Assembly (NCBI RefSeq): GCF_002979915.1
Contig: NZ_PCQA01000003.1
Span: 62,001-126,000 of the forward strand
Length of the DNA: 64,000 bases
Reading direction: 5' to 3'
Source of the DNA: Arthrobacter sp. MYb213
GTDB lineage: Bacteria > Actinomycetota > Actinomycetes > Actinomycetales > Micrococcaceae
The notes below the pieces were generated by a model. That model was not told where the DNA came from and ran no database searches. It saw only the letters and a program-made list of their open reading frames with translations. A program made the position numbers and the translations under genes. Positions within the stretch are counted from its first letter, which is position 1; each line of letters begins with the position of its first letter. Positions 1 to 64,000 of this stretch are shown here, one piece after another.

Positions 1-756
1 TTCGGCAAGCCAGCATAAGAGGGCAGCGGTAAACGTATCTCCGGCGCCGACGGTGTCGGTTACCTCGACCGAGGGGGCACTGTATTCGGCCTCACCGGCA
101 CGCACCACGCCCCAGGATCCACGTGATCCGGAGGTGGCCACAACGATGGCTGGGCCCATCGCCAACCAGGCCCGAGCAGACTCATGCACCGAACGCATCG
201 GGTAGAGCCACTTCAAATCGATTCCGGAAACACGCACCACGTCGGCTTGGCCGACATATCGTTCAACTTCGGCGACGGTTTGCCCGTGGTTTGTCACCAG
301 CGAGGGGCGCAGGTTCGGATCGTAGCTGATGGTGGCGTGAGAGCGGGCTGCGGCCAGCAACGGGAGCAGTTCGGCCGGGCTGAACAGTGTTGCGATGGAG
401 CCGGTGTGAACCAGTTCGGTGTCTTGGGCCAGTTCCGGGCCCACCGTTGGCATCTGCCAGAAAGCATTAAATGCGAAGGTCGCTCCGCCGGCTGGATCCA
501 AAATGCCATGGGCAATCACCGTCGGTTCATCATCGGCACCGCCAAGGTATTTGACGTTATTTGCCGAGAGGAAACGCTCGATACTCGCACCCTTATCATC
601 ATGTCCCCAGCGGGTGATGAGCGTACCGGGGTAACCGAGTCGGGCCAACGCGACGGCAACGTTGAGCGGGCTTCCGCCCACAAATTCTTGCGCCGGGGCG
701 ATTCCTGAGGCCAATACGTCGACTAGTGCCTCGCCAATGACCGTCGGGTTCATCAT
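1..756 (-). CDS. PfkB-family carbohydrate kinase (fructokinase-like), 3' end outside window
   Basis: The gene runs off the left edge; about 252 N-terminal residues are visible. PfkB/ribokinase-family enzymes phosphorylate sugars or nucleosides with ATP in the cytoplasm. The visible signatures are the N-terminal GGSPLNVAVALARLG segment (PfkB motif 1) and, near the cut, DTVGAGDTF (motif 2), which carries the catalytic Asp and the anion hole. The overall pattern resembles fructokinases, but the substrate cannot be set from sequence. The ATG overlaps the stop of the upstream hydrolase (ATGA), with AAAGGAG just before it, so the two are probably translationally coupled. It is the last visible gene of a four-gene minus-strand group. 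Confidence 0.9.
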   Translation of the reverse strand, partial: MMNPTVIGEALVDVLASGIAPAQEFVGGSPLNVAVALARLGYPGTLITRWGHDDKGASIERFLSANNVKYLGGADDEPTVIAHGILDPAGGATFAFNAFWQMPTVGPELAQDTELVHTGSIATLFSPAELLPLLAAARSHATISYDPNLRPSLVTNHGQTVAEVERYVGQADVVRVSGIDLKWLYPMRSVHESARAWLAMGPAIVVATSGSRGSWGVVRAGEAEYSAPSVEVTDTVGAGDTFTAALLCWLAE

Positions 757-1427
757 GCTCCTTTGTAATGCAGCGGGTACAGCTGTTTAACGCATGCCTC
801 CCACTGGTGGCTTGACGGATCGATCCAGCTGAAATGGTCACCGTCAAAAATCCGCAGGGTGTGCTGTTGACCCAGCGCGGCGGCATGGTCTGCCGCACGC
901 CGTGCAATTTTCACCGGAACATCTGTATCGGCCCGTCCATGAAAGATTACGACACGTGCTGGCATCGGCCATAATTCCACGGGGTTCACCGAGGACAAAT
1001 CGGCGTCGCCAAGCATCTCATCTACCGCATCATTGCTCAACCGCAAGGTTTTAGCCAGCTGCAAATCTAATAGTCCGGCCTGCGAAATGACCTGCGTGAC
1101 GCGGTCCTCGTGCGCTGCAAGCAATGAGGCTAGATGCCCGCCGGCGGAATGACCAATGAGCGTGATCGGGCCTTCTTCTTTGATCAGCGCCAGCGCGAGC
1201 CGGGCATCTGCCAGCATCTGCGCTGCGCTGCCCGGCCCACGCCGGTATTCAAGGTTATAGGTGGGGATACCTCGAGCGGCCAGGTCCATGGCCAGTGCTT
1301 CACCGAGCTGCGCGGTGTATTTTTCGCGCCAGTATCCGCCATGAATGATCATCACCGCACCCAGCGCGGTGACCTGTTCCGGCGCATAAAAGCGTAACCA
1401 CTGATCATGATGCGCCCCGTAATGCAT
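753..1427 (-). CDS. Alpha/beta hydrolase, kynurenine-formamidase-like
   Basis: A 224-residue alpha/beta-hydrolase fold protein. It has the HGGYWR oxyanion-hole motif near residue 30, the nucleophile elbow GHSAGG near residue 93, an Asp in the GRADTDVPV segment and a late His in DGDHFSWID, giving a Ser-Asp-His triad. HGGxW plus GHSAGG is typical of the bacterial arylformamidase/kynurenine formamidase and carboxylesterase branch. No other tryptophan-degradation gene is visible, so the substrate is open. It starts 2 bp after the enoyl-CoA hydratase stop and overlaps the sugar kinase by 4 bp, which argues for one operon. Confidence 0.85.
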   Translation of the reverse strand: MHYGAHHDQWLRFYAPEQVTALGAVMIIHGGYWREKYTAQLGEALAMDLAARGIPTYNLEYRRGPGSAAQMLADARLALALIKEEGPITLIGHSAGGHLASLLAAHEDRVTQVISQAGLLDLQLAKTLRLSNDAVDEMLGDADLSSVNPVELWPMPARVVIFHGRADTDVPVKIARRAADHAAALGQQHTLRIFDGDHFSWIDPSSHQWEACVKQLYPLHYKGA

Positions 1428-1429
1428 GG

Positions 1430-2218
1430 TTAGTTTCCGGGAAAATCTGCGGCGCGTTTTTCGACAAAGGCGGCGCGGCCTTCCACGGAGTCAGCGGTGT
1501 TAAACGCTTCGGTAAAGCTCTGCGCTTCAACCTTTAGTCCATCGTGGACGTTCAGTGCATCCATAGTGACCATCGCGCGCTTTGCGTTGGATACGGCCAT
1601 GGGGGAAACCTTCGTCAGCTCATTGATGGTGGCCACCGCCTGAGCAAGCAGTTCTTCCGGAGCCACTACACGATTAACCAGACCAATGCGTAGTGCCTCG
1701 GCGGCCTTGATTCGGCGTCCGGTGAAGATCAGCTCACGCGCCATCGCGTTACCTACTCGGCGCGGAAGCCTGACCGAACCGCCAAAGCCTGGCACCAGGC
1801 CCAAGGTCACTTCTGGCTGGCCGAAGCTGGCACGCTCCGAGGCGTAAATGAAGTCGCAGGCTAGGGCCAGTTCACAGCCACCACCGAGGGCAAAACCGTT
1901 CACCGCGGCGATTACCGGAATCTGCAGGGATTCTAGACGTTCGGTGAGCACGTGCATCCGGTGTCCGTAGGCCAAAGCCGCCTCGGCGTCCATGGAGTTC
2001 ATCTGGACAATATTTGCGCCCGCGACAAATGCTTTCTCACCGGCGCCGGTGAGCACCACGCCGCGGTGCTTGAACTCGCTGGCTTCAAGGTAGTCCACCG
2101 CGCGCTCGAGGTCCGCGACGACCTCCAAGGCCAGCGCGTTCATTGAGGCTGGCTGGTTGACGGTCAGGATGAGGGCTGCGCCCTGTGTGGTCATGGTGAG
2201 GGTATCAAATTGCTCCAT
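1430..2218 (-). CDS. Enoyl-CoA hydratase/isomerase (crotonase) family protein
   Basis: Crotonase-fold enzyme of about 262 residues, acting on acyl-CoA thioesters in the cytoplasm. Visible features are the oxyanion-hole segment AFVAGANI near residue 65 and the family signature around IAAVNGFALGGGCELALACD near residue 105. GQPEVTLGLVPGFGG follows, and its Glu aligns with one of the two catalytic glutamates of hydratases. That supports hydratase activity on a short acyl-CoA, although family members vary. The ATG at 2218 was chosen over an in-frame GTG at 2242 because the crotonase fold begins right there. It lies between the LysR-like effector protein and the hydrolase. Confidence 0.88.
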   Translation of the reverse strand: MEQFDTLTMTTQGAALILTVNQPASMNALALEVVADLERAVDYLEASEFKHRGVVLTGAGEKAFVAGANIVQMNSMDAEAALAYGHRMHVLTERLESLQIPVIAAVNGFALGGGCELALACDFIYASERASFGQPEVTLGLVPGFGGSVRLPRRVGNAMARELIFTGRRIKAAEALRIGLVNRVVAPEELLAQAVATINELTKVSPMAVSNAKRAMVTMDALNVHDGLKVEAQSFTEAFNTADSVEGRAAFVEKRAADFPGN

Positions 2219-2260
2219 GTTGATCACTCTCTCATGTCGCACGCTTACCTGACTAGGAAA

Positions 2261-2980
2261 TTACCGGCGTTTGCCAGTTTTTGCCCCACCACTGCGGGCC
2301 TTGGCCTTGGCTTTCTTTTCCTGTTTAGCGCGCGCCTTCGCTTTATCTTTCGCCGCAGCCCGCAATTTATCATTGCGTTCTTTAGCTACCTGCTGGGTGT
2401 TACGCACCGAAGCCTGGCGTGAAGAGTTTGCCCCGCGTCCGCGCACAATCCCGATAAATTCATCAACCAGCTCAGAATCTTCAAGACCGGTTGGCCACGC
2501 GATGCCGATATGTGTGGTGTTTCCACCCTCAATTTCCCGGTACACCACGTCTTTGCGCTGATAGAGCCGGGCGATGCTCTGCGGAACTCGCAAGACTTGC
2601 GCCCCGGAGGCGACAACCTCCATCGCGGTGGGCACCCCGCCGACTTCCTCGGGGTATTCACTTAAGTTAAGTTGTGGAAATTTCGCTGCGTCCGCTTCGG
2701 GGATCGTCTCTTCGTAGTACTCAACGTCGTGGTCCTTGGCCGCGCAGACTACCTCGAGCTCATCGTAAAGCGGAATCAAGTGACGGGTGTCGTTCTTGGG
2801 TGAGGATCCCTCATAGCGCACAAACACCGCGTCCGCCTGATCATTGGCCAGCAGTTCAAGGATGTCGTCACCGTCGTAGCGGGTCGCCGCCAGCGTGACC
2901 TGCGGGTAGCGTTCGGTGAACCGATCCATCCATTTACCCGGGGTGACGCCTGCTACGTAGGAAATTCGAAGTGTGTGCAC
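2261..2980 (-). CDS. LysR substrate-binding-domain protein lacking a DNA-binding domain, with a basic tail
   Basis: A 239-residue protein starting at GTG 2980. Residues 1-170 read as a LysR-type effector-binding domain, starting directly with LRISYVAGVTPGKW and a RYPQVTL segment. No helix-turn-helix precedes it: a stop-rich stretch lies upstream. The last 65 residues are almost only Lys, Arg, Ala and Gly, a low-complexity tail that could bind nucleic acid. Such HTH-less LysR-like proteins occur in Actinobacteria; their role is not established to my knowledge. It leads the group with the hydratase, hydrolase and sugar kinase. Confidence 0.8.
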   Translation of the reverse strand: MHTLRISYVAGVTPGKWMDRFTERYPQVTLAATRYDGDDILELLANDQADAVFVRYEGSSPKNDTRHLIPLYDELEVVCAAKDHDVEYYEETIPEADAAKFPQLNLSEYPEEVGGVPTAMEVVASGAQVLRVPQSIARLYQRKDVVYREIEGGNTTHIGIAWPTGLEDSELVDEFIGIVRGRGANSSRQASVRNTQQVAKERNDKLRAAAKDKAKARAKQEKKAKAKARSGGAKTGKRR

Positions 2981-3030
2981 GGTTAAATCCTACTGTTCTT
3001 TGAGGCGTGATCGATGCGATTAACGCGGTA

Positions 3031-3060
3031 CGGCGGGCTCGGATTACTCCGTGCCCGCCG
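3031..3060 (-). terminator. Probable terminator after the universal stress protein gene
   Basis: The arms CGGCGGGC (3031-3038) and GCCCGCCG (3053-3060) can form an 8-bp GC stem with a 14-nt loop just past the minus-strand stop at 3076. There is no long T-run, so termination is inferred. Confidence 0.5.
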
Positions 3061-3075
3061 CAGCTAAAGATTAAA

Positions 3076-3510
3076 TTACTTGCTGTCGGTCTTGACTACA
3101 AGTACATCGCATGGAGCCGAGTGAGCTACCGAGGAAGCAACCGAGCCGAGCACGCGGCCCAGACCCTTCATGCCTACGTTGCCCACGACGATCATCGAGG
3201 CACCGCGCTCGGTAGCGTCGGAGATCAATACGTCCCCTGGCTTACCGTGACCGGCAGCTGCGCTGACCTTCACGCCTGGTACGGCGTTGCGCACATCGTT
3301 GGCCACACGCTGAGCCAGCTTGCGGGCCTGCTCTGCGTCGTCCAAGATCCAGGTGTCGCTACCGATGGAAACTACTTCGGTGTTATCCGAAGCGTGTGCG
3401 GTGAGCACGACCAATTCGGCGTCGATCTTCACTGCGAGTTCGGCTGCACGGCGGGCCGCACGCTGTGCGGTTTCGGAACCGTCAACACCAACGAGGATGA
3501 TTTCTGACAT
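3076..3510 (-). CDS. Universal stress protein, UspA family, ATP-binding type
   Basis: A single-domain 144-residue Usp. The N-terminal IILVGVDGSE strand-loop and the C-terminal GNVGMKGLGRVLGSVASSV fit the G-2x-G-9x-G-S/T nucleotide-binding motif of the ATP-binding MJ0577-like branch. Such cytoplasmic dimers are induced by starvation or respiratory stress in actinobacteria, but the specific trigger here is unknown. It appears monocistronic, with a GC hairpin downstream, and its start is ATG with an AAGGAG-type RBS. Confidence 0.92.
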   Translation of the reverse strand: MSEIILVGVDGSETAQRAARRAAELAVKIDAELVVLTAHASDNTEVVSIGSDTWILDDAEQARKLAQRVANDVRNAVPGVKVSAAAGHGKPGDVLISDATERGASMIVVGNVGMKGLGRVLGSVASSVAHSAPCDVLVVKTDSK

Positions 3511-3587
3511 TATTTCTCCTTGAATAGGGATTGCTTCGTAAGTATTTCGAGGCAGACATCAACTGTGATGCCTACCACTTTATGCGC

Positions 3588-4286
3588 TTAGTTGGCTTTT
3601 TGTCGCAAAAAGTCCACGGCGCGCTGCCAGGCGAGGGCGGCAAGCTGTGCATCGTAGTTTCCCGCAGGATTTTCATCGTTGTGGAAAGCGTGCTTGCCGT
3701 CGTAGTAAAAGTACTGAACTTCGGCTCCGGATTCTAAGCGAATCTGTTCTTCTTGAGCCTTGGCATCCGCGACCGGGTATGAGTCGTCAAAGTTTGCGTA
3801 GTGACCTTGAACCGCGGCACGCACGCCACTGAAATCATTGGGTACACCCTGACCGACACCGTAAAACGGAACCGCGGCACTAATTTTTTCACCCTGCTGG
3901 GCTGCCAGCTGCAGGACAAAACCGCCACCCATGCAGAAACCAATAGTTCCAACCTTGGTGCTGGTGACAGACTCGCTAGCCAATAGGTAGTCGACCGCTC
4001 CGGAGAGAAGTTCGGCACCTCGCTCTTCGGGTAGCTGCGACATCATCTGGCCGGCTTCTTCACCGTCATGCGCGATCGATCCGCCATAAAGGTCAGGCGC
4101 CAAGGCAACAAAACCCTGGGCGGCGAGGCGGTCGGCGATATCTCGGATATGGTCGGTCAGTCCCCACCATTCCTGGATGACGATCACGCCGGGGCCTTTA
4201 CCGGATTCAGGAAGCGCAAGGTATCCGTGCGCCTGCGTTCCGGACGATTCAAAAGTTACGTTCTGGTGCGGGGTTTTGACTGCCAC
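3588..4286 (-). CDS. Dienelactone hydrolase family protein
   Basis: A 232-residue alpha/beta hydrolase of the dienelactone hydrolase family. The nucleophile motif is GFCMGGG with cysteine, near residue 117, as in true dienelactone hydrolases. A VIQEWWGL segment near residue 36 carries the Glu that activates the Cys, and a late KHAFHND supplies His. In characterised members the reaction is hydrolysis of dienelactone to maleylacetate in chloroaromatic catabolism. No other such gene is nearby, so general lactone/ester hydrolysis is the safer reading. Confidence 0.9.
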   Translation of the reverse strand: MAVKTPHQNVTFESSGTQAHGYLALPESGKGPGVIVIQEWWGLTDHIRDIADRLAAQGFVALAPDLYGGSIAHDGEEAGQMMSQLPEERGAELLSGAVDYLLASESVTSTKVGTIGFCMGGGFVLQLAAQQGEKISAAVPFYGVGQGVPNDFSGVRAAVQGHYANFDDSYPVADAKAQEEQIRLESGAEVQYFYYDGKHAFHNDENPAGNYDAQLAALAWQRAVDFLRQKAN

Positions 4287-4378
4287 TTCGCCTCCTGAGC
4301 TGTATTTATCTCCAGTCTATGCATGCCATAGGTGCTTTGGCATTGACTACCATCACAATTTAACGCATTTTGCCTAGA

Positions 4379-5338
4379 CTACGCTGTTAGATCGACCTCA
4401 CCGATGCGTTCAAGTGAATCAACCACCAGATCCCAGAAGCGTTCGTGGTCCAGATCAACTGCCACCGAGGTGTGGCAATCTTCGGCAGCCGGGGCGCGTA
4501 AGTCCGCGACGGTCATACCTAGGGTCAGCTCCCCACGCAGTTCAACGCTGACCGGGGCACGCAGCGTGCGCACCACGGTTGGGTCAATGACATAGGCAAC
4601 GGCGCAAGGGTCATGTACCGGAGGAGCGTCAAAGCCCTGATGATCCAGATAGGCCTGCGCAAAGAAGTCCATCAATTCGCGAACGAATTTTGCCGGCCCC
4701 GTGCCGACCTTTTCAATACGCTGCACCACTTCCTTGGTGGCAAGGGCCTGATGGGTGAGGTCCAGTCCGACCATGACCACAGGCCACTTTTCGTTAAAGA
4801 CGATATGGGCGGCTTCCGGGTCGATTTTGATGTTAAATTCGGCTACCGCACTCCAGTTACCCGTATGGTATCCGCCGCCCATCAGCACCACTTCGCGTAC
4901 GCGCTCGACGATGCGCGGTTCGCGGCGGACCGCCAACGCGATATTTGTCAGCGCCCCGGTGGGAACCAAGGTGATCTCGCCCGGCTCATGAGACATGATC
5001 AATTCGATAATCAGATCTACCGCGTGACGCTCATCGAGCACTATGCGTGAGGCCGGTTGCGCCGGACCGTCCATGCCGGATTCGCCGTGGACCTCCGGGG
5101 CGTTTTCAATCTCGCGGACCAGCGGGCGGGGGCACCCAGCAGCGAAAGGTACGCCGGTGATTCCGGCAATAGTGCCCACCACTAGCGCGTTATCGGTGAC
5201 TTTCTCCAGGGTTTGATTACCTACCACGGTAGTTACCGCGAGCAATTCGATCTGCGGGTTTCCGTGCGCCAATAAGATAGCGACCGCGTCGTCGTGCCCC
5301 GGATCGCAGTCAAGGATGATCTTGCGTGGTGTGCTCAT
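4379..5338 (-). CDS. Nucleoside hydrolase (IunH/RihA family)
   Basis: A 319-residue inosine/uridine-preferring nucleoside hydrolase that cleaves the N-glycosidic bond of ribonucleosides to base plus ribose. The diagnostic Ca2+-binding cluster DCDPGHDDA sits near residues 10-18, and the late VHDPCAVAYVI supplies the further Asp. Base specificity cannot be decided here. The gene is divergent from a LacI-type regulator across 139 bp that hold a LacI-like palindrome, so ribose- or nucleoside-responsive repression is a reasonable inference. Confidence 0.93.
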   Translation of the reverse strand: MSTPRKIILDCDPGHDDAVAILLAHGNPQIELLAVTTVVGNQTLEKVTDNALVVGTIAGITGVPFAAGCPRPLVREIENAPEVHGESGMDGPAQPASRIVLDERHAVDLIIELIMSHEPGEITLVPTGALTNIALAVRREPRIVERVREVVLMGGGYHTGNWSAVAEFNIKIDPEAAHIVFNEKWPVVMVGLDLTHQALATKEVVQRIEKVGTGPAKFVRELMDFFAQAYLDHQGFDAPPVHDPCAVAYVIDPTVVRTLRAPVSVELRGELTLGMTVADLRAPAAEDCHTSVAVDLDHERFWDLVVDSLERIGEVDLTA

Positions 5339-5421
5339 GTACGCCCCTGGTCCCGTCCGATAACAAAATATCGGGAGTTTGATGGTTGTTGAGCCTAATT
5401 CTTCCCGCTCAAACCCAAGCA

Positions 5422-5435
5422 GTCAAGCGCTTAAC
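5422..5435. promoter_or_regulatory. Candidate LacI-family operator between the nucleoside hydrolase and its divergent regulator
   Basis: GTCAAGCGCTTAAC is a near-perfect palindrome around AAGCGCTT, with one mismatched pair. LacI/PurR-type regulators commonly bind such sites with a central CG. It lies between the two divergent start codons (5338 and 5478). Confidence 0.6.
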
Positions 5436-5477
5436 TAAACGGCTTGCGCACACCCGCTCGCACACTAGGATGGAGCC

Positions 5478-6521
5478 ATGAACAATGCTGATTCGCCGAA
5501 CGAACCACGCCCAACGCGCAAGGTCACCGCGGCTATGGTCGCAGCCCACGCGGGAGTTTCCACGGCGACAGTTTCCCTCGTGGCCAATGGCAAGTCCGCC
5601 GGCCGAGTCTCCAAGCGCAACGAGGAACGTGTTCGCGAAGCAATTCGCGAGCTCGGATACTACGTAGATAGCATCGGCAGTTCACTGGCCCGCGGGGTTA
5701 GTTCACTGGTCATCTTGGTTGCCCCGGATATTTCAAACCCATTCTTTGCAAAGCTCATTGCCGGTGTGCGCGGAGTTCTTGGCGAGGATTACCAGCTACT
5801 ACTTTCGGTCACCGACGCCGGCTTATCCCCCAGCGCTACCGAAATCAGACGATTGCTCGGATTACGCCCCGCCGGCCTACTGGTCCATGCGCCCACGCCG
5901 TTGTTCTTATCCGAACTTTCCAGCCCGTTGCCGTTGATTGCGCTGGACGCACCAGACGCACCAGAAAATATCCCGTCGGTGAACTTTGATGTACTCCAGG
6001 GTGCTCATGACGTGGCAGCGCACCTCGCCGCACAAGGGCATCGCAGGGTTGGCTATCTGGATGCAACCACCGGTACCGCCACCCTACGCATGAGACGTGA
6101 AGCCTTCTTAAGCGCCGCCGCACAGCTCGGAATGCAGGTTCCCGCAGTGGCTGTTAGCTCTTCAACCATTGAAATGGGAGATGCTGCGGCAACGTTCGCC
6201 GCCCACTGGGAAGAGTGGAAAGAATCCGGAATCACCGCATTGGCCTGCGCCACCGACACTCACGCCTATGGTGTGCTGCAAGCTGCCAGCACCACAGGTG
6301 TTCAGATTCCGCAGGATTTAGCGGTTACCGGATTTGACGACTTGCCGTTTTCTACCGCCTCGCACCCATCCTTGACCAGTGTTCGTCTCGACGCACATAG
6401 TGTCGGGGTGCAGGCCGCCCAGGCGCTGCGCCAATTGATCGACGGCACACCTCTGAAGGAGTCAAAACTTCAACTTTCCAGCCAACTCATAGTGCGCGCG
6501 TCAAGCGGCGGAACCCAGTAG
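5478..6521 (+). CDS. LacI-family transcriptional regulator
   Basis: 347 residues. The N-terminal helix-turn-helix begins near residue 18 (VTAAMVAAHAGVSTATVSLVANG), followed by the hinge region SKRNEERVREAIRELGYYVD. A periplasmic-binding-protein-like effector domain fills the rest, including the conserved VTGFDDLPFS and HPSLTSVR stretches near residues 285-305. Members are dimeric, sugar- or nucleoside-responsive repressors. The palindrome in the divergent spacer suggests it controls the nucleoside hydrolase and itself. Confidence 0.92.
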   Translation: MNNADSPNEPRPTRKVTAAMVAAHAGVSTATVSLVANGKSAGRVSKRNEERVREAIRELGYYVDSIGSSLARGVSSLVILVAPDISNPFFAKLIAGVRGVLGEDYQLLLSVTDAGLSPSATEIRRLLGLRPAGLLVHAPTPLFLSELSSPLPLIALDAPDAPENIPSVNFDVLQGAHDVAAHLAAQGHRRVGYLDATTGTATLRMRREAFLSAAAQLGMQVPAVAVSSSTIEMGDAAATFAAHWEEWKESGITALACATDTHAYGVLQAASTTGVQIPQDLAVTGFDDLPFSTASHPSLTSVRLDAHSVGVQAAQALRQLIDGTPLKESKLQLSSQLIVRASSGGTQ

Positions 6522-7037
6522 CTACTGGATCAGCTTGCCGCTTTTGGCAACCTCGGGATCAGTGCATGAGGACAGGTCAAAACAACAAGGCCGGCGCTTT
6601 CCATCACGAAGCTTGGAAATGCTCACCTGCACTCGACGCTCTCGGGTGACCGGGCTTTGCGTAGATTTCACCCAGCGCGCCCACTCCCACCTGGCCATGG
6701 GAGTTAGCCCGAGCCAAGTTTCATGTAGATCTTCGGCATCAGCCAATGCCTCGGCAAGGTCTTGGGGAACTTTTACTTCTGGCCACGACTCGGCGATGGT
6801 GGCATTAAGGCTCACTTCTTGCCCGGCGTGAAGATCAAGTATTTCGCCAGGAATCCAATGCCCGCGCCGACCATCGGGTTCTACGACGACCGTCTCTGTA
6901 GAGTCAAACAATTGGACAGCAACCTGTCCGCGGCTAGGCAGGGACTTGCTAGATTCCTCGTCCAAGCGCAGGATCAGTCTGTCGCCGATCTGGTCAACCG
7001 AACCGGTGAGCTCCACGATCTTCAGATCCTTTGACAT
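6522..7037 (-). CDS. YdeI/OmpD-associated (OmdA) family protein with DUF1905-like N-terminus
   Basis: A 171-residue soluble protein. The C-terminal half has the OmdA/YdeI pattern: LTPMARWEWARWVKSTQ, then RERRVQVSISKLRDGKRRPCCFD. The N-terminal 90 residues form a beta-rich DUF1905-like region. Family members have been linked to bacteriocin tolerance or envelope stress in enterics, but no biochemical activity is settled. It is convergent with the LacI gene, with stops abutting at 6521/6522. Confidence 0.8.
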   Translation of the reverse strand: MSKDLKIVELTGSVDQIGDRLILRLDEESSKSLPSRGQVAVQLFDSTETVVVEPDGRRGHWIPGEILDLHAGQEVSLNATIAESWPEVKVPQDLAEALADAEDLHETWLGLTPMARWEWARWVKSTQSPVTRERRVQVSISKLRDGKRRPCCFDLSSCTDPEVAKSGKLIQ

Positions 7038-7168
7038 GTCTTCCCACTTCCTTTCGTCTTTGATTCTATGTCCCGCGTGGACGCCTTATTGGCTCCGGTT
7101 CATAACGGCACCTAATTTACACTTTTTCAGTGAGTGGCACCGCTGGACCATCTAAGAACCCTTACTTA

Positions 7169-7208
7169 TTGACACGTCAACAACAACGGCATATGCTTGA
7201 CGTGTCAA
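7169..7208 (+). promoter_or_regulatory. Promoter with two inverted TTGAC-NN-GTCAA operators for the flavin oxidoreductase operon
   Basis: TTGACACGTCAA (7169-7180) and TTGACGTGTCAA (7197-7208) are exact reverse complements, and each is itself a TTGAC-NN-GTCAA dyad. TTGACA (7169-7174), a 17-bp spacer and TATGCT (7192-7197) make a good sigma-70-type promoter, so both operators overlap the core promoter. Repression by a dimeric MarR/HxlR-like redox regulator is inferred; no such regulator is adjacent. Confidence 0.65.
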
Positions 7209-7239
7209 CTAAACATGCAAACTGGTAAGGGCTTCGAAC

Positions 7240-8307
7240 ATGGATGGCATCGAAAACATCGAATTTGGTATCGACACCTTCGGCGACGTGCCGCGTGACA
7301 GGGACGGTCAGCTCGTATCCTACGCTCAGGCAATTCGCGCCACGGTGGAGGAAGCCGTCCTCGCAGACCAGGTAGGCATAGATGTCATTGCCGTCGGTGA
7401 ACACCACCGACCAGAGTTCGCAATTTCCACCCCGGAAACAGTTCTTGCAGGGATTGCGACGGCAACCAAAAATATTCGCCTTGCCTCCGGCGTGACCGTC
7501 CTATCCTCAGACGATCCGGTACGCGTTTTCCAGCGCTTCGCCACAGTTGATGCGCTGTCCAGTGAGCGAGCCGAAGTGATTCTAGGTCGCGGCTCATTCA
7601 CCGAGTCTTTCCCGCTCTTCGGCTATGACATGGCCGATTACGACCTACTCTTCGACGAGAAGATTGACCTTTTCCACAAGCTACTCGACGAGAAGCCAGT
7701 GACCTGGCAGGGCACTACGCGCGCCTCGCTCAACGAGGCAGACGTCTTCCCGAAGACCGAGTCGGGCCGTCTGAAAACATGGGTAGGTGTCGGCGGCTCC
7801 CCACAATCTGTCGTTCGAACCGCAAACTACGGTTTCCGAATGATGCTCGCAGTTATCGGCGGCGCCCCTGACCGCTTCGCTCCCTACATCGATCTCTACC
7901 ACCGGGCGAACGCGCAGCTAGGCCAGAGCTCACACCCGGTAGGTCTGCATTCTCCTGGATTTATTGCAGACACCGACGAGCAGGCCAAGGAGATCATCTT
8001 CGAAGACTATAAGAAGATGCGTGATCAGATCGGCGCCGAACGTGGTTGGTCGCCGATGCGTCGCGAAGAATTCGAGGCCGAAGCTGCCCATGGCTCGCTC
8101 TACATTGGCTCGCCCGAAACGGTGGCGCGCAAGATCGCCAAGACTATTGGCACCCTGGACATCGGACGCTTTGACCTGATTTACAGCGGTGGAGCGGTGC
8201 CCGCCAGCGATCGCTTGCGCGCCGTGGAACTCTACGGCACCAAGGTGATTCCGCTGGTACGCGAAATGCTCGCCGACCAACCGGCGAATCAGTTGGTCAC
8301 ACGATGA
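7240..8307 (+). CDS. LLM-class flavin-dependent oxidoreductase (luciferase-like)
   Basis: A 355-residue bacterial-luciferase-like TIM-barrel protein. The features are the early [11 protein letters not shown] strand, the [19 protein letters not shown] segment near residues 50-65, [26 protein letters not shown], and [16 protein letters not shown]. These enzymes use FMNH2 (some use F420) to oxidise organic substrates, and usually need a flavin reductase partner. The next two genes encode a nucleotide-binding dehydrogenase-like protein and an FAD/NAD(P) oxidoreductase. Together they look like one redox operon under the dyad operators at 7169-7208. Confidence 0.9.
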
Positions 8308-8984
8308 ACAACTCACACACCACAATTGGAATTCTCGGTGCAGGAAAGGTTGGCACAGCCCTGGCCCGACTCGCGTTAGCTGCCGGATATCGTGTACTTA
8401 TCGCAGGCTCCGGGGACCCAGCGAAGATCGCATTGACCGTCGAAATACTGACCCCCGGTGCGCAGCCGATGTCCTCGGCCGAAGCCGCGAGTAACGCAGA
8501 CATTGTCATCCTCGCGCTTCCCCTAGGTAAGTACCACACGCTGCCCGTGGCGCAGCTGGCTGACAAACTAGTTATTGACACCATGAACTACTGGTGGGAA
8601 ACCGATGGGATCCGCGAAGACCTGAGTGACCCACTGACCTCCACCAGCGAAATTGTGCAGGAATTCCTGCCACACTCCCGCGTGGTCAAGGCGCTTAATC
8701 ACATGGGTTATCACGACCTTGAAGAAGAGTCGAAGCCCTCTGGGAGCAGCGATCGCAAGGCGATTGCCGTCGCCGGTGAACATCAACTTCCAGAGGTGGC
8801 CTCCTTAATCGACGCCCTTGGTTTCGACCCATTACTCATTGGATCGCTAGCAAACGGCGCACGCCTACAGCCAGGAAACCCCGCCTTCGGCGCTAACCTT
8901 CCGCAGGCACAACTGGCGCAAAAGATCGACGAAGCAAGCGTGAGTTGGGATGGAATCCGAGAGTCGGTAAAGGAAACAAGCTAA
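8304..8984 (+). CDS. NADPH-dependent F420-reductase-like NAD(P)-binding protein
   Basis: 226 residues. An N-terminal Rossmann motif [18 protein letters not shown] is followed by the ILALPLGKY and VIDTMNYWW strands typical of the NADPH:F420 oxidoreductase/NADP-dependent YgfF-type cluster. The ATG overlaps the previous stop (ATGA), implying coupled translation. It may feed reduced cofactor to the flavin oxidoreductase upstream, but whether the cofactor is F420, FMN or something else cannot be told from this window. Confidence 0.8.
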
Positions 8985-8986
8985 TC

Positions 8987-10051
8987 GTGGAAATTTTGGA
9001 CAGCATTGTCATCGGTGCCGGACAGGCCGGATTGTCCGCTTCCTATCATCTGAAACGCTTAGGTCTGCGACACGTTGTGCTCGATGCAAACAAAGCTCCC
9101 GGTGGAGCTTGGCAACACCGGTGGGACGCGTTGACCATGCAAGACGTTCACGGTGTCGCCGAGCTGCCGGACGCTATGGCACCGAAGCGCGACTTGCGCC
9201 GGGCAAATGTGGCGGTACCTGAGTCCTTTGCAGACTACGAAAAAGAACATGAACTACCAATTATTCGGCCGGTGAACGCAACTAGCATTACCGATGACGC
9301 GGGTACATTACTGGTTCACGCTAAAGAGAATATCTGGCGCACTCACACCCTGATTAACGCGACAGGAACCTGGACACGCCCATTCCTTCCGCATTACCCC
9401 GGGGTGGAAACATTTATCGGAGAGCAGTTCCACACGGTGGCATATCCCGGCCCCGAATACTTTCGAGGTAAACGAGTCTTAGTCGTGGGCGGCGGCGCGT
9501 CGGCCGTGCAGTTTCTTGGTGCGCTACGTCCACTTACCGACACGCTATGGGTCACACGTACCGAGCCAAATTGGCGAGTAGATACATTCGATTCCGATGA
9601 AGCTCGAATTGCCGCGGTTGCGCTGGTGGAACAACGCGTCGCTCAGGGATTGGCACCACAAAGTGTGGTGAGCGTGACCGGGCTCGCGCTACGCGCCCAA
9701 GAACAGGAAGCCAAATCTCTGGGCGCTTATGAACGTCACCCAATGTTCGCTTCCGTGGAAGCCGACGGCGTACGCTGGGCCGACGGCCGTTTTGAACGAG
9801 TTGACGCGATCCTCTGGGCCACGGGATTCAGGCCCGCCATAGCTCACCTTGCCCCGCTGAAACTACGCAGTGCCCACGGTGGAATCCAGCTAGACCGCGC
9901 GGGAAAGGGTACCGGATCAGTTCAGGATCCTCGCGTGCAGCTGGTTGGCTACGGACCTTCGGCAAGCACCATTGGCGCAAACAGAGCCGGACGATCCGCC
10001 GCACGCGGCGTCAAGCGGAATCTAGATAACTTTTCTCAACTCCGGGCATGA
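8987..10051 (+). CDS. FAD/NAD(P)-binding oxidoreductase (flavin-containing monooxygenase-like)
   Basis: 355 residues from GTG 8987, preceded by AGGAAA. An in-frame ATG at 8945 would overlap the previous gene by 40 bp and add residues before the FAD fold. FAD motif VIGAGQAGLSASYHL lies at the N-terminus, the second Rossmann motif VVGGGASAVQFLG near residue 166, and LWATGFRP in the C-terminal third. This is the layout of class B-like flavoprotein monooxygenases and related oxidoreductases. It is third in the 7240-10051 operon and is closed by the hairpin at 10082-10123. Confidence 0.85.
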   Translation: MEILDSIVIGAGQAGLSASYHLKRLGLRHVVLDANKAPGGAWQHRWDALTMQDVHGVAELPDAMAPKRDLRRANVAVPESFADYEKEHELPIIRPVNATSITDDAGTLLVHAKENIWRTHTLINATGTWTRPFLPHYPGVETFIGEQFHTVAYPGPEYFRGKRVLVVGGGASAVQFLGALRPLTDTLWVTRTEPNWRVDTFDSDEARIAAVALVEQRVAQGLAPQSVVSVTGLALRAQEQEAKSLGAYERHPMFASVEADGVRWADGRFERVDAILWATGFRPAIAHLAPLKLRSAHGGIQLDRAGKGTGSVQDPRVQLVGYGPSASTIGANRAGRSAARGVKRNLDNFSQLRA

Positions 10052-10081
10052 CCCGCTGCGACGCAGTGAATAGTTAAAAAC

Positions 10082-10123
10082 AAATGTCTCGGAACATCGA
10101 TCAAACGATGTTCCGAGACATTT
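10082..10123. terminator. Bidirectional terminator between the flavoprotein operon and tRNA-Leu
   Basis: Two 18-nt arms (10082-10099 and 10106-10123) are perfectly complementary with a 6-nt loop. A and T runs on both flanks let it serve the plus-strand operon and the minus-strand tRNA. Confidence 0.85.
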
Positions 10124-10129
10124 CTCATG

Positions 10130-10213
<84 letters not shown>

Positions 10214-10482
10214 ATGATTCCCGCTCTCGCGGCAACAAGAAATAGCTTACACGTTGTTTTTATTGATCGCCTAATCGAATCAACCCCATGTGCTCAGCAC
10301 CACATGAAACCTTTTGACCAGTTGGTACGTTGAATCAGTTGCCTGTCTTTTCTTCAAGGATATTTCCGGGAATTGCACAGCTGAAAACAGTAAGATCGAG
10401 AATGACGTTCTGTGTCGCAAGGACATTGAACTGAAATACCGGGCCTAAAAACGCCACGGACTACAGGAAAGGAGCACACGTA

Positions 10483-11307
10483 ATGAGCTTTCTCGATAAT
10501 GTCGAACGAGGCTTAGAGAAGGTCGTCACCAGCTTCTTTCGTGGTAACAGCACCGCAGACATTAAGCCTGTCGAACTAACTACCGCGCTCCGCAATGAAA
10601 TGGATCGCGGAATTCTCGCGATCAGCGAAGGTCGCAGCCTTGCTCCGAACGACTTCGTCGTGTCGTTGAGTACTAAAGATTTTGACACCGCCAAGGCATG
10701 GGGATCCCCCGTGGTCAACGAGATGGCTAAGGTCACCGCGGAACACGCAGTCACCCAGGGATACTCGGTTCAGGGAAAGATCATGATTCATTTCGTGAAT
10801 TCTCAAGAACTTAAGGCCGGCGAAGTGGAGGTTGCAGGATCCGTCAAGGATTCAAGCGCAAACCCGGTCGCTTCTGCCCCTGTTAAGCCTCAGGCGCCGA
10901 AGGCAGAACCAACGCCGGTTGCCGCAACCCCAACACCGCAGACCACCGCACAACCTCGACCTACCGCGAAGCCAGCAGCCCCGGCAGCCGCGCCACTTGC
11001 CAAACAAGCGGTAGTTGAAGTTAATGGACAGCGCTTCGCGCTTAATCACCACTCGATCGTGCTTGGTCGTTCGGCCAGCACCGATATTCCGGTAGACGAC
11101 ACGGGAGTTTCCCGTCAGCATATTCGAGTAGAGCAGAAGTCTCCGGGCTCTTATGTGGTCACCGACCTCGGCTCAACCAACGGCACCTATGTCGACGGTA
11201 AGAAGATTTCCGCACAGACGCGTATATTGGACGGTTCAATCATTACTATTGGACAGACCAAGATAGTTTTTCGCCTAATTACGCCTAGCAACGGAGGCCG
11301 TGCATGA
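10483..11307 (+). CDS. fhaA: FHA-domain protein FhaA (DUF3662 plus FHA)
   Basis: A 274-residue cytoplasmic scaffold. Residues 1-115 form the DUF3662 domain (SFLDNVERGLEKVV start), about 125-175 is an Ala/Pro/Thr-rich linker, and 185-270 is an FHA domain with GRSASTDI, SRQHIRVE and STNGTYVDG, the phosphothreonine-reading residues. Mycobacterial FhaA binds phosphorylated MviN/MurJ pseudokinase and helps control peptidoglycan synthesis. This is the first gene of the operon to pknB, preceded by AGGAAAGGAG, with a 270-bp leader after tRNA-Leu. Confidence 0.95.
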   Translation: MSFLDNVERGLEKVVTSFFRGNSTADIKPVELTTALRNEMDRGILAISEGRSLAPNDFVVSLSTKDFDTAKAWGSPVVNEMAKVTAEHAVTQGYSVQGKIMIHFVNSQELKAGEVEVAGSVKDSSANPVASAPVKPQAPKAEPTPVAATPTPQTTAQPRPTAKPAAPAAAPLAKQAVVEVNGQRFALNHHSIVLGRSASTDIPVDDTGVSRQHIRVEQKSPGSYVVTDLGSTNGTYVDGKKISAQTRILDGSIITIGQTKIVFRLITPSNGGRA

Positions 11308-11783
11308 ATGATCTCGTTCTCAGCCTGTTCCGCCTTGGCTTCCTCGTCCTGATTTGGTTACTCGTTTTGAGCATCGTTGGCGCTATGCGTCGCGACCTAG
11401 CAATTGGTGCTCGGGCTCGTACCGGCGCACCCAGCGCCAGGGCTTTGAAGAAGAATCCAGAACTTGCCGAACCTGAGGTCAGCACACGCAAGGCAGCTAG
11501 CACCTTACACATTGTTGAGGGCCCGCTAGCCGGACGCAGCATCCCTTTGCAGGGAGAACCCATTATGTTCGGCCGCGCGCAAGACGCCACCGTGGTTCTC
11601 GAAGATGATTATGCTTCGGGCCGCCACGCACGCCTTTTCCCTCAGGGGTCACGGTGGTTTATCGAGGATCTAGGCTCCACCAACGGCACCTTTGTTGGCG
11701 ACAGTCAGCTCACTCGTGCACAGCCAGTTGAACCGGGACAGCGAATCCGCATCGGGAAGACTGTTCTGGAATTGAAGGCCTAG
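11304..11783 (+). CDS. fhaB: FHA-domain membrane protein FhaB/FipA
   Basis: 159 residues: one N-terminal membrane segment (LGFLVLIWLLVLSIVGAM) and a C-terminal FHA domain (FGRAQDATVVL, SGRHARLF, STNGTFVG). In mycobacteria the FhaB/FipA protein links PknA/PknB phosphorylation to FtsZ and FtsQ at the septum. The ATG overlaps the fhaA stop (ATGA). Confidence 0.93.
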   Translation: MNDLVLSLFRLGFLVLIWLLVLSIVGAMRRDLAIGARARTGAPSARALKKNPELAEPEVSTRKAASTLHIVEGPLAGRSIPLQGEPIMFGRAQDATVVLEDDYASGRHARLFPQGSRWFIEDLGSTNGTFVGDSQLTRAQPVEPGQRIRIGKTVLELKA

Positions 11784-11786
11784 CCA

Positions 11787-13184
11787 ATGGCTTTAAAGTT
11801 TAAATTTGCGGCGATGTCCGATGTCGGACGCATACGCAAAAAGAACGACGACTCCGCCTATGCCGGCGAATACCTCGCGGTTCTTGCCGATGGCATGGGC
11901 GGTCATGTCGGTGGCGATGTAGCATCTGCATCCACGGTGCTAGATCTAGTGCATCTGGACCGCCGCTACACGGTAGATCCACAAAATGCCCTGACCGATG
12001 AAATTCAGGCAGCAAATTTGGTGCTCAACGAACTAGTCGGTGCGAATCCGAAACTTTCAGGCATGGGCACCACCGTCACCTCGGTGCTTCTCTCCGGCGA
12101 GACATTGCATCTGGCGCATATTGGCGACTCGCGCGCCTACCGCCTGAAGAATAATGAATTTGAACAGATCAGCCGCGACCACACCTTTGTGCAACGACTC
12201 GTTGAAGAGGGTCGAATCCAGCCGCACGAGGCAGAAACTCACCCGCATAAAAACGTACTACTGCGTGTGCTCGGCGATTCTGATGCCTCCCCCGAAGTAG
12301 ATGTTTTACAGCTCGAAGCACAACCCGGGGAACGCTGGCTCCTATGCTCAGACGGTCTGACCGATGCGGTGGCAGTGCCCATCATCGAGCAAATCGTGCG
12401 TGGCACCGCGGATATGAATGCGGCGGTCAACGACCTCGTAGCAACTACTCTGCGAAATGGAGCGCCGGATAACGTCACCGTCGTGCTCTTTGACATCATC
12501 GAAGTAGATGACAGCGAAGATGCGGGCCCGGCCAGCTTCGAACCCGCGCCAGATACCGGTCAGCTCACCATTGCCGCCGAAGGCGATGTTGAGGCAAGCG
12601 CGTCTGTGCTGCGCCACGAGATTTCTCAGCGGCCGCACCTTTTGGTCGGTGCCGCTCAGCTGGCCACGCAGACCGGTCAGATTCCTGTGGTCACCCAGCA
12701 CACCGGTGAACGTCGAGCCGCCGCGTTACTCACGCACCGTTCTCCTGCTGCCGGTGAAGTTCTAGACCCATTGGAATCTCGTCCCGTGCAACATCGCTGG
12801 TTTATGCCACTGCTGTTGACCATGGCCACCCTACTGATCATCGGACTGGGCGTCTGGGGTTACCTCTGGACACAAACTCAGTTCTACGTGGGTGCCGTTG
12901 GAGACAAGGTCGCCATCTATCGTGGTGTGCCACAAGAGCTCGGACCAATTTCCTTGTCTGAGGTCGACACTGTCAGCAGTATTCCGCTTGAAGCCCTGCC
13001 GGAATATTCACGCCAGCGCGTGGAATCCGCGATTTTGGCAGATAGCCAGGAACATGCGGCCATGATGATTCAAGAACTACTTGTCACGGCAAAACAAAAT
13101 TGTCCGGTACAAGCGCCGGGTACTAACGGCAGCAATCAGCCTTCCCCACTTCCGCCAGCCTATTGTCAGGAGATCATGCGATGA
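11787..13184 (+). CDS. pstP: PP2C-type Ser/Thr phosphatase PstP
   Basis: 465 residues. The N-terminal 240 residues hold a PPM phosphatase domain with the metal-binding sets KNDDSAYAG, LADGMGGHVGGD, HIGDSRAYRL, LCSDGLTDAV and APDNVTVV. A membrane helix (RWFMPLLLTMATLLIIGLGVWGYLW) near residue 350 is followed by an extracellular tail of about 100 residues. PstP dephosphorylates the PknA/PknB kinases and their targets. It sits 3 bp after fhaB. Confidence 0.95.
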   Translation: MALKFKFAAMSDVGRIRKKNDDSAYAGEYLAVLADGMGGHVGGDVASASTVLDLVHLDRRYTVDPQNALTDEIQAANLVLNELVGANPKLSGMGTTVTSVLLSGETLHLAHIGDSRAYRLKNNEFEQISRDHTFVQRLVEEGRIQPHEAETHPHKNVLLRVLGDSDASPEVDVLQLEAQPGERWLLCSDGLTDAVAVPIIEQIVRGTADMNAAVNDLVATTLRNGAPDNVTVVLFDIIEVDDSEDAGPASFEPAPDTGQLTIAAEGDVEASASVLRHEISQRPHLLVGAAQLATQTGQIPVVTQHTGERRAAALLTHRSPAAGEVLDPLESRPVQHRWFMPLLLTMATLLIIGLGVWGYLWTQTQFYVGAVGDKVAIYRGVPQELGPISLSEVDTVSSIPLEALPEYSRQRVESAILADSQEHAAMMIQELLVTAKQNCPVQAPGTNGSNQPSPLPPAYCQEIMR

Positions 13185-14569
13185 GCGAACTGCACACCGC
13201 GCCGGTTCCACGACGCAATTTGGAGCTGGTGCTACTACTACTGGCGCTGAGTGTTGGTGCCGCAGCCTTCTTCCTCGTTGGAAGCAGCTCGGACGCAAAC
13301 GACAACACCGACTTCTTCGTGCAAACCGGAATTCTGGCTGGGCTAGCCCTCCTGATGCACATTATGTTACGCATCTTCGCTAAATATGCCGATCCGGTAA
13401 TACTTCCGATTACGGTAGCCTTGAACTCTCTTGGCTTAGCGATGATTCACCGGATTGACTTGGCAAAAACCACGGATCAATCCATGCGCCAACTCCTGTG
13501 GACCGCGATCGCTGTCATCATTGCTGCGGTGGTTCTGTGGGCAATTCGCGATCATCGCATGTTGCGCCGATTCACCTACATAGCATTGCTGGCATCAATA
13601 ATCTTGCTGCTTTTGCCAATGATTCCAGGGTTTGGTGTGACCATCAACGGCGCCCGCATTTGGGTCCGCCTAGGCCCGTTCTCGATGCAGCCAGGTGAGC
13701 TAGCGAAAATCACCTTGTCGATCTTCTTCGCAGGTTATCTTTCATCCAACCGCGATCTGATCTTGATGGCTGGCCGCAAACTTGGTCCACTGCAATTGCC
13801 GCGACTGCGCGATATGGCACCAATGGTGGTGGCCTGGGTGCTGTCCATTGGTGTGCTCGTGGTGCAGCGAGATCTTGGTTCTTCGATTCTGTTCTTCGGC
13901 CTGTTTATCGTGATGATCTATGTGGCTACCGCCCGAATCTCCTGGGTGCTCATCGGTCTGCTGATGGTTGCCGCCGGTGGCGTCTTTGCCGCGACGACGA
14001 TGAGTCACGTAACTCGCCGCATCGACGTTTGGCTCAATGCTTTCTCCCCGGAAATCTACCAGGCTCGTGGCGGCAGTATGCAGATCGTCGAAGGACTGTT
14101 TGGCATGGCCGACGGTGGGCTCTTCGGTACCGGTCTGGGTGAAGGTTCTCCCTACCGTGTTCCGCTTGCAAACTCGGACATGATCATCGCCTCCTTTGGC
14201 GAAGAGATCGGCCTGATAGGGCTTTCGGCGATCGTGCTGCTCTATATGTTGCTGATCAGTCGAGGACTCCGCGCGGCCTTGGGTTCACGAGATACTTTCG
14301 GCAAGCTCTTGGCTGCTGGGTTGTCTTTCACCCTCGGACTACAGTGCGTCGTCATTATTGGTGGCGTATCGCGGCTGATTCCATTGACCGGTTTGGCTAC
14401 TCCTTTCATGGCCGCCGGTGGTTCATCCTTGCTCGCGAACTGGATTATCGTCGCCTTACTCCTAATGATTTCGCATAACTCACGTCGTCCAATGCTCGGC
14501 GGCGTGGGACCAACCGACGAGGTTGCAACTCCGGGAGCTATGACTACAAAGGCGGTGAAGAACGTATGA
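13181..14569 (+). CDS. rodA: FtsW/RodA/SpoVE-family peptidoglycan glycosyltransferase (RodA)
   Basis: A 462-residue polytopic SEDS protein with about 12 predicted membrane helices. The conserved stretches are GINGARIWVRLGPFSMQPGELAKI, VVQRDLGSSILFFGLF and FGEEIGLIG, around the catalytic Asp region. SEDS proteins polymerise lipid II and pair with a class B PBP, which is the next gene. ATG 13181 overlaps the pstP stop (ATGA); an in-frame ATG at 13163 lies inside pstP and is less likely. Confidence 0.95.
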   Translation: MSELHTAPVPRRNLELVLLLLALSVGAAAFFLVGSSSDANDNTDFFVQTGILAGLALLMHIMLRIFAKYADPVILPITVALNSLGLAMIHRIDLAKTTDQSMRQLLWTAIAVIIAAVVLWAIRDHRMLRRFTYIALLASIILLLLPMIPGFGVTINGARIWVRLGPFSMQPGELAKITLSIFFAGYLSSNRDLILMAGRKLGPLQLPRLRDMAPMVVAWVLSIGVLVVQRDLGSSILFFGLFIVMIYVATARISWVLIGLLMVAAGGVFAATTMSHVTRRIDVWLNAFSPEIYQARGGSMQIVEGLFGMADGGLFGTGLGEGSPYRVPLANSDMIIASFGEEIGLIGLSAIVLLYMLLISRGLRAALGSRDTFGKLLAAGLSFTLGLQCVVIIGGVSRLIPLTGLATPFMAAGGSSLLANWIIVALLLMISHNSRRPMLGGVGPTDEVATPGAMTTKAVKNV

Positions 14570-16014
14570 ATCAAGCCATTAAGCGCGTCTGGGTCGCCTT
14601 AACCATGATGTTCGTTGTCTGCCTTGCAGGCTTGAGCTATATCCAGTTCTTCAGTGCCGAAAAGCTTGCCGATAACTCGCTAAATAAGCGTCAGCTTTAC
14701 CGCGAATTTGACCTACCGCGCGGGGCGATCTTGGTAGACGGTAAACCTATTGCGGAATCGGTACCCACCGATGACGGTCAATTCACGTACCAGCGCAAGT
14801 ACAACAATCCCGAGGAATACGCCCACCTCACCGGCTATTACTCATTGGCTAATGGCAGCACGCATCTGGAATCAGATCTGAATTCTTGGCTGACCGGAAG
14901 CAGTTCAGATCTAGTCTTTGATCGACTGACCGCGATGTTCACCGGGAAGAAGGCCGAAGGCGCTTCGGTCGAGCTCACCATTGATGGCGAGCTGCAGAAG
15001 AAGGCCTACGAAATGATCCCGGATGGATTACGAGCCACCATCGTGGTGACGGATCCAAAAACCGGTGACATTTTAGCTATGGCTTCCAAGCCGAGCTTTG
15101 ACCCCAATGATCTTGCAGTCCATTCAACGGTTAAAGCAGCCGAAAACATGAAGAAGCTGACTAACGTGAAGGGTTTGAGCCCTTACATTAATCCGGCGAT
15201 CGGAAACCTCGTTGCACCAGGCTCCTCATTTAAGATCTTGAGTACCGTGGCGGCGCTGGAATCCGGTGAATACGATTTGAATACGGTACTCGATAACCCG
15301 ACCCGCATCGTCTTGCCGGGGACGAATACCGAACTCGGAAACTTTGAAGCCGGCATTTGTGCCCGTCAGCCGCGGGCAAAGCTCGAGTTCATCTTTACCC
15401 AGAGCTGCAATACGCCATTCGTGAATATCAGCGAAAAGCTCGGGGAAAAACCATATGAGGATGTCACCGAACGCTTCGGCTTTGGACAACAGCTAAACAT
15501 TCCGCAGTCCGTAACTGCCAGTGTTTTCCCGACTGGAATGACGGCCTCACAGCTTGCCATGTCCACCATCGGACAGTTCGATACAAAAACGACTTCTTTG
15601 CAAATGAATATGGTCGCCATGGCTATCGCTAACGACGGGGTAATCATGCAACCAAATATGATTGATAAGGTCATCGCGCCGGATCTGCGAGTAATTGAAG
15701 ATCCAAAGCCCAAGGCTTTCTCTACGGCTACTACCAAGGAAGTCGCTGACACGGTGGCCGAATTGATGAAGGGCCCCGTGCAGTCGGGCACGGCAATGAA
15801 TGCCGCGGTGCCAGGTGTTGATCTTCGTGTTAAGACCGGTACTGCACAAATTGGTGACACGAAGTTGGTGAACTCCTGGATCACTGGCTTCGCGCCGGGT
15901 GATGATCCCCAGGTCGCGATCACCGTGAACATTGAACAAGTAGATTACGATACTGGCCACAACACGGCCGGGTCACTGATGAAGAAGATGACAGAGGCGG
16001 TGTTCAACAAGTGA
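14566..16014 (+). CDS. pbpA: Class B penicillin-binding protein (PbpA)
   Basis: 482 residues: one N-terminal membrane anchor ([22 protein letters not shown]), a dimerisation/pedestal region and a transpeptidase domain. Active-site motifs are APGSSFKI (SxxK, near residue 220), SCNTPF (SxN) and VKTGTAQI (KTG, near residue 425). It cross-links peptidoglycan outside the membrane and is expected to pair with the upstream RodA. Its start overlaps the rodA stop. Confidence 0.95.
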
Positions 16015-17828
16015 GGCCAGTAACCGGCACCACCTTGGGCGGTCGATACAAGCTGACTGACCGCATCGCGATCGGTGGCATGGGCGAGGTCTGGAAGGCC
16101 CGAGACCAGGTTCTTGGACGCTTAGTTGCGATCAAGATCCTCAAAGAGGAATACACGGATAATGAGAGCTTCCTGACTCGTTTCCGCGTTGAGGCGCGCC
16201 ATACGGCGTTGCTCAATCACTCGGGTATCGCGGGCGTTTTCGACTATGGCGAGGAGCAGGGCTCCGCGTATCTGGTCATGGAACTCGTTCCTGGCCCACC
16301 GCTGTCGACCATTATCGAACGCGAGCGAAAGCTCGACGTGGATCGCACGCTGTCGTTGATTGCACAGACCGCTCGAGCATTGGCCGCAGCGCATGAACAT
16401 GGCCTCGTACACCGCGACGTGAAGCCAGGCAATATTCTCGTGATGCCTACCGGTGTCGTGAAGATTACCGACTTTGGCATTGCTCGTTTGGCCGATCAGG
16501 TTCCGTTGACCGCAACCGGTCAGGTGATGGGCACCGCCCAGTACCTCGCACCGGAACAGGCCACCGGGCAGATCGCCACCGGCAGTTCGGACATCTATGC
16601 ACTGGGTGTCATCGGTTACGAATGCCTTGCCGGACGCCGGCCATTCACCGGTGAATCTCAAATCGCAATCGCGTTGGCTCAGGTCAACGATGCTCCCCCA
16701 CCGCTTCCCGATTCGCTGCCCGCACCCGTTCGTCAGCTGATCATTTCGATGCTCGCCAAGAACCCGGCAGATCGTCCGGCCAACGCGAATGCTTTGGCAG
16801 ACGCCGCAGAGGCGCTACGCAAGGGTGACACGAATACCGCCACCATCGCCGTGCCCGGAATGCTCATCACCGGTGTGCACGATGACGCTACTCAGGCGCT
16901 TAACCTCGATGAGGACGCTACCCGAGCCGTCACCTCGGTAAACGCTGCTCCGCCGATGACTAACGCCATGCCTACGGTCTCGGCGCCAGCCGCTGTGGGG
17001 GCCGCGGCTGTAGGTGCTTCGGCCGCGAGCTACGATGACGAAGGCTTTGACGAGCATCAGGCGGACAATCAAGACGGCTATGAGGACGAGAAACGAAACC
17101 CGTGGATCATTCCACTGGTGGTAGTCATCGTCTTGGCAGCATTGATTGCCTTGGGTGCTTGGCTCATTCCAAAATTGGGTTCCTCGAACACCGAACCAAC
17201 TAGCCCTCCGGTCAGCACCAGTGCATCGGTGGAAAGTTCCGAACCTAGTGCTGAAACTACCGAACCAAGCGACGAAACCAGCACACCAAGCGAAGAGACC
17301 ACTGCCCCAACAAAAACGGTCAAGTCCGTCACCGTGCCTTCAAACTTAGTGGGCAAGGATATTGATACCGTCATCGCACAACTGAAGTCCCTGGGCCTAG
17401 AGGTCAGCGATTCTGCAACGGAAAGCTCGGAAGCTAATCCTGGCGAGGTGCTATCGGTTTCACCGACCGGAAGTGTTGAACCCGGTTCTACGGTCAAGGT
17501 GAGCTACGCGAAGGCCCCAGAAACCGTTGATGTTCCTGCGGTTACCGGCATGAGCTACGAAGCCGCGCAAAAGCTGTTGCAGGACTCTGGTCTTGCAGTA
17601 TCCAAGGGTGGAGAAGAACACGATTCTTCGGTAGCAAATACCGTGCTGAAACAAACCCCCGCAGAAGGCGCCAAGGTCACTCCTGGTTCGCGAATCTCGT
17701 TGATTATCTCGCTTGGCCCGGAGCCAAAAGAAACACCGAGCGAAACTCCGACTCCAACACCAACACCAACCGCTACCCCTACCGAATCGGCAACACCTAA
17801 AGAAACTGGCGCAAGCGAAGCACCATGA
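16011..17828 (+). CDS. pknA: Ser/Thr protein kinase, PknA position, with two PASTA domains
   Basis: 605 residues, GTG start overlapping the pbpA stop (GTGA). Kinase domain at about 10-270: [12 protein letters not shown] loop, VAIKIL lysine, [12 protein letters not shown] and ITDFGIARL. An acidic/Ala linker, one membrane helix ([21 protein letters not shown] near residue 370), a Ser/Thr/Glu-rich spacer and two PASTA repeats (starting [10 protein letters not shown] and [10 protein letters not shown]) follow, then a Thr/Pro tail. The M. tuberculosis PknA lacks PASTA domains, so both kinases here could sense muropeptides or lipid II. Confidence 0.93.
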
Positions 17829-19735
17829 GTAATTTTGATGCATTGCCGCCCGGTTTACCTCGGCTGATTGCCGACCGTTATGAAATACGGTCGCTGATCG
17901 GCCGAGGCGGGATGGCAGACGTTTATTTAGCGACGGACCATACTCTTGCCCGTCAGGTAGCGGTTAAAGTCCTGCGCCACGACACCGCAGATAATCCGAT
18001 GGTGACCAACCGGTTCCGCCGCGAGGCCAAGTCTGTCGCCGGGCTCAGCCACCCAAATATCGTTGCCGTTTATGACACCGGCGAGCTTCCTGCCACCGAA
18101 TATAGCAGGAGCACCTCACCGTATATCGTCATGGAATATGTCTCTGGACGCACGCTGAGGCAGGTGCTCAAAGATGAGCATGTCGATGAGCAATACGCGG
18201 TAGAACTGATCCGTGGCGTGTGTGATGCGCTGGATCATTCTCATATGAAAAATGTCGTACACCGCGACATCAAACCGGCGAACATAATGTTGACCGACCA
18301 GGGTCACGTAAAACTCATGGATTTCGGAATCGCCCGAGCCATGGACACCTCCTCAACCATGACCCAAACGGCGGCGGTTGTCGGCACCGCACAGTATTTT
18401 TCTCCTGAGCAGGCACGAGGAGAACTGGTAGATTACCGTTCCGACATCTATTCGGCCGGTTGCCTTTTTTATGAGCTGGTTACTCATCAGCCCCCGTTTA
18501 CCGGTGATTCTCCGGTATCTGTGGCGTACCAGCATGTTGGAGAGAGCCCGGTTCCTCCCAGCGAGGTTAACAATTCACTTCCTGAAATCTATGACGCTGT
18601 GGTGCTCAAATCCTTAGCTAAGGAACGAGACCAGCGATTCCAGTCTGCTGGCGCCTTTGCAACGGCGTTGGAGGATGCTCAGAACGGTATTCCTTACCGA
18701 GATGAGGCGGCCACGATGGTGGCTGCTACGGTGCCCTTCTATGAGCATCAGGAGGAAACCGCAGCATATCGGCATCCGCGCACAAACGAGCATCCGGTGT
18801 TCTCTTCCCGTGCCGATGAGCGCGACGAACGTCCTCGGGAACACCGCTCGAACCGTGGCCTGATTTGGCTTTTGACGATTATCGCTTTGGTCGCGGTGGG
18901 TATCGCCAGCTTCTTAGTGATTAGGTCATTGCAGGCCGAGGCCGAACAGCGGGCACCCGTCGCGGTTCCCGAGGTCAAGAATCTCTCTGAAGTAGATGCC
19001 ACTCGACTACTCAACGATGCAACCTTCAAGGTGGATGTTGAGCGGGAGTTTAGCGCTGACGTTGATGAAAACAAGGCGACACGTACCGATCCGAATAACG
19101 GGACTCAGCTGTCCAAGGATTCAACGGTCAAGCTATTTATCTCCGAGGGGACCGAAGATCGCGTTATTCCAGAATCTCTTGAAAATCAGTCCGAGGTCGC
19201 TGCCCGCGAGGCAATTCGGGCGGCGGGTCTAGAAGTTGGTGACGTCAGCAGGGAGAATCACGCGAGTATTCCTACCGATTGGGTGATCGGCACTAGCCCC
19301 GAGCTTGGTTCAAAGGTTAAGGCCGGGTCAACCGTGGATCTTATTCTTTCCACCGGGATGGTCAAGGTGCCTGATATCAATGGAATGACCCGTGATGAAG
19401 CCGAAAAGGCTCTCACCGCTGACGACGTAGGCTTGTTGGCGAAGTTTGTCGAAGTTCCCGACGAGTCTGAACCAGGGACGTTGTTCCTGCAAGATCCAGT
19501 CGCTGGCGCCGAGGTTGCTCAGGGATCCTTTGTGACCGTATCTGTGTCAGTCGATCAGCCAGAACCCGCCCCAAGCCAGAGCCCAACGGCCCCAGAGACC
19601 TCACAGAGCTCTGACGAAACGGATGAGTCAACCCCACCGACGGAAAGTAAAACCCCGGGGACCGAAAAGTCGATGCCTCCACAGTCAACCAACGGCAATG
19701 GGAACGGCAACGGCCGTGGTAATCGCGGCGACTAA
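17825..19735 (+). CDS. pknB: Ser/Thr protein kinase PknB with three PASTA domains
   Basis: 636 residues, ATG overlapping the previous stop. Kinase domain at about 15-285 with [31 protein letters not shown] and MDFGIAR. The activation loop [21 protein letters not shown] carries the Thr residues expected to be autophosphorylated. One membrane helix ([21 protein letters not shown], near residue 345) leads to three PASTA repeats and a Ser/Pro/Gly-rich end. PknB-type kinases sense cell-wall precursors and phosphorylate MurJ-linked, FhaA and division targets. It ends 1 bp before the convergent pabA stop, with no terminator hairpin seen. Confidence 0.95.
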
Positions 19736-20380
19736 CTACTCGCCATTAAATAGTGGGCTCAGGGTGCCGGCCTTTTCGGCTGCCCCCTGCAGTCCAATAA
19801 ATTCCAGCCAGTTTCCGAGCATCTGATAACCCTGTTCGGTGAGTACCGATTCTGGGTGATACTGCAAACCCCACAATGGAGCGGTGCGGTGAGCCAATCC
19901 CATGATGACTCCCCCAGCGGTTTCCGCGATAATTTCCAGTTCCTGCGGGATACTATCGCGAACCGCAGCCAGTGAGTGGTATCGAGTGGCGGTAAACGGA
20001 TTCGCCACGTTCTTGAATACCGGATGTTCTTCGTGACTGACTAACGAAGTTTTGCCGTGCATCAACTCTTCAGCATGCGTCACGACTCCCCCGAATGCTT
20101 CAGCAAGCGCCTGGTGGCCTAGACACACACCGAGCATCGGTTTGTCGTGCCCTGCGCACCACTTGATCAAGTCGACGCTCACGCCAGCCCCGGCGGGATC
20201 ACCTGGCCCCGGAGAAATAAGAACACCGTCATATTCTGCTGCAAGCTCTTGGGCCTGCTCGAGACTTATCTGATCGTTACGGTGAACCGTAGTCTGGGCA
20301 CCGAGCTCTTGGAGGTAACCAACGAGGGTGTAAACGAAGCTATCGTAGTTGTCGATTACGAGGATCTTGGTGGTGCTCAC
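19736..20380 (-). CDS. pabA: Type 1 glutamine amidotransferase, PabA/TrpG (aminodeoxychorismate or anthranilate synthase component II)
   Basis: 214 residues, GTG start. Class I amidotransferase with ILVIDNYDSFVYTL, ISPGPGDP, nucleophile GVCLGHQALAEAFGG (Cys near residue 80) and the His/Glu of LQYHPESVLT. It supplies ammonia to chorismate-using synthases for folate or tryptophan. In actinobacteria the copy beside pknB is annotated as pabA or trpG; no component I gene is present to decide. Its GTG overlaps the stop of the small membrane protein upstream. Confidence 0.92.
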   Translation of the reverse strand: MSTTKILVIDNYDSFVYTLVGYLQELGAQTTVHRNDQISLEQAQELAAEYDGVLISPGPGDPAGAGVSVDLIKWCAGHDKPMLGVCLGHQALAEAFGGVVTHAEELMHGKTSLVSHEEHPVFKNVANPFTATRYHSLAAVRDSIPQELEIIAETAGGVIMGLAHRTAPLWGLQYHPESVLTEQGYQMLGNWLEFIGLQGAAEKAGTLSPLFNGE

Positions 20381-20544
20381 GGGTTACTCTGGCCAATCGT
20401 TGAGTCGGTAAATGGGCTGAACTGCGACAGCCACGGGAAGACGTACATCATTAGTAATAGCACGACAGCGGCCAGCAATATTAATGCCTCAATAATGCGT
20501 AACCAGATTGGTCCTGGCAGATTCCGAAAAATCCATGCGTACAT
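20377..20544 (-). CDS. Small conserved-looking membrane protein, 55 aa
   Basis: An ORF starting ATG 20544 and ending TGA 20377, overlapping the pabA GTG (GTGA). It begins MYAWIFRNLPGPIWLRIIEA and continues into a single hydrophobic helix (LILLAAVVLLLMMYVFPWL), ending in a short polar tail. The reading frame, the coupling to pabA and GGGAG before the ATG argue that it is expressed. I recall similar short proteins beside sortase/pabA in Micrococcales, but have no function for it. Confidence 0.75.
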   Translation of the reverse strand: MYAWIFRNLPGPIWLRIIEALILLAAVVLLLMMYVFPWLSQFSPFTDSTIGQSNP

Positions 20545-20553
20545 TATTACTCC

Positions 20554-21324
20554 CTAGCTTGTGGCGTCGACAACGAGTTTCCGAATTTCCTTAGGCGGCC
20601 CAGCATCTAACGGCTGCCAATCGGTGAGTTCAGAGTAGGCAATGATGCGCTCTCGAGTGCTAAACGGCGGGTGGCAACTTGTCATCGTGAGAATCGATTT
20701 TTTGGGTTCCACACCCCATTTGTGTGGTGTTGGAAGCAACACGTCGCCATTAGATGGTGCGACAATTTCGGTATCAAACCAGGTGTAGGTGTAATACCCT
20801 TCCTTGGTTTGCAGGTAGATATGATCGCCATCGTCTAATTTGTCGATGTCCCAAAAAACTTGACCGTGGGTCTGCCGATGCGCTGCAACTGCAAAGTTTC
20901 CTTTTTCGCCGGGCAACTGGGTGTTCGGATAATAGCCAATCCCGAGATTGTCGATTACCGAGCTCTGCACGCCGTAGCTCACCGGGTGATGCGTGCCCTT
21001 TTTACCGAATGTTGGGAAGTACATGATCCCGAAAGTTTCACCTGGCCCGGCCTCACTGACCGGTGCCGGACCGTAATCGATGTCTTCTTCCACTTCTTCG
21101 TGGGGAATCACCACGTCGCCCAGATCTTGAACTAGATTCTGCGTCACTTCTTTCTGTGCGTTCGCGGAATCTATGTTCGTCCACCAAAGTTCCCAGACAA
21201 CGTAAAGCATGAGGACAATGCCAAGGGTAATCAGCAATTCACCAAGGAAACCGGTAATCCGGTTGCCAAATGTTTGCTTTTCACGGGCCATCCTTCGCCC
21301 GGGTGCAGACGCTACACGGTTCAC
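20554..21324 (-). CDS. srtE: Class E sortase
   Basis: 256 residues: an N-terminal basic stretch, a membrane helix (LGELLITLGIVLMLYVVWELWW) and an extracellular sortase barrel. Catalytic residues visible are His in AVAAHRQTHG, Cys in LTMTSCHPPFSTRERIIAY and the Arg four to six residues later. Class E enzymes, found in high-GC Gram-positives, attach LAXTG-type substrates to peptidoglycan. No substrate with such a signal lies in the window. Together with the small membrane protein and pabA it forms a minus-strand group. Confidence 0.92.
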   Translation of the reverse strand: MNRVASAPGRRMAREKQTFGNRITGFLGELLITLGIVLMLYVVWELWWTNIDSANAQKEVTQNLVQDLGDVVIPHEEVEEDIDYGPAPVSEAGPGETFGIMYFPTFGKKGTHHPVSYGVQSSVIDNLGIGYYPNTQLPGEKGNFAVAAHRQTHGQVFWDIDKLDDGDHIYLQTKEGYYTYTWFDTEIVAPSNGDVLLPTPHKWGVEPKKSILTMTSCHPPFSTRERIIAYSELTDWQPLDAGPPKEIRKLVVDATS

Positions 21325-21545
21325 TTAGGTGGTGCTCCTTTGGACGGTTTGGCATTCACTACGGACTCAACTTTCGAATTTTCCATGAACCCTAAATCAA
21401 GGACTAAGCACATTACCGCTAGTATGGAATCTACGCAGGAAAATGATGCGAAATTTCGTTCATTACTTGTCCTAACACTACCGGGAAGACCTGAGAGTCT
21501 CCCCCTTTTACTACAACATGCGGATGAAGCCGAGGGAGAATTCTA

Positions 21546-21803
21546 GTGCCGGAGTCTAAGCCACGACGCAAGAACAAACCACAGACCCAGCAGGTCGCAC
21601 CGGGCACACATGCCGCGGATAAGCCAATGCCAAGCTGGTACAAACCAGTGATGTTTGGATTGATGCTACTGGGTCTGGTCTGGATTATCGTTTATTACAT
21701 TTCGCAGACCCTGTTCCCGATCCCAAATATTGGCGGATGGAACATTGTCATTGGCTTTGGTATTGCCATGGTTGGTTTCTTCATGACAACTGGCTGGAAA
21801 TAG
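21546..21803 (+). CDS. crgA: Cell division protein CrgA
   Basis: 85 residues, GTG start with GAGGGAG upstream. A charged N-terminus is followed by two membrane helices (VMFGLMLLGLVWIIVYYI and IVIGFGIAMVGFFMTTGW). Between them is a short extracellular loop FPIPNIGGWN. This two-helix pattern is characteristic of CrgA, which recruits PBPs and FtsZ-linked factors to the septum in actinobacteria. It ends 3 bp before the convergent gdx stop. Confidence 0.95.
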   Translation: MPESKPRRKNKPQTQQVAPGTHAADKPMPSWYKPVMFGLMLLGLVWIIVYYISQTLFPIPNIGGWNIVIGFGIAMVGFFMTTGWK

Positions 21804-21806
21804 TAG

Positions 21807-22124
21807 TTATTCACTGACTGCTTTGAGGCCGATAACGCAACCAATCAGGCCCACAATGAATACCATTTTCAGTACAGAAAATGCTTCTTGACCTGTCGCA
21901 ATTGCGTAGATCACCGTGACAGAAGCACCAATCCCCACCCAGACCGCATATGCGGTTCCGGTGGGGATTTCTTTCATTGCGTACGCCAGCCCACCCATAG
22001 AAACAATAAGTGCGGCGAAAAATATGATGCTGGGAACGAGCTTCGATAACCCAGAACTCATGCCTAGTGCGGTAGCCCAAACTGCTTCAAAAAGACCGGA
22101 AATTACGAGAATTAGCCAATACAC
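21807..22124 (-). CDS. gdx: SMR-family guanidinium exporter Gdx (SugE-like)
   Basis: 105 residues from GTG 22124; longer in-frame starts would run through the riboswitch. Four membrane helices, the conserved proton-coupling Glu at position 13 (ISGLFEAVWA), the KEIPTGTAYAVWVGIGA signature and a short C-terminal tail place it in the Gdx/SugE branch of small multidrug resistance proteins. The guanidine-III riboswitch directly upstream supports export of guanidinium rather than drugs. Gdx normally acts as an antiparallel homodimer. Confidence 0.93.
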   Translation of the reverse strand: MYWLILVISGLFEAVWATALGMSSGLSKLVPSIIFFAALIVSMGGLAYAMKEIPTGTAYAVWVGIGASVTVIYAIATGQEAFSVLKMVFIVGLIGCVIGLKAVSE

Positions 22125-22140
22125 GCCAGATACCTTACTG

Positions 22141-22181
22141 GCCGTCTTAGCTATCGTTCCGGGTACGGCTCCCTCGTCCGG
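22141..22181 (-). promoter_or_regulatory. Guanidine-III (ykkC-III) riboswitch
   Basis: Read on the minus strand, the 41 nt contain CCGGACGAGG, CCGTACCCGG and AAGACGGC in the order and spacing of the pseudoknotted guanidine-III aptamer known from Thermobifida fusca, as I recall it. It lies 16 nt upstream of the gdx GTG. An AAGG ribosome-binding site follows at once, so ligand binding would free or block translation initiation. Confidence 0.88.
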
Positions 22182-22206
22182 GAATCGGCCTACCGCCGAC
22201 TCCCCC

Positions 22207-23091
22207 TTAGGGTAGCAAACCAATACCGCTTTCTTGCGCCGCCGTGTACAGAATATTCCCCAGACGATCAAGTGCTGGAGAGTCACCGGACCAGAGTTGC
22301 CAGAATAATGGCACATCAATAAACCATTGCTCGTTGAGAACCATGAGCTCGGGTGCGCTAGCTAATTGTTGTTCGGGAACCATACCCCACCCCATACCCG
22401 CGCGAATCGCCTGTACAAAGAGCAGCGAGTCTGGAACATAAGAGATGGTTCCCACTGGGCGCGGCTTCGTGGGATCAATTCGCTCGAGCATTTGATGCTG
22501 TAACGGATCTTCTCTATCAAAAAGTACTATTGGTGCCGAGGAGAGCTCGTCCTTACTTGCCCCACTCACCACGCCCGGGGCAGCTACGGCGTAGTAACGC
22601 ATACTCCCCAAACGTCGAATGGTGCACCCCTGCGCAGCTTCTTGGCTATTTGTCACCACCGCGCTGACCCTGCCTGAACGAAGCAGTCCGACCGTGAGAT
22701 TTTCATCCGTACGTAAAATCTCGCAACTTAGCTGTGGCCACTTTGCCAGAGCGGTGAAGACCGGAGCGAACCAGGTAGCCAAAGAGTCGGCGTTAACTCC
22801 GATAGTGAGTGATATCTTGCCTTCGCGGCCTTCGTGACGCATGAGCTCTTCGCTGAATTCGGTGCCCAATAGAGAAATCTGTCGCGCGTAGCGCAACACC
22901 CGCGCTCCTTGCTCAGTGGGCTTAACCGGCCGGCTTCGTACCAGCAAGATTGCTCCCAACCTGCTTTCCAAGGATTTAATCCGTTGGCTAATAGCCGAGG
23001 GGCTGACCCCTAGATCAATGGAAGCATCGTCAAAGCTGCCCGCATCGATGACCGCTAGCAGGGTTTCGAGGTGTTCAAGATCTAAGTTCAC
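22207..23091 (-). CDS. lysG: LysR-family regulator LysG/ArgP
   Basis: About 294 residues from GTG 23091, which gives the usual N-terminus NLDLEHLETLLAV; an in-frame start at 23133 is also possible. Winged HTH at 10-65 (SFDDASIDLGVSPSAISQRIKSLE) and an effector-binding domain afterwards. LysG/ArgP activates the divergent lysE gene when lysine or arginine accumulates. The 71-bp AT-rich spacer to lysE is the likely control region. Confidence 0.9.
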   Translation of the reverse strand: MNLDLEHLETLLAVIDAGSFDDASIDLGVSPSAISQRIKSLESRLGAILLVRSRPVKPTEQGARVLRYARQISLLGTEFSEELMRHEGREGKISLTIGVNADSLATWFAPVFTALAKWPQLSCEILRTDENLTVGLLRSGRVSAVVTNSQEAAQGCTIRRLGSMRYYAVAAPGVVSGASKDELSSAPIVLFDREDPLQHQMLERIDPTKPRPVGTISYVPDSLLFVQAIRAGMGWGMVPEQQLASAPELMVLNEQWFIDVPLFWQLWSGDSPALDRLGNILYTAAQESGIGLLP

Positions 23092-23162
23092 ATTAGCAAG
23101 ACTAATGTAGCGTAAGTATATTAAGTTAGACACCGGTTAGTGCCTTCTTTTACCGTTACCCT

Positions 23163-23777
23163 ATGATCCCCGCACCAATATTCCTTGGATTCTCCACAGG
23201 ACTTTCGCTCATCATCGCCATTGGATCCCAGAACGCGTTCCTGCTACGTCAAGGGATTAGACGAGAACATGTGTTGCTCACCGTCGTAATTTGCGCGGCA
23301 TCAGACGTAGTACTAATTCTGGCCGGGGTTATGGGTATCGGCACCCTCGTTGAGCATGCTCCGTGGATCCTCACTTATGCACGGATTGGTGGCTTTATTT
23401 TCCTGCTCAGCTACGCCATCCTTGCGCTAAAGCGTGCGGTCTCCCCTGGCATTCTAAGCACTTCAAATTCTCCAGCACCGACCGTCAAATGGACGGTTGC
23501 GCTGACCGCTTTATCTCTGACTTGGCTTAATCCGCATGTTTACGTAGATACGGTTATTCTGCTCGGTTCCGTAGCAGTCGCACAGCACGACGGTAAATGG
23601 TATTTCGCACTCGGTGCAATTGCGGCCAGCATCTGTTGGTTCACGGCACTTGGTTATGCTTCCAGATTCTTATCCCGCATTTTCGCAAGCGCCACGTCCT
23701 GGCGCATTCTGGATGCGATCATTTGCATGTTTATGGCCATTTTTGCGGTGTTGCTGATACGACCGCTCTTTTTGTAA
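23163..23777 (+). CDS. lysE: LysE-type basic amino acid exporter
   Basis: 204 residues with about six membrane helices. It has the family pattern GFSTGLSLIIAIGSQNAFLLRQG at the N-terminus and LTWLNPHVYVDTVILLGS near residue 120. LysE exports L-lysine and L-arginine, relieving amino-acid overload during peptide uptake. The divergent LysG/ArgP regulator strongly supports this reading. The DnaA-box cluster starts just after its stop. Confidence 0.92.
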   Translation: MIPAPIFLGFSTGLSLIIAIGSQNAFLLRQGIRREHVLLTVVICAASDVVLILAGVMGIGTLVEHAPWILTYARIGGFIFLLSYAILALKRAVSPGILSTSNSPAPTVKWTVALTALSLTWLNPHVYVDTVILLGSVAVAQHDGKWYFALGAIAASICWFTALGYASRFLSRIFASATSWRILDAIICMFMAIFAVLLIRPLFL

Positions 23778-23940
23778 AGAGTGTGAGATATCCACAGTAT
23801 TAACAGGTTATCCACACACCTTGTGGAGAACGTTCTTATTTACTTGTTCACAACTTTATCCACAGGTGGGGATAAGGTGAGTGGGGACTGTACAAACTAT
23901 TCATTAACCCAAGTCAGTGTCGATTGCATGTTGTTGAATG

Positions 23941-23962
23941 ACATGGTTGTAAGTTATTAACA
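23941..23962 (+). repeat. 22-bp direct repeat, copy 1, next to a DnaA box
   Basis: Identical to 24206-24227. It starts ACATGGTTGTAAG, ends GTTATTAACA, and is followed one or two bases later by TGTGGAT, a reversed DnaA box. The GTTATTAAC core is an AT-rich palindrome. Confidence 0.9.
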
Positions 23963-24205
23963 CTGTGGATTACGCGTGTGGACATCTTCTTTATGGTGAC
24001 TCAGTCGACAGATATCGGAGATTCGTTTAAAAATTCGAACAACTAAATGGATCGACGCAGAGCCTCGGAATAGAGCTATCTACAGGGCCTGTTTAAAAGT
24101 TATCCACAATTGTGGGTAAAGCTGTGAGTATTCGATGCCGGAAGTGGCATATCCACGAAATCAAGGGCATCCGAGGGGTGTCCTGTCGCTACCCAGAAGA
24201 GAGTT

Positions 24206-24227
24206 ACATGGTTGTAAGTTATTAACA
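24206..24227 (+). repeat. 22-bp direct repeat, copy 2, next to two perfect DnaA boxes
   Basis: Exact copy of 23941-23962, 265 bp away, followed by perfect minus-strand boxes at 24229-24237 and 24242-24250. Conservation of repeat plus box suggests a functional unit. Confidence 0.9.
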
Positions 24228-24271
24228 GTGTGGATAATACTTGTGGATAACTAGACGCAGAAGAGTTCGAA

Positions 24272-25126
24272 TTAACTTAGCGGCCACTTCACGGCCACAG
24301 CCGCAAGATATATCGCTACTGCCACAACTATCGTCAAGACACCCAACAAAGAGAATTGAATCTTCGTACGTTGTGGATTACGTGGCACCAACACAATGCA
24401 AGCGGCCGCCAGTGCGCCAGCGACAGCACCGCCGAGGTGTCCCTGCCAAGAAATACCCGAAACCACAAATCCGAGCACCACATTGAGTACTAGAACAATG
24501 GCCATCTGACGTAGGACTTGCTTGTTGGTGCGGAAAACTACGAAGAGGGATAAGAAGAGCCCTGCGAGAGCGCCCGAGGCACCCAGAGTAGCGCTCAGTG
24601 GGGGACTCAGCAGGAGAATACCCAAGGATCCACCCAAGGTGCTCAGAAGATAAAGCCAGCTAAAGCGTGCACGACCCAATCGCGGCTCGAGGAACACTCC
24701 ACAGAGATAAATGCCGTACATATTCATCGCTAGATGAAAGATAGAGCCCGTGGAGTGCGCGAACGCACTGGTGATCAAACGCCATGGTTCCCAAGCAGCC
24801 AGGGCAGGGACCAACACCATATTCTGAGTGGCCACCGGGACCACCCATTGAAGAATGTAGGCGAGAACGTTCACCGCAATCAGTGAATAAGTAATTATCG
24901 GGACACCTTGGCGCGCCCGCGCACCAAATTCGGTCCGCTGAGCAGGGATTTTCTTATTCGCTTCATGGACGCATTCGACGCACTGCACTCCCACGGGAGC
25001 CGGCACCTGACATTGCGGGCATACCGGACGGCCACATCGATTGCAGGACACATATGAGACCGTTCCTGGGTGTCTATAGCAGCTTGGAGCCGACTGCCCC
25101 GCGGGAGTCACTTGACCGTAAGACAT
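24272..25126 (-). CDS. Rhomboid-family intramembrane serine protease with N-terminal zinc-binding module
   Basis: 284 residues. Residues 15-60 hold paired cysteines and histidine (CYRHPGTVSYVSCNRCGRPVCPQC, then VQCVECVHEA), resembling a B-box-type zinc finger. Six membrane helices follow. The rhomboid catalytic Ser is in LGASGALAGLF and the His in QGHLGGAVAGA, with conserved Asn/His in the FHLAMNMYGIYL helix. This architecture is common in Actinobacteria, but the substrates are unknown. It is preceded by the cyclophilin gene in the same direction. Confidence 0.92.
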   Translation of the reverse strand: MSYGQVTPAGQSAPSCYRHPGTVSYVSCNRCGRPVCPQCQVPAPVGVQCVECVHEANKKIPAQRTEFGARARQGVPIITYSLIAVNVLAYILQWVVPVATQNMVLVPALAAWEPWRLITSAFAHSTGSIFHLAMNMYGIYLCGVFLEPRLGRARFSWLYLLSTLGGSLGILLLSPPLSATLGASGALAGLFLSLFVVFRTNKQVLRQMAIVLVLNVVLGFVVSGISWQGHLGGAVAGALAAACIVLVPRNPQRTKIQFSLLGVLTIVVAVAIYLAAVAVKWPLS

Positions 25127-25163
25127 CTGTTTCTACCTTGATCTCATCGTGGTGGTTTAAAAA

Positions 25164-25208
25164 ACTGCGGCTCCGGCGACTCCCCAAGGGAATCACCGGA
25201 GCCGCAGT
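25164..25208 (-). terminator. Terminator after the cyclophilin gene
   Basis: Complementary 13-nt arms at 25164-25176 and 25196-25208 (ACTGCGGCTCCGG and CCGGAGCCGCAGT) lie 15 bp past the minus-strand stop and are followed by T-rich sequence on that strand. Confidence 0.8.
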
Positions 25209-25223
25209 TATTACTACTGAAAG

Positions 25224-25769
25224 TTACAGCGTCTCGATATCTACCGAGGTGATAACAACATCTTCCAATGGCTTGTCACGGCCATCGGTTGCAACGGCGT
25301 TCAAGGCGTCAACAACCTTGCGGGATTCTGCATCGGTTACGTCACCGAAGATGGTGTGCTTGCCCTGCAACCATGAGGTTGCGACGGTGGTGATGAAGAA
25401 CTGCGAACCGTTGGTTCCACGACCCATGCGGATGCCGGCATTTGCCATGGCAAGCTTGTAAGGATCGTTGAAGTTCAGTTCTGGGTGGATCTCATCGTCG
25501 AACTGGTAGCCTGGGCCGCCAAAGCCCTGACCCAGTGGGTCGCCACCCTGAATCATGAAGTCAGAAATGATGCGGTGGAAGATGGTGCCGCTGTACAGCG
25601 GGGTGTTGGTCTTCTTGTCACCGGACTCTGGGTGTACCCATTCCTGCTCACCGGTCGACAAGCCAACGAAGTTCTTTACGGTCTTCGGGGCGTGGTTGCC
25701 GAAAAGATCGACGACGATGTCGCCCAAAGTAGTGTGAATCGTGGCTTTATGCGTTGCGTTTGCGGTCAT
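25224..25769 (-). CDS. ppiA: Cyclophilin-type peptidyl-prolyl cis-trans isomerase
   Basis: 181 residues, cytoplasmic (no signal peptide). Cyclophilin motifs are FHRIISDFMIQGGDPLGQG with the catalytic Arg, RGTNGSQFFIT and WLQGKHTIFGDV. It accelerates prolyl isomerisation during folding. In actinobacteria ppiA lies near crgA and gyrA in the origin region, as here. Confidence 0.95.
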   Translation of the reverse strand: MTANATHKATIHTTLGDIVVDLFGNHAPKTVKNFVGLSTGEQEWVHPESGDKKTNTPLYSGTIFHRIISDFMIQGGDPLGQGFGGPGYQFDDEIHPELNFNDPYKLAMANAGIRMGRGTNGSQFFITTVATSWLQGKHTIFGDVTDAESRKVVDALNAVATDGRDKPLEDVVITSVDIETL

Positions 25770-25937
25770 GGCTTCATTCTCCCATGAGTAGGGCCAAGGC
25801 CGCCAAAGCTGAACTACGCGCTGAGTGAAACAATTACGTCATCACCGGTGTCAGACTCGCGGACACTGGTCTCACATCGGCTAACTGCCTAGTCTGGAGG
25901 TATCTGGTAACAAAAATTGATTCACAAGGGAGAAATC

Positions 25938-26141
25938 ATGAGCAAGAAAAGTGCAGCAGGAAAATTTTTAGCATTCGGCGTGTTCGTAGGAATTGTGGCT
26001 CTCATCGTGGCCATGTGGAAAGCTTCCCGTCCGGTGGAAGACCCTTGGGAAAATGAACCAAAAATTTCCGAACCACAGCAGCCTGTCGAATCTCGCGAAG
26101 CTGATATTGCTGAGGTACGAACCTTGGTCGAGGAAAGCTAA
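25938..26141 (+). CDS. Small single-pass membrane protein, 67 aa
   Basis: ATG 25938 with AAGGGAG upstream; a longer in-frame start at 25917 has no better site. It starts MSKKSAAGKFLAFG and forms one membrane helix (FLAFGVFVGIVALIVAMWKA). The acidic cytoplasmic or external tail contains DPWENEP. It is probably translated, given the good RBS and the codon pattern. No function is known to me. Confidence 0.7.
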   Translation: MSKKSAAGKFLAFGVFVGIVALIVAMWKASRPVEDPWENEPKISEPQQPVESREADIAEVRTLVEES

Positions 26142-27007
26142 GCCCTAAGTTTTGGTGCCGCTTGGCCTCGGACGACAAATACGAGTCCAAGCAAGATGAT
26201 TCCCAAACCTATATATGTGCCCACCGGGACCACCTGCTCTAAGAGCAATGCGGCGAGCAACGCAGCACCGGGAATTTCAAGCAGGATCAAGGTCGAAACG
26301 GTCAATGGCCCCAGCACACTGAGTAGATGGTTCATCGCAGTGTGCCCGAATAGTTGCGCGCAGACGGTCAGCAGAATAATTCCAACCCAACCCCAGGCAT
26401 CAAATCCCCACAGGGGCTGTCCTGTAGCTAGGCAAATAATTAGCAACAGTACCGCGGTAACGGCATAGCAGATCGAGGTATATCGAGAGGTGCTCATGGT
26501 GCGCCGGGCCGCAGATCCTGCGAACGTATAAATCGCGGCGAGTACCCCTCCGGCAAGGGCTAACAAGTCACCCATAAACGCCGTAAGTCCTTGGCCCAAA
26601 TCAAAACCCGTAATGAGTACAACGCCAACGATAGCGGTGCTCATTCCGATTATCACGGGGGGCCGATATCTCACCCCGCGCAGCGCTTGAAACAATGCAA
26701 TCCACACGCCTTGGATACAAACCAAGGCGGTAGCCGCCGCAACACTGGTCATTCGGACCGCAAACATGAAACAGACGAAGTGCAAGGCGAGCGCCCCACC
26801 GGCAACCAGAATGTAAAACCATTCTCGCCGAGTGAAGCGTAAGTACTGCCGCGGGTTTTCCTTAATCGCCGGGCCTGCGAGGAGCAAGGCCGCTGCGCCA
26901 TTGCGCCAAAACGCCATGGACATCACCGGGACGCCGGGAAACGCCGCAATAATTGGTCCAGAAGCTGAAATGCCGAGTATTCCCAACGCGGCTAACAAGA
27001 ACGTCAC
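26138..27007 (-). CDS. EamA/DMT-superfamily transporter
   Basis: 289 residues with about ten membrane helices in two EamA repeats. It starts at GTG 27007 (TFLLAALGILGISASGPIIAAF). The conserved EamA stretches are near residue 70 (ALHFVCFMFAVRMTSVAAAT) and residue 240 (STLILLEIPGAALLAALLLEQ). These carriers export metabolites or amino acids; the substrate cannot be predicted. Its stop overlaps the end of the small membrane gene by 4 bp, convergently. Confidence 0.9.
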   Translation of the reverse strand: MTFLLAALGILGISASGPIIAAFPGVPVMSMAFWRNGAAALLLAGPAIKENPRQYLRFTRREWFYILVAGGALALHFVCFMFAVRMTSVAAATALVCIQGVWIALFQALRGVRYRPPVIIGMSTAIVGVVLITGFDLGQGLTAFMGDLLALAGGVLAAIYTFAGSAARRTMSTSRYTSICYAVTAVLLLIICLATGQPLWGFDAWGWVGIILLTVCAQLFGHTAMNHLLSVLGPLTVSTLILLEIPGAALLAALLLEQVVPVGTYIGLGIILLGLVFVVRGQAAPKLRA

Positions 27008-27257
27008 CGGCTAAGTTTACAAGCTCTACGTGACTTGCCTGAACTGGGCCTCTGAGCGCGTAAGCTCAAGTTATAGATATACATTCGTTTACTGGCATAC
27101 ATACTGGTCAAATTCAGTTTAAAAGAAGTATATGTATTAATTCTATGCCTCCTAAGGAATTAACATTGCCTTCCCGAGAATCCTTCGAGAACAAAACATC
27201 TGATCCCAGGTTCGGTTCATTCTTCGACGGACTTGTCGATTCCGTTGTGAGAAGTTA

Positions 27258-28499
27258 ATGAACGCAGTATGCCTTGTTAAGCTCGGCGTTACCCGCGGCA
27301 CGCATCATGAAGTTGTGAAGGTTGCCATCGTTGCTGAATCGTTCCTACCCCACGTAAATGGGGTTACAAATTCGGTCCTAAGGACCCTTGATCATCTTGA
27401 GCTGACCGGCCATAGCGCCGTGGTCATCACTCCCGCAGCCTCGCTGGCTGGTGAGCTCAAGGGCCACAGCGTACCCCGCTCATATAAGGGATTTCTGATC
27501 ATTACCGTTCCCTCTGTGGCAATGGTTAATTACCCGGAGGTTCGCTTGGCTGCCGGAGGGGTTGGCCGTCTCAAAAGAATCTTGGCCAGAGAGGCACCCG
27601 ACGTGGTGCACCTGGCTAGCCCATTCTTATTAGGCTGGCGTGCCCTACGTGCGGCTCAAGAACTGAACATACCGTCCGTTGCCATGTATCAAACCGAGGT
27701 TCCGACCTATGCCGCGCGCTATAAAATGCCGTGGCTTACCGAAAAGCTTTGGGATCACGTGAGAGCCATTCACACGACTGCAGACCTAACGTTGGTGCCA
27801 AGTACGTTTTCGCGCCGCCAGCTCGAATCTCTGGGCGTTACGCGCCTTGTTTTGAGCGGCAGGGGAGTGGACACCGTGCAATTCACCCCACAACGGCGTG
27901 ACGCAAAGTTCCGCGAGGCTATTGCCCCCACCGGTGAACGCATTATTGGATATGTGGGCCGACTTGCTGCCGAAAAGCAGGTCGCTGACCTACGAGTCTT
28001 GAGCTCACTGCCGAATACAAGACTTGTGATCGTGGGTTCGGGCCCGCTGGAAGACGAATTGCGTAGCATTTTGCCCACCGCACACTTCACCGGCTTCCTT
28101 TCCGGAACCCGGTTGGCGGAAGTCATTGCCTCGTTTGATGTTTTTGTTCATCCAGGCGCCTCGGAAACGTTCTGCCAAACCATTCAGGAAGCCATGGCTT
28201 GCGCTGTGCCGGTCGTTGCAGTTGGCAGGGGAGGACCGCTAGATCTGGTGGATTCCTCGCGCACAGGCTGGCTGTATGCCCCGGGCGACCTCAACGAGCT
28301 TCGTGATCGAGTCAGTGACCTGATCTACGATGACGCCAAGCGTCTAGCCTTTGCCTCCGCGGCACATGCTCAGGTTCAAGACCGATCATGGTTTCGGATC
28401 GGCGAGGAACTACTGCAGAGCTACTGGACGGTGCGTTCTGAACGCGTCCGCAGTGGCCATCAGACTGGCGGTTGGCCCGGTCGGAAAATCTCTTCGTAG
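27258..28499 (+). CDS. Glycosyltransferase family 4-type (GDP-mannose-dependent mannosyltransferase-like)
   Basis: 413 residues of GT-B fold. The first fold domain starts VAIVAESFLPHVNGVTNSVLRTL and the nucleotide-binding domain includes GYVGRLAAEKQVADL. The donor-site E-x7-E motif lies in PGASETFCQTIQEAMACAVPVV, near residues 300-320. This matches MgtA/PimB-like enzymes that mannosylate lipid anchors in actinobacteria. GTG 27315 would trim 19 residues and fits the family N-terminus better; no strong RBS decides. Its 3' end overlaps the convergent SDR gene by 40 bp. Confidence 0.85.
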   Translation: MNAVCLVKLGVTRGTHHEVVKVAIVAESFLPHVNGVTNSVLRTLDHLELTGHSAVVITPAASLAGELKGHSVPRSYKGFLIITVPSVAMVNYPEVRLAAGGVGRLKRILAREAPDVVHLASPFLLGWRALRAAQELNIPSVAMYQTEVPTYAARYKMPWLTEKLWDHVRAIHTTADLTLVPSTFSRRQLESLGVTRLVLSGRGVDTVQFTPQRRDAKFREAIAPTGERIIGYVGRLAAEKQVADLRVLSSLPNTRLVIVGSGPLEDELRSILPTAHFTGFLSGTRLAEVIASFDVFVHPGASETFCQTIQEAMACAVPVVAVGRGGPLDLVDSSRTGWLYAPGDLNELRDRVSDLIYDDAKRLAFASAAHAQVQDRSWFRIGEELLQSYWTVRSERVRSGHQTGGWPGRKISS

Positions 28500-29290
28500 T
28501 CCGAGCGAGCCTTGCGGTCCACCGAGGCAACCTGATCAGGGACCATCTTTCCTAAGATTAGGTCTCGCATTCTCTGTGGCAACAGGCTTAAGAGGCGATG
28601 GAGGATACCGACGTACCCGGGTACAGTGACCTCAAATCGTGGGCGGGCAATGACTTGAGCGACAGCTCGTGCGATATCGCTAGATTGAAGCATCGCTGCT
28701 GATCCGGTACTTGTGCCAGCGGCCAGTGCCGTATCAACGACGGTAGGCATGATCACCGAAACATGGATACCGCTGCCGCGTAGCTCTGCACGTACGGCCT
28801 TCAGGTAGCCGAGCACGCCGTGTTTGCTCGCCGCATAGGTCGCCTCTCCGGGGGTCGGCAGCAGTGAGGCCGCCGAAGCGATGGTAACGAGGTGACCGGA
28901 TCCGCGCGCACGCATGCCTGGGGTGGCCAGCTTGATGCCGTGGATGACTCCCAATAGGTTCACCTCGAGTTGACGCCTGGACGCCGACTCTGGCTCTTGC
29001 TCAAACTCTCCGACCCACATGACTCCGGCACTGTTGATCAGGATGTCGATTGGTCCGTACTGTCCTTGCACATCGGCTAGGAATGCGGTGAAGGATTGCG
29101 CATCGGTGACGTCTAGAAAGAAACCGGCTCCACCGAGCTCCTTGGCCGTTGCGCGCGCGGCTTCGACGTCATAGTCTCCGATGGCAATCCGCGCTCCTGC
29201 CTCGGCGAGAAGTTTCGCGGTCGCCCGGCCGATGCCGTTTGCGCCCCCGGTGATTGCGACAATGCGGTTATTTAGTTGAAACGAACTCAT
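28460..29290 (-). CDS. Short-chain dehydrogenase/reductase
   Basis: 276 residues from ATG 29290, with TAGGAG upstream; a longer start at 29314 has none. Rossmann motif TGGANGIG, the NSAG strand end, catalytic Ser in IASAAS and YAASKHG (Tyr-x3-Lys). It is a classical SDR using NAD(P). The start overlaps the end of the flavin monooxygenase by 23 bp, so the two are co-transcribed and may oxidise and reduce the same ketone/alcohol pair. Confidence 0.9.
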   Translation of the reverse strand: MSSFQLNNRIVAITGGANGIGRATAKLLAEAGARIAIGDYDVEAARATAKELGGAGFFLDVTDAQSFTAFLADVQGQYGPIDILINSAGVMWVGEFEQEPESASRRQLEVNLLGVIHGIKLATPGMRARGSGHLVTIASAASLLPTPGEATYAASKHGVLGYLKAVRAELRGSGIHVSVIMPTVVDTALAAGTSTGSAAMLQSSDIARAVAQVIARPRFEVTVPGYVGILHRLLSLLPQRMRDLILGKMVPDQVASVDRKARSDYEEIFRPGQPPV

Positions 29291-30671
29291 GGTGTTCGCT
29301 CCTATCTTCCGCACGCTTCGCGCCTGCCTTACGCTCGCGGGCTAAATCCCACAAGAAGTGATCAAAGTCGACTTCCATGGTGTGCCGCGGTGACTCATAG
29401 AATCGGGATTTGTTGCGCTCATGATCGGTCATCATCTGTTTACGGATCTGTGCCTCAGTGGGCGGGATATATCCGCCACTGAGCAGATCGGCAATCCACG
29501 CGGACTGCGCCTCGGCTAGCGGCATGACCGCGCCCACCGGCTGTAACAGCCCAATGAAGTAAAGTCCTGGCAGGTCCGGATGCACCGTACGTTTCCACAG
29601 CGCAAGCTCATTTTCTTCGGGGTTAATCAGCGTGGAATCAAGGAATGGGAAAGTGACCTTATAGCCGGTGGCCCAAACGATCAGATCCGCTCGTGTGCGC
29701 GTGCCATCGGTGAACTCAACGTGATCCGCATCGAAGCGGCGGATGCCGGGGCGCACCGTAATCTTCCCGGCGGCAATCTGCGTGCGGATTTGTTCGGATT
29801 GCACGGGGTGGGATTGGCCTGGGGCATGCGCCGGTTTCGGCAGCCCATACTTTTTCAGTCCACCTGAAGCCAGCGCCCCAAAACGCAGACGTAATCTCGT
29901 TGCCCACCAAGGCATCCATCCCGGAAACGCAATCTGATCAGTTGCCTTGCCAAACAAGAATTTACGCATCACCCACTGACCACGGCGAATCGACAGTGTG
30001 GCACTCTTGGCCCGGTCTGCCCCTGCAACGGCGATATCCATCGCCGAGTTACCTGCGCCGACAACAAGTAGGTCACGGCCCTCGAGCTGATCGCCGCTGC
30101 GGTAGTCATGGGCATGGATCTCCTCGCCGGTAAATGTTCCGGGGTAGGAGGGTTCTGGCCAGTGCGGGTCCCAATGGTGGCCATTTGCCACGAGTATCGC
30201 TTCGTAGATACGACTCTGGGCGCCTTCGGGCCCCTCAATGTCGACCTTCCAGCGTCCATCCTCAGTCCTAGTTACCGCAACTACGTTCGTGCGGAAAGTG
30301 ATCGTATGCCGGAAACCAAAATGCGCCGCATACTGCTCGAAGTAGGCGTGGACCTGATCATGCCGGGCGTAGGCGGGATAGTCCGCTGGCATCGGAAAAT
30401 CGGAGAATGCCATACGTGGACAGGAGGTATTGATCTCCAGGCTTTGATAGCAAGCAGACTGACCGTTGGGATTATCCAAGAGCCAGTTGCCACCGATCTC
30501 ACTACCCTTTTCAAAGCAGTCGAAGGGAATACCTGCAAGGTAAAGGGCTTTGGCGGCCGCAAGGCCGGAAGAGCCGGCTCCAATCACGCACGTTTTGGGC
30601 AAAGATTCATCGCACGCGATGGGTGCCATGACCGCGGCGCTGCGGTGCACGGGTTTCACGAAGTAAGCCAT
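29268..30671 (-). CDS. Flavin-containing monooxygenase (FMO/Baeyer-Villiger-like)
   Basis: 467 residues. FAD motif VIGAGSSGLAAAKAL near residue 32, the NADPH motif VVGAGNSAMDIAV near residue 205, and the FMO fingerprint FTGEEIHAHDY (FxGxxxHxxxY) just before it. VWATGYKV closes the domain. Class B enzymes insert oxygen into ketones or soft heteroatoms. With the SDR downstream it looks like a small catabolic operon, divergent from the broken TetR gene 31 bp away. Confidence 0.9.
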   Translation of the reverse strand: MAYFVKPVHRSAAVMAPIACDESLPKTCVIGAGSSGLAAAKALYLAGIPFDCFEKGSEIGGNWLLDNPNGQSACYQSLEINTSCPRMAFSDFPMPADYPAYARHDQVHAYFEQYAAHFGFRHTITFRTNVVAVTRTEDGRWKVDIEGPEGAQSRIYEAILVANGHHWDPHWPEPSYPGTFTGEEIHAHDYRSGDQLEGRDLLVVGAGNSAMDIAVAGADRAKSATLSIRRGQWVMRKFLFGKATDQIAFPGWMPWWATRLRLRFGALASGGLKKYGLPKPAHAPGQSHPVQSEQIRTQIAAGKITVRPGIRRFDADHVEFTDGTRTRADLIVWATGYKVTFPFLDSTLINPEENELALWKRTVHPDLPGLYFIGLLQPVGAVMPLAEAQSAWIADLLSGGYIPPTEAQIRKQMMTDHERNKSRFYESPRHTMEVDFDHFLWDLARERKAGAKRAEDRSEHHEFVSTK

Positions 30672-30702
30672 GCGAAGAGTATTGCATTGAAACGATTGCC
30701 GA

Positions 30703-31254
30703 ATGGAGAACTTAACTGACGAGGTTCCACTGTGGCGCGGTAGCGACCAAAGCGAACGCGATAAACAGCGTCGGCGTCAACTATTGAATGCTGCGCTTCA
30801 GGCTTATGCAACGACGGGCTACAGCGCTGCGACGGTGCAGGAAGTGCGCCGTCAGGCGCACGTCTCAACGAGGTCATTCTATGAACTCTATGCCGACAAA
30901 TCTGAGCCACTCCAGGCGCTGCAGGGCTTCGACATTGATCCGTTGACATTCGTCAGACAGAGTGTGCAAAGGATGGTCATGGCAGCTCTGGAGCCGATTC
31001 TGTCTGATCAGCGCGAAGCACGTGTGCTCGAGGCGGAGTCGGTCGGAGCCTGTCAGCCTTTGGACCGTGAACGCCGCACCGCATACCGCGCAGTTGCCGC
31101 GGCGATTGACGCTATCTTCGGGTGCTCCAAGTCGCAGGCCGGATCGAGTTGGCGCACTGGGGATTGGTTAGCCTGATCCGAGCTTTCGGAAGTACAACAA
31201 TTTATTGACGGCGTGACAGATGCGATTTTGCGGATTATGGGCGCAACAGCGTAA
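30703..31254 (+). pseudogene. Degraded TetR-family regulator with two frameshifts
   Basis: The intact N-terminus of 158 residues has a TetR helix-turn-helix (AALQAYATTGYSAATVQEVRRQAHVSTRSFYELYADK). The frame ends at TGA 31174. Continuing in the next frame from about 31121 reads AGRIELAHWGLVSLIRAFG, and in the third frame EVQQFIDGVTDAILRIMGATA to the stop at 31252. This restores a normal TetR C-terminus. The segment after LYADKSEPLQAL also looks shortened. The gene is probably non-functional and may have regulated the divergent monooxygenase/SDR pair. Confidence 0.75.
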
Positions 31255-31260
31255 ATAAAA

Positions 31261-31300
31261 AAGAGCGGCGATCTGACTCATTGAGTCGATCACCGCTCTT
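31261..31300. terminator. Terminator after tRNA-Ala copy 1 (and the TetR relic)
   Basis: Arms AAGAGCGG (31261-31268) and CCGCTCTT (31293-31300), with further pairing around TGACTC/GAGTC inside, and A/T runs on both sides. Confidence 0.75.
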
Positions 31301-31316
31301 AGAACTGCTTCAAATG

Positions 31317-31389
31317 TGGAGCCTAGGAGATTCGAACTCCTGACATCCTGCTTGCAAAGCAGGCGCTCTACCAACTGAGCTAAGGCCCC
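31317..31389 (-). tRNA. tRNA-Ala (TGC), copy 1
   Basis: A 73-nt tRNA: acceptor GGGGCCT/AGGCTCC with A discriminator, anticodon stem CCTGC/GCAGG, loop TTTGCAA (anticodon TGC) and T-arm AGTTCGAATCT. CCA is not encoded. The first acceptor pairs include a G-T wobble. It is identical in sequence to copy 2, 172 bp away. Confidence 0.95.
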
Positions 31390-31445
31390 GTATTCAATTG
31401 TGGAAGACTTTCACTTCCGATAATGAGCAACGCTCACCCTTTGGA

Positions 31446-31487
31446 AAAGAATAGGCGGAAAGCTGCTGCTTTCCGCCAATCTATTCT
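31446..31487 (-). terminator. Terminator after tRNA-Ala copy 2
   Basis: The GGCGGAAAGC/GCTTTCCGCC stem with loop TGCT, extended by AGAATAG/CTATTCT flanks. It lies directly downstream of tRNA-Ala copy 2 on the minus strand, so the two tRNA-Ala genes have separate terminators. Confidence 0.75.
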
Positions 31488-31488
31488 G

Positions 31489-31561
31489 TGGAGCCTAGGA
31501 GATTCGAACTCCTGACATCCTGCTTGCAAAGCAGGCGCTCTACCAACTGAGCTAAGGCCCC
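31489..31561 (-). tRNA. tRNA-Ala (TGC), copy 2
   Basis: Same 73 nt as copy 1, with anticodon TGC in loop TTTGCAA. It lies 8 bp downstream of the DLW-39 gene on the same strand and may be co-transcribed with tRNA-Ile and DLW-39. Confidence 0.95.
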
Positions 31562-31569
31562 GAAAAGCG

Positions 31570-31689
31570 TTAGGAAACTTTATCGGTAACCTGTTGCCAG
31601 GTTTCCTTGATTTCCGTTGAACCCTTTACCTTCTTGATCATGACTACTGCAGCAGCCACAACAGTCCCGAGAATCAGGAGCTTTTTCAT
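31570..31689 (-). CDS. DLW-39 family protein, 39 aa
   Basis: A tiny ORF from ATG 31689 to TAA 31570, with AGAGGG upstream. It has a hydrophobic N-terminal helix (KKLLILGTVVAAAVVMI) and a charged tail containing TWQQVTDKV. Length, helix and position between tRNA-Ile and tRNA-Ala near gyrA match the actinobacterial DLW-39 family, whose function is unknown. It is short enough to be missed by automatic calling. Confidence 0.88.
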   Translation of the reverse strand: MKKLLILGTVVAAAVVMIKKVKGSTEIKETWQQVTDKVS

Positions 31690-31720
31690 TCTACCCTCTT
31701 TCTCATTGGTAAGGATTCAG

Positions 31721-31794
31721 TGGGCGTACCTGGACTTGAACCAGGGACCTCTTCGTTATCAGCGAAGCGCTCTAACCGCCTGAGCTATACGCCC
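31721..31794 (-). tRNA. tRNA-Ile (GAT)
   Basis: A 74-nt tRNA: acceptor GGGCGTA/TACGCCC plus A, anticodon stem CTTCG/CGAAG with loop CTGATAA (anticodon GAT), T-arm GGTTCAAGTCC. CCA is not encoded. tRNA-Ile next to gyrA is conserved in actinobacteria. Confidence 0.95.
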
Positions 31795-31857
31795 TTACCT
31801 TTTTTGTTCCCTTCGGAACGAAATAAAACTTTACCGGGGTTTGCAAGAAGATACAAA

Positions 31858-31901
31858 TCGAGCCCGGGTGTCATGCATCACAGCATGAATCCCGGGCTCG
31901 A
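31858..31901 (-). terminator. Terminator after the DUF3566 gene
   Basis: An 11-bp perfect GC-rich stem, TCGAGCCCGGG (31858-31868) and CCCGGGCTCGA (31891-31901), with a 22-nt loop, 12 bp past the minus-strand stop. Confidence 0.75.
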
Positions 31902-31912
31902 CTAGCACGTTC

Positions 31913-32521
31913 TTAGTCGTCTGTGAGGGTCACTCCGACGCCACCGACGAGCGAAGCGGCAATGTTATACAACACCGCTCCGAGCATCGAGAGTACCGAA
32001 ATTACCACGACGTTGACTACCGCAATGATTGTCGCGTACGAGGCAACCTGGCCCAGCGAGAGCACATCACGCAGGTCAAAAGTGCCTTCGGCACCAATCG
32101 CGTCACGCATCAGCTGGTTGAAGGAGTCAAAGGTGCCAGTCAGGTCCAACAGGGCCCAGATAGCTACCGAAGCCACCACGGTAATGACACCAAAGGCGAC
32201 CGACAGCAAGAAGGCAAGCTTCAAGACTGAGAACGGCTCTACCTTCGACGCTAACAGTCGAGCTTTACGGACCTTAGCCTTAGGTGCCGGGCGAACCAGG
32301 CGATCCTGTGACTGTGGCGGCCGCTGTCCGGTGGGACGCGGTGCACCTGCACTAGGCCGGGCAGGCCCGCCGGTAGGACGTGGCTGTCCGGTTGGCGCCG
32401 GTCGGGCACCAGTTGGGCGGTTACCATTCGAGGTTGGCGCTGGGCGCTTTACCTGGGTAGGTCGCGGCGCTGCGCTCTTCGGGGCGCTGCCACTTGGGCG
32501 AGGCGTCGAGGGCGTGCTCAT
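31913..32521 (-). CDS. DUF3566 membrane protein downstream of gyrA
   Basis: 202 residues. Residues 1-85 are Pro/Thr/Gly/Arg-rich and disordered. The DUF3566 domain begins near residue 90 ([29 protein letters not shown]) and has two membrane helices with a polar region between them. Actinobacterial relatives next to gyrA (such as mycobacterial CwsA-neighbour proteins) are of uncertain function, possibly in the cell envelope. Its start overlaps the gyrA stop by 4 bp, so it is translated with gyrA. Confidence 0.9.
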
Positions 32522-35145
32522 GCGTTACCTCCGTTATTGGTGTCATCGTTTTGGACGTCCGAAGCGATTTCCGGCGCAGCAGATGACTCATCTGTCATGT
32601 TTTCTGCGTCCAACGTTACGCCATCTTCCTCCGAATTCTCTTCGAGCTCGGTCTCCGAGTTCTTGGCCACCGCAATAATATGGTCCTTCTTATCCGGCTT
32701 TGCGAAGATGACACCCATGGTGTCACGGCCCTTGGAAGGAACCTGCGAGACGGCAGAACGAACAACCTTGCCCGAGGCCATCACCACGAGTACCTCGTCG
32801 GTTTCATCAACGATTAGCGCACCCACCAGTTCGCCACGTTCCTCGTTGAGCTTGGCAACCTTAATGCCCAAGCCACCACGGGATTGCACACGGTATTCAT
32901 CAACCGTAGTGCGCTTCGCGTAACCCTCATTTGTCACGGTGAAAACGAACGCTTCGGGACGTACCGCCTCGGCGGCCAACAGTTCGTCACCCTCGCGGAA
33001 CTTCATGCCGGTCACGCCACTGGTAGCGCGACCCATCGGACGCAAGGCGGTGTCGGTCGCGGTGAAGCGTACCGATTGCCCCTTGCGCGAGACCAGCATC
33101 ACATCATCGGATTCACTGACCAGCTGCGCGGAGACCAGCTCGTCGTCTTCGCGCAGGTTGATCGCGATCACTCCGGCGGTGCGGTTGGTGTCATAGTCTT
33201 CCAAGCGCGTTTTCTTGACCAAACCATTGCGAGTAGCAAGCATTAGGTACTGCGCGTCCTGGTAGGTGCGCAGATCTAGCACCTGAGCGATGTGCTCATC
33301 TGGCTGGAAAGCCATCACGTTGGCTACGTGTTGTCCCTTGGCATCGCGTCCGGCCTCGGCCAATTCGTAGCACTTGGTGCGGTAGACGCGGCCGTGGTTG
33401 GTGAAGAACAGCAGGTAGTTGTGTGTGGAGGTGACGAAGAAGTGTTCCACCACATCGTCTCCGCGCAAGTTGGCTCCCTTGATACCCTTACCGCCGCGCT
33501 GCTGCGAACGGTAGTTATCAATACGGGTGCGCTTGACGTAGCCGCCACGGGTGATGGTGACGACCATTTCCTCTTCGGGAATGAGATCTTCGACGTTCAT
33601 GTCGCCATCAAAGCCCATGAGGATATTGGTGCGACGGTCATCTCCATGCTTTTCCACGATCTCGGCGAGTTCTTCCGAGACGATGGTGCGCTGGCGCTGC
33701 GGGTCGGCGATGATCTCCTTAAACTCGGCAATCATCACCGCCAATTCCGCGTGACGATCCTGAATCTTCTGGCGTTCCAGGGCGGCAAGTCGACGTAGCT
33801 GCATATCGAGGATGGCGCGTGCCTGATCCTCGTCAATATCGAGCAGTTCCATCAACCCGTCGCGGGCCGCTTCGGTGGTCGAAGAACGGCGGATCAACGC
33901 GATGACCTCGTCCAAAGCATCCAAGGCCTTGAGCAGGCCGCGCAAGATGTGAGCCTCGGCTTCGGCCTTCTTCAGACGGAACTTGGTGCGGCGAACAATC
34001 ACTTCGATCTGGTGGGTCACCCAGTGCCGGATGAAACCATCCAGTGGCAGGGTGCGCGGCACTCCATCAACGATCGCGAGCATATTCGCGGAGAAGTTGG
34101 ACTGCAGTTCGGTGTGCTTGTAGAGGTTGTTCAGTACCACCTTGGCCACGGCGTCGCGCTTAAGCACGATCACCAGGCGCTGGCCGGTACGGCCCGAGGT
34201 CTCATCGCGCATGTCGGCGATACCGGCGACCTTGCCATCGCGGACCAGCTCGGCGATCTTCACCGCGAGGTTATCCGGGTTAGCCATATATGGCAGCTCG
34301 GTGACTACCAGGCAGGAGCGGCCCTGAATTTCTTCCACATTCACTACCGCGCGCATGGTGATTGAGCCACGGCCGGTGCGGTAGGCATCGGAGATGCCCT
34401 TGGTGCCAAGAATCATGGCACCGGAAGGGAAATCTGGGCCCTTGACGCGCTGCATTAACGCGGCAAGTAGTTCCTCGCGGGTAACTTCTGGGTTCTCTAG
34501 GTACCACTGCACACCCTCGGCGACTTCGCGCAGGTTATGTGGCGGAATGTTGGTAGCCATACCCACCGCGATACCCGAGGAACCATTGACCAACAGGTTC
34601 GGGAAACGCGCCGGCAACACCGTTGGTTCTTGGTTTTTGCCGTCGTAGTTGTCCTTAAAATCAACGGTATCCTCGTTGATGTCACGGACCATTTCCATGG
34701 CCAACGGGGCCATCTTGGTTTCCGTGTAACGCTGGGCGGCAGCGCCATCATTACCTGGGGAACCGAAGTTACCCTGGCCTAGCGCCAGCGGATAACGCAT
34801 GACCCAGTCCTGAATCAGGCGGACCAGTGCATCATAAATCGCGGTGTCGCCGTGTGGGTGGTACTGACCCATCACTTCGCCGACGACGCGGGCACACTTA
34901 TTGTAGGAGCGCTCCGGACGGTAGCCACCGTCGTACATCGCGTACAGCACGCGGCGGTGCACTGGCTTCAGTCCATCGCGCACGTCAGGTAGTGCACGGC
35001 CCACGATGACCGCCATGGCGTAGTCAAGGTAGGACCGCTGCATTTCGGTCTGTAGATCGATCTGGTCGATCTTGTCGTGTCCCTCAAGTGCGGGCACGAT
35101 CTCCCCGTCCAACGGTTCGTTCCCCGGGGTTTGCTCGTCGCTCAT
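32518..35145 (-). CDS. gyrA: DNA gyrase subunit A
   Basis: 875 residues. The winged-helix/tower domain contains the quinolone region [20 protein letters not shown], where Thr takes the place of E. coli Ser83. The catalytic Tyr is in AAAQRYTE. The C-terminal beta-pinwheel starts near residue 505 and includes the GyrA box QRGGKGIKG, followed by an acidic tail. With GyrB it introduces negative supercoils. The gene is on the leading strand for leftward replication. Length is normal. Confidence 0.98.
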
Positions 35146-35202
35146 TTCATCCCTTACAAGTCTAAAATTCGTTGCTGGTTATCGTTTCGCTGCAGTTGCG
35201 CG

Positions 35203-37260
35203 TTAGATATCCAGGAAGCGCACGTCCTTGGCGTTTTGCTGAATGAAGGTTCGGCGTGACTCAACGTCCTCGCCCATCAGCACGGAGAAGACCTCATCGG
35301 CGGCGGCCGCGTCATCCATGGCCACCTGGCGCAGGATGCGGTGAGCCGGATCCATGGTGGTGTCCCACAGTTCCGAGTAGTCCATCTCGCCCAGACCCTT
35401 GTAACGCTGAATGCCGTTTTCCTTAGGAATACGCTTGTTCGACGCGGCGCCCTTGACCAGCGCTTCGTCGCGTTCACGGTCTGTGAAGACGTACTCGTGG
35501 GCGGCGTTGGTCCACTTGATGCGGTACAGCGGCGGGCTTGCAAGGTACACATAGCCCTGCTCGATCAGTGGACGCATGAAGCGGAAGATCAGCGTGAGCA
35601 ATAGCGTGGTGATGTGCTGGCCGTCCACGTCGGCGTCGGCCATCAACACGATCTTGTGATAGCGCAGCTTAGCCATGTCGAATTCTTCACCGATGCCGGT
35701 GCCGAAGGCGGTGATCATCGCCTGTACTTCGGCATTGCCCAGCGCACGGTCCAAACGCGCACGTTCCACGTTCAGGATCTTTCCGCGTAGCGGCAGGATC
35801 GCCTGCGTGTGTGGGTCGCGTCCGCGCTTGGCCGAGCCGCCTGCGGAGTCACCCTCGACGATGAAAACCTCACACTCGGCAGGGTTCTTCGAGGAGCAAT
35901 CCGAAAGCTTACCCGGCATGCCGAAGGATTCCATCGGCGACTTACGGCGTGCGTTGTCACGCGCCTTGCGGGCCGCCAAACGGGCCTGCGAGGCAAGCAT
36001 CGCCTTGCGAATAATGTCTTTAGCGACGTTCGGGTTGCGCTCGAACCAGTCGCCAAGTTCCTCGTTGACCACACCGTGCACGAAACCACGGGCCATCGAG
36101 TTACCCAGCTTGGTTTTAGTCTGCCCTTCAAACTGTGGTTCGGAGAGCTTGACCGAAAGAACTGCGGTCAGCCCCTCACGGACGTCATCACCGGAGAGGT
36201 TGTCATCCTTTTCGCGCAGGATCTTGTTATCGCGGGCGTAGCGGTTAAGCAAGCCGGTCAATGCGGCGCGGAACCCCTCTTCGTGGGTACCACCCTCGTG
36301 GGTGTTGATGGTGTTTGCGTAGGTGTGCACAGACTCCGAGTATGCATTGGTCCACTGCATAGCAACTTCAACGCTGATACCGCGAGTGGTGTCCTCGGCC
36401 TCGAAGGCAATGACCTCGTCATGTACCAATTCCACTTTTTTCGCGGAGTTCAGGTGCTTGACGTAATCGAGCAGTCCGTCCTTGTACAGGTAGTCGACCA
36501 CGCGTGGTTTAACAACCTGATTTTCGCGCTCGTCTTCGACCTCAGCCTCAACCTCTTCAACCACACGCTCGTCGGTCAAACGGATGCGCAGGCCCTTGTT
36601 CAGGAAGGCCATCTGCTGGAAACGCGCACGCAGGGTTTCGAAATCAAATACTGTGGTTTCAAAGATTCCGGCGTCCGGGTAGAACGTCTGGGTGGTGCCG
36701 GTTTCTTCGGTTTCTTCGCCACGGGCTAATGGGGAGGTAGTCATGCCGCCATTGCCGAAGGAGATCCGCCAGGCGTAGCCCTTTTGGCGAACGATGGTGT
36801 CCACGCGGCTAGATAGCGCGTTAACTACCGAAATACCTACGCCGTGCAGACCGCCGGAGACCGCATAACCGCCGCCGCCGAACTTACCGCCGGCGTGCAG
36901 GATCGTCATGACGACCTCTACCGCTGGCTTGCCCTCTGTCGGGTGCATATCTGTGGGGATGCCACGGCCGTTGTCCTGAACTCGGACAGCGCCGTCATTC
37001 TGCAAGGTGATGTCGATAGTGTCGCAGTAGCCTGCGAGAGCCTCATCAACGGAGTTATCAACTACTTCATAGACCAGGTGGTGCAGGCCGCGCGGTCCGG
37101 TTGAACCGATATACATGCCCGGGCGTTTGCGTACCGCTTCGAGTCCTTCGAGGACGGTAATGTCCTGGGCGCCATAGGTGTGTTCGACTTTTGAAGTCAT
37201 CGATTCCGCGGGTACTTGGCTTTCGGCCGGCTCCTGCGGTGAAGCATTTTCGGTAGACAC
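35203..37260 (-). CDS. gyrB: DNA gyrase subunit B
   Basis: About 685 residues from GTG 37260, which fits the family; an in-frame start at 37380 would add 40 unrelated residues. Domains: GHKL ATPase ([40 protein letters not shown]), transducer, then TOPRIM ([14 protein letters not shown] and DADVDGQHI) and the C-terminal gyrA-binding region with [10 protein letters not shown]. It is an ATP-driven type II topoisomerase with GyrA. GGAG sits about 14 nt upstream of the GTG, a longer spacing than usual. Confidence 0.97.
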
Positions 37261-37541
37261 TTGTGCTACGAACTCCTCGAATTTGGTGCGCGATTCCCTG
37301 CCGCCCCTGCGTGCGGGCCAACAAAAAAACCATGGTCTGGTGCAACGTACGTGGGGGATACCTACGCGACGCGCACTCACTGCCTCTAATTCTACCGCGT
37401 TTAGCGAAATATATAGGGATCCTGAGCATCAAATCGGCTGTAGTAGGCACAGAATCATCACTTAGAGCGGTTACTGGCGGAGCAGTAAGGGGGGATCCAG
37501 CCAGCGGCTCCGTTACAGCGCCATATGCCGTGCCAGCAATT
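37261..37541. other. Spacer between dciA and gyrB; no gene seen
   Basis: 281 bp containing the gyrB leader. Open frames here are uninterrupted only by chance and overlap known genes. I see no DnaA box, tRNA or terminator. Confidence 0.6.
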
Positions 37542-38069
37542 TTATCCGTAGGTATCTCGAGGGCCTCGTCCGGCAACCGAACGCAGGCCGTGGCGCCAGG
37601 AGGGTGCATTAGGGCCCAACACCTTGATAACCGTGACGATTCCCGAACCTAACTCTGCATCAATTTTCTTCAAAATTTGATGGCTGAGTAGGCGTAATTG
37701 TGTAGCCCAGGAAGTTGAATCGCAGCGTACAACCACGACGGTGTCTTCAAAAGATTCGGGCTTGCAATGTGCGGCCACGTCTTCGCCGACCAATTCTGTC
37801 CAGCGGCCCAATACGGATCCGACCGCAACTTGAGTATTCCAGCCACGAGATTTGGACATTCTCGATACGATTTCACCGATAGCATGTGGGTCGCGTGCGG
37901 ATCCTTCAACGGGTTTACCCTGCGGCGCAGCGAATCCGCGACGCGTTGCTTGACGCTTTTTGACGCGGTCCATGCGGGCAGCGTCAATTCTGGTTTCACC
38001 ACGCTCTTCGGCAAGTTTGCGCATGCGATTGAGCAACGCCTTGGCCGAGTCGAGTTCTTCCTCAGACAT
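37542..38069 (-). CDS. dciA: DciA-like DUF721 protein (replicative helicase loader candidate)
   Basis: 175 residues. The C-terminal DUF721 domain is visible in WTELVGEDVAAHCKPESFEDTVVVVRCDSTSWATQLRLL, and the N-terminus is basic. DUF721/DciA proteins interact with the replicative helicase DnaB and replace DnaC in most bacteria. It lies between recF and gyrB, the standard actinobacterial place, and overlaps recF by 8 bp. Confidence 0.9.
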   Translation of the reverse strand: MSEEELDSAKALLNRMRKLAEERGETRIDAARMDRVKKRQATRRGFAAPQGKPVEGSARDPHAIGEIVSRMSKSRGWNTQVAVGSVLGRWTELVGEDVAAHCKPESFEDTVVVVRCDSTSWATQLRLLSHQILKKIDAELGSGIVTVIKVLGPNAPSWRHGLRSVAGRGPRDTYG

Positions 38070-39225
38070 CGCTGACCTGACCAGGGCTCACCATGAAAAA
38101 ATGTCCTTTTAAGGCCTCGGGCACATCGGCAGCCACCGCCGCGGTCACCAATACTTGTTCTGCGCCGGCAACAATATGCGCCAATCGGTCCCGCCGAGTA
38201 GCGTCAAGTTCTGCAAAAACATCATCGAGGATCAAAATCGGTCCGGACCCAGTTCGCGGATCGTCATCACCAAAGACGCGGTAAGCAGCCAGGCGTAATG
38301 CGAGCGCAAAGGACCAGGTTTCTCCATGCGAGGCGTAGCCTTTTGCAGGAGTTGCCCCTAATGTCAGGGTCAAATCATCGCGATGTGGACCAAATAGTGA
38401 AATTCCGCGATCTAGTTCGCGTGCCCGGTTTGCCTCGATGGCGCTGAGCAGCAAATCGCGAATTTCGTCTTGGTTCAACCCCTCCAGATTTTTCACCGGC
38501 AAAGAATTTTCGTCAATCTCACCTTCAAGCGATGAGCGATAAACCGCATCGGCATGCTTCTTACCATCAGCAAGATCTGCGTAGGCCGCTTCCATATAGG
38601 GCCGCAGTAGGGCAAGTACCATCAATCGGCCACGAATGAGGCGGGCCCCGCAGGTGGCCAGTTGCATGTCCCATGCCTGCAAGGTGTTCTCTTGTGAAGG
38701 ATTAAGTTTTGATTTGCCTCTGATCGATTTCAACAACGCATTTCGTTGCTTCACGATTCGCTCGTAGTCGTTTTTGGTGCCGGCTTCGATAGGTCTTAAG
38801 GAGATCAGCATTTCATCGAGGAAACGACGTCGATTAGATGGATCGCCCTTGATCAAGGACAGATCTTCGGGAGCGAAGAGTACCGTTCGCACGAGTCCAA
38901 GAATTTCTCGTGCGCGTACCGGATTAGCCCGGTTAATCCGCGCTCTATTGATTTTTCCGCTGGTAATTTCCACCTCGAGGGAGGTGGATTGAGCTCCACG
39001 GTGTAACGTGCCGCGGATCAGCGCACGTTCGGAACCGAAGTGAAGCAGCGGAGCATCGTTGCTGACTCGGTGCGAGGAGAGGTTCGCTAGATATCCGATG
39101 GCTTCAACGATGTTCGTTTTACCGACGCCGTTGGGTCCAACCAGTACGTTGATGCCCGGGGCTAGTTGTACGTCGGCCTGCACGTACGAGCGAAAGCTCG
39201 TGAGGGAAAGCTGCGAGATATACAC
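38062..39225 (-). CDS. recF: DNA replication and repair protein RecF
   Basis: 387 residues of an SMC-like ABC ATPase. Walker A GPNGVGKTNIVEA near residue 30, the signature-type region GPHRDDLTLTLG near residue 280, and Walker B ILDDVFAELD near residue 330. With RecO and RecR it loads RecA at gaps. It is on the leading strand and ends inside dciA. Confidence 0.97.
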   Translation of the reverse strand: MYISQLSLTSFRSYVQADVQLAPGINVLVGPNGVGKTNIVEAIGYLANLSSHRVSNDAPLLHFGSERALIRGTLHRGAQSTSLEVEITSGKINRARINRANPVRAREILGLVRTVLFAPEDLSLIKGDPSNRRRFLDEMLISLRPIEAGTKNDYERIVKQRNALLKSIRGKSKLNPSQENTLQAWDMQLATCGARLIRGRLMVLALLRPYMEAAYADLADGKKHADAVYRSSLEGEIDENSLPVKNLEGLNQDEIRDLLLSAIEANRARELDRGISLFGPHRDDLTLTLGATPAKGYASHGETWSFALALRLAAYRVFGDDDPRTGSGPILILDDVFAELDATRRDRLAHIVAGAEQVLVTAAVAADVPEALKGHFFMVSPGQVSDV

Positions 39226-39246
39226 CGAGAATCCTGAAAGCTACGA

Positions 39247-39275
39247 AGCGGTGGAATATTTAGTATTCCACCGCT
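39247..39275 (-). terminator. Terminator after dnaN
   Basis: AGCGGTGGAATA (39247-39258) and TATTCCACCGCT (39264-39275) form a 12-bp perfect stem with a 5-nt loop, 10 bp past the dnaN stop on the minus strand. Confidence 0.8.
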
Positions 39276-39284
39276 AACTTGTTG

Positions 39285-40412
39285 CTAGTTCGAGTTTGGA
39301 AGTCGAACTGGCATAACGAGGTACCGGTATTGGTCCTGGTCGTCTTCATCAATTTTCTTCTGACCAGTGACCATTGCTGGCTTTGGAGCGCTGGTGAAGG
39401 AAAAACGAACAAAATCAGTATTGAACGAGCTCAATCCTTCACTGAGGAACGTTGGGTTGAATGCAACCGTAATGTCTTCTCCGCGCAATGAAGCAACAAT
39501 TGATTCTTCGGCCTGAGCGTCCTCACCGGTGCCTGCGTCAAGGGTCAGTTGTCCATCGGTGAATGCCATACGTACTGGCGTGTTTCGTTCAGCAACAACA
39601 GAAACGCGACGTACCGCTTCGATTAGATCGCTAGAGCGGACAGTTGCGTGAATTGGAGTGTTATCCGGGAACAACGAACGAATCTTTGGGTAATCGCCAT
39701 TGATAAGCAACGAGGTTGTCCGACGGTTAGCGCTTTCGAAACCGATCATTTCCCCGGTAGGGCTGATTGCAAGCTTCAGGTCGCCAGAACTGGAAAGTGT
39801 TTTAGCTACTTCGTTTAAGGTTTTGGCCTTGACCAAGAAGGACGTAGAAATTTCTGGCTGGTTTGGAGTCCAATTCAGTTCACGCATCGCCAAACGGTAG
39901 CGGTCCGTGGCAAGGAAAGTGATCAGGTCATTTTCAATTTCAACCTTGATACCAGTCAACACTGGCAGAGTGTCATCCTTCGATGCCGCAACAATGACCT
40001 GGGATACGGCTTCAGAGAAGGCCTGGCCGTTGATGGTGCCTGCAACTTCTGGAAGTGCTGGCAAGGAAGGGTATTCCTCAACTGGCATGGTCGCTAAGTG
40101 GAATCGTGAACGACCGCAGGAGACGGTGATCTTTGTTCCATCAGTTTCGAGGGTCACCGTTGAATTTGGCAATGAACGTGTAATTTCCGCAAGCAGCTTG
40201 CCAGAAATTAAGACCTTGCCTTGTTCTCCAATATCAGCAGGAATCTCGATGTGGGATGAAATTTCGTAATCAAATCCCTCAAGGCGAACGATGCCTTCAT
40301 GGGTAGTGATCAAAATGCCAGCAAGTACTGGAGATGGTGGACGCTGCGCTAGAGACCTTGCGGTCCAAGAAACGGCATCTGCCAATACATCCTTTTCAAC
40401 GCTGAACTTCAC
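39285..40412 (-). CDS. dnaN: DNA polymerase III beta sliding clamp
   Basis: 375 residues forming three clamp domains. Features include the N-terminal MKFSVEKDVLADAVSWTARSL and the C-terminal VMPVRLPN that carries the ligand-pocket residues. The protein forms the dimeric ring that tethers Pol III and other factors. It is transcribed leftward, and a terminator separates it from recF. Confidence 0.98.
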   Translation of the reverse strand: MKFSVEKDVLADAVSWTARSLAQRPPSPVLAGILITTHEGIVRLEGFDYEISSHIEIPADIGEQGKVLISGKLLAEITRSLPNSTVTLETDGTKITVSCGRSRFHLATMPVEEYPSLPALPEVAGTINGQAFSEAVSQVIVAASKDDTLPVLTGIKVEIENDLITFLATDRYRLAMRELNWTPNQPEISTSFLVKAKTLNEVAKTLSSSGDLKLAISPTGEMIGFESANRRTTSLLINGDYPKIRSLFPDNTPIHATVRSSDLIEAVRRVSVVAERNTPVRMAFTDGQLTLDAGTGEDAQAEESIVASLRGEDITVAFNPTFLSEGLSSFNTDFVRFSFTSAPKPAMVTGQKKIDEDDQDQYRYLVMPVRLPNSN

Positions 40413-40877
40413 GAAAAATCCGCCTTTCGGAACCCATAAGTCTTAAGTGAGGCCAAGAAGGTTGTTTCCCGCCAAGTTCTTAAGCATAGAGCAGGTAGCT
40501 ACACGATATCTCCACTTAATCTTGCCACGTCTTCTTCAGATAGCCCTCATGGAACTTTCCAAGTGTGTGTAACCACGAGCTGATGAACAAAAAGCAGTTC
40601 AAAACCAGCGTTGGGGGAGAGGTCTCGTTATTTGGATGAATAAGTGTTTAAAGGAAGTAGTGTTAATAACCCCTGTGGATACTGTGGATAAGCCCCTCGA
40701 GCCCATAGTTTGAACCAATTGTGCATGTGAACAAACTGTGACTGGCAGTGACACTGAGTTCCATGGTCCTGTTGATACTCAGTGTCACGCTTTTCTGAGT
40801 CCACACGCGAGGTGCTAGTTATGCTCAGGTTGTCTTCATGTAATCCACAGCCTTATCCACAGCTGTGATTTACCGGT
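40413..40877. other. oriC spacer between dnaN and dnaA
   Basis: 465 bp without genes, in the standard actinobacterial oriC place. DnaA boxes: perfect TTATCCACA at 40853-40861 and, reversed, at 40683-40691. One-mismatch boxes lie at 40674-40682 and 40841-40849. GTTAATAAC stands just before the 40674 box, the same AT-rich motif seen in the 23.9-24.2 kb cluster. The box number is low for an actinobacterial origin, and the dnaA-rpmH spacer adds further degenerate boxes. Confidence 0.8.
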
Positions 40878-42314
40878 TTAATGCTCGCGCTGACTCTGTT
40901 TAATCCGGTTTGTCAGTTCTGTCACTTGGTTGAAGATTGCGCGACGCTCGGCCATCAACTCACGGATCTTTCGATCCGCATGGATAACCGTGGTGTGGTC
41001 TCGCCCGCCAAGTTCTGCGCCGATCTTCGGCAATGACATATCCGTCAGCTCACGCAGCAGATACATCGCGATCTGACGTGCCGTCACCAGGGTTCGAGTG
41101 CGAGATTTACTGTTGAGCTCGTCAATAGACAGCCCAAAGTACTCAGCAGTTTGCTTGATGATGGTTGAAGGCGTGATTTCCTGAGCACCGTCAGCACTGA
41201 TCAGATCCTTGAGCACGGTTTCTGCCAGGGCCAGATCAACGTGTTGGTTATTCAATGAGGCAAAAGCGGTCACTCGGATGAGTGCACCCTCAAGTTCACG
41301 GATATTCGTCGAGATTCTAGAGGCGATATATTCCATGACATCGCCTGGAGCTGAAAGATTCTCGGCGTCAGCTTTCTTGCGCAGGATCGCAATACGCGTT
41401 TCCAATTCAGGGGGCTGAATATCGGTGAGCAAACCCCACTCAAAGCGCGAACGCATGCGATCTTCAAATCCTTGCAGCTGTTTAGGCGGCAAGTCAGAGG
41501 TAATCACTACCTGCTTGTTGTGATTGTGCAATGCATTGAAGGTATGGAAGAACTCTTCCTGCGTTGCATCTTTATTGGCCAAGAATTGAATATCGTCGAT
41601 GAGCAAAATATCGACATTACGGTAGGTCTGCTTGAAGCTGGCACCTTCGTCATCGCGGATTGAGTTGATGAAGTCATTGGTGAACTCTTCGGAGTTCACA
41701 TAACGCACTCGGATCCCCTTGTAGAGATGACGCGCGTAGTGTCCAATGGCGTGAAGCAGGTGAGTTTTACCTAGCCCGGAATCGCCATAGATAAATAGCG
41801 GGTTGTAGGCTTTGGCCGGCGCTTCAGCGACGGCAACCGCGGCCGCGTGAGCGAATCGGTTCGATGACCCAATGACAAAAGTGTCAAAAATGTATTTTGG
41901 ATTGAGCCGGCCAAACTCTTGGGAGTTTGATGGTGGCGTCGGTTGTGGTGCAGGCTGCGGTCGCGGTCCAGGGGTTTCTGGAACTGGAGCTGGGACCGGA
42001 GCTGGAGAGACCTTTTGTTCGGCTGGCTGTTCGACATCCTCAGCCAAGGACAGATCGACGCTGACGGCGCAGCGGATATCGTCTTGGAAGACCTCACGCA
42101 ACGCCTGATCGAGAGGTTCGCGTAGCTGAGTTTGCAAAATATCGCGGGTGAGGTCGTTAGGTACGGCAACAAGCAGGGTACTACCAATGAGTCCCTGGGG
42201 TTTAGCAAGGGACACAAATGGACGATGACGGGCCTTGACTCGATCATCATCTTCGATCTTACGAATGACCTGACGCCAGGAGCTCCCAATACTATTGGTC
42301 TCGTCGCTGCTCAC
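40878..42314 (-). CDS. dnaA: Chromosomal replication initiator DnaA
   Basis: About 478 residues from GTG 42314, giving SSDETNSIGSSWRQVIRKI like related DnaA N-termini; in-frame starts run out to 42431. Domain I at 1-90, a Pro/Ala-rich domain II (runs of PAPVPAPVPETPGP) at 130-165, then AAA+ domain III with Walker A YGDSGLGKTHLLHA and Walker B DILLIDDIQFL. Domain IV carries the DNA-binding GGRDHTTVIHADRKI. It melts oriC and regulates its own promoter. Confidence 0.95.
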   Translation of the reverse strand: MSSDETNSIGSSWRQVIRKIEDDDRVKARHRPFVSLAKPQGLIGSTLLVAVPNDLTRDILQTQLREPLDQALREVFQDDIRCAVSVDLSLAEDVEQPAEQKVSPAPVPAPVPETPGPRPQPAPQPTPPSNSQEFGRLNPKYIFDTFVIGSSNRFAHAAAVAVAEAPAKAYNPLFIYGDSGLGKTHLLHAIGHYARHLYKGIRVRYVNSEEFTNDFINSIRDDEGASFKQTYRNVDILLIDDIQFLANKDATQEEFFHTFNALHNHNKQVVITSDLPPKQLQGFEDRMRSRFEWGLLTDIQPPELETRIAILRKKADAENLSAPGDVMEYIASRISTNIRELEGALIRVTAFASLNNQHVDLALAETVLKDLISADGAQEITPSTIIKQTAEYFGLSIDELNSKSRTRTLVTARQIAMYLLRELTDMSLPKIGAELGGRDHTTVIHADRKIRELMAERRAIFNQVTELTNRIKQSQREH

Positions 42315-42827
42315 TAAGGGCGCCCCACTTCCATCATTTAATGCAATGTTGATCACACAAAGCCCTGTTTCGGGCCCCATTTTCGCCGTTTTGGCGATGT
42401 TATCTCCACTGATTCTAACCACTATCCACATGGTTATGCACAGTCAGGTGGAAAAAGTTAGCTGTTTGCCTGTGGAAAACGCCTTTCCCCTTGAAATATA
42501 CCGTTTTTATGGGCGTTGTGACATGGATTTTCATCCCAGATTGTGAGTTGTCTTTCGTTAAACGATGAAGTAATCCACAACTTTGGGGTAGATTATTCAC
42601 AGGTAGGGCTCTGATATGCACAGGGGTCCTTGAAAATCGCGCCAATTTGACCTATGGCGGAATTTTTCCTATCGTTATTTAGTCCTATGTGTGCGTTTTG
42701 TGACCTGCTCAGTTTTTAGAAGAGCCCGCAAAATTACACATTTTTTAAAGAACGAGCGTCAGCCTGTTGTTATCCAGCTAGCTAGTAGCGGGTCCGGCGC
42801 ATCACTTAAATTTCTTGGAGTGTCACC
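42315..42827. other. dnaA-rpmH spacer with degenerate DnaA boxes and divergent promoters
   Basis: 513 bp without genes. Near-consensus boxes lie at 42422-42430 (CTATCCACA), 42434-42442 (TTATGCACA), 42571-42579 (TAATCCACA), 42593-42601 (TTATTCACA) and 42770-42778. A reversed TGTGGAAAA lies at 42471-42479. These may control dnaA expression or extend the origin. Replication genes diverge from this spacer. Confidence 0.65.
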
Positions 42828-42965
42828 GTGAGCAAGCGGACTTTTCAGCCTAATAACCGTCGTCGTGCCAAGAAGCACGGTTTCCGTCTTCGTATGCGTA
42901 CCCGTGCAGGTCGCGCAATCTTGTCCGCACGTCGCGGCAAGAGCCGTACCGAGCTTTCCGCATAA
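42828..42965 (+). CDS. rpmH: 50S ribosomal protein L34
   Basis: 45 residues from GTG 42828 with GGAG upstream, too short for many ORF callers. The L34 pattern [20 protein letters not shown] is followed by a basic stretch and ends SRTELSA. It is a component of the large ribosomal subunit and the first gene of the rightward block. Confidence 0.98.
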
Positions 42966-43029
42966 ATTTGCGAAACAGCTTTTGGCTGCGTAGTTCTGGC
43001 GGAATCTACTAGATCTGGCTAGAACAAAA

Positions 43030-43380
43030 ATGTTGCCAAAGAATCAGCGATTGCGCTTAGCGCAAGACCTTACAGTCACTGTACGTTCCGGCGCCCGAAG
43101 CGGACGCCGGAACGTCGTGCTATATGCACGTCCTCGTCCCGAAGGGGCCGCGGGGGACCGGTTTGGATTTATTGTTTCCAAGGCAGTGGGAATTGCAGTT
43201 AAACGAAATCTGACTAAACGCCGTATGCGCGAAGTTGCCCACGAGCTCAGGCGCGTGGATGGGAACCTGGACATCGTTGTTCGTGCTTTACCCGGAGCTG
43301 CAGAGCTCACTTGGGACGAACTACGGACCCAGGTTACTGCCGCCTTTGCATCCGTACAACGTAAAGCAGAAGTTCGCTGA
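43030..43380 (+). CDS. rnpA: Ribonuclease P protein component
   Basis: 116 residues with the RnpA signature [18 protein letters not shown] near residue 60. It binds the RNase P RNA and helps process tRNA 5' ends. The order rpmH-rnpA is near-universal. Its stop overlaps the yidD start (TGATG). Confidence 0.97.
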
Positions 43381-43757
43381 TGCGTAAGGACTTAACTCCG
43401 CGTACTGGGGTGCTGTGGTTCATCATTGATATTCCACGCAACCTGCTAATTGGATTTCTTAAGACCTACCGCAAAATCATCTCGCCAATTTACGGCGATG
43501 TATGCCGATACTTTCCTAGCTGTTCTGCCTATGGGCTCGAAGCGGTGACTCAACACGGCGCTATCAAAGGCATCGTCTTGACCGCTTGGCGGGTTCTGAG
43601 GTGCAATCCATTTTCCCACGGCGGTGTAGACCAAGTGCCTGAAGGACCAAGGATTTGGCCTGAAGGTAAACTGCCGAGGATCATAGTTCTGAATCATCCT
43701 GTGATTCCCGACGATGAAGACGCCGCGGATAGCGGCCACAAGGAGCTTGACCGCTAA
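43380..43757 (+). CDS. yidD: Membrane protein insertion efficiency factor YidD
   Basis: 125 residues. The YidD core [35 protein letters not shown] and [10 protein letters not shown] are intact, with an N-terminal amphipathic helix and an acidic C-terminal extension. It aids YidC-mediated membrane insertion. It overlaps rnpA and yidC by single bases, so translation is coupled. Confidence 0.96.
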
Positions 43758-44716
43758 TGAACTTTCTAGACACGATATTGACTCCGTTCACGTATGCCGT
43801 GTCGTGGGTCCTGTGGGCCTTCCACGAACTGTTCACAATTCTTGGTATGGATGAAGGCTCGGGTGTGACCTGGACCTTGTCCATCATCTTCCTTGTGCTG
43901 CTTATTCGTACCTTGTTGATCCCGGTCTTCGTCAAGCAGATCAAGAGTCAGCGAGCGATGCAGGCGCTACAGCCTGACCTTCGTAAGCTCCAGGCAAAGT
44001 ACAAGGGCAAGACCGACCAAATGTCGCGTCAGGCCATGGTGCAAGAGCAGCAGGCGCTGTTCAAAAAGCACAAGACCAACCCACTTTCCTCGTGCTTGCC
44101 ACTACTCGTGCAGATGCCGTTCTTCTTTGCACTGTTCCGCGTGCTCAACGAAGCATCCCGTGCCAGCGATGACGGCCGTTCAATCGGCGCCTTGTCCGCT
44201 GACCACATCCGCAGCTTCGACCAGTCCTCAATTCTCGGAGCACCACTGTCCGAGACGTTCTTGGGCACCATTAACTCCGGCGCTATCAACTGGGCCGTAA
44301 TCGTTGTTGCTGTCATCATGATCCTTGCAATGACCGCCTCGCAGTTCTTCACCCAGCGTCAGCTGATGACGAAGAACATGAGCGCAGAAGCTCTTCAGGG
44401 CCCATTCATGCAGCAGCAGAAGATGATGCTCTACATCCTGCCTTTGGTCTTCGGTATCGGTGGCATCAACTTCCCAATCGGTGTTCTGATCTACTGGACC
44501 GCATCGAACTTGTGGACCCTGGGACAGCAGTTCTGGGTTATTCGTAACAACCCAACCCCGGGCTCCCAGGCAGAACGTGAACTAAACGCTCGCCGTGCGG
44601 AGAAGGGGCTGCCTCCTGTGGGGCAGAAGAAGGTCGACGAGTCCGAGACCCCAGCCATTGAAGAGCCTAAAGGCCAGCGCGAGCAGCCTAAGCGCAAGAA
44701 CCGCAAGAAGAGGTAG
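43757..44716 (+). CDS. yidC: Membrane protein insertase YidC
   Basis: 319 residues of the Oxa1/YidC type with five core membrane helices and no large N-terminal periplasmic domain, as usual in Gram-positives. The features are TLSIIFLVLLIRTLLIPVFVKQIKS, SCLPLLVQMPFFFALFRVL and a C-terminal basic tail of Lys/Arg residues that can bind ribosomes. It inserts membrane proteins with or without SecYEG. Confidence 0.97.
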   Translation: MNFLDTILTPFTYAVSWVLWAFHELFTILGMDEGSGVTWTLSIIFLVLLIRTLLIPVFVKQIKSQRAMQALQPDLRKLQAKYKGKTDQMSRQAMVQEQQALFKKHKTNPLSSCLPLLVQMPFFFALFRVLNEASRASDDGRSIGALSADHIRSFDQSSILGAPLSETFLGTINSGAINWAVIVVAVIMILAMTASQFFTQRQLMTKNMSAEALQGPFMQQQKMMLYILPLVFGIGGINFPIGVLIYWTASNLWTLGQQFWVIRNNPTPGSQAERELNARRAEKGLPPVGQKKVDESETPAIEEPKGQREQPKRKNRKKR

Positions 44717-44718
44717 TC

Positions 44719-45246
44719 ATGACTGCAACTGAAAATCCTGAAGCAACAGAGCTCGAGGATCAGCATAAGCAAGCAGACGAGGTAATTGACGAAGGCGATG
44801 TTGCCGCGGATTACCTCGAAGAGCTGCTCGATATTGCCGATCTTGACGGTGACATTGACATTGAAATTCGTGGTGGACGTACCTACATTTCAATCGTTGC
44901 CGAAGAAGCAGCCACTGACCTGAACAGCCTGGTAGGCAAGGACGGTGAAGTCCTTGACGCACTTCAGGAACTTACCCGCCTGGCCGTGCTGACCGCTACA
45001 GGTGAGCGCTCACGGCTTGTCTTGGACATCGCTGGCTACCGCGCTAACCGTGCTGAGGAACTGCAGGAGATTGCCGTACAGGCCATCGAGCAAGCTCGTA
45101 AAAGTGGAGAAGCAGTACATCTTGAACCGATGAGCGCATACGAGCGCAAGCTTGTTCATGACGTGATTGCCGATGCTGGGTTGCACTCGGAATCCGAGGG
45201 CGAGTCCGCTCGTCGCCACATCGTCGTCTCGACGCTAGCTAACTAA
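44719..45246 (+). CDS. khpB: KhpB/Jag RNA-binding protein (KH plus R3H)
   Basis: 175 residues. An acidic N-terminus, a KH-type fold around VGKDGEVLDALQELTRLAV and a C-terminal R3H domain (AYERKLVHDVIADAGLHSESEGESARRHIVV). The N-terminal Jag-N domain of firmicute proteins is absent, as in other actinobacteria. The KhpA/KhpB pair binds many small RNAs and mRNAs and affects cell length. It follows yidC by 2 bp. Confidence 0.93.
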   Translation: MTATENPEATELEDQHKQADEVIDEGDVAADYLEELLDIADLDGDIDIEIRGGRTYISIVAEEAATDLNSLVGKDGEVLDALQELTRLAVLTATGERSRLVLDIAGYRANRAEELQEIAVQAIEQARKSGEAVHLEPMSAYERKLVHDVIADAGLHSESEGESARRHIVVSTLAN

Positions 45247-45290
45247 GTACATCGCTATTCGCGGTTTCGAACGTTCTAAGGACCAATGCA

Positions 45291-45932
45291 ATGACTGAGG
45301 ACCTCAGCCTGACAGCTGCGGAGACCGTAGCCGCCGAGAAGATTTTCGGCGACCGACTGGATCTTGCCAAGCGTTATGTAACGCACCTAGCGACCTCCGG
45401 AATTGAACGTGGCTTACTTGGCCCACGTGAAGTTCCACGCCTTTGGTCACGCCACGTATTGAACTGCGCGGTCATCGAATCGCTTATGGAGCAGGACGCT
45501 GAAGTGGCCGACGTAGGCAGCGGAGCCGGCCTTCCAGGGCTTTGCCTTGCCATCGCACGTCCAGACTTGAAGCTAACGCTGATTGAGCCACTAGAGCGTC
45601 GCTGCATCTGGCTGACAGAGGTCATTGATGATCTTGGGCTAGATAACGTTACCGTGATGCGTGGGCGCGCGGAGCAGATGGTCGAGACGATCAACGCTCG
45701 ATACGTTACTGCTCGTGCTGTATCTGCCCTGAGCAACTTGGCAGGCTTGACCATTCCGCTACTGCATGGCAAGGGTGACTTGATCGCGATCAAGGGCCGT
45801 TCGGCTGCAGAAGAAATCGACAAGGCCCAAAAAGTTATTCGTAAGCTTGGTGGCACCAAAACCGAGGTCTTGACTGTGGGTGAAGACATTCTTGAAGAAG
45901 TCACCACGGTGGTTCGAATCAAGGTTGGCTAA
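45291..45932 (+). CDS. rsmG: 16S rRNA (guanine527-N7)-methyltransferase RsmG
   Basis: 213 residues with the GidB/RsmG fold. The SAM-binding motif is VADVGSGAGLPGLCLAIARPD near residue 70, preceded by LGPREVPRLWSRHVLNC. It methylates N7 of G527 in 16S rRNA; loss gives low-level streptomycin resistance in other bacteria. The rsmG-parA-parB order is standard. Confidence 0.96.
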   Translation: MTEDLSLTAAETVAAEKIFGDRLDLAKRYVTHLATSGIERGLLGPREVPRLWSRHVLNCAVIESLMEQDAEVADVGSGAGLPGLCLAIARPDLKLTLIEPLERRCIWLTEVIDDLGLDNVTVMRGRAEQMVETINARYVTARAVSALSNLAGLTIPLLHGKGDLIAIKGRSAAEEIDKAQKVIRKLGGTKTEVLTVGEDILEEVTTVVRIKVG

Positions 45933-46036
45933 GGCTTAGGCGTTAGTCTTTAGGTAGCTTTCGATGCGGCATAATGCAAAATTCTGAAGTCTGTTGACAT
46001 CTAAATTGAACACACGCTAAGACGTTTGTTTTCGAA

Positions 46037-46052
46037 TGTTTCACGTGAAACA
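46037..46052. other. parS site 1, upstream of parA
   Basis: Perfect TGTTTCACGTGAAACA, 57 bp before the proposed parA start. It is the ParB-binding centromere sequence conserved across bacteria and may also lie in the parA promoter. Confidence 0.95.
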
Positions 46053-46108
46053 CGAGCAAAGTATTCGTGAAAATTGCACGCATCAAATTACGAGGAGGAG
46101 TTTCACCT

Positions 46109-47038
46109 TTGTCCAAGGCTAAAGGTTCGTCGAGTAACATTTTTGACTTCAATGACTCTTCTTCGCCCCTTGCTAGTCAATTGGCTAGCGAGCACCGCCG
46201 ACGCGAAGCAATTTCTGAGCGTAAGGTCCCCACTCCTCCGAAGACTCGTTACTTGACGATTTCGAATCAGAAGGGTGGCGTCGGTAAAACGACGACTACG
46301 GTCAACTTGGCAGCTGCGTTGGCAAAGAGTGGTTTGAACGTTCTTGTGATCGATATTGATCCACAGGGTAATGCGTCAACTGCGCTCGGCATCGAGCATC
46401 ATTCGGAAGTGGATAGCATCTACGATGTTCTAATCAACGATCTTCCGTTGGCTGACGTCATTGCGACATGCCCCGAACTACCTTTATTGCAAGTTGCACC
46501 TGCAACGATTCACCTGGCCGGCGCTGAGATTGAGTTGGTTTCTCTGGTTGCCCGTGAACAGCGGTTGCAGCGAGCATTGGACGACTACGCGCGAACCCGG
46601 CAGCGTGAGGGCCTCCCTCGGTTGGATTATGTTTTCATTGACTGTCCACCGAGCCTTGGCCTGTTGACGGTTAATGCGTTTGTTGCTGCCAGAGAGGTTC
46701 TGATTCCGATCCAGTGCGAATACTACGCGTTGGAAGGTCTTAGCCAGTTGTTGAAGAACATCGAGATGATTCAGAAACACTTGAATTCAAAGTTGACTGT
46801 ATCTACGATACTGCTGACTATGTATGACGGACGAACGAACCTTGCGGCTCAAGTTGCTAACGAAGTCCGAGAACATTTTCCTGAGCAAGTTTTAGGGGCC
46901 GTGATTCCACGCTCCGTGCGTATCTCTGAAGCACCTAGTTACCAACAAACGGTTATTACTTACGATCCAAGCTCTACGGGTGCTCTGTCTTACATGGAAG
47001 CAGCCATAGAGATTGCGGAAAGAGCCGTTCGAGCCTAA
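46109..47038 (+). CDS. parA: Chromosome partitioning ATPase ParA
   Basis: 309 residues from TTG 46109, chosen because a very strong AGGAGGAG lies 9 nt upstream; a GTG at 46067 has no such site. Deviant Walker A KGGVGKTTTTVNLA near residue 50, then DIDPQGNAST and the Walker B-like DYVFIDCPPSLGLL. It is the ATP-driven DNA-binding partner of ParB for segregation of origins. The N-terminal 45 residues are variable and probably disordered. Confidence 0.94.
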   Translation: MSKAKGSSSNIFDFNDSSSPLASQLASEHRRREAISERKVPTPPKTRYLTISNQKGGVGKTTTTVNLAAALAKSGLNVLVIDIDPQGNASTALGIEHHSEVDSIYDVLINDLPLADVIATCPELPLLQVAPATIHLAGAEIELVSLVAREQRLQRALDDYARTRQREGLPRLDYVFIDCPPSLGLLTVNAFVAAREVLIPIQCEYYALEGLSQLLKNIEMIQKHLNSKLTVSTILLTMYDGRTNLAAQVANEVREHFPEQVLGAVIPRSVRISEAPSYQQTVITYDPSSTGALSYMEAAIEIAERAVRA

Positions 47039-47060
47039 CCGGAAGCCTCTGAGCCAACTT

Positions 47061-47080
47061 AAGCGGGAAATAACCCGCTT
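47061..47080 (+). terminator. Terminator after parA
   Basis: AAGCGGG (47061-47067), a 6-nt loop and CCCGCTT (47074-47080), then a T-rich run: a classical intrinsic terminator. Confidence 0.8.
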
Positions 47081-47219
47081 ATTGTTGTTTAACAAGGAAA
47101 TTTTCCATTTATAGTCTTCGGAACTTCTTGCAATCAAGGCAAGCAACATCCCCCTTGTTTGTCGAGTAAACAGTAGACTAGTCGTGGCTGAGTATTTGGA
47201 TGAGAAGGAGTGCCGGCAA

Positions 47220-48383
47220 ATGGCTGAGAAAAAGCGTGGCTTAGGCAGGGGACTAGGTGCACTGATTTCCAGTTCGCCGACAGGCGCTGTACCTGAGACT
47301 GTCGAGGATGTTTCACGTGAAACATCCTCTCCCGAACCGCAGATAAGTAAGACTAAATCTGCACGTCCTGTGGATATGTTCTTTGAACCAGGACGAAAAT
47401 CTTCGTCTTCTGCGACTAAAGTTACCCCTGCAAAAAACGGTAAAAAGACTCGTGCGGCGATGCCAGGTTTAACTTCGTCTGTGGCTCCAAGAGAAACCGA
47501 ACCAGCTGTCGCGACGAAGGCGACTACTCCTAATATTGAGGAATCTTCTTCAGGTTTAGTTGAAGTTCCTGGCGCAAGTTTTGCAGAGCTCAATGTTAAC
47601 GATATTCATCCGAATCGTAAGCAGCCTAGAACTAACTTCGATCAGGAACAGCTGGATGAACTCATCCACTCGATCCGTGAAATTGGATTGCTTCAGCCGA
47701 TCGTTGTTCGGCCTTCGAGAGAAGAAAATGAGGCTCCATACGAACTGGTTATGGGTGAGCGTCGTTGGCGCGCTACTCAAGCCGCCGGCTTGTCTACGAT
47801 TCCAGCCATTATTCGCGACACTCAAGATAACGATCTTTTACGTGACGCACTGCTGGAGAATCTACATCGTTCGGAACTTAACCCGCTAGAAGAAGCGGCT
47901 GCATACCAGCAGTTACTCGAAGAGTTTAACTGCACACAAGAGGTTTTATCTGACCGTATCGGTCGTTCGCGGTCTCAGATTTCGAACACCATTCGGCTCA
48001 TGAAGCTACCAGCTTTGGTTCAGCGGCGAGTTGCGGCGGGAGTGCTCTCCGCGGGTCACGCGAGAGCTTTGCTAGGCCTGTCCAATGGGGAAGCCATAGA
48101 ACAGCTAGCTCAACGCATCGTTAATGAGGGCCTGTCGGTTCGCGCTACGGAAGAGGCTGTAGCGCTCAGTGGGGACAAGCCGGTCAAGAAGAATGCCAAA
48201 CCACGTGAAACTCAGCGGAATGAACGGCTGGATTTCCTAGCTACTTCTCTCGCGGATCGACTGGACACTAGTGTAAAGATCCAGTTGGGCTCACGAAAAG
48301 GTAAAGTCAGCATCGAATTTGCCTCGGTTGAGGACCTCAATAGAATCATGGAAGTTCTAGATCCGGACCTTAAAAAGTCTTAG
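47220..48383 (+). CDS. parB: Chromosome partitioning protein ParB
   Basis: 387 residues from ATG 47220, with AAGGAG 9 nt upstream; an in-frame GTG at 47184 is less likely. The N-terminus has ParA-interaction Arg-rich [12 protein letters not shown], then a linker. The ParB/CTP-binding fold contains LQPIVVRPS and [12 protein letters not shown], the helix-turn-helix [27 protein letters not shown] reads parS, and a C-terminal dimer domain follows. CTP-dependent sliding clamp. A parS sits inside this coding region, in the linker. Confidence 0.95.
47309..47324. other. parS site 2, inside the parB coding sequence
   Basis: Perfect TGTTTCACGTGAAACA within the codons for DVSRETS in the low-constraint ParB linker. 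Some actinobacteria keep a parS inside or beside parB. Confidence 0.95.
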
Positions 48384-48392
48384 GGTTCAGCT

Positions 48393-48436
48393 AATAATGA
48401 TGGTCATGTTTCACGTGAAACATGACCATCATTATT
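48393..48436. terminator. 44-bp perfect palindrome with a central parS, at the parB 3' end
   Basis: The two 22-nt arms are exactly complementary and the parS TGTTTCACGTGAAACA (48407-48422) is its centre. It starts 10 bp after the parB stop. As RNA it could form a long hairpin, but there is no unpaired loop of usual size and only a short T-run, so termination is inferred. As DNA the palindrome may also extrude. Confidence 0.7.
48407..48422. other. parS site 3, in the parB terminator palindrome
   Basis: Perfect TGTTTCACGTGAAACA, the core of the 44-bp palindrome. Confidence 0.95.
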
Positions 48437-49458
48437 TAATACGGAGCTAGACACCAGCAAAGACGACTGGAGCAAGTTCGAGACGGCACCAATTGCTCGA
48501 GGGCTTCCTAGAGTCTGATAACGAACAGGAAAGCTCATAGAAATGCCCCCAGGGGGACATTGAGGCCTTTCTAAGCGAGGGGGAGACCTTCACACCTTCT
48601 CTGGCTTCTCTGACAGCCTGTAGGCCCGCTGTAGCGCGATACGGCTGCTCTAATCCATAATGCATGAGTCGTGGGTGGAATGTACCTTGATCGGGCTATC
48701 CGCTGAGACCGGCTTCGGGTAGCTCTTACTGACAGATTTACCGTTTCAAGACTTTTCACTGAGGTTCTCTCGTGGAGTCTGTCGTGTGCCGATGTTTTTC
48801 TTTCTGTTCTAGTCTGAATAAACGTATGCCCCCTACAGAGTAAATGGATATAAGAAGATGCTAGTTGCAATGATATGAATGGGTGCACCAGAAACTGCGA
48901 CTTCTCTTAACTGCACTGTTTCTTGTCGTTGACGAAATCCTCAAACGCTTCAGAGCCAGTTGCTATGGCATACCAGAGCCGCCACAATTCTCGTTCAGGG
49001 GATCATTATGACGGACATGATGGTCGTAGTTTGGAAGCAAGAACTTTCCACGGCGATGTTTCCGCAATAAAGGCTCATGCACAAAAATTCAGTCGTATGG
49101 CGCATCTGCCGGCCTCACCGCACATTCAGGCCGAAAGTATTGCAACGGTATCGACATTGCTAACGTGTCCGGGCGCCAGCAGGCTAGTCCGGTAGATCGT
49201 ACTGCGTTCCGAGGATGACCTACCGCCTCTCATCCCATACTTTCGCGATTCAACGACAGCACTCAGAAGGCATCAGATCCCTGAACAACCGTGTCGAACC
49301 CCTTGAAATAACAGCGTCATGGGAAAAGATGCTTGGCACGGGATATCCTAACTGCCCTGGCATTCCATCTAGGCCGCGCCAGATTGCATCCTTGCCTTGG
49401 ACGATTGTCTATTTGGTGTCCGGCGACCATCTACTAATGGGACTGTGCGGCAGCCATT

Positions 49459-50083
49459 AATATTGTGGTTCAGAGCCACCCGCCAAAAACGGAATTATTG
49501 ACTTCGAGAGCCACACAATATTCTCGTTCAGCGCCACTCTGTATGAACTCCTAACACCACGCCAGAACTCACATGACGAAAGAACCGAGACATACTCACC
49601 GGCACGAATGCGTAGCTCTCATTGGACTTCCAATCTTTCTGTAGGAAGCTTTAACTCTATTCAGCGCGGTGAGAATATCTCAGGGTATTCAATGAAGAGA
49701 CGATGTAGAGATCAGCGTTCCCAGGCAGCAGCAAACAAACCGTGGAGCGTTGTACGAAGGTATCTGAGCTTGGAACCAGAGAGCTAGACGAATAGGTCTA
49801 TGCCAACACGAACCTGAAGCTTCGGCCAGCAGTCCAGCCGAAAAGACGCACGGGACAACATGAGGCACCTGCGGTTGCCGTCATATGCATGGACCTATTC
49901 GTCCACAACGCACGCTGAATGGACACCGATGGTAATAATATTCGAGCTGCGTGCGCGACTTCCGAAAAGGAAGAGCGGATTATCATCAAGATGAAATGTA
50001 TGTTCAAGACCGCTGACTACAAGGAAAGGTGACCCCTGGTTCTGAACGAGAATATTGGGTGGCTCTGAAACCTTCGAATATTC
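49459..50083. mobile_element. Degenerate insertion-element remnant, copy A
   Basis: About 625 bp. The left end has AATATTGTGGTTCAGAGCCACC and the right end GGGTGGCTCTGAAACC; these are near reverse complements. Sub-terminal CAATATTCTCGTTCAG on the left pairs with CTGAACGAGAATATTG on the right. Such double end-repeats occur in IS21-type elements, but no transposase frame remains, so a family is only suggested. It is broadly similar along its length to copy B by eye. Confidence 0.6.
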
Positions 50084-51149
50084 AGTGACGTGTGTTGCAG
50101 GGACATCGTTGGCGTCTTGGTTTCTGACAAAATCTCATCACGCGAATCCGTTCGTGATTGCGTGAACAGGCACCCTGAGGATATTGACCAGAATAATGAT
50201 GGCCTATTAAATGAGTATGGCCGATACTGAGGTTGTTGCCAAATGTCCTGTGGTTCCTGCGACGTCGGGTCGACGGACTAGAGTCTGTATGAGCTTTGGG
50301 CCGATGCCATCTTTTCAGTGCGATGTTCTGTACAGCCTTCCGAATGAATTCGACGCGAAGAACGAACAACTGTGATCTGGGCAGGCTCTTGTGCCGTGGA
50401 ACGACCGTAACAGATTGTAAGGTGGCTCCACCGGTGAGTATCAAGCGGTTCTGAGACTGGATATCGCTGTACTCAGCGAATGGCTCAAAATTGAAATATT
50501 GGTCGCTCTCAAAGAGGCAAATGATCAGAGTCCTTGAACATCGTAATGCAATAACCCGAACAATCGGACCAGCTTACCCGTTCGTGGCAGTGACGATATA
50601 ACTGACGGGTATGCTTCATATCGCTGTGAACCAGTTCTGCTCTGGAACCATCAGAGGACTAAACGCGTGAACATTCGGAGCAGGCATCCTCTCGCTTGAA
50701 GCGCTACCCCGGCAGGGTCCCTGCCCAGGGCTACCGAACATCATGCCCGGAAGACCCGAAGGATAAAACTGAGACTATTGGGTGACGCTCTATGCCGTAC
50801 CAGCTGGCTATTAATCCGCCGACTAATCACTACTAGCCTGGTGCAGTGTCAGCTCCATCTCTGTTCTTGTGATCAAGTAGTTGGGTGATGATTCCAAAGA
50901 GAAGGGGGACGATCCCCACTGATCATATGTTCAGCAAAGAACCACTGTGGATTTGCTCCTTTGTATTTTCTACTTGTTCGCTACTGGTCAACCCTCTGCG
51001 GGAATCAATGGAGAAAAGTGCAGGATGAAGGTTCACTGGGGGAGGAGTGTCATTCACATAATAAATCTTCCTTCGTGAACGGGAGCTGCTTAGCGCTACT
51101 AGTAGAGTCCCTGTCATTCTCGTGGCCCCATACCGACTGTGTTTGTCTC

Positions 51150-51165
51150 TGTTTCACGTGAAACA
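51150..51165. other. parS site 4
   Basis: Perfect TGTTTCACGTGAAACA in the gene-free region, between the two repeat copies. Confidence 0.95.
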
Positions 51166-51566
51166 TATCTTCGACGTAGTCTCAGTCCTTTTGTGGGTGG
51201 CGGGAAATCTGTTCAATTATGGATCAGATCAGTTCTACACGGAACATGGAATTAGCAGCAGAAAAGCTCGGAAATACTTAAATACGTACTACTCAATGTC
51301 TTGCCTAGCCTGTGGAGGTGTTTGGACGTCTCGGTACTTGGCAGCTGGATCCGTAGTTGATGTTGACTGAGGAGGAGGTTTACGTAAGGAACTACTAATC
51401 GTTGGTGAGAGCCCTTCAAAATCAAAAATCTTGAACGACGAGATTGGAACCTGTTTGGCCTTCATACAGACGGGAATAACAAAACCCTGTCCATTCATAC
51501 TTACCATTCCGCGTGTAATAACGTCTGGAAAGCTCTGTATGAATTTTTGACACTTTGGGAACCGTC

Positions 51567-52185
51567 AATATTGTGGCTCAGAGCCACCGGCCAGAAACGA
51601 CGTTACCGACACTGAGAGCCACTCAGTCTTCTCGTCCAGCGGCGCGTAGTATGAACTCCTCCCAGCATCCGAGAACTCACGTGACGAAAGAAGCGAGACG
51701 TTTCACCGGCACGAACGCGCAGCTCTCATTGGTCTTCACCCTCTGCCGGACGCTTCAATCCCATTCGGCGAGTTGAGAATATCTCCAAGTCTTCAATGAT
51801 GAGACAGCGTAGAGTCCAGCGTTCACAGACAACAAGCAAACCGTGGACAGCTGTACGGGGGTATCCGGGCTGGGATCCAAAATGCTAGACGTATAGGTCA
51901 AATCAAACAAGAACCTAAAGTTTCGGCCATCGGCCCGGCCGAAAAGATGCACTGGAAACCACGGCGCAGTTGCGGTGGCCGGCATATGCATAGACATAAT
52001 CGTCCGTAACGCGTCTTGGTTAGCCACCGATGGGAATACTATGCGTGCTGCGTGCGCAACTTCCATGAAGGAAGAGCAGATTATCATCAGGGTGAAATGC
52101 ATGTTCAGAGTCGTCGGCTGAAAAGGCAGCTGCCCCGTGGCGCTGAACGAGAATACTGGGTGGCTATGAAACCTTCGAATATTCA
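51567..52185. mobile_element. Degenerate insertion-element remnant, copy B
   Basis: About 619 bp with ends AATATTGTGGCTCAGAGCCACC on the left and GGGTGGCTATGAAACC on the right, plus sub-terminal GCTGAACGAGAATACTGG. The order of shared blocks matches copy A (for example GTATGAACTCC, GACGAAAGAA, ACCGGCACGAA and AGATTATCATCA). Both copies are open-frame free, so they may be internally deleted, non-autonomous elements that moved before decaying. Confidence 0.6.
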
Positions 52186-53848
52186 CTGAACAAGGGACCA
52201 CTCTGTTGGGGTACGACAATACTTGAATGTTGGAAATCAAGATTGTGAGTTCACAGAGTCTCAACCTCAGAGACTCAACGCCAGGGGGGATTGGCATGTG
52301 CTAATAGATAAGTGGTCATCGTGTTGAAGACTAACGACAGTACTAAGAACCAAAGGGAATACTACAGAACTGCGTCGGCATAATTTTCTGACGTTCCTGA
52401 GGTGAACGCTGAACAATTCTCCTGCGGCCTATTTACTCCCGAGATCAGTACGCCCGCCCAAAAGGTCACTGGTGAGCTCTGAGAAGCCGTGCAGTCGAAG
52501 ATACAGGGTAACCGGGCATTGGGTCTGTCTTCGGCTGGTGTTATGACTGCAGCACTGTATTAACGCGCGTAGAAGAGTCGATAGATTTGATAATCGCGAG
52601 CAGCATAGCTTGGAACCGTGTCAGGGCTGAAGCCGTCGAAGTTACCACAGGGGTGAAACTTACCCCTAGAAATAATCGGTACTCCGTCGCTTTCATCGAA
52701 GTGTCCTAGCGCAGCCAGTGAGACATCAAGGATTGGAACAGGATTGCAGCCTACCATTTGCCGTCAACGGTTCAGTCACTGTTCAACGACTTTGGTATTT
52801 GCATTTAGGCGCTGGTTTTCGCTCTCGATACAGATCTTTTGTGAGTGGTTGTGAGCATGTTGTGTCGGCGTGGCGATTGGGACCAGTCCGCAGGGGTCTA
52901 GGCCCAGACGTGAATACTGCGCGCACGATTGTGCTGTCCATCGATGCATTGCGAGGTTCCAAGTGTTCCACGAGCATTAGGTGGAGCTCGAAGATGGGCA
53001 GTAGCTCGCAACTGCTATCTCGATGTGTGCCATGTACCTGTGAAAGGGGAGTTGTATATGGTTCCCAAGAACGCTCCGCGTAGAGCCCAGCGAATATAAT
53101 CCGGTTTTCAGGTGGTGCCCTACGACGGTAATGTCATTGGCCCCCGACCAGGAAAATATCCAGGCTGTTCCCTAGATTTTCTTGGCTGTTGGTCACAGGT
53201 CAGCGCCCAAGGCATCATGGCCTGAACACGAAGAGCAGTTAGAGGGTGACCTTGAAATGATGGCACCTGACAGCTGCAGCGAGTTGAAATCTATTTTGGT
53301 GAAAACCTGGATCTTGCCATGTAGGTTTTGACTCCAATCCACTGGTCGAAACTGATTTCGCGGTTTTTTCTAATCTAGTCCGTCAGTGAATACAGCGTGG
53401 GTAATATTGGGGTGAAGCTTGAGGAAGATGCTCGTTGGTCGCGTAGGCACAACTGGATGTCTATAACCAGGAGAGTCACCGTAAAGATCTGCTCGCTATG
53501 TCCGACTACGAACTAGTTAAGTTGGTCTTGAGTTCGTATCCGAAGGCAGTGGACGGTCACTGAAAAGCCTGAGTCCAGCGTCGATTTAGGGCCAAAGGAT
53601 CGCTGATTAAGGAAAATGGGACTATGGAACCTGCAAGATATAGTCTTCCCAAAAGTCCACTGAGTCCTGTGCAGGCAAAAAGGTGCACACTTTCATTCAC
53701 CTAATTCCGCTTGATCGCACGTGTGGTTTACCGAAAGCCAACAGAGGAGTCTTGACCGCCAGCGAGAGAATGTTGAAACCTCCGAGCCTATGTCCGCCCA
53801 TATACCCGGAGCGTTGTTATGGACTGCTAGATGGTGGTACGCCGATAG

Positions 53849-53890
53849 CCTGAAGCCTGAAGCCTGAAGCCTGAAGCCTGAAACCTGAAG
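53849..53890 (+). repeat. 7-bp tandem repeat, six copies
   Basis: Six CCTGAAG units, the fifth being CCTGAAA, about 160 bp before parS site 5. Such slippage-prone tracts are uncommon in this type of genome. Confidence 0.9.
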
Positions 53891-54051
53891 GCCAATATTG
53901 ATTGGTCGTTATTGGCTGCTAGTCGCTCCCATGAATGCGAAGGTATTTCGGTTCTGCGACGATACTAGGAAAGCGTAATTGTTTAAAGATGCTGTAGCCG
54001 ATTTTTTGTTGCCCACTTCTTACTCTTGATACCGGTGGCACTTCGGGGGAC

Positions 54052-54067
54052 TGTTTCACGTGAAACA
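54052..54067. other. parS site 5
   Basis: Perfect TGTTTCACGTGAAACA in the gene-free region. Confidence 0.95.
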
Positions 54068-54130
54068 AACATCGGCCCGTTGGAGCGAGACGAAGCTTTA
54101 GTGCAAATTCGGTGCGGCTATCTCTTCCCA

Positions 54131-54146
54131 AGTTTCACGTGAAACA
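54131..54146. other. parS site 6 (one edge mismatch)
   Basis: AGTTTCACGTGAAACA, 79 bp from site 5 (start to start). The inner 14-mer GTTTCACGTGAAAC is intact, so ParB should bind. Confidence 0.9.
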
Positions 54147-55457
54147 TTCTGTGCGTATCTGATCGACGAAAAATTATCCTGGGTGAGTATCTGGAGCTAG
54201 AGAATCATCCAGTATTTCCGAGCAATGGCGCTGCCCTGTTATTCATTCACTACCGACATCCATGCAATTCGATTCAGCGATGGTCCGAATATTCTGACGT
54301 CCAATCTGCGGCAGGACAATCGCGGACACGTGGACTTTCATATTGTCCACAGAGTCCGTTTCGAGGAGTAAATTATGTCCGAGTTAGAACTGATAACCTC
54401 GCTGCAGACAGCTCCGCCCCCTGAGATATTTGGATCGTCCAGATGGGTTCGCCACAGCAGGGGCCGATTCCGGGACCAAGATGTGGAACCGTATTCGGGT
54501 GGTTAGCCATCACCAGCTCGTTGGGTCCGCTAATCGCGATAGTTTCACCAACAGGCGTTCATTTTCGGTGGGTACGCAACTAGTAGAGAGGCTAAGCTCC
54601 GACGCGCTTAAATCATCCTGTGAGCCGATTGTAGTGGCTACTTCAAATCCATAAACCGTGTTCTGACAATGGATCGAAGTTACCCTTGTGGACCCAAGAC
54701 TCCAGGCCTGTTTAGAAGTTGAGGCTTTGCCAAAGAGAACTGTCGGCTTCTATTCCTTAGAGCCGAACTTTGGGGAAGCCATCACTTCTGCATAAGAGTC
54801 GCGTCCATCAAGTAATGCGTTAAAGACAACTCTGGACGGGAACTACCGTTCCAATGCCGATCAATAGCGGATGGTTACGAGCCGAGCCTGACCGATTAAA
54901 CTACAGCTGAAACGCACCGGTGGGAGACAAGAGCGCTGCGACCAGAGTAGGCGAGGACTATTCTTCATGGCTTCACAATGTCCAGTGTCAGCGTGAAACA
55001 GCGACACCAGATTGCGGATTTTTAGGACCGTCTATATCTGACAGATTTGGTTTCGTTCGCAGCTATCTGTCGAAAGGGTAGTGAGGTATTCAGAACTGTG
55101 GACCGCCGGGTGCCTTATTGAGCGGACAATAAATTCTGGCGATTCCAGCGGGGGAGCAGACCGATGAGATTGCGTGAGATTCGGGAGTCTAAAAATTGCA
55201 TCTAGCTGCCGCCATCTTTGAGTTCGACGGAGGGGAGTAACCTGTTGGGTACCTTTGGCATGCTGTTGTGGGGATGTGATTCTAGGGGGATGACTTGGAC
55301 TACTCAGATTTGGCGATTTTTTGATGGGGGCAGGGGATGACTCTCGAAATGAGAGAATATAAGAGTAATGAAATCAAAATACTTTGTTACCTTCTCAAAA
55401 GTAACAAATATTGATTCCCTGAGGTCATGACCATCACCGTGACCATGTGTAGGGATG

Positions 55458-55495
55458 AAAATAGGCGTTGAACTCGAAAGTTCAACGCCTATTTT
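55458..55495 (-). terminator. Terminator after trxA
   Basis: 17-nt perfect arms (AAAATAGGCGTTGAACT and AGTTCAACGCCTATTTT) with loop CGAA, 15 bp past the trxA stop. Its T-run faces the minus strand as required. Confidence 0.92.
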
Positions 55496-55510
55496 GGAAC
55501 AGCTGAGGAT

Positions 55511-55834
55511 TTACAGGTATTCAGCAAAATCCTTCTCGATGACAGCCTTTGGCTTGGCACCGATTGAGGTAGCTACGTGCTCGCCACCCTTGAAAACGTA
55601 TACAGCAGGAATACTGGTGATTCCGTACTTAGCAGCAATGCTCTGGTTCTCGTCAACGTTGATCTTTACGACATCAACCTTTGCGGCATGCTCTTCAGCA
55701 ATCTGATCCAGGATCGGACCAAGCTGGCGGCAAGGACCGCACCACTCTGCCCAGAAGTCGACGATGACTGGTTTTTCGGCATCCAGAACTTCTGCCTGGA
55801 AGGTTGCTTCAGTTACTGCCTTAGCGTTACTCAT
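55511..55834 (-). CDS. trxA: Thioredoxin
   Basis: 107 residues with active site WCGPCRQ near residue 30 and the cis-proline loop GITSIPAVYVF. Cytoplasmic disulfide reductant, re-reduced by TrxB encoded 26 bp upstream in the same direction. The trxB-trxA pair near parB is standard for the lineage. Confidence 0.97.
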   Translation of the reverse strand: MSNAKAVTEATFQAEVLDAEKPVIVDFWAEWCGPCRQLGPILDQIAEEHAAKVDVVKINVDENQSIAAKYGITSIPAVYVFKGGEHVATSIGAKPKAVIEKDFAEYL

Positions 55835-55860
55835 GTGAGTGAACCCCTTTCTGAGAAATA

Positions 55861-56829
55861 TTAGTTACTGGCCTTGGCCGGAGTTTTGATGTTTGCCAAG
55901 TAGTGTTCGACATCCTGAGCCGCAGCGCAGCCGGAAGCCGCAGCGGTGATCGCCTGACGGTAGGTCGAATCGATGACATCGCCGGCGGCATAGACGCCAG
56001 GTAATGAGGTGCGGGAAGAGCGTCCGTCAACGGCAATGGTTCCTTCGGAAGTCAGCTCTAGCTGATCCTTGACGAGGTCCACGCGTGGATCGTTACCGAT
56101 AGCAACGAAGATACCGGTGACATCCAGTGTGGACTCTTCTCCGGAGTTACGGTTCTTGACTACTAGGCCACTGACCTTGTCTTCACCGTTGATGCCGATG
56201 ACCTCGGAGTCCCACACAAACTCGATTTTTTCGTGAGCGAGTGCTCGATCAGCCATGATCTTCGAGGCGCGCAGTTCGCTGCGACGGTGAACTACGATCA
56301 CCTTTGCGGCGAACTTGGTCAGGAACAAAGCTTCTTCCATGGCGGAGTCGCCACCGCCAATGACTGCAATGGTCTGGTCGCGGAAGAAGAAACCGTCGCA
56401 GGTTGCACACCATGAGACGCCGTGGCCCGAGAGACGCTTCTCATCGGGGAGCCCCAATTCGCGGTAGGCAGAGCCAGTAGAAACGATCACAGCGTGGGCG
56501 CGGTAGACAGTACCATCGGCCAGTGACAGGGTCTTGATCTCGCCGTCGAGCTGCATCTCGGTAACGTCATCGAAGAGTACCTCGGCGCCGAAACGCTCGG
56601 CCTGCTTCTGCATGTTGTCCATCAAGTCCGGGCCCATGATTCCTTCAGGGAAGCCCGGGAAGTTTTCAACGTCCGTGGTGTTCATTAGTTCGCCACCGGC
56701 AGTGACCGATCCGGCGATAACCAATGGATTCAGATTCGCACGCGCGGTGTAAATCGCTGCGGTATAACCAGACGGGCCGGAACCGACGATGATTACGTCG
56801 CGGATTTCGTCGTTCTGTGCTGAAGTCAC
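55861..56829 (-). CDS. trxB: Thioredoxin-disulfide reductase
   Basis: 322 residues from GTG 56829, with GAAAGGG upstream; an open extension to 57171 overlaps the upstream gene and has no family match. FAD motif IIVGSGPSGYTAAIY, redox-active CATCDGFF near residue 140 (CxxC), the NADPH motif VIGGGDSAMEEAL and the GVYAAGDVID end. NADPH-dependent reduction of TrxA. Confidence 0.96.
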   Translation of the reverse strand: MTSAQNDEIRDVIIVGSGPSGYTAAIYTARANLNPLVIAGSVTAGGELMNTTDVENFPGFPEGIMGPDLMDNMQKQAERFGAEVLFDDVTEMQLDGEIKTLSLADGTVYRAHAVIVSTGSAYRELGLPDEKRLSGHGVSWCATCDGFFFRDQTIAVIGGGDSAMEEALFLTKFAAKVIVVHRRSELRASKIMADRALAHEKIEFVWDSEVIGINGEDKVSGLVVKNRNSGEESTLDVTGIFVAIGNDPRVDLVKDQLELTSEGTIAVDGRSSRTSLPGVYAAGDVIDSTYRQAITAAASGCAAAQDVEHYLANIKTPAKASN

Positions 56830-56859
56830 GGGGATAGAACCCTTTCGTTCTAATAATGC

Positions 56860-56896
56860 GAGGTGGATAGTAAGGTCTAACCTCACTATCCACCTC
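56860..56896 (-). terminator. Terminator after the pseudokinase-like gene
   Basis: GAGGTGGATAGT (56860-56871) and ACTATCCACCTC (56885-56896) form a 12-bp stem, 34 bp past the minus-strand stop at 56930 and before trxB. Confidence 0.8.
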
Positions 56897-56929
56897 AACG
56901 CATTGCTATGGTAAAAAATTCCGCGTCTG

Positions 56930-58537
56930 TTACTTCGCGGAGAACTCGCCAATCTGTAGACCCCATGGACGGGATGCATTGGCACCCGAAGCACGGCGCG
57001 GAAGATCGGTGACGTTGAGGAACACATGGGAACCGGAAAGGTAGTCGGTTTCATCGCCCTTGACCGGAATGGAGATCGAAGGACCGGAGAACGAACCCTT
57101 CGCAACCGACTTAGCATCGCCAAGATCATCAGACTTGCCAACAAGGACTTCGTAATCTCCACCGGTGGCATTTAGGCCCTCGAGGTTGATTTCCTTGATC
57201 GCTGATTCCTCTTCGAGATCCAAGATGAAGACCATATTTGAAGCGAAGCCACCGAAATTGCTCGTGGTGTACGAGTAAGTCTTGTAGGTGCTTGACGGAT
57301 TACCGTCGGTCATATCGTTCAAGGTGTTATCAGTTTCGGCGTTGAGCTGCTGATTACCTGGCACCAAGCGGGAAACACCATCAACCTTAGGAGCAGGCAA
57401 TGAAGGCTCCGAAGGAGTCTCTGAGGTTTCCTTGGAAGGTTCTGCTGCCGACTCGGTAGGTGTTGCGGGGGCATCAGCCGTATTATCCTTGCCAGCTCCA
57501 CCGAGGAAGTTGAAGGCGAAGACGATACCGATAATCAATACTGCAACTAGTACTGCCCCGACGAGCAGACGTACACCCTTTGAGGTGCCCTCGTCTTCTT
57601 CGTCTTCTACTGGCTCTGCAATATCTTGTGCCGGGACACCCTTGGCTGCCGCAGGGAAAGTCGAAGCCTTTGGTGCCGAGGCAACCGCAGCAGCGCCAGC
57701 AGCAACACCGACACCAGCGGCGGCAGCCTTCTTCTGGGCGGGCTTCTTAGGTTCTTCCTTCTTTGGCTCTGCCTTTTGCGGCGTATCGCCCTTGGACTGA
57801 GCAGCTGCTGCGAGGGCCGCGGTAGCGGTTACGTTTGGTTCCTTGTCGTCATCCAGACGTGTCACCTTAGGCTTTGGAGCCTCGGTGTTCTTGCTCGGTG
57901 GAGTGACTGGGGTAGCAACAGTTGGGGTAGCGACCTGAGTATTAGGTGCTGTCTGGTCGCCGGTATTTTCCTCAACGTACGAATCTTCGTCATCGAAGGA
58001 TTCCGCGGGGGCAGTGTTTTTGCGACTGAAGCGGTTCTTTAGTCCGGCAAACCCACTGCTCAGTGCGTTTCCAACCTTGCCCTGTTCTTCGGGCGCATCT
58101 TCGTAACGCAACTGATCGTAGTACTCAGCGTCGTCCGCATAAGTTTCAGGGACCGACTGACGGGATTCACCGAAGATTTCGGTTCCCAGAGTGTCGGTGA
58201 AAAACGGTTCTACGTACGGTGCGTCCTGGGCTTCAAGAACCAAATCTAGGAGGTCCGCCGAACGTGCGACATTCGCTACCAAATAGCTTTGATTCGTTTC
58301 GGTAATTCCCAGATCCAGAACCTGGACGTTTGCCTGGCGCTCACCCATGGCGATTTCTCGCGCACTGGTAGCCAGCTGGGAGGAGTTAGTCGCTGATGCG
58401 ACCACGATGCTGACCGATCGGTTGAGCACCTGATCGATGCCACCCAGCACCAGATCTCCCTCGGCGGTGGTCAAAACGGATTCGGTGACCTGGTAACGAC
58501 CGCTAAGGACGGAACCGACATCGATGGGCTGCGACAC
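56930..58537 (-). CDS. Pseudokinase-like single-pass membrane protein with extracellular discoidin-like domain (MurJ partner)
   Basis: About 535 residues from GTG 58537, which has GGAG six bases upstream. N-terminal 85 residues (SVLSGRYQVTESV, then VSIVVASATNSS) resemble a kinase N-lobe without the usual Lys or a C-lobe. A long acidic, Ala/Lys/Pro-rich linker, one membrane helix (GVRLLVGAVLVAVLIIGIVFAFNFLG) and a C-terminal domain (about 400-535) with the beta-sandwich look of discoidin/CBM-type modules follow. In mycobacteria the same parts are fused to MurJ. Here the gene abuts murJ. Confidence 0.78.
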   Translation of the reverse strand: MSQPIDVGSVLSGRYQVTESVLTTAEGDLVLGGIDQVLNRSVSIVVASATNSSQLATSAREIAMGERQANVQVLDLGITETNQSYLVANVARSADLLDLVLEAQDAPYVEPFFTDTLGTEIFGESRQSVPETYADDAEYYDQLRYEDAPEEQGKVGNALSSGFAGLKNRFSRKNTAPAESFDDEDSYVEENTGDQTAPNTQVATPTVATPVTPPSKNTEAPKPKVTRLDDDKEPNVTATAALAAAAQSKGDTPQKAEPKKEEPKKPAQKKAAAAGVGVAAGAAAVASAPKASTFPAAAKGVPAQDIAEPVEDEEDEGTSKGVRLLVGAVLVAVLIIGIVFAFNFLGGAGKDNTADAPATPTESAAEPSKETSETPSEPSLPAPKVDGVSRLVPGNQQLNAETDNTLNDMTDGNPSSTYKTYSYTTSNFGGFASNMVFILDLEEESAIKEINLEGLNATGGDYEVLVGKSDDLGDAKSVAKGSFSGPSISIPVKGDETDYLSGSHVFLNVTDLPRRASGANASRPWGLQIGEFSAK

Positions 58538-58635
58538 GTGCATCTCCAAGGTTTGATTGCTTCGAACGGCAGGCTGACCTACCATCTTTCATGTTACCTG
58601 CCCAAAGACGTCATTCGTTGGTCATTTGAGCAGAA

Positions 58636-60393
58636 TCACCGCTTAGTGAGACCCGGAATTCTGCGCACCAGTGGTCCGAGGAACCCGGCGAGCTCAGGGA
58701 CTTTAGTGCGGTGCAATAGGAACACGAAGGCGACTGCCATAACAAGCCCCACGATACAGATGGTGATGACTGCACTCAATAGTGAATCGTAGGCAAATCC
58801 GAAGTTGAAACCACCCAAAAGGGCTAACGGTACACAGCCGATGATGGCTGCTAGCGTGGCCATCCAGCCGATACGAATGTAGGTATCGATGACGGTGCCA
58901 ACGCCGTAGTCACCATATCGGCGTTTGATCAGATAGTGCGTGATCAATGCGGAAATGACGTTAGTGATTCCGTAAATAAAGGCAATGGCCGCCGCAATAT
59001 GAACTGGATCGATCAAGAAATACGCCAACACCGCTCCGGTCAACCCAATGAGGGCAATGCTGCTTTGGATGAGCATTGGAGTCCGGGTGTCTTCGTCGGC
59101 AAAAAATACGCGCAGCATAAAGAATTGCAGGGATTTGAAGGGAAGCCCCAGCGCGGTCAGCACCAGTAGTTGACCGATCGCCGCCGCCGCTGCAATTGAA
59201 TGTTCCGAATTACCCGCGAAGAGTCGGCCCAAAGGGCCAGCCAAAACGATGAAAACCAAGGTGCAGAAAATTATCGGGATCGCGGTGGAGCGCATGCCCT
59301 GGTTCAGTAGCGGACCGATATCTTTGCGCCGTTTGTCGGCGAAGGCACGCGTGAAGTCATTGAACAACACCGTGGCGACCGTCAAGGCAAAAAGCGAGTG
59401 GGGGAGCACCGTGATCAGCTGTGAGGTATTCAGTGCGTATTCGCCGGCTACGGAGGCTGCTTGCTCAGCGCTGAGCTCGGTACGGGCGGCTGTCGCTCCA
59501 GAGACAATTTTTGAATAAAGTAACGACGAGATATTGCCGATGACCATTGCAGCGAGCGTCCAAACGGCCAAACGGCCGACGTGGCGTAAGCCCATACCGC
59601 GCCATGAAAAATCGAATTGAAGCTTGAGGTTGATCTTTTTCAGGGGCCATAACAACACCAGCGATTGCATCAAAATGCCAAGAGTTGCGCCGCCGGCAAG
59701 CCAGACTGTTTTTCCGGTGCTCCAGGTGTCCATTGGATTACCTGTGGAATAGGCGCCGAACACGATGATGAACGAGCCAATGACTAACAGTTGGATGAGG
59801 TTGTTTACCGCTGGTGCCCACATGAACGCGGCGAACTTTCCGTGCGCGTTGAGCACCTGGCCAAGTACCGCATACAGTCCGTAGAAAAATACTTGGGGCA
59901 AGGACCAATATGCGAACGCGGTGCCTAGGGCAATCATCGGTTCGGTCCAGTTATTGGTTAACGCGACAATAATTGGGCGTGCGCAGAGGGTGAGTACCAG
60001 GGTCAGCGCGCCCATTACGACTACCGTGAGGGTGACCAGCTTCGAGGTATAAGCAGCACCACGATCTTTGGCCTTGGAAGCCTTGATGAGCTGTGGGATG
60101 AGTACAACGTTGAAAATACCGCCGGCTAACAACATGAAGATGATCGTCGGAATGACATTCGCCTTCTCGAAAATATCGGCCACCGAGGTGACCGAGCCGA
60201 TAGCCATGGCAAGCATTGCGGTACGTACAAAGCCAAGAATTCGGGACACCAACGTGCCTGAAGCCATGAGAGCGTAGGTCGCTGATCGCCCGCCGGAGAC
60301 CGGCACCGGGGGATCAGCTGGTTCCGTTACCTGTTCAAGGGCTCCAGTGTGTGGCTGATCGGAGCCTGGTTGTGACTTAGGAACCTGAGACAT
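58636..60393 (-). CDS. murJ: Lipid II flippase MurJ
   Basis: 585 residues with about 14 membrane helices and a disordered 35-residue N-terminus. The MviN/MurJ pattern RILGFVRTAMLAMAIGS, ASGTLVSR start and the GIFNVVLIPQLIKA stretch near residue 100 are present. It flips lipid II across the membrane. Its C-terminus ends at about residue 585, without the pseudokinase domain fused in M. tuberculosis, which is encoded next door. It overlaps the NUDIX gene by 17 bp. Confidence 0.95.
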   Translation of the reverse strand: MSQVPKSQPGSDQPHTGALEQVTEPADPPVPVSGGRSATYALMASGTLVSRILGFVRTAMLAMAIGSVTSVADIFEKANVIPTIIFMLLAGGIFNVVLIPQLIKASKAKDRGAAYTSKLVTLTVVVMGALTLVLTLCARPIIVALTNNWTEPMIALGTAFAYWSLPQVFFYGLYAVLGQVLNAHGKFAAFMWAPAVNNLIQLLVIGSFIIVFGAYSTGNPMDTWSTGKTVWLAGGATLGILMQSLVLLWPLKKINLKLQFDFSWRGMGLRHVGRLAVWTLAAMVIGNISSLLYSKIVSGATAARTELSAEQAASVAGEYALNTSQLITVLPHSLFALTVATVLFNDFTRAFADKRRKDIGPLLNQGMRSTAIPIIFCTLVFIVLAGPLGRLFAGNSEHSIAAAAAIGQLLVLTALGLPFKSLQFFMLRVFFADEDTRTPMLIQSSIALIGLTGAVLAYFLIDPVHIAAAIAFIYGITNVISALITHYLIKRRYGDYGVGTVIDTYIRIGWMATLAAIIGCVPLALLGGFNFGFAYDSLLSAVITICIVGLVMAVAFVFLLHRTKVPELAGFLGPLVRRIPGLTKR

Positions 60394-60916
60394 ACTTCGT
60401 TAGGACCTCGCGTGCCAGGTCTGCGATCCGGCGTTCATTTGGGAAGGAAAGGCGTTTACCGAGTGAGTTTAACGGAATCCATGCAACATCAACTGCTTCA
60501 TGATCGGGATCATTCTCGATCGTGAGGTGGCCGCCGGTGGCTTCCAAGAGGAAATGGTGCACGGTTTTATGTACCCGGTAGTTAGTTACGGTGAACCAAT
60601 AATCGACGGAGCCGAGCGGAGCAAGAATACGACCGGCAATTCCGGTTTCTTCTTCGATCTCCCGGATAGCCGCTTCTTCGTTCGTTTCTTCGCCCTCAGG
60701 ATGCCCCTTAGGTAGGCACCATTCCAAGCGCCCACCACGGTTGTATCGGGCGATGATTGCAACCGGAAAATCGGGGCTATCAAAGTCGATAACTATGCCA
60801 CCGGAGGAGACTTCTTCGACCGTAGGAAGCGCCTGAGGACCGCCGGGTGCCTGAGCAGAAGCCATTGACGCAGTCAATGGGGTGCGCTTTGGGGCAGACG
60901 GGATCGGACGGTTCAT
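60377..60916 (-). CDS. NUDIX hydrolase
   Basis: 179 residues. The Nudix box is complete: G-x5-E-x7-REIEEETGI, near residues 72-94 (GHPEGEETNEEAAIREIEEE). A disordered 35-residue N-terminus precedes it. Family enzymes hydrolyse nucleoside diphosphates linked to other groups, including damaged nucleotides or dinucleoside polyphosphates. Located between pcnA (divergent) and murJ as in other actinobacteria, but the substrate is unknown. Confidence 0.93.
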   Translation of the reverse strand: MNRPIPSAPKRTPLTASMASAQAPGGPQALPTVEEVSSGGIVIDFDSPDFPVAIIARYNRGGRLEWCLPKGHPEGEETNEEAAIREIEEETGIAGRILAPLGSVDYWFTVTNYRVHKTVHHFLLEATGGHLTIENDPDHEAVDVAWIPLNSLGKRLSFPNERRIADLAREVLTKYVSGS

Positions 60917-61040
60917 GCAACCACTCTATCGAGTTTTTGGTGATCTATACCTTAGCGACTTGGACAAGAGAGCTATCTCGCAAGGAACTTCGGTGATTTT
61001 TCAAGCGAGATCACCAGAAATCTGGCACGCTTAAGGAACT

Positions 61041-62489
61041 ATGCACGCACTTCCATCTCATGACGCCCTGCGCCAGATCCTACCTTCGGTCATTTTCGAC
61101 CTAGCCGACCGTTTTGTTCGCGCCGGATTTGAGATCTCTTTGGTGGGTGGTCCGGTACGCGATCTGTTTCTTGGACGTGTCTCACCCGACCTAGATTTCA
61201 CCACGAGCGCTACACCTGAGCAGACGGTCAAAGTGATCTCTGGCTGGGCCGACAATATCTGGGATGTGGGTCGCGAGTTTGGAACCATCGCCTTCAAAAA
61301 AGACGGGTTCACGCTAGAGGTCACGACCTATCGCGCAGATGCCTATGACAAGGATTCGCGTAAGCCTATTGTCGCTTTTGGTGACAATCTCCGTGACGAT
61401 CTCTTCCGCCGGGACTTCACTATGAATGCAATGGCCTTACGACTGCCCGATTTGGAATTGGTGGATCCCTTTGACGGGGTTGATTCACTACGTGTTGGAC
61501 TCATCCGCACTCCAGGATCTCCGGATATCTCGTTTTCTGATGATCCGTTAAGAATGATGCGCGCCGCTCGCTTTGCATCTCAACTTCGCATTGAAGTTTC
61601 GCCAGAGGTACGCCAGGCGATGGCCGAGATGACCGAACGTATCGATATTATTTCCGCCGAACGCGTCCGCGATGAATTGATCAAGTTGATCAATGGCGCG
61701 GACCCTCGAGCTGGCATAGATTTATTGGTCGACTCTGGTCTGGCCGACAAAGTCCTGCCAGAGGTATCGGCCTTGCGTTTAGAAATCGATGAACATCATC
61801 GACACAAAGATGTCTATCAGCATTCATTGACGGTGCTCGAACAAGCAATCGGGCATGAAACAGAGGATGATGGTGCGGTCCCCGGACCAGATTTCATCTT
61901 GCGCTTTGCGGCTCTGATGCATGATGTCGGCAAGCCTGCAACGCGAAAATTTGAGCCCAATGGGGCGGTGTCTTTCCGTCACCATGACATGGTCGGCTCC
62001 AAGCTGGTGAAGCAGCGTATGCGCGCTCTTCGCTTCGACAAGGACACGACAAAGGCAGTAGCGCGTCTAGTTGAGTTGCATATGCGCTTTTATGGTTATG
62101 GTGAAGCCGGCTGGACCGACTCGGCGGTACGCCGCTATGTGACAGATGCTGGCGACTTACTTGAGCGTTTGCATCGGTTGACCCGCTCAGACGTCACGAC
62201 TAGAAACCGTCGCAAGGCAGAACGCCTGGGTTTCGCATATGACGATCTAGAGACGCGTATCGCAGAAATCACGGAGCAGGAAGAGCTGAATGCTATTCGG
62301 CCAGACCTCAACGGGGAACAGATCATGTCCATACTAGGGATCAAGGCCGGGCCAATGGTGGGCCGGGCTTACAACTTCATGTTGAACTTGCGTTTAGATG
62401 ATGGACCGTTGGGCGAAGAAATAGCTGGGCAGCGCCTGCAAGCTTGGTGGGCTGAGCAACCTGAAGCTCAAGCAGGAGAACAAGGTTAA
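61041..62489 (+). CDS. pcnA: CCA tRNA nucleotidyltransferase
   Basis: 482 residues. Nucleotidyltransferase signature GGPVRDLFLGR and DLDFTT near residues 37-54, an RRDFTMNAMAL stretch near 128, an HD-type domain (HHRHKDVYQHSLTVLEQA and LMHDVGKPATR) near residues 252-300, and a C-terminal RNA-binding region. It adds or repairs the 3' CCA of tRNAs, which matters here because the tRNAs seen do not encode CCA. Divergent from the NUDIX gene. Confidence 0.95.
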   Translation: MHALPSHDALRQILPSVIFDLADRFVRAGFEISLVGGPVRDLFLGRVSPDLDFTTSATPEQTVKVISGWADNIWDVGREFGTIAFKKDGFTLEVTTYRADAYDKDSRKPIVAFGDNLRDDLFRRDFTMNAMALRLPDLELVDPFDGVDSLRVGLIRTPGSPDISFSDDPLRMMRAARFASQLRIEVSPEVRQAMAEMTERIDIISAERVRDELIKLINGADPRAGIDLLVDSGLADKVLPEVSALRLEIDEHHRHKDVYQHSLTVLEQAIGHETEDDGAVPGPDFILRFAALMHDVGKPATRKFEPNGAVSFRHHDMVGSKLVKQRMRALRFDKDTTKAVARLVELHMRFYGYGEAGWTDSAVRRYVTDAGDLLERLHRLTRSDVTTRNRRKAERLGFAYDDLETRIAEITEQEELNAIRPDLNGEQIMSILGIKAGPMVGRAYNFMLNLRLDDGPLGEEIAGQRLQAWWAEQPEAQAGEQG

Positions 62490-62508
62490 GTAGTTCACCC
62501 ACTTTGGT

Positions 62509-62547
62509 GTTGGGGTCGTTTTGAGCATCGCTCGAAGCGACCCCAAC
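62509..62547 (+). terminator. Terminator after pcnA
   Basis: GTTGGGGTCG and CGACCCCAAC arms (62509-62518 and 62538-62547) with a further inner GAGC/GCTC pair, 20 bp past the stop, followed by a T-rich region. Confidence 0.8.
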
Positions 62548-62727
62548 GCATTTAATGAAACTTATTTAAGAATTTTTGTTTTTCGCTGGCACTCACGGCA
62601 TTCACCATGTAAGCTAAATATTGTGATTGGGAAGTCTCAATGAGATTTGCGGATCAAAAAGACAATACACAGAGAATCTCGTGCTTTTGCATGATCGATT
62701 CGGACAGATATTTAGGAGGTGGGAAAC

Positions 62728-62856
62728 GTGATTACGAATTCAATTATTTGGAACGATGGCGGTAAGCGATCAGGCAATATGACCTTTACGCATCGCTGGT
62801 TCGGCTATGCCGCACGCCATGGCGTTTCCTCTGCCTCCGGAATAATGGATTCCTAG
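62728..62856 (+). CDS. Putative small protein 1 (42 aa), strong RBS
   Basis: GTG start preceded by AGGAGGTGGGAAAC, one of the strongest ribosome sites in the window. The peptide contains IIWNDGGKRSGNMTFTHRWF and ends SGIMDS, with no membrane helix. No family recognised. It opens a chain of short ORFs ahead of the convergent ino1 gene. Confidence 0.5.
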   Translation: MITNSIIWNDGGKRSGNMTFTHRWFGYAARHGVSSASGIMDS

Positions 62857-62930
62857 AACTTCTACGAATTCAATCAAAAGTTCCTGAGGCAGTCAGTCAG
62901 TAATCGACATTCTCCCTTAGGAACTTTTTC

Positions 62931-63086
62931 ATGTCTGCTCCACTTTTTGACAGCACCACCCAACGGGCTGTTCGGACCTCGGAACTCATCTTCGCTGGTC
63001 CTGAAAGCCTCAAGGCTCGCGCAGTTTCAACAACGCGCCAAGACCTTCCTAGCCCTTCGATTCATTTGGAAGGGAGGGAAAAATAA
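62931..63086 (+). CDS. Putative small protein 2 (51 aa)
   Basis: ATG with TTAGGAAC eight bases upstream. The product starts MSAPLFDSTTQRAVRTSELI and ends IHLEGREK, hydrophilic. Its TAA overlaps the ATG of the next short ORF (TAATG), a sign of coupled translation. A longer ORF at 62947-63132 in another frame has no RBS and looks less likely. No family recognised. Confidence 0.5.
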   Translation: MSAPLFDSTTQRAVRTSELIFAGPESLKARAVSTTRQDLPSPSIHLEGREK

Positions 63087-63205
63087 TGAGAAAGCGTTTA
63101 GGCAAAAACCCGAAACCATTGGACAACACTGAGTTCAACCGTCTTCTGCGACAACGGGAATTGGTTAACCATGTGCCACCAGAAATGTACTTCCGTATCC
63201 GGTAG
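63086..63205 (+). CDS. Putative small protein 3 (39 aa), basic
   Basis: ATG overlapping the stop of small protein 2, with GGAGGG nine bases upstream. Sequence MRKRLGKNPKPLDNTEFNRL, then LLRQRELVNHVPPEMYFRIR; basic and possibly nucleic-acid- or protein-binding. No family recognised. Confidence 0.5.
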   Translation: MRKRLGKNPKPLDNTEFNRLLRQRELVNHVPPEMYFRIR

Positions 63206-63257
63206 TTCCAAACGACGCCATTACCGTTGATTGGAATCACTGGAAAAGAGGTAGAAA

Positions 63258-63407
63258 ATGAATTCGCAAGTAATTGCACAGAGGCCCGCCGGCCTTTTAG
63301 CCGGCGGGCTTCTCCGCGTCTTGGGACAGAAACAAAAAGCAGGGTTCGGAAATCTAAAATTTCCGAACCCTGCTTCGTTTAGTGCAAAACTAACTCATAA
63401 AATTTAG
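63258..63407 (+). CDS. Possible small protein 4 (49 aa), overlapping terminator hairpins
   Basis: ATG with AAGAGGT upstream. The frame [20 protein letters not shown] runs through two hairpins (63284-63309 and 63339-63373) and ends inside ino1. The hairpins could be the true signal and the ORF accidental. Confidence 0.25.
63284..63309 (+). terminator. Hairpin within or after the short-ORF chain
   Basis: A 10-bp GC stem GCCCGCCGGC/GCCGGCGGGC with loop CTTTTA. It is followed by TTCTCC, a weak T-tract, so it may be an attenuator or terminator. Confidence 0.6.
63339..63373. terminator. Bidirectional terminator between the short-ORF chain and ino1
   Basis: Arms GCAGGGTTCGGAAA (63339-63352) and TTTCCGAACCCTGC (63360-63373) are perfect complements with a 7-nt loop, T-rich on the plus side, A-rich on the other. 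Confidence 0.85.
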
Positions 63408-64000
63408 CGCTCGACGTCCCCGCGGATGAAGGCTTCAACCTTCTGGCGGGCAGTTTCGTCGTCGTACTGCTCTGGTGGCGACTTCATGAAGTAGCTCGAC
63501 GCCGAGAGGATCGGTCCACCGATACCGCGGTCAAGCGCGATCTTGGCTGCGCGGACAGCATCAATGATGACGCCAGCGGAGTTTGGTGAGTCCCATACTT
63601 CCAACTTGTATTCCAAGTTCACTGGAGCGTCGCCGAAGTTACGGCCCTCGAGGCGAACGAACGCCCACTTGCGGTCATCTAGCCAGGCTACGTAGTCACT
63701 TGGGCCAATGTGAACATCGTCCGCGGTGAGCTTGGCAGAGGTGTTCGAGGTGACGGCCTGAGTCTTGGAGATCTTCTTGGATTCAAGGCGCTCGCGCTCG
63801 AGCATGTTCTTGAAGTCCATGTTGCCACCGACGTTTAGCTGGTAGGTGCGGTCAAGTACTACGCCGCGGTCCTCGAAAAGCTTGGCCATCACGCGGTGCG
63901 TGATGGTGGCGCCAATCTGCGATTTGATGTCGTCACCAATAATAGGCACGCCTGCATCGGTGAATTTCTGAGCCCACTCTGGGGTACCGGCAATGAAGAC
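63404..64000 (-). CDS. ino1: Inositol-3-phosphate synthase, 5' end outside window
   Basis: The C-terminal 199 codons, stop included, are visible, beginning [19 protein letters not shown] at the right edge. The conserved [39 protein letters not shown] and the [14 protein letters not shown] segments are those of the NAD-dependent enzyme converting glucose-6-phosphate to inositol-3-phosphate. Actinobacteria use it for mycothiol and phosphatidylinositol. The frame continues left of any internal Met, so the true start lies beyond position 64000. Confidence 0.93.

Follow-up and report, generated by a model that had tools for sequence, protein, structure and literature searches.

A gene-free, parS-bearing interval between parB and trxA in Glutamicibacter as a probable non-coding centromere

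Bacterial parS sites are usually regarded as short sites scattered among genes. The window analysed here, a stretch of 64,000 nucleotides placed in Glutamicibacter with G. ardleyensis as the nearest named species, raises the question of why several kilobases without a gene should lie beside parB and carry parS sites. A sequence-only reading of the same DNA had described about 7 kb of gene-free sequence at this place and had offered two accounts of it, a landing pad for ParB or a graveyard of mobile elements.

The parA product is matched by ParA/RepA/MinD models with E values as low as 3e-30 but scores below their curated cut-offs, and it is the KGGVGKT motif together with the gene order parA-parB that marks it as the Walker-type ATPase of a chromosomal ParABS system. 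The parB product belongs to the ParB family of such systems, scoring 194.6 bits with TIGR00180 against a cut-off of 58.45. Since parB ends at 48383 and trxA, on the minus strand, ends at 55511, the interval between these convergent genes comprises positions 48384-55510. The features are as follows, with strands where assigned:

46037-46052: parS immediately ahead of the parA start, exact; similarly placed site in 18/18 genus loci
46067-47038, plus strand: parA, with KGGVGKT in the translation; ParA/RepA-type ATPase models below cut-offs
47184-48383, plus strand: parB, TIGR00180 (parB_part) above cut-off
47309-47324: parS inside the parB reading frame, exact; similarly placed site in 18/18 genus loci
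48384-55510: gene-free interval of 7127 bp (ORFs, coding test, Pfam, control contig)
48393-48436, plus strand: perfect 44-bp palindrome centred on a parS, the parB terminator-like hairpin (z -8.5; covariation)
48407-48422: parS at the apex of this hairpin, exact
49452-50085: non-autonomous IS21-family remnant 1, ends approximate (repeat and end-motif searches)
50482-50522: another fragment of an IS21 end, 85% across 41 bp
51150-51165: parS inside the gap, exact
51536-52187: non-autonomous IS21-family remnant 2, ends approximate
54052-54067: parS inside the gap, first of a distal pair, exact
54131-54146: parS inside the gap, second of the pair, one mismatch in 16
55458-55495, minus strand: inverted repeat immediately beyond the trxA stop codon, probably the terminator of trxA (inverted-repeat search)
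55511-55834, minus strand: trxA, convergent with parB, TIGR01068 above cut-off

Six parS sites with up to three mismatches occur in the window against 0.25 expected, and the 14-bp core is present in six copies in the 3.79-Mb genome, every one of them in the parA-parB-gap locus and near the origin (3.6-11.7 kb from the dnaA start, taken as reference point). Three of the six lie within 48437-55457, as the sequence-only reading had claimed, and a fourth ends 15 bp ahead of that range, in the parB terminator palindrome, whose arms covary. Two of the six are at or in genes (at parA and inside parB), so a parS site does not need gene-free surroundings.

Coding content was sought in the gap with 115 sliding 240-bp segments, the highest of which scored 1.3, whereas 95% of known-gene segments exceed 4.3. 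A six-frame Pfam scan with stops read as X returned no family at E up to 1, and an Rfam scan of the gap gave no family, one match below the gathering score falling on the parB terminator palindrome. The gene-free 7 kb is thereby confirmed by the coding-potential and Rfam scans that had been proposed as checks, as 7127 bp without coding signal, Pfam domain or RNA family. Apart from the gap, the longest run without a gene in 400 kb of this contig is 1446 bp, and the lengths of such control runs would tend to be overestimates because the simple gene caller overlooks some real genes, such as trxB in the control; it also passed over an open DDE_Tnp_1 frame in the gap of locus L080. Assembly error, which had been named as a possible refutation, is an unlikely source of the gap, since the same arrangement is found in 17 other assemblies of the genus, four of them (G003, G004, G007 and G015) single contigs. 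DnaA boxes in the window cluster around dnaA and at 23788-24242; an oriC inside the gap was considered and rejected, as the gap has no DnaA-box cluster and a single box with one mismatch at 54343.

All 18 Glutamicibacter genomes have the gap, with a length of 3484-8191 bp and 3-6 parS, and none has lost it despite sequence drift, even though fourfold identity among these genomes falls to 0.43. Gene calls are absent from 16 of the 18 gaps, and a six-frame Pfam scan of 16 further genus gaps found transposase domains, two marginal hits and nothing else (L086, a near copy of L085, was omitted from the Pfam batches and the k-mer scan). Exact parS cores are confined to the parA-parB-gap locus in every genome, genome counts being equal to locus counts. 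In each of the three gap pairs with a good alignment, identity is lower than at the fourfold sites (0.675 vs 0.806, 0.704 vs 0.732 and 0.894 vs 0.912), and the same holds for 10 of 12 pairs overall, most of those beyond the three lying near the alignment floor. Where alignable, the spacer sequence changes at a rate similar to that of fourfold sites or above it, and no purifying selection is therefore seen on it. Of the pattern of conserved length with drifting sequence that had been said to support a spacer role, presence of the gap and drift hold throughout the genus, and constancy of length does not. Even parS spacing was also rejected for Glutamicibacter, the sites being clumped instead, as was a constant distance of about 2 kb from the last parS to trxA (CV 0.36, vs 0.39 for parB to last parS) unless outliers are removed.

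Beyond the genus, 26 Arthrobacter and Pseudarthrobacter loci have gaps of 3865-8762 bp with 6-10 parS, and gene calls are absent from 25 of them, the exception being an IS21 element; evenness of parS spacing is no more than a tendency in these loci (mean percentile of spacing CV 0.27). Deserts bearing parS recur in several lineages, of which two belong to other families. In some Micrococcaceae, only 79-130 bp separate parB from trxA and additional parS lie upstream; the spacer is therefore lineage-specific and not indispensable. Relatives with parB directly beside trxA, which had been put forward as counter-evidence if segregation were unchanged in them, thus exist outside Glutamicibacter and number 0/18 within it. 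One locus of family f9 (L124) lacks parS in a stretch of 2373 bp that is free of gene calls. Across 106 loci, with relatedness uncorrected, gene-free length correlates with parS number (rho 0.71), a relationship weakened by the fact that a longer gap gives more room for parS. On a tree in which a desert was defined as at least 2500 bp with at least three parS, 10 changes of state were counted, including threshold noise such as L117 and L189, which fall below the threshold owing to small gene calls; this quick tree, with many open forks, took 11 of the 32 named loci from outside Glutamicibacter and 8 of the 18 from within it. L045 and L058 were dropped because trxA lay outside the stretch, L191 yielded no interval, L034-L041 and L047 were excluded from counts as the same sequences as genus loci, and L042 and L100, identical in sequence, both entered the 106 loci and the tree.

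Because the gap is kept in the relatives examined while its letters change freely, it gives the impression of a non-coding stretch set aside as a bacterial centromere, and we consider it probable that the interval is one, acting as a ParB-loading platform. ParB would load at all of these parS sites, whether beside parA, within parB, in its terminator or in the gap itself, and ParB clamps would then spread across a stretch that, being without genes, should hold few fixed promoter complexes; promoter regions are known to cause dips in ParB binding (PMC6238139). The resulting nucleoprotein platform would serve ParA-driven segregation and probably SMC loading too. Selection may maintain the parS sites, keep genes out and hold the length above a few kilobases, leaving the spacer sequence free to drift, and IS21-family elements would often insert, lengthen the gap and decay. 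Several observations count against this centromere reading, namely the two parS at or in genes, the 79-130 bp between parB and trxA in some Micrococcaceae, the site-less stretch of L124, and a gap length that follows IS21 content over a 2.4-fold range. Promoter-like sites are not depleted in the window gap either, with 8 found vs 7.1 +/- 2.6 in shuffles, and promoter depletion was rejected. The landing-pad proposal is supported by the retention of a drifting, parS-bearing gap in all 18 genomes and is tempered by its variable length.

The graveyard proposal also holds in part. The decayed repeat copies that had been noticed are indeed two, about 620-650 bp long and 77% identical to each other, and they are IS21-family remnants with IS21-type terminal repeats (end motif with 0 and 1 mismatch) and 73-94% identity to end segments of the intact element found in the G001 gap (L083), whose IstA and IstB exceed the NF033546 and PF01695 cut-offs. 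Neither six-frame Pfam nor tblastn matched IstA or IstB in the window gap, so the remnants are non-autonomous derivatives at most. That the whole interval is an insertion-tolerant site filled mostly with decaying IS21-family DNA, functionless between its parS sites, would accord with the presence of relics of the IS21 group in 11 of the 18 genus gaps (other transposase relics are in 2) and with gaps of 5.6-8.2 kb where such relics occur vs 3.5-5.3 kb in the seven without. It would also accord with the sequences of at least 60 bp common to non-sister gaps, which are IS21, both gap edges and parS neighbourhoods (that of the parS at 51150 is 87% identical to one with a parS in L074), plus a weak stretch shared by L084 and L087 at a lower threshold, and with the IS21 stretches that window and G. 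ardleyensis each carry and the other lacks, remnant 2 being absent at the orthologous place in the latter. Relics explain only part of the length, however, as the gaps free of IS21 relics (L087, among them, holds a relic of another IS) still span several kilobases, and 1 of 26 Arthrobacter-type gaps (L050) has IS21 relics, yet lengths there are 3.9-8.8 kb. Bacterial genomes have a deletion bias under which purposeless DNA is expected to shrink, and on this general ground a functionless stretch should have shrunk over the divergence spanned; we judge this account unlikely, though the strongest of the rivals. Of 29 matches to the IS21 end motif, which are related and not independent, 20 lie in gaps, a concentration that fits retention in a tolerant place and targeting alike. 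Restriction of IS21 to centromeres was rejected, as 13 IstA matches at E <= 1e-30, some belonging to other IS21 groups, occur in 6 of 18 genomes and one lies in a gap. Among the matches listed in the genus (127 rve and 37 DDE_Tnp_1), one of each is inside a gap; the 16 other transposase loci used for comparison were chosen by rve or DDE_Tnp_1 match, seven come from G001, and the DDE_Tnp_1 frame in the L080 gap is omitted from them.

An account by exclusion only, in which spreading ParB silences or disturbs genes so that they are lost or never established and length itself has no function, appears improbable to us. ParB can repress genes near parS (PMC7022226), and in most of the other sampled families the intervals that have genes between parB and trxA contain few parS or none; yet parS sites lie inside parB and at parA, both needing expression, in genera g24, g29 and g31 stretches with parS have genes next to them farther along the interval, and exclusion by itself gives no reason for several kilobases kept in all 18 species. 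Still harder to credit is an RNA gene or other replication element concealed in the gap. Arthrobacter-type gaps do contain a conserved DnaA-box array at helically phased distances from a parS, so that elements other than parS can occupy such gaps, but the window gap shows no such arrangement and the 17 genus gaps scanned hold a single exact TTRTCCACA box. Seven genus loci, like the window gap, gave no match to a known RNA family at the Rfam gathering threshold, and the genus gaps share no conserved block besides parS, edges and IS21, the one weak pairwise match excepted.

Retention of a multi-kilobase gene-free stretch with parS in the 18 examined species of one genus, and its recurrence elsewhere among the lineages, would imply that the DNA separating the sites is important as well. 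In searches of open-access full text we recognised no paper dealing with gene-free parS regions. The natural long and short variants of the gap could be used for testing how ParB spreads, how SMC is loaded and what genes close to a centromere cost, and the IS21 relics offer a chance to test if bacterial centromeres can be targeted by a transposon.

Eukaryotic regional centromeres are gene-poor, keep their function while their sequence drifts fast, and house a particular transposon group. The interval resembles them, by analogy only, in being gene-poor, drifting and home to one transposon group; it differs in that short defined binding sites fix its position, with no evidence of epigenetic specification. 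It can be speculated, as a bolder and rather doubtful extension of the centromere reading, that the interval is their counterpart, a drifting ParB platform selected for emptiness and length and a preferred target of one IS21 group, which in Arthrobacter would be fused with a DnaA-binding array in helical register with parS, physically linking replication initiator and centromere. Compared with the IstA/IstB-encoding IS21 family, the two copies in the window share the end repeats of the intact G001 copy and differ in having no recognisable istA/istB coding. The mycobacterial par locus has the same parA-parB in a jag-gidB neighbourhood and an identical parS consensus, but it has only two parS, both upstream of parB, with no more in those chromosomes (PMC2346475). 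Corynebacterium glutamicum has parS of the same 16-bp consensus, likewise clustered near the origin, and comparable ParB nucleation zones might be expected here; its ten sites, nine of them intergenic, are spread among genes over 35 kb (PMC7083940), whereas in the present locus the downstream sites lie in one gene-free stretch of several kilobases.

The interval between parB and trxA is a real, conserved, non-coding platform for parS, the docking site of the segregation protein ParB, and it carries IS21-family relics; its purpose is something we infer. The genome in question is 3.79 Mb in size, and among named ParB proteins the closest to its own, at 97% identity, comes from Glutamicibacter ardleyensis. 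The gap spans 7127 bp from the end of parB (48383) to the end of the convergent trxA (55511), and the gene-free stretch that the sequence-only reading had described beside parB is borne out. The coding-potential and Rfam scans proposed there gave no coding signal and no family at gathering score: the codon model reached at most 1.3 among 115 scoring windows of the gap (5% of coding windows fall below 4.3), Pfam gave no match in six frames across it, and the sole Rfam match, at a terminator palindrome, remained below the gathering score. In 400 kb of the same contig, for which a simple gene caller gave a coding fraction of 0.85, the next-longest gene-free run was 1446 bp. Since this caller is incomplete, having left trxB as a 1095-bp run, such control runs are upper bounds, and for other gaps the lack of a gene call carries less weight than do the tests made on the window itself.

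Features of the gap (window positions)
48384-55510: gene-free interval between parB and trxA
48393-48436: parS-centred palindrome, the parB terminator-like hairpin, with a counterpart at the matching position in 16 other genus loci
49452-50085: remnant 1, decayed IS21-family copy, approximate ends
51536-52187: remnant 2, decayed IS21-family copy, approximate ends
53847-53895: short array of tandem AGCCTGA repeats

Alignment across relatives, which had likewise been suggested, revealed that the gap is kept in 18/18 Glutamicibacter genomes with a length of 3484-8191 bp while its letters drift, and that the flanks exceed it in GC content at every one of these loci. Gene calls fall in two of the 18 gaps: L083 has an IS21 element and L080 a pair of small calls, along with an open DDE_Tnp_1 frame overlooked by the gene caller. 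Identity of the gap is lower than that of fourfold sites in 10 of 12 pairs, three of which align well (0.675 v 0.806, 0.704 v 0.732 and 0.894 v 0.912), while the others come close to the limit of what can be aligned, among them a pair with a fourfold identity of 0.857 and a gap identity of 0.577. Among 26 Arthrobacter/Pseudarthrobacter loci, the gap measures 3865-8762 bp, contains 6-10 parS and is free of gene calls in 25; the shared gap fraction is at most 3% in all but 6 of 325 pairs.

Six parS sites are present in the window, as the earlier reading had counted, vs 0.25 expected. The 14-bp core is confined to the partition locus, with zero copies elsewhere in the genome, and in all 18 genus genomes the genome-wide count of exact cores equals that in the fetched parB locus, one parS being near the parA start and one inside parB. 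The palindrome 3' of the parB stop has a parS core at its centre in 17/18 genus loci, some with an arm mismatch; the exception, L080, has a palindrome without parS, followed by a parS. The arm sequences vary among species with complementarity kept: changes on both sides were found in 15/18 pairs, a number reached by none of 500 shuffles, and this covariation is lost when the partner arm is slid as a control. The median exact half-arm is 17.5 at 16 post-parB palindrome sites vs 8 at 65 gap sites. The central parS, the complementary arms and the long half-arms together argue, at the level of sequence, that parS has a second role as the tip of the terminator-like hairpin of parB, a putative terminator.

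Further conserved blocks in Arthrobacter-type gaps are DnaA-box arrays, among the conserved-block matches listed for three loci. The first array matches at least 24 of 31 positions in 25/26 loci (22 in L044). In those same 25 loci (L043-L073 set) it is followed by a parS at 116-118 bp (n=6), 127-129 bp (n=11) or 137-140 bp (n=8), bins about 11 bp, or one helical turn, apart, in loci that are related and so do not constitute 25 independent cases. The spacer itself resists alignment, its similarity between loci not exceeding that of shuffled sequence (median 0.718 vs 0.722, 296 pairs, lenient aligner), and a second DnaA-box cluster lies downstream, at 336-437. Two g10 loci have the array and lack parS there, g7, g20 and f10 give weaker matches (20-25 of 31) without parS at that distance, and the array is absent from the Glutamicibacter gaps scanned. 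In the window, the densest DnaA-box cluster is intergenic (23788-24242), about 17 kb from dnaA and not at dnaA-dnaN, beside genes that by eye resemble an ArgO/LysE-type exporter and a rhomboid protease.

The decayed repeat copies reported earlier are confirmed as two copies of about 620-650 bp with IS21 end repeats and no recognisable coding. Their repeated motif, GGTGGCTCTGAA, is an inner terminal repeat of an IS21-family element, an intact copy of which (L083:8714-11019, istA and istB open) lies inside the parB-trxA gap of Glutamicibacter genome G001. In Arthrobacter sp. Leaf337 (L050), too, the gap holds an IS21-family element with both genes open, its IstA being 63% identical to that of L083; elements with open genes thus occur in this gap in two different genera. 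IS21-like sequence is found in 11/18 genus gaps (two of them the near-identical pair L085/L086), and every gap with relics is longer than every gap without. With up to 2 mismatches, the end motif occurs 29 times over 12/18 genomes, 20 of these inside gaps, which make up 0.16% of the genomes. Three IS21 copies from outside the gaps, used as queries, each found relics in 8 to 11 gaps, and jointly in 11/18; a fourth, from another IS21 group, matched in L083 alone, and of 16 other transposase loci four matched, all in L087. When another 16 gaps were scanned against Pfam, the matches were IS21-type domains, one DDE_Tnp_1 and two marginal ones, DUF681 and HTH_23. The stretches flanking remnant 2 stand 3 bp apart in G. 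ardleyensis, whose gap carries two IS21 stretches that the window lacks. These differences, together with the relics across gaps, indicate that insertion keeps recurring; the element may aim for the ParB complex, or may merely survive in the gap.

Beyond these loci, 60 further ones from the same family and other families of the order were compared (59 measurable). Genera g7, g8, g10, g20 and g23 show gene-free stretches of several kb with parS, as do g30 and g31 in part, 2/5 loci of family f6, and family f10 (5 loci, 2.7-5.4 kb, 1-10 parS). In the remaining loci, parB either lies close to trxA or is separated from it by genes, in an interval where parS are few or absent; L124 (f9) shows a 2373-bp stretch with neither a gene call nor a parS. 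In f6, L121 and L172 have a gene-free 3-kb stretch 3' of parB with 11-12 parS, which three further loci sharing their genus code lack. Gene-free length correlates with parS number (rho 0.71, 106 loci, kinship not corrected for). Of 78 loci scored on a quick ParA-ParB-TrxB tree, 33 are labelled as deserts, and the label switches no fewer than 10 times, a count that includes threshold noise.

We infer a chain leading from ParB sliding to a benefit of gene-free DNA, against which we count the parS at parA and within parB, the relatives without a desert, and the gap itself, where no promoter depletion was found. ParB clamps load at parS and then slide. A passage in PMC6238139 describes ParB as impeded by promoter regions and not by active transcription, and one in PMC7022226 describes neighbouring genes as repressible by ParB; a gene-free stretch would spare both the hindrance of ParB by promoters and the repression of neighbours by ParB.
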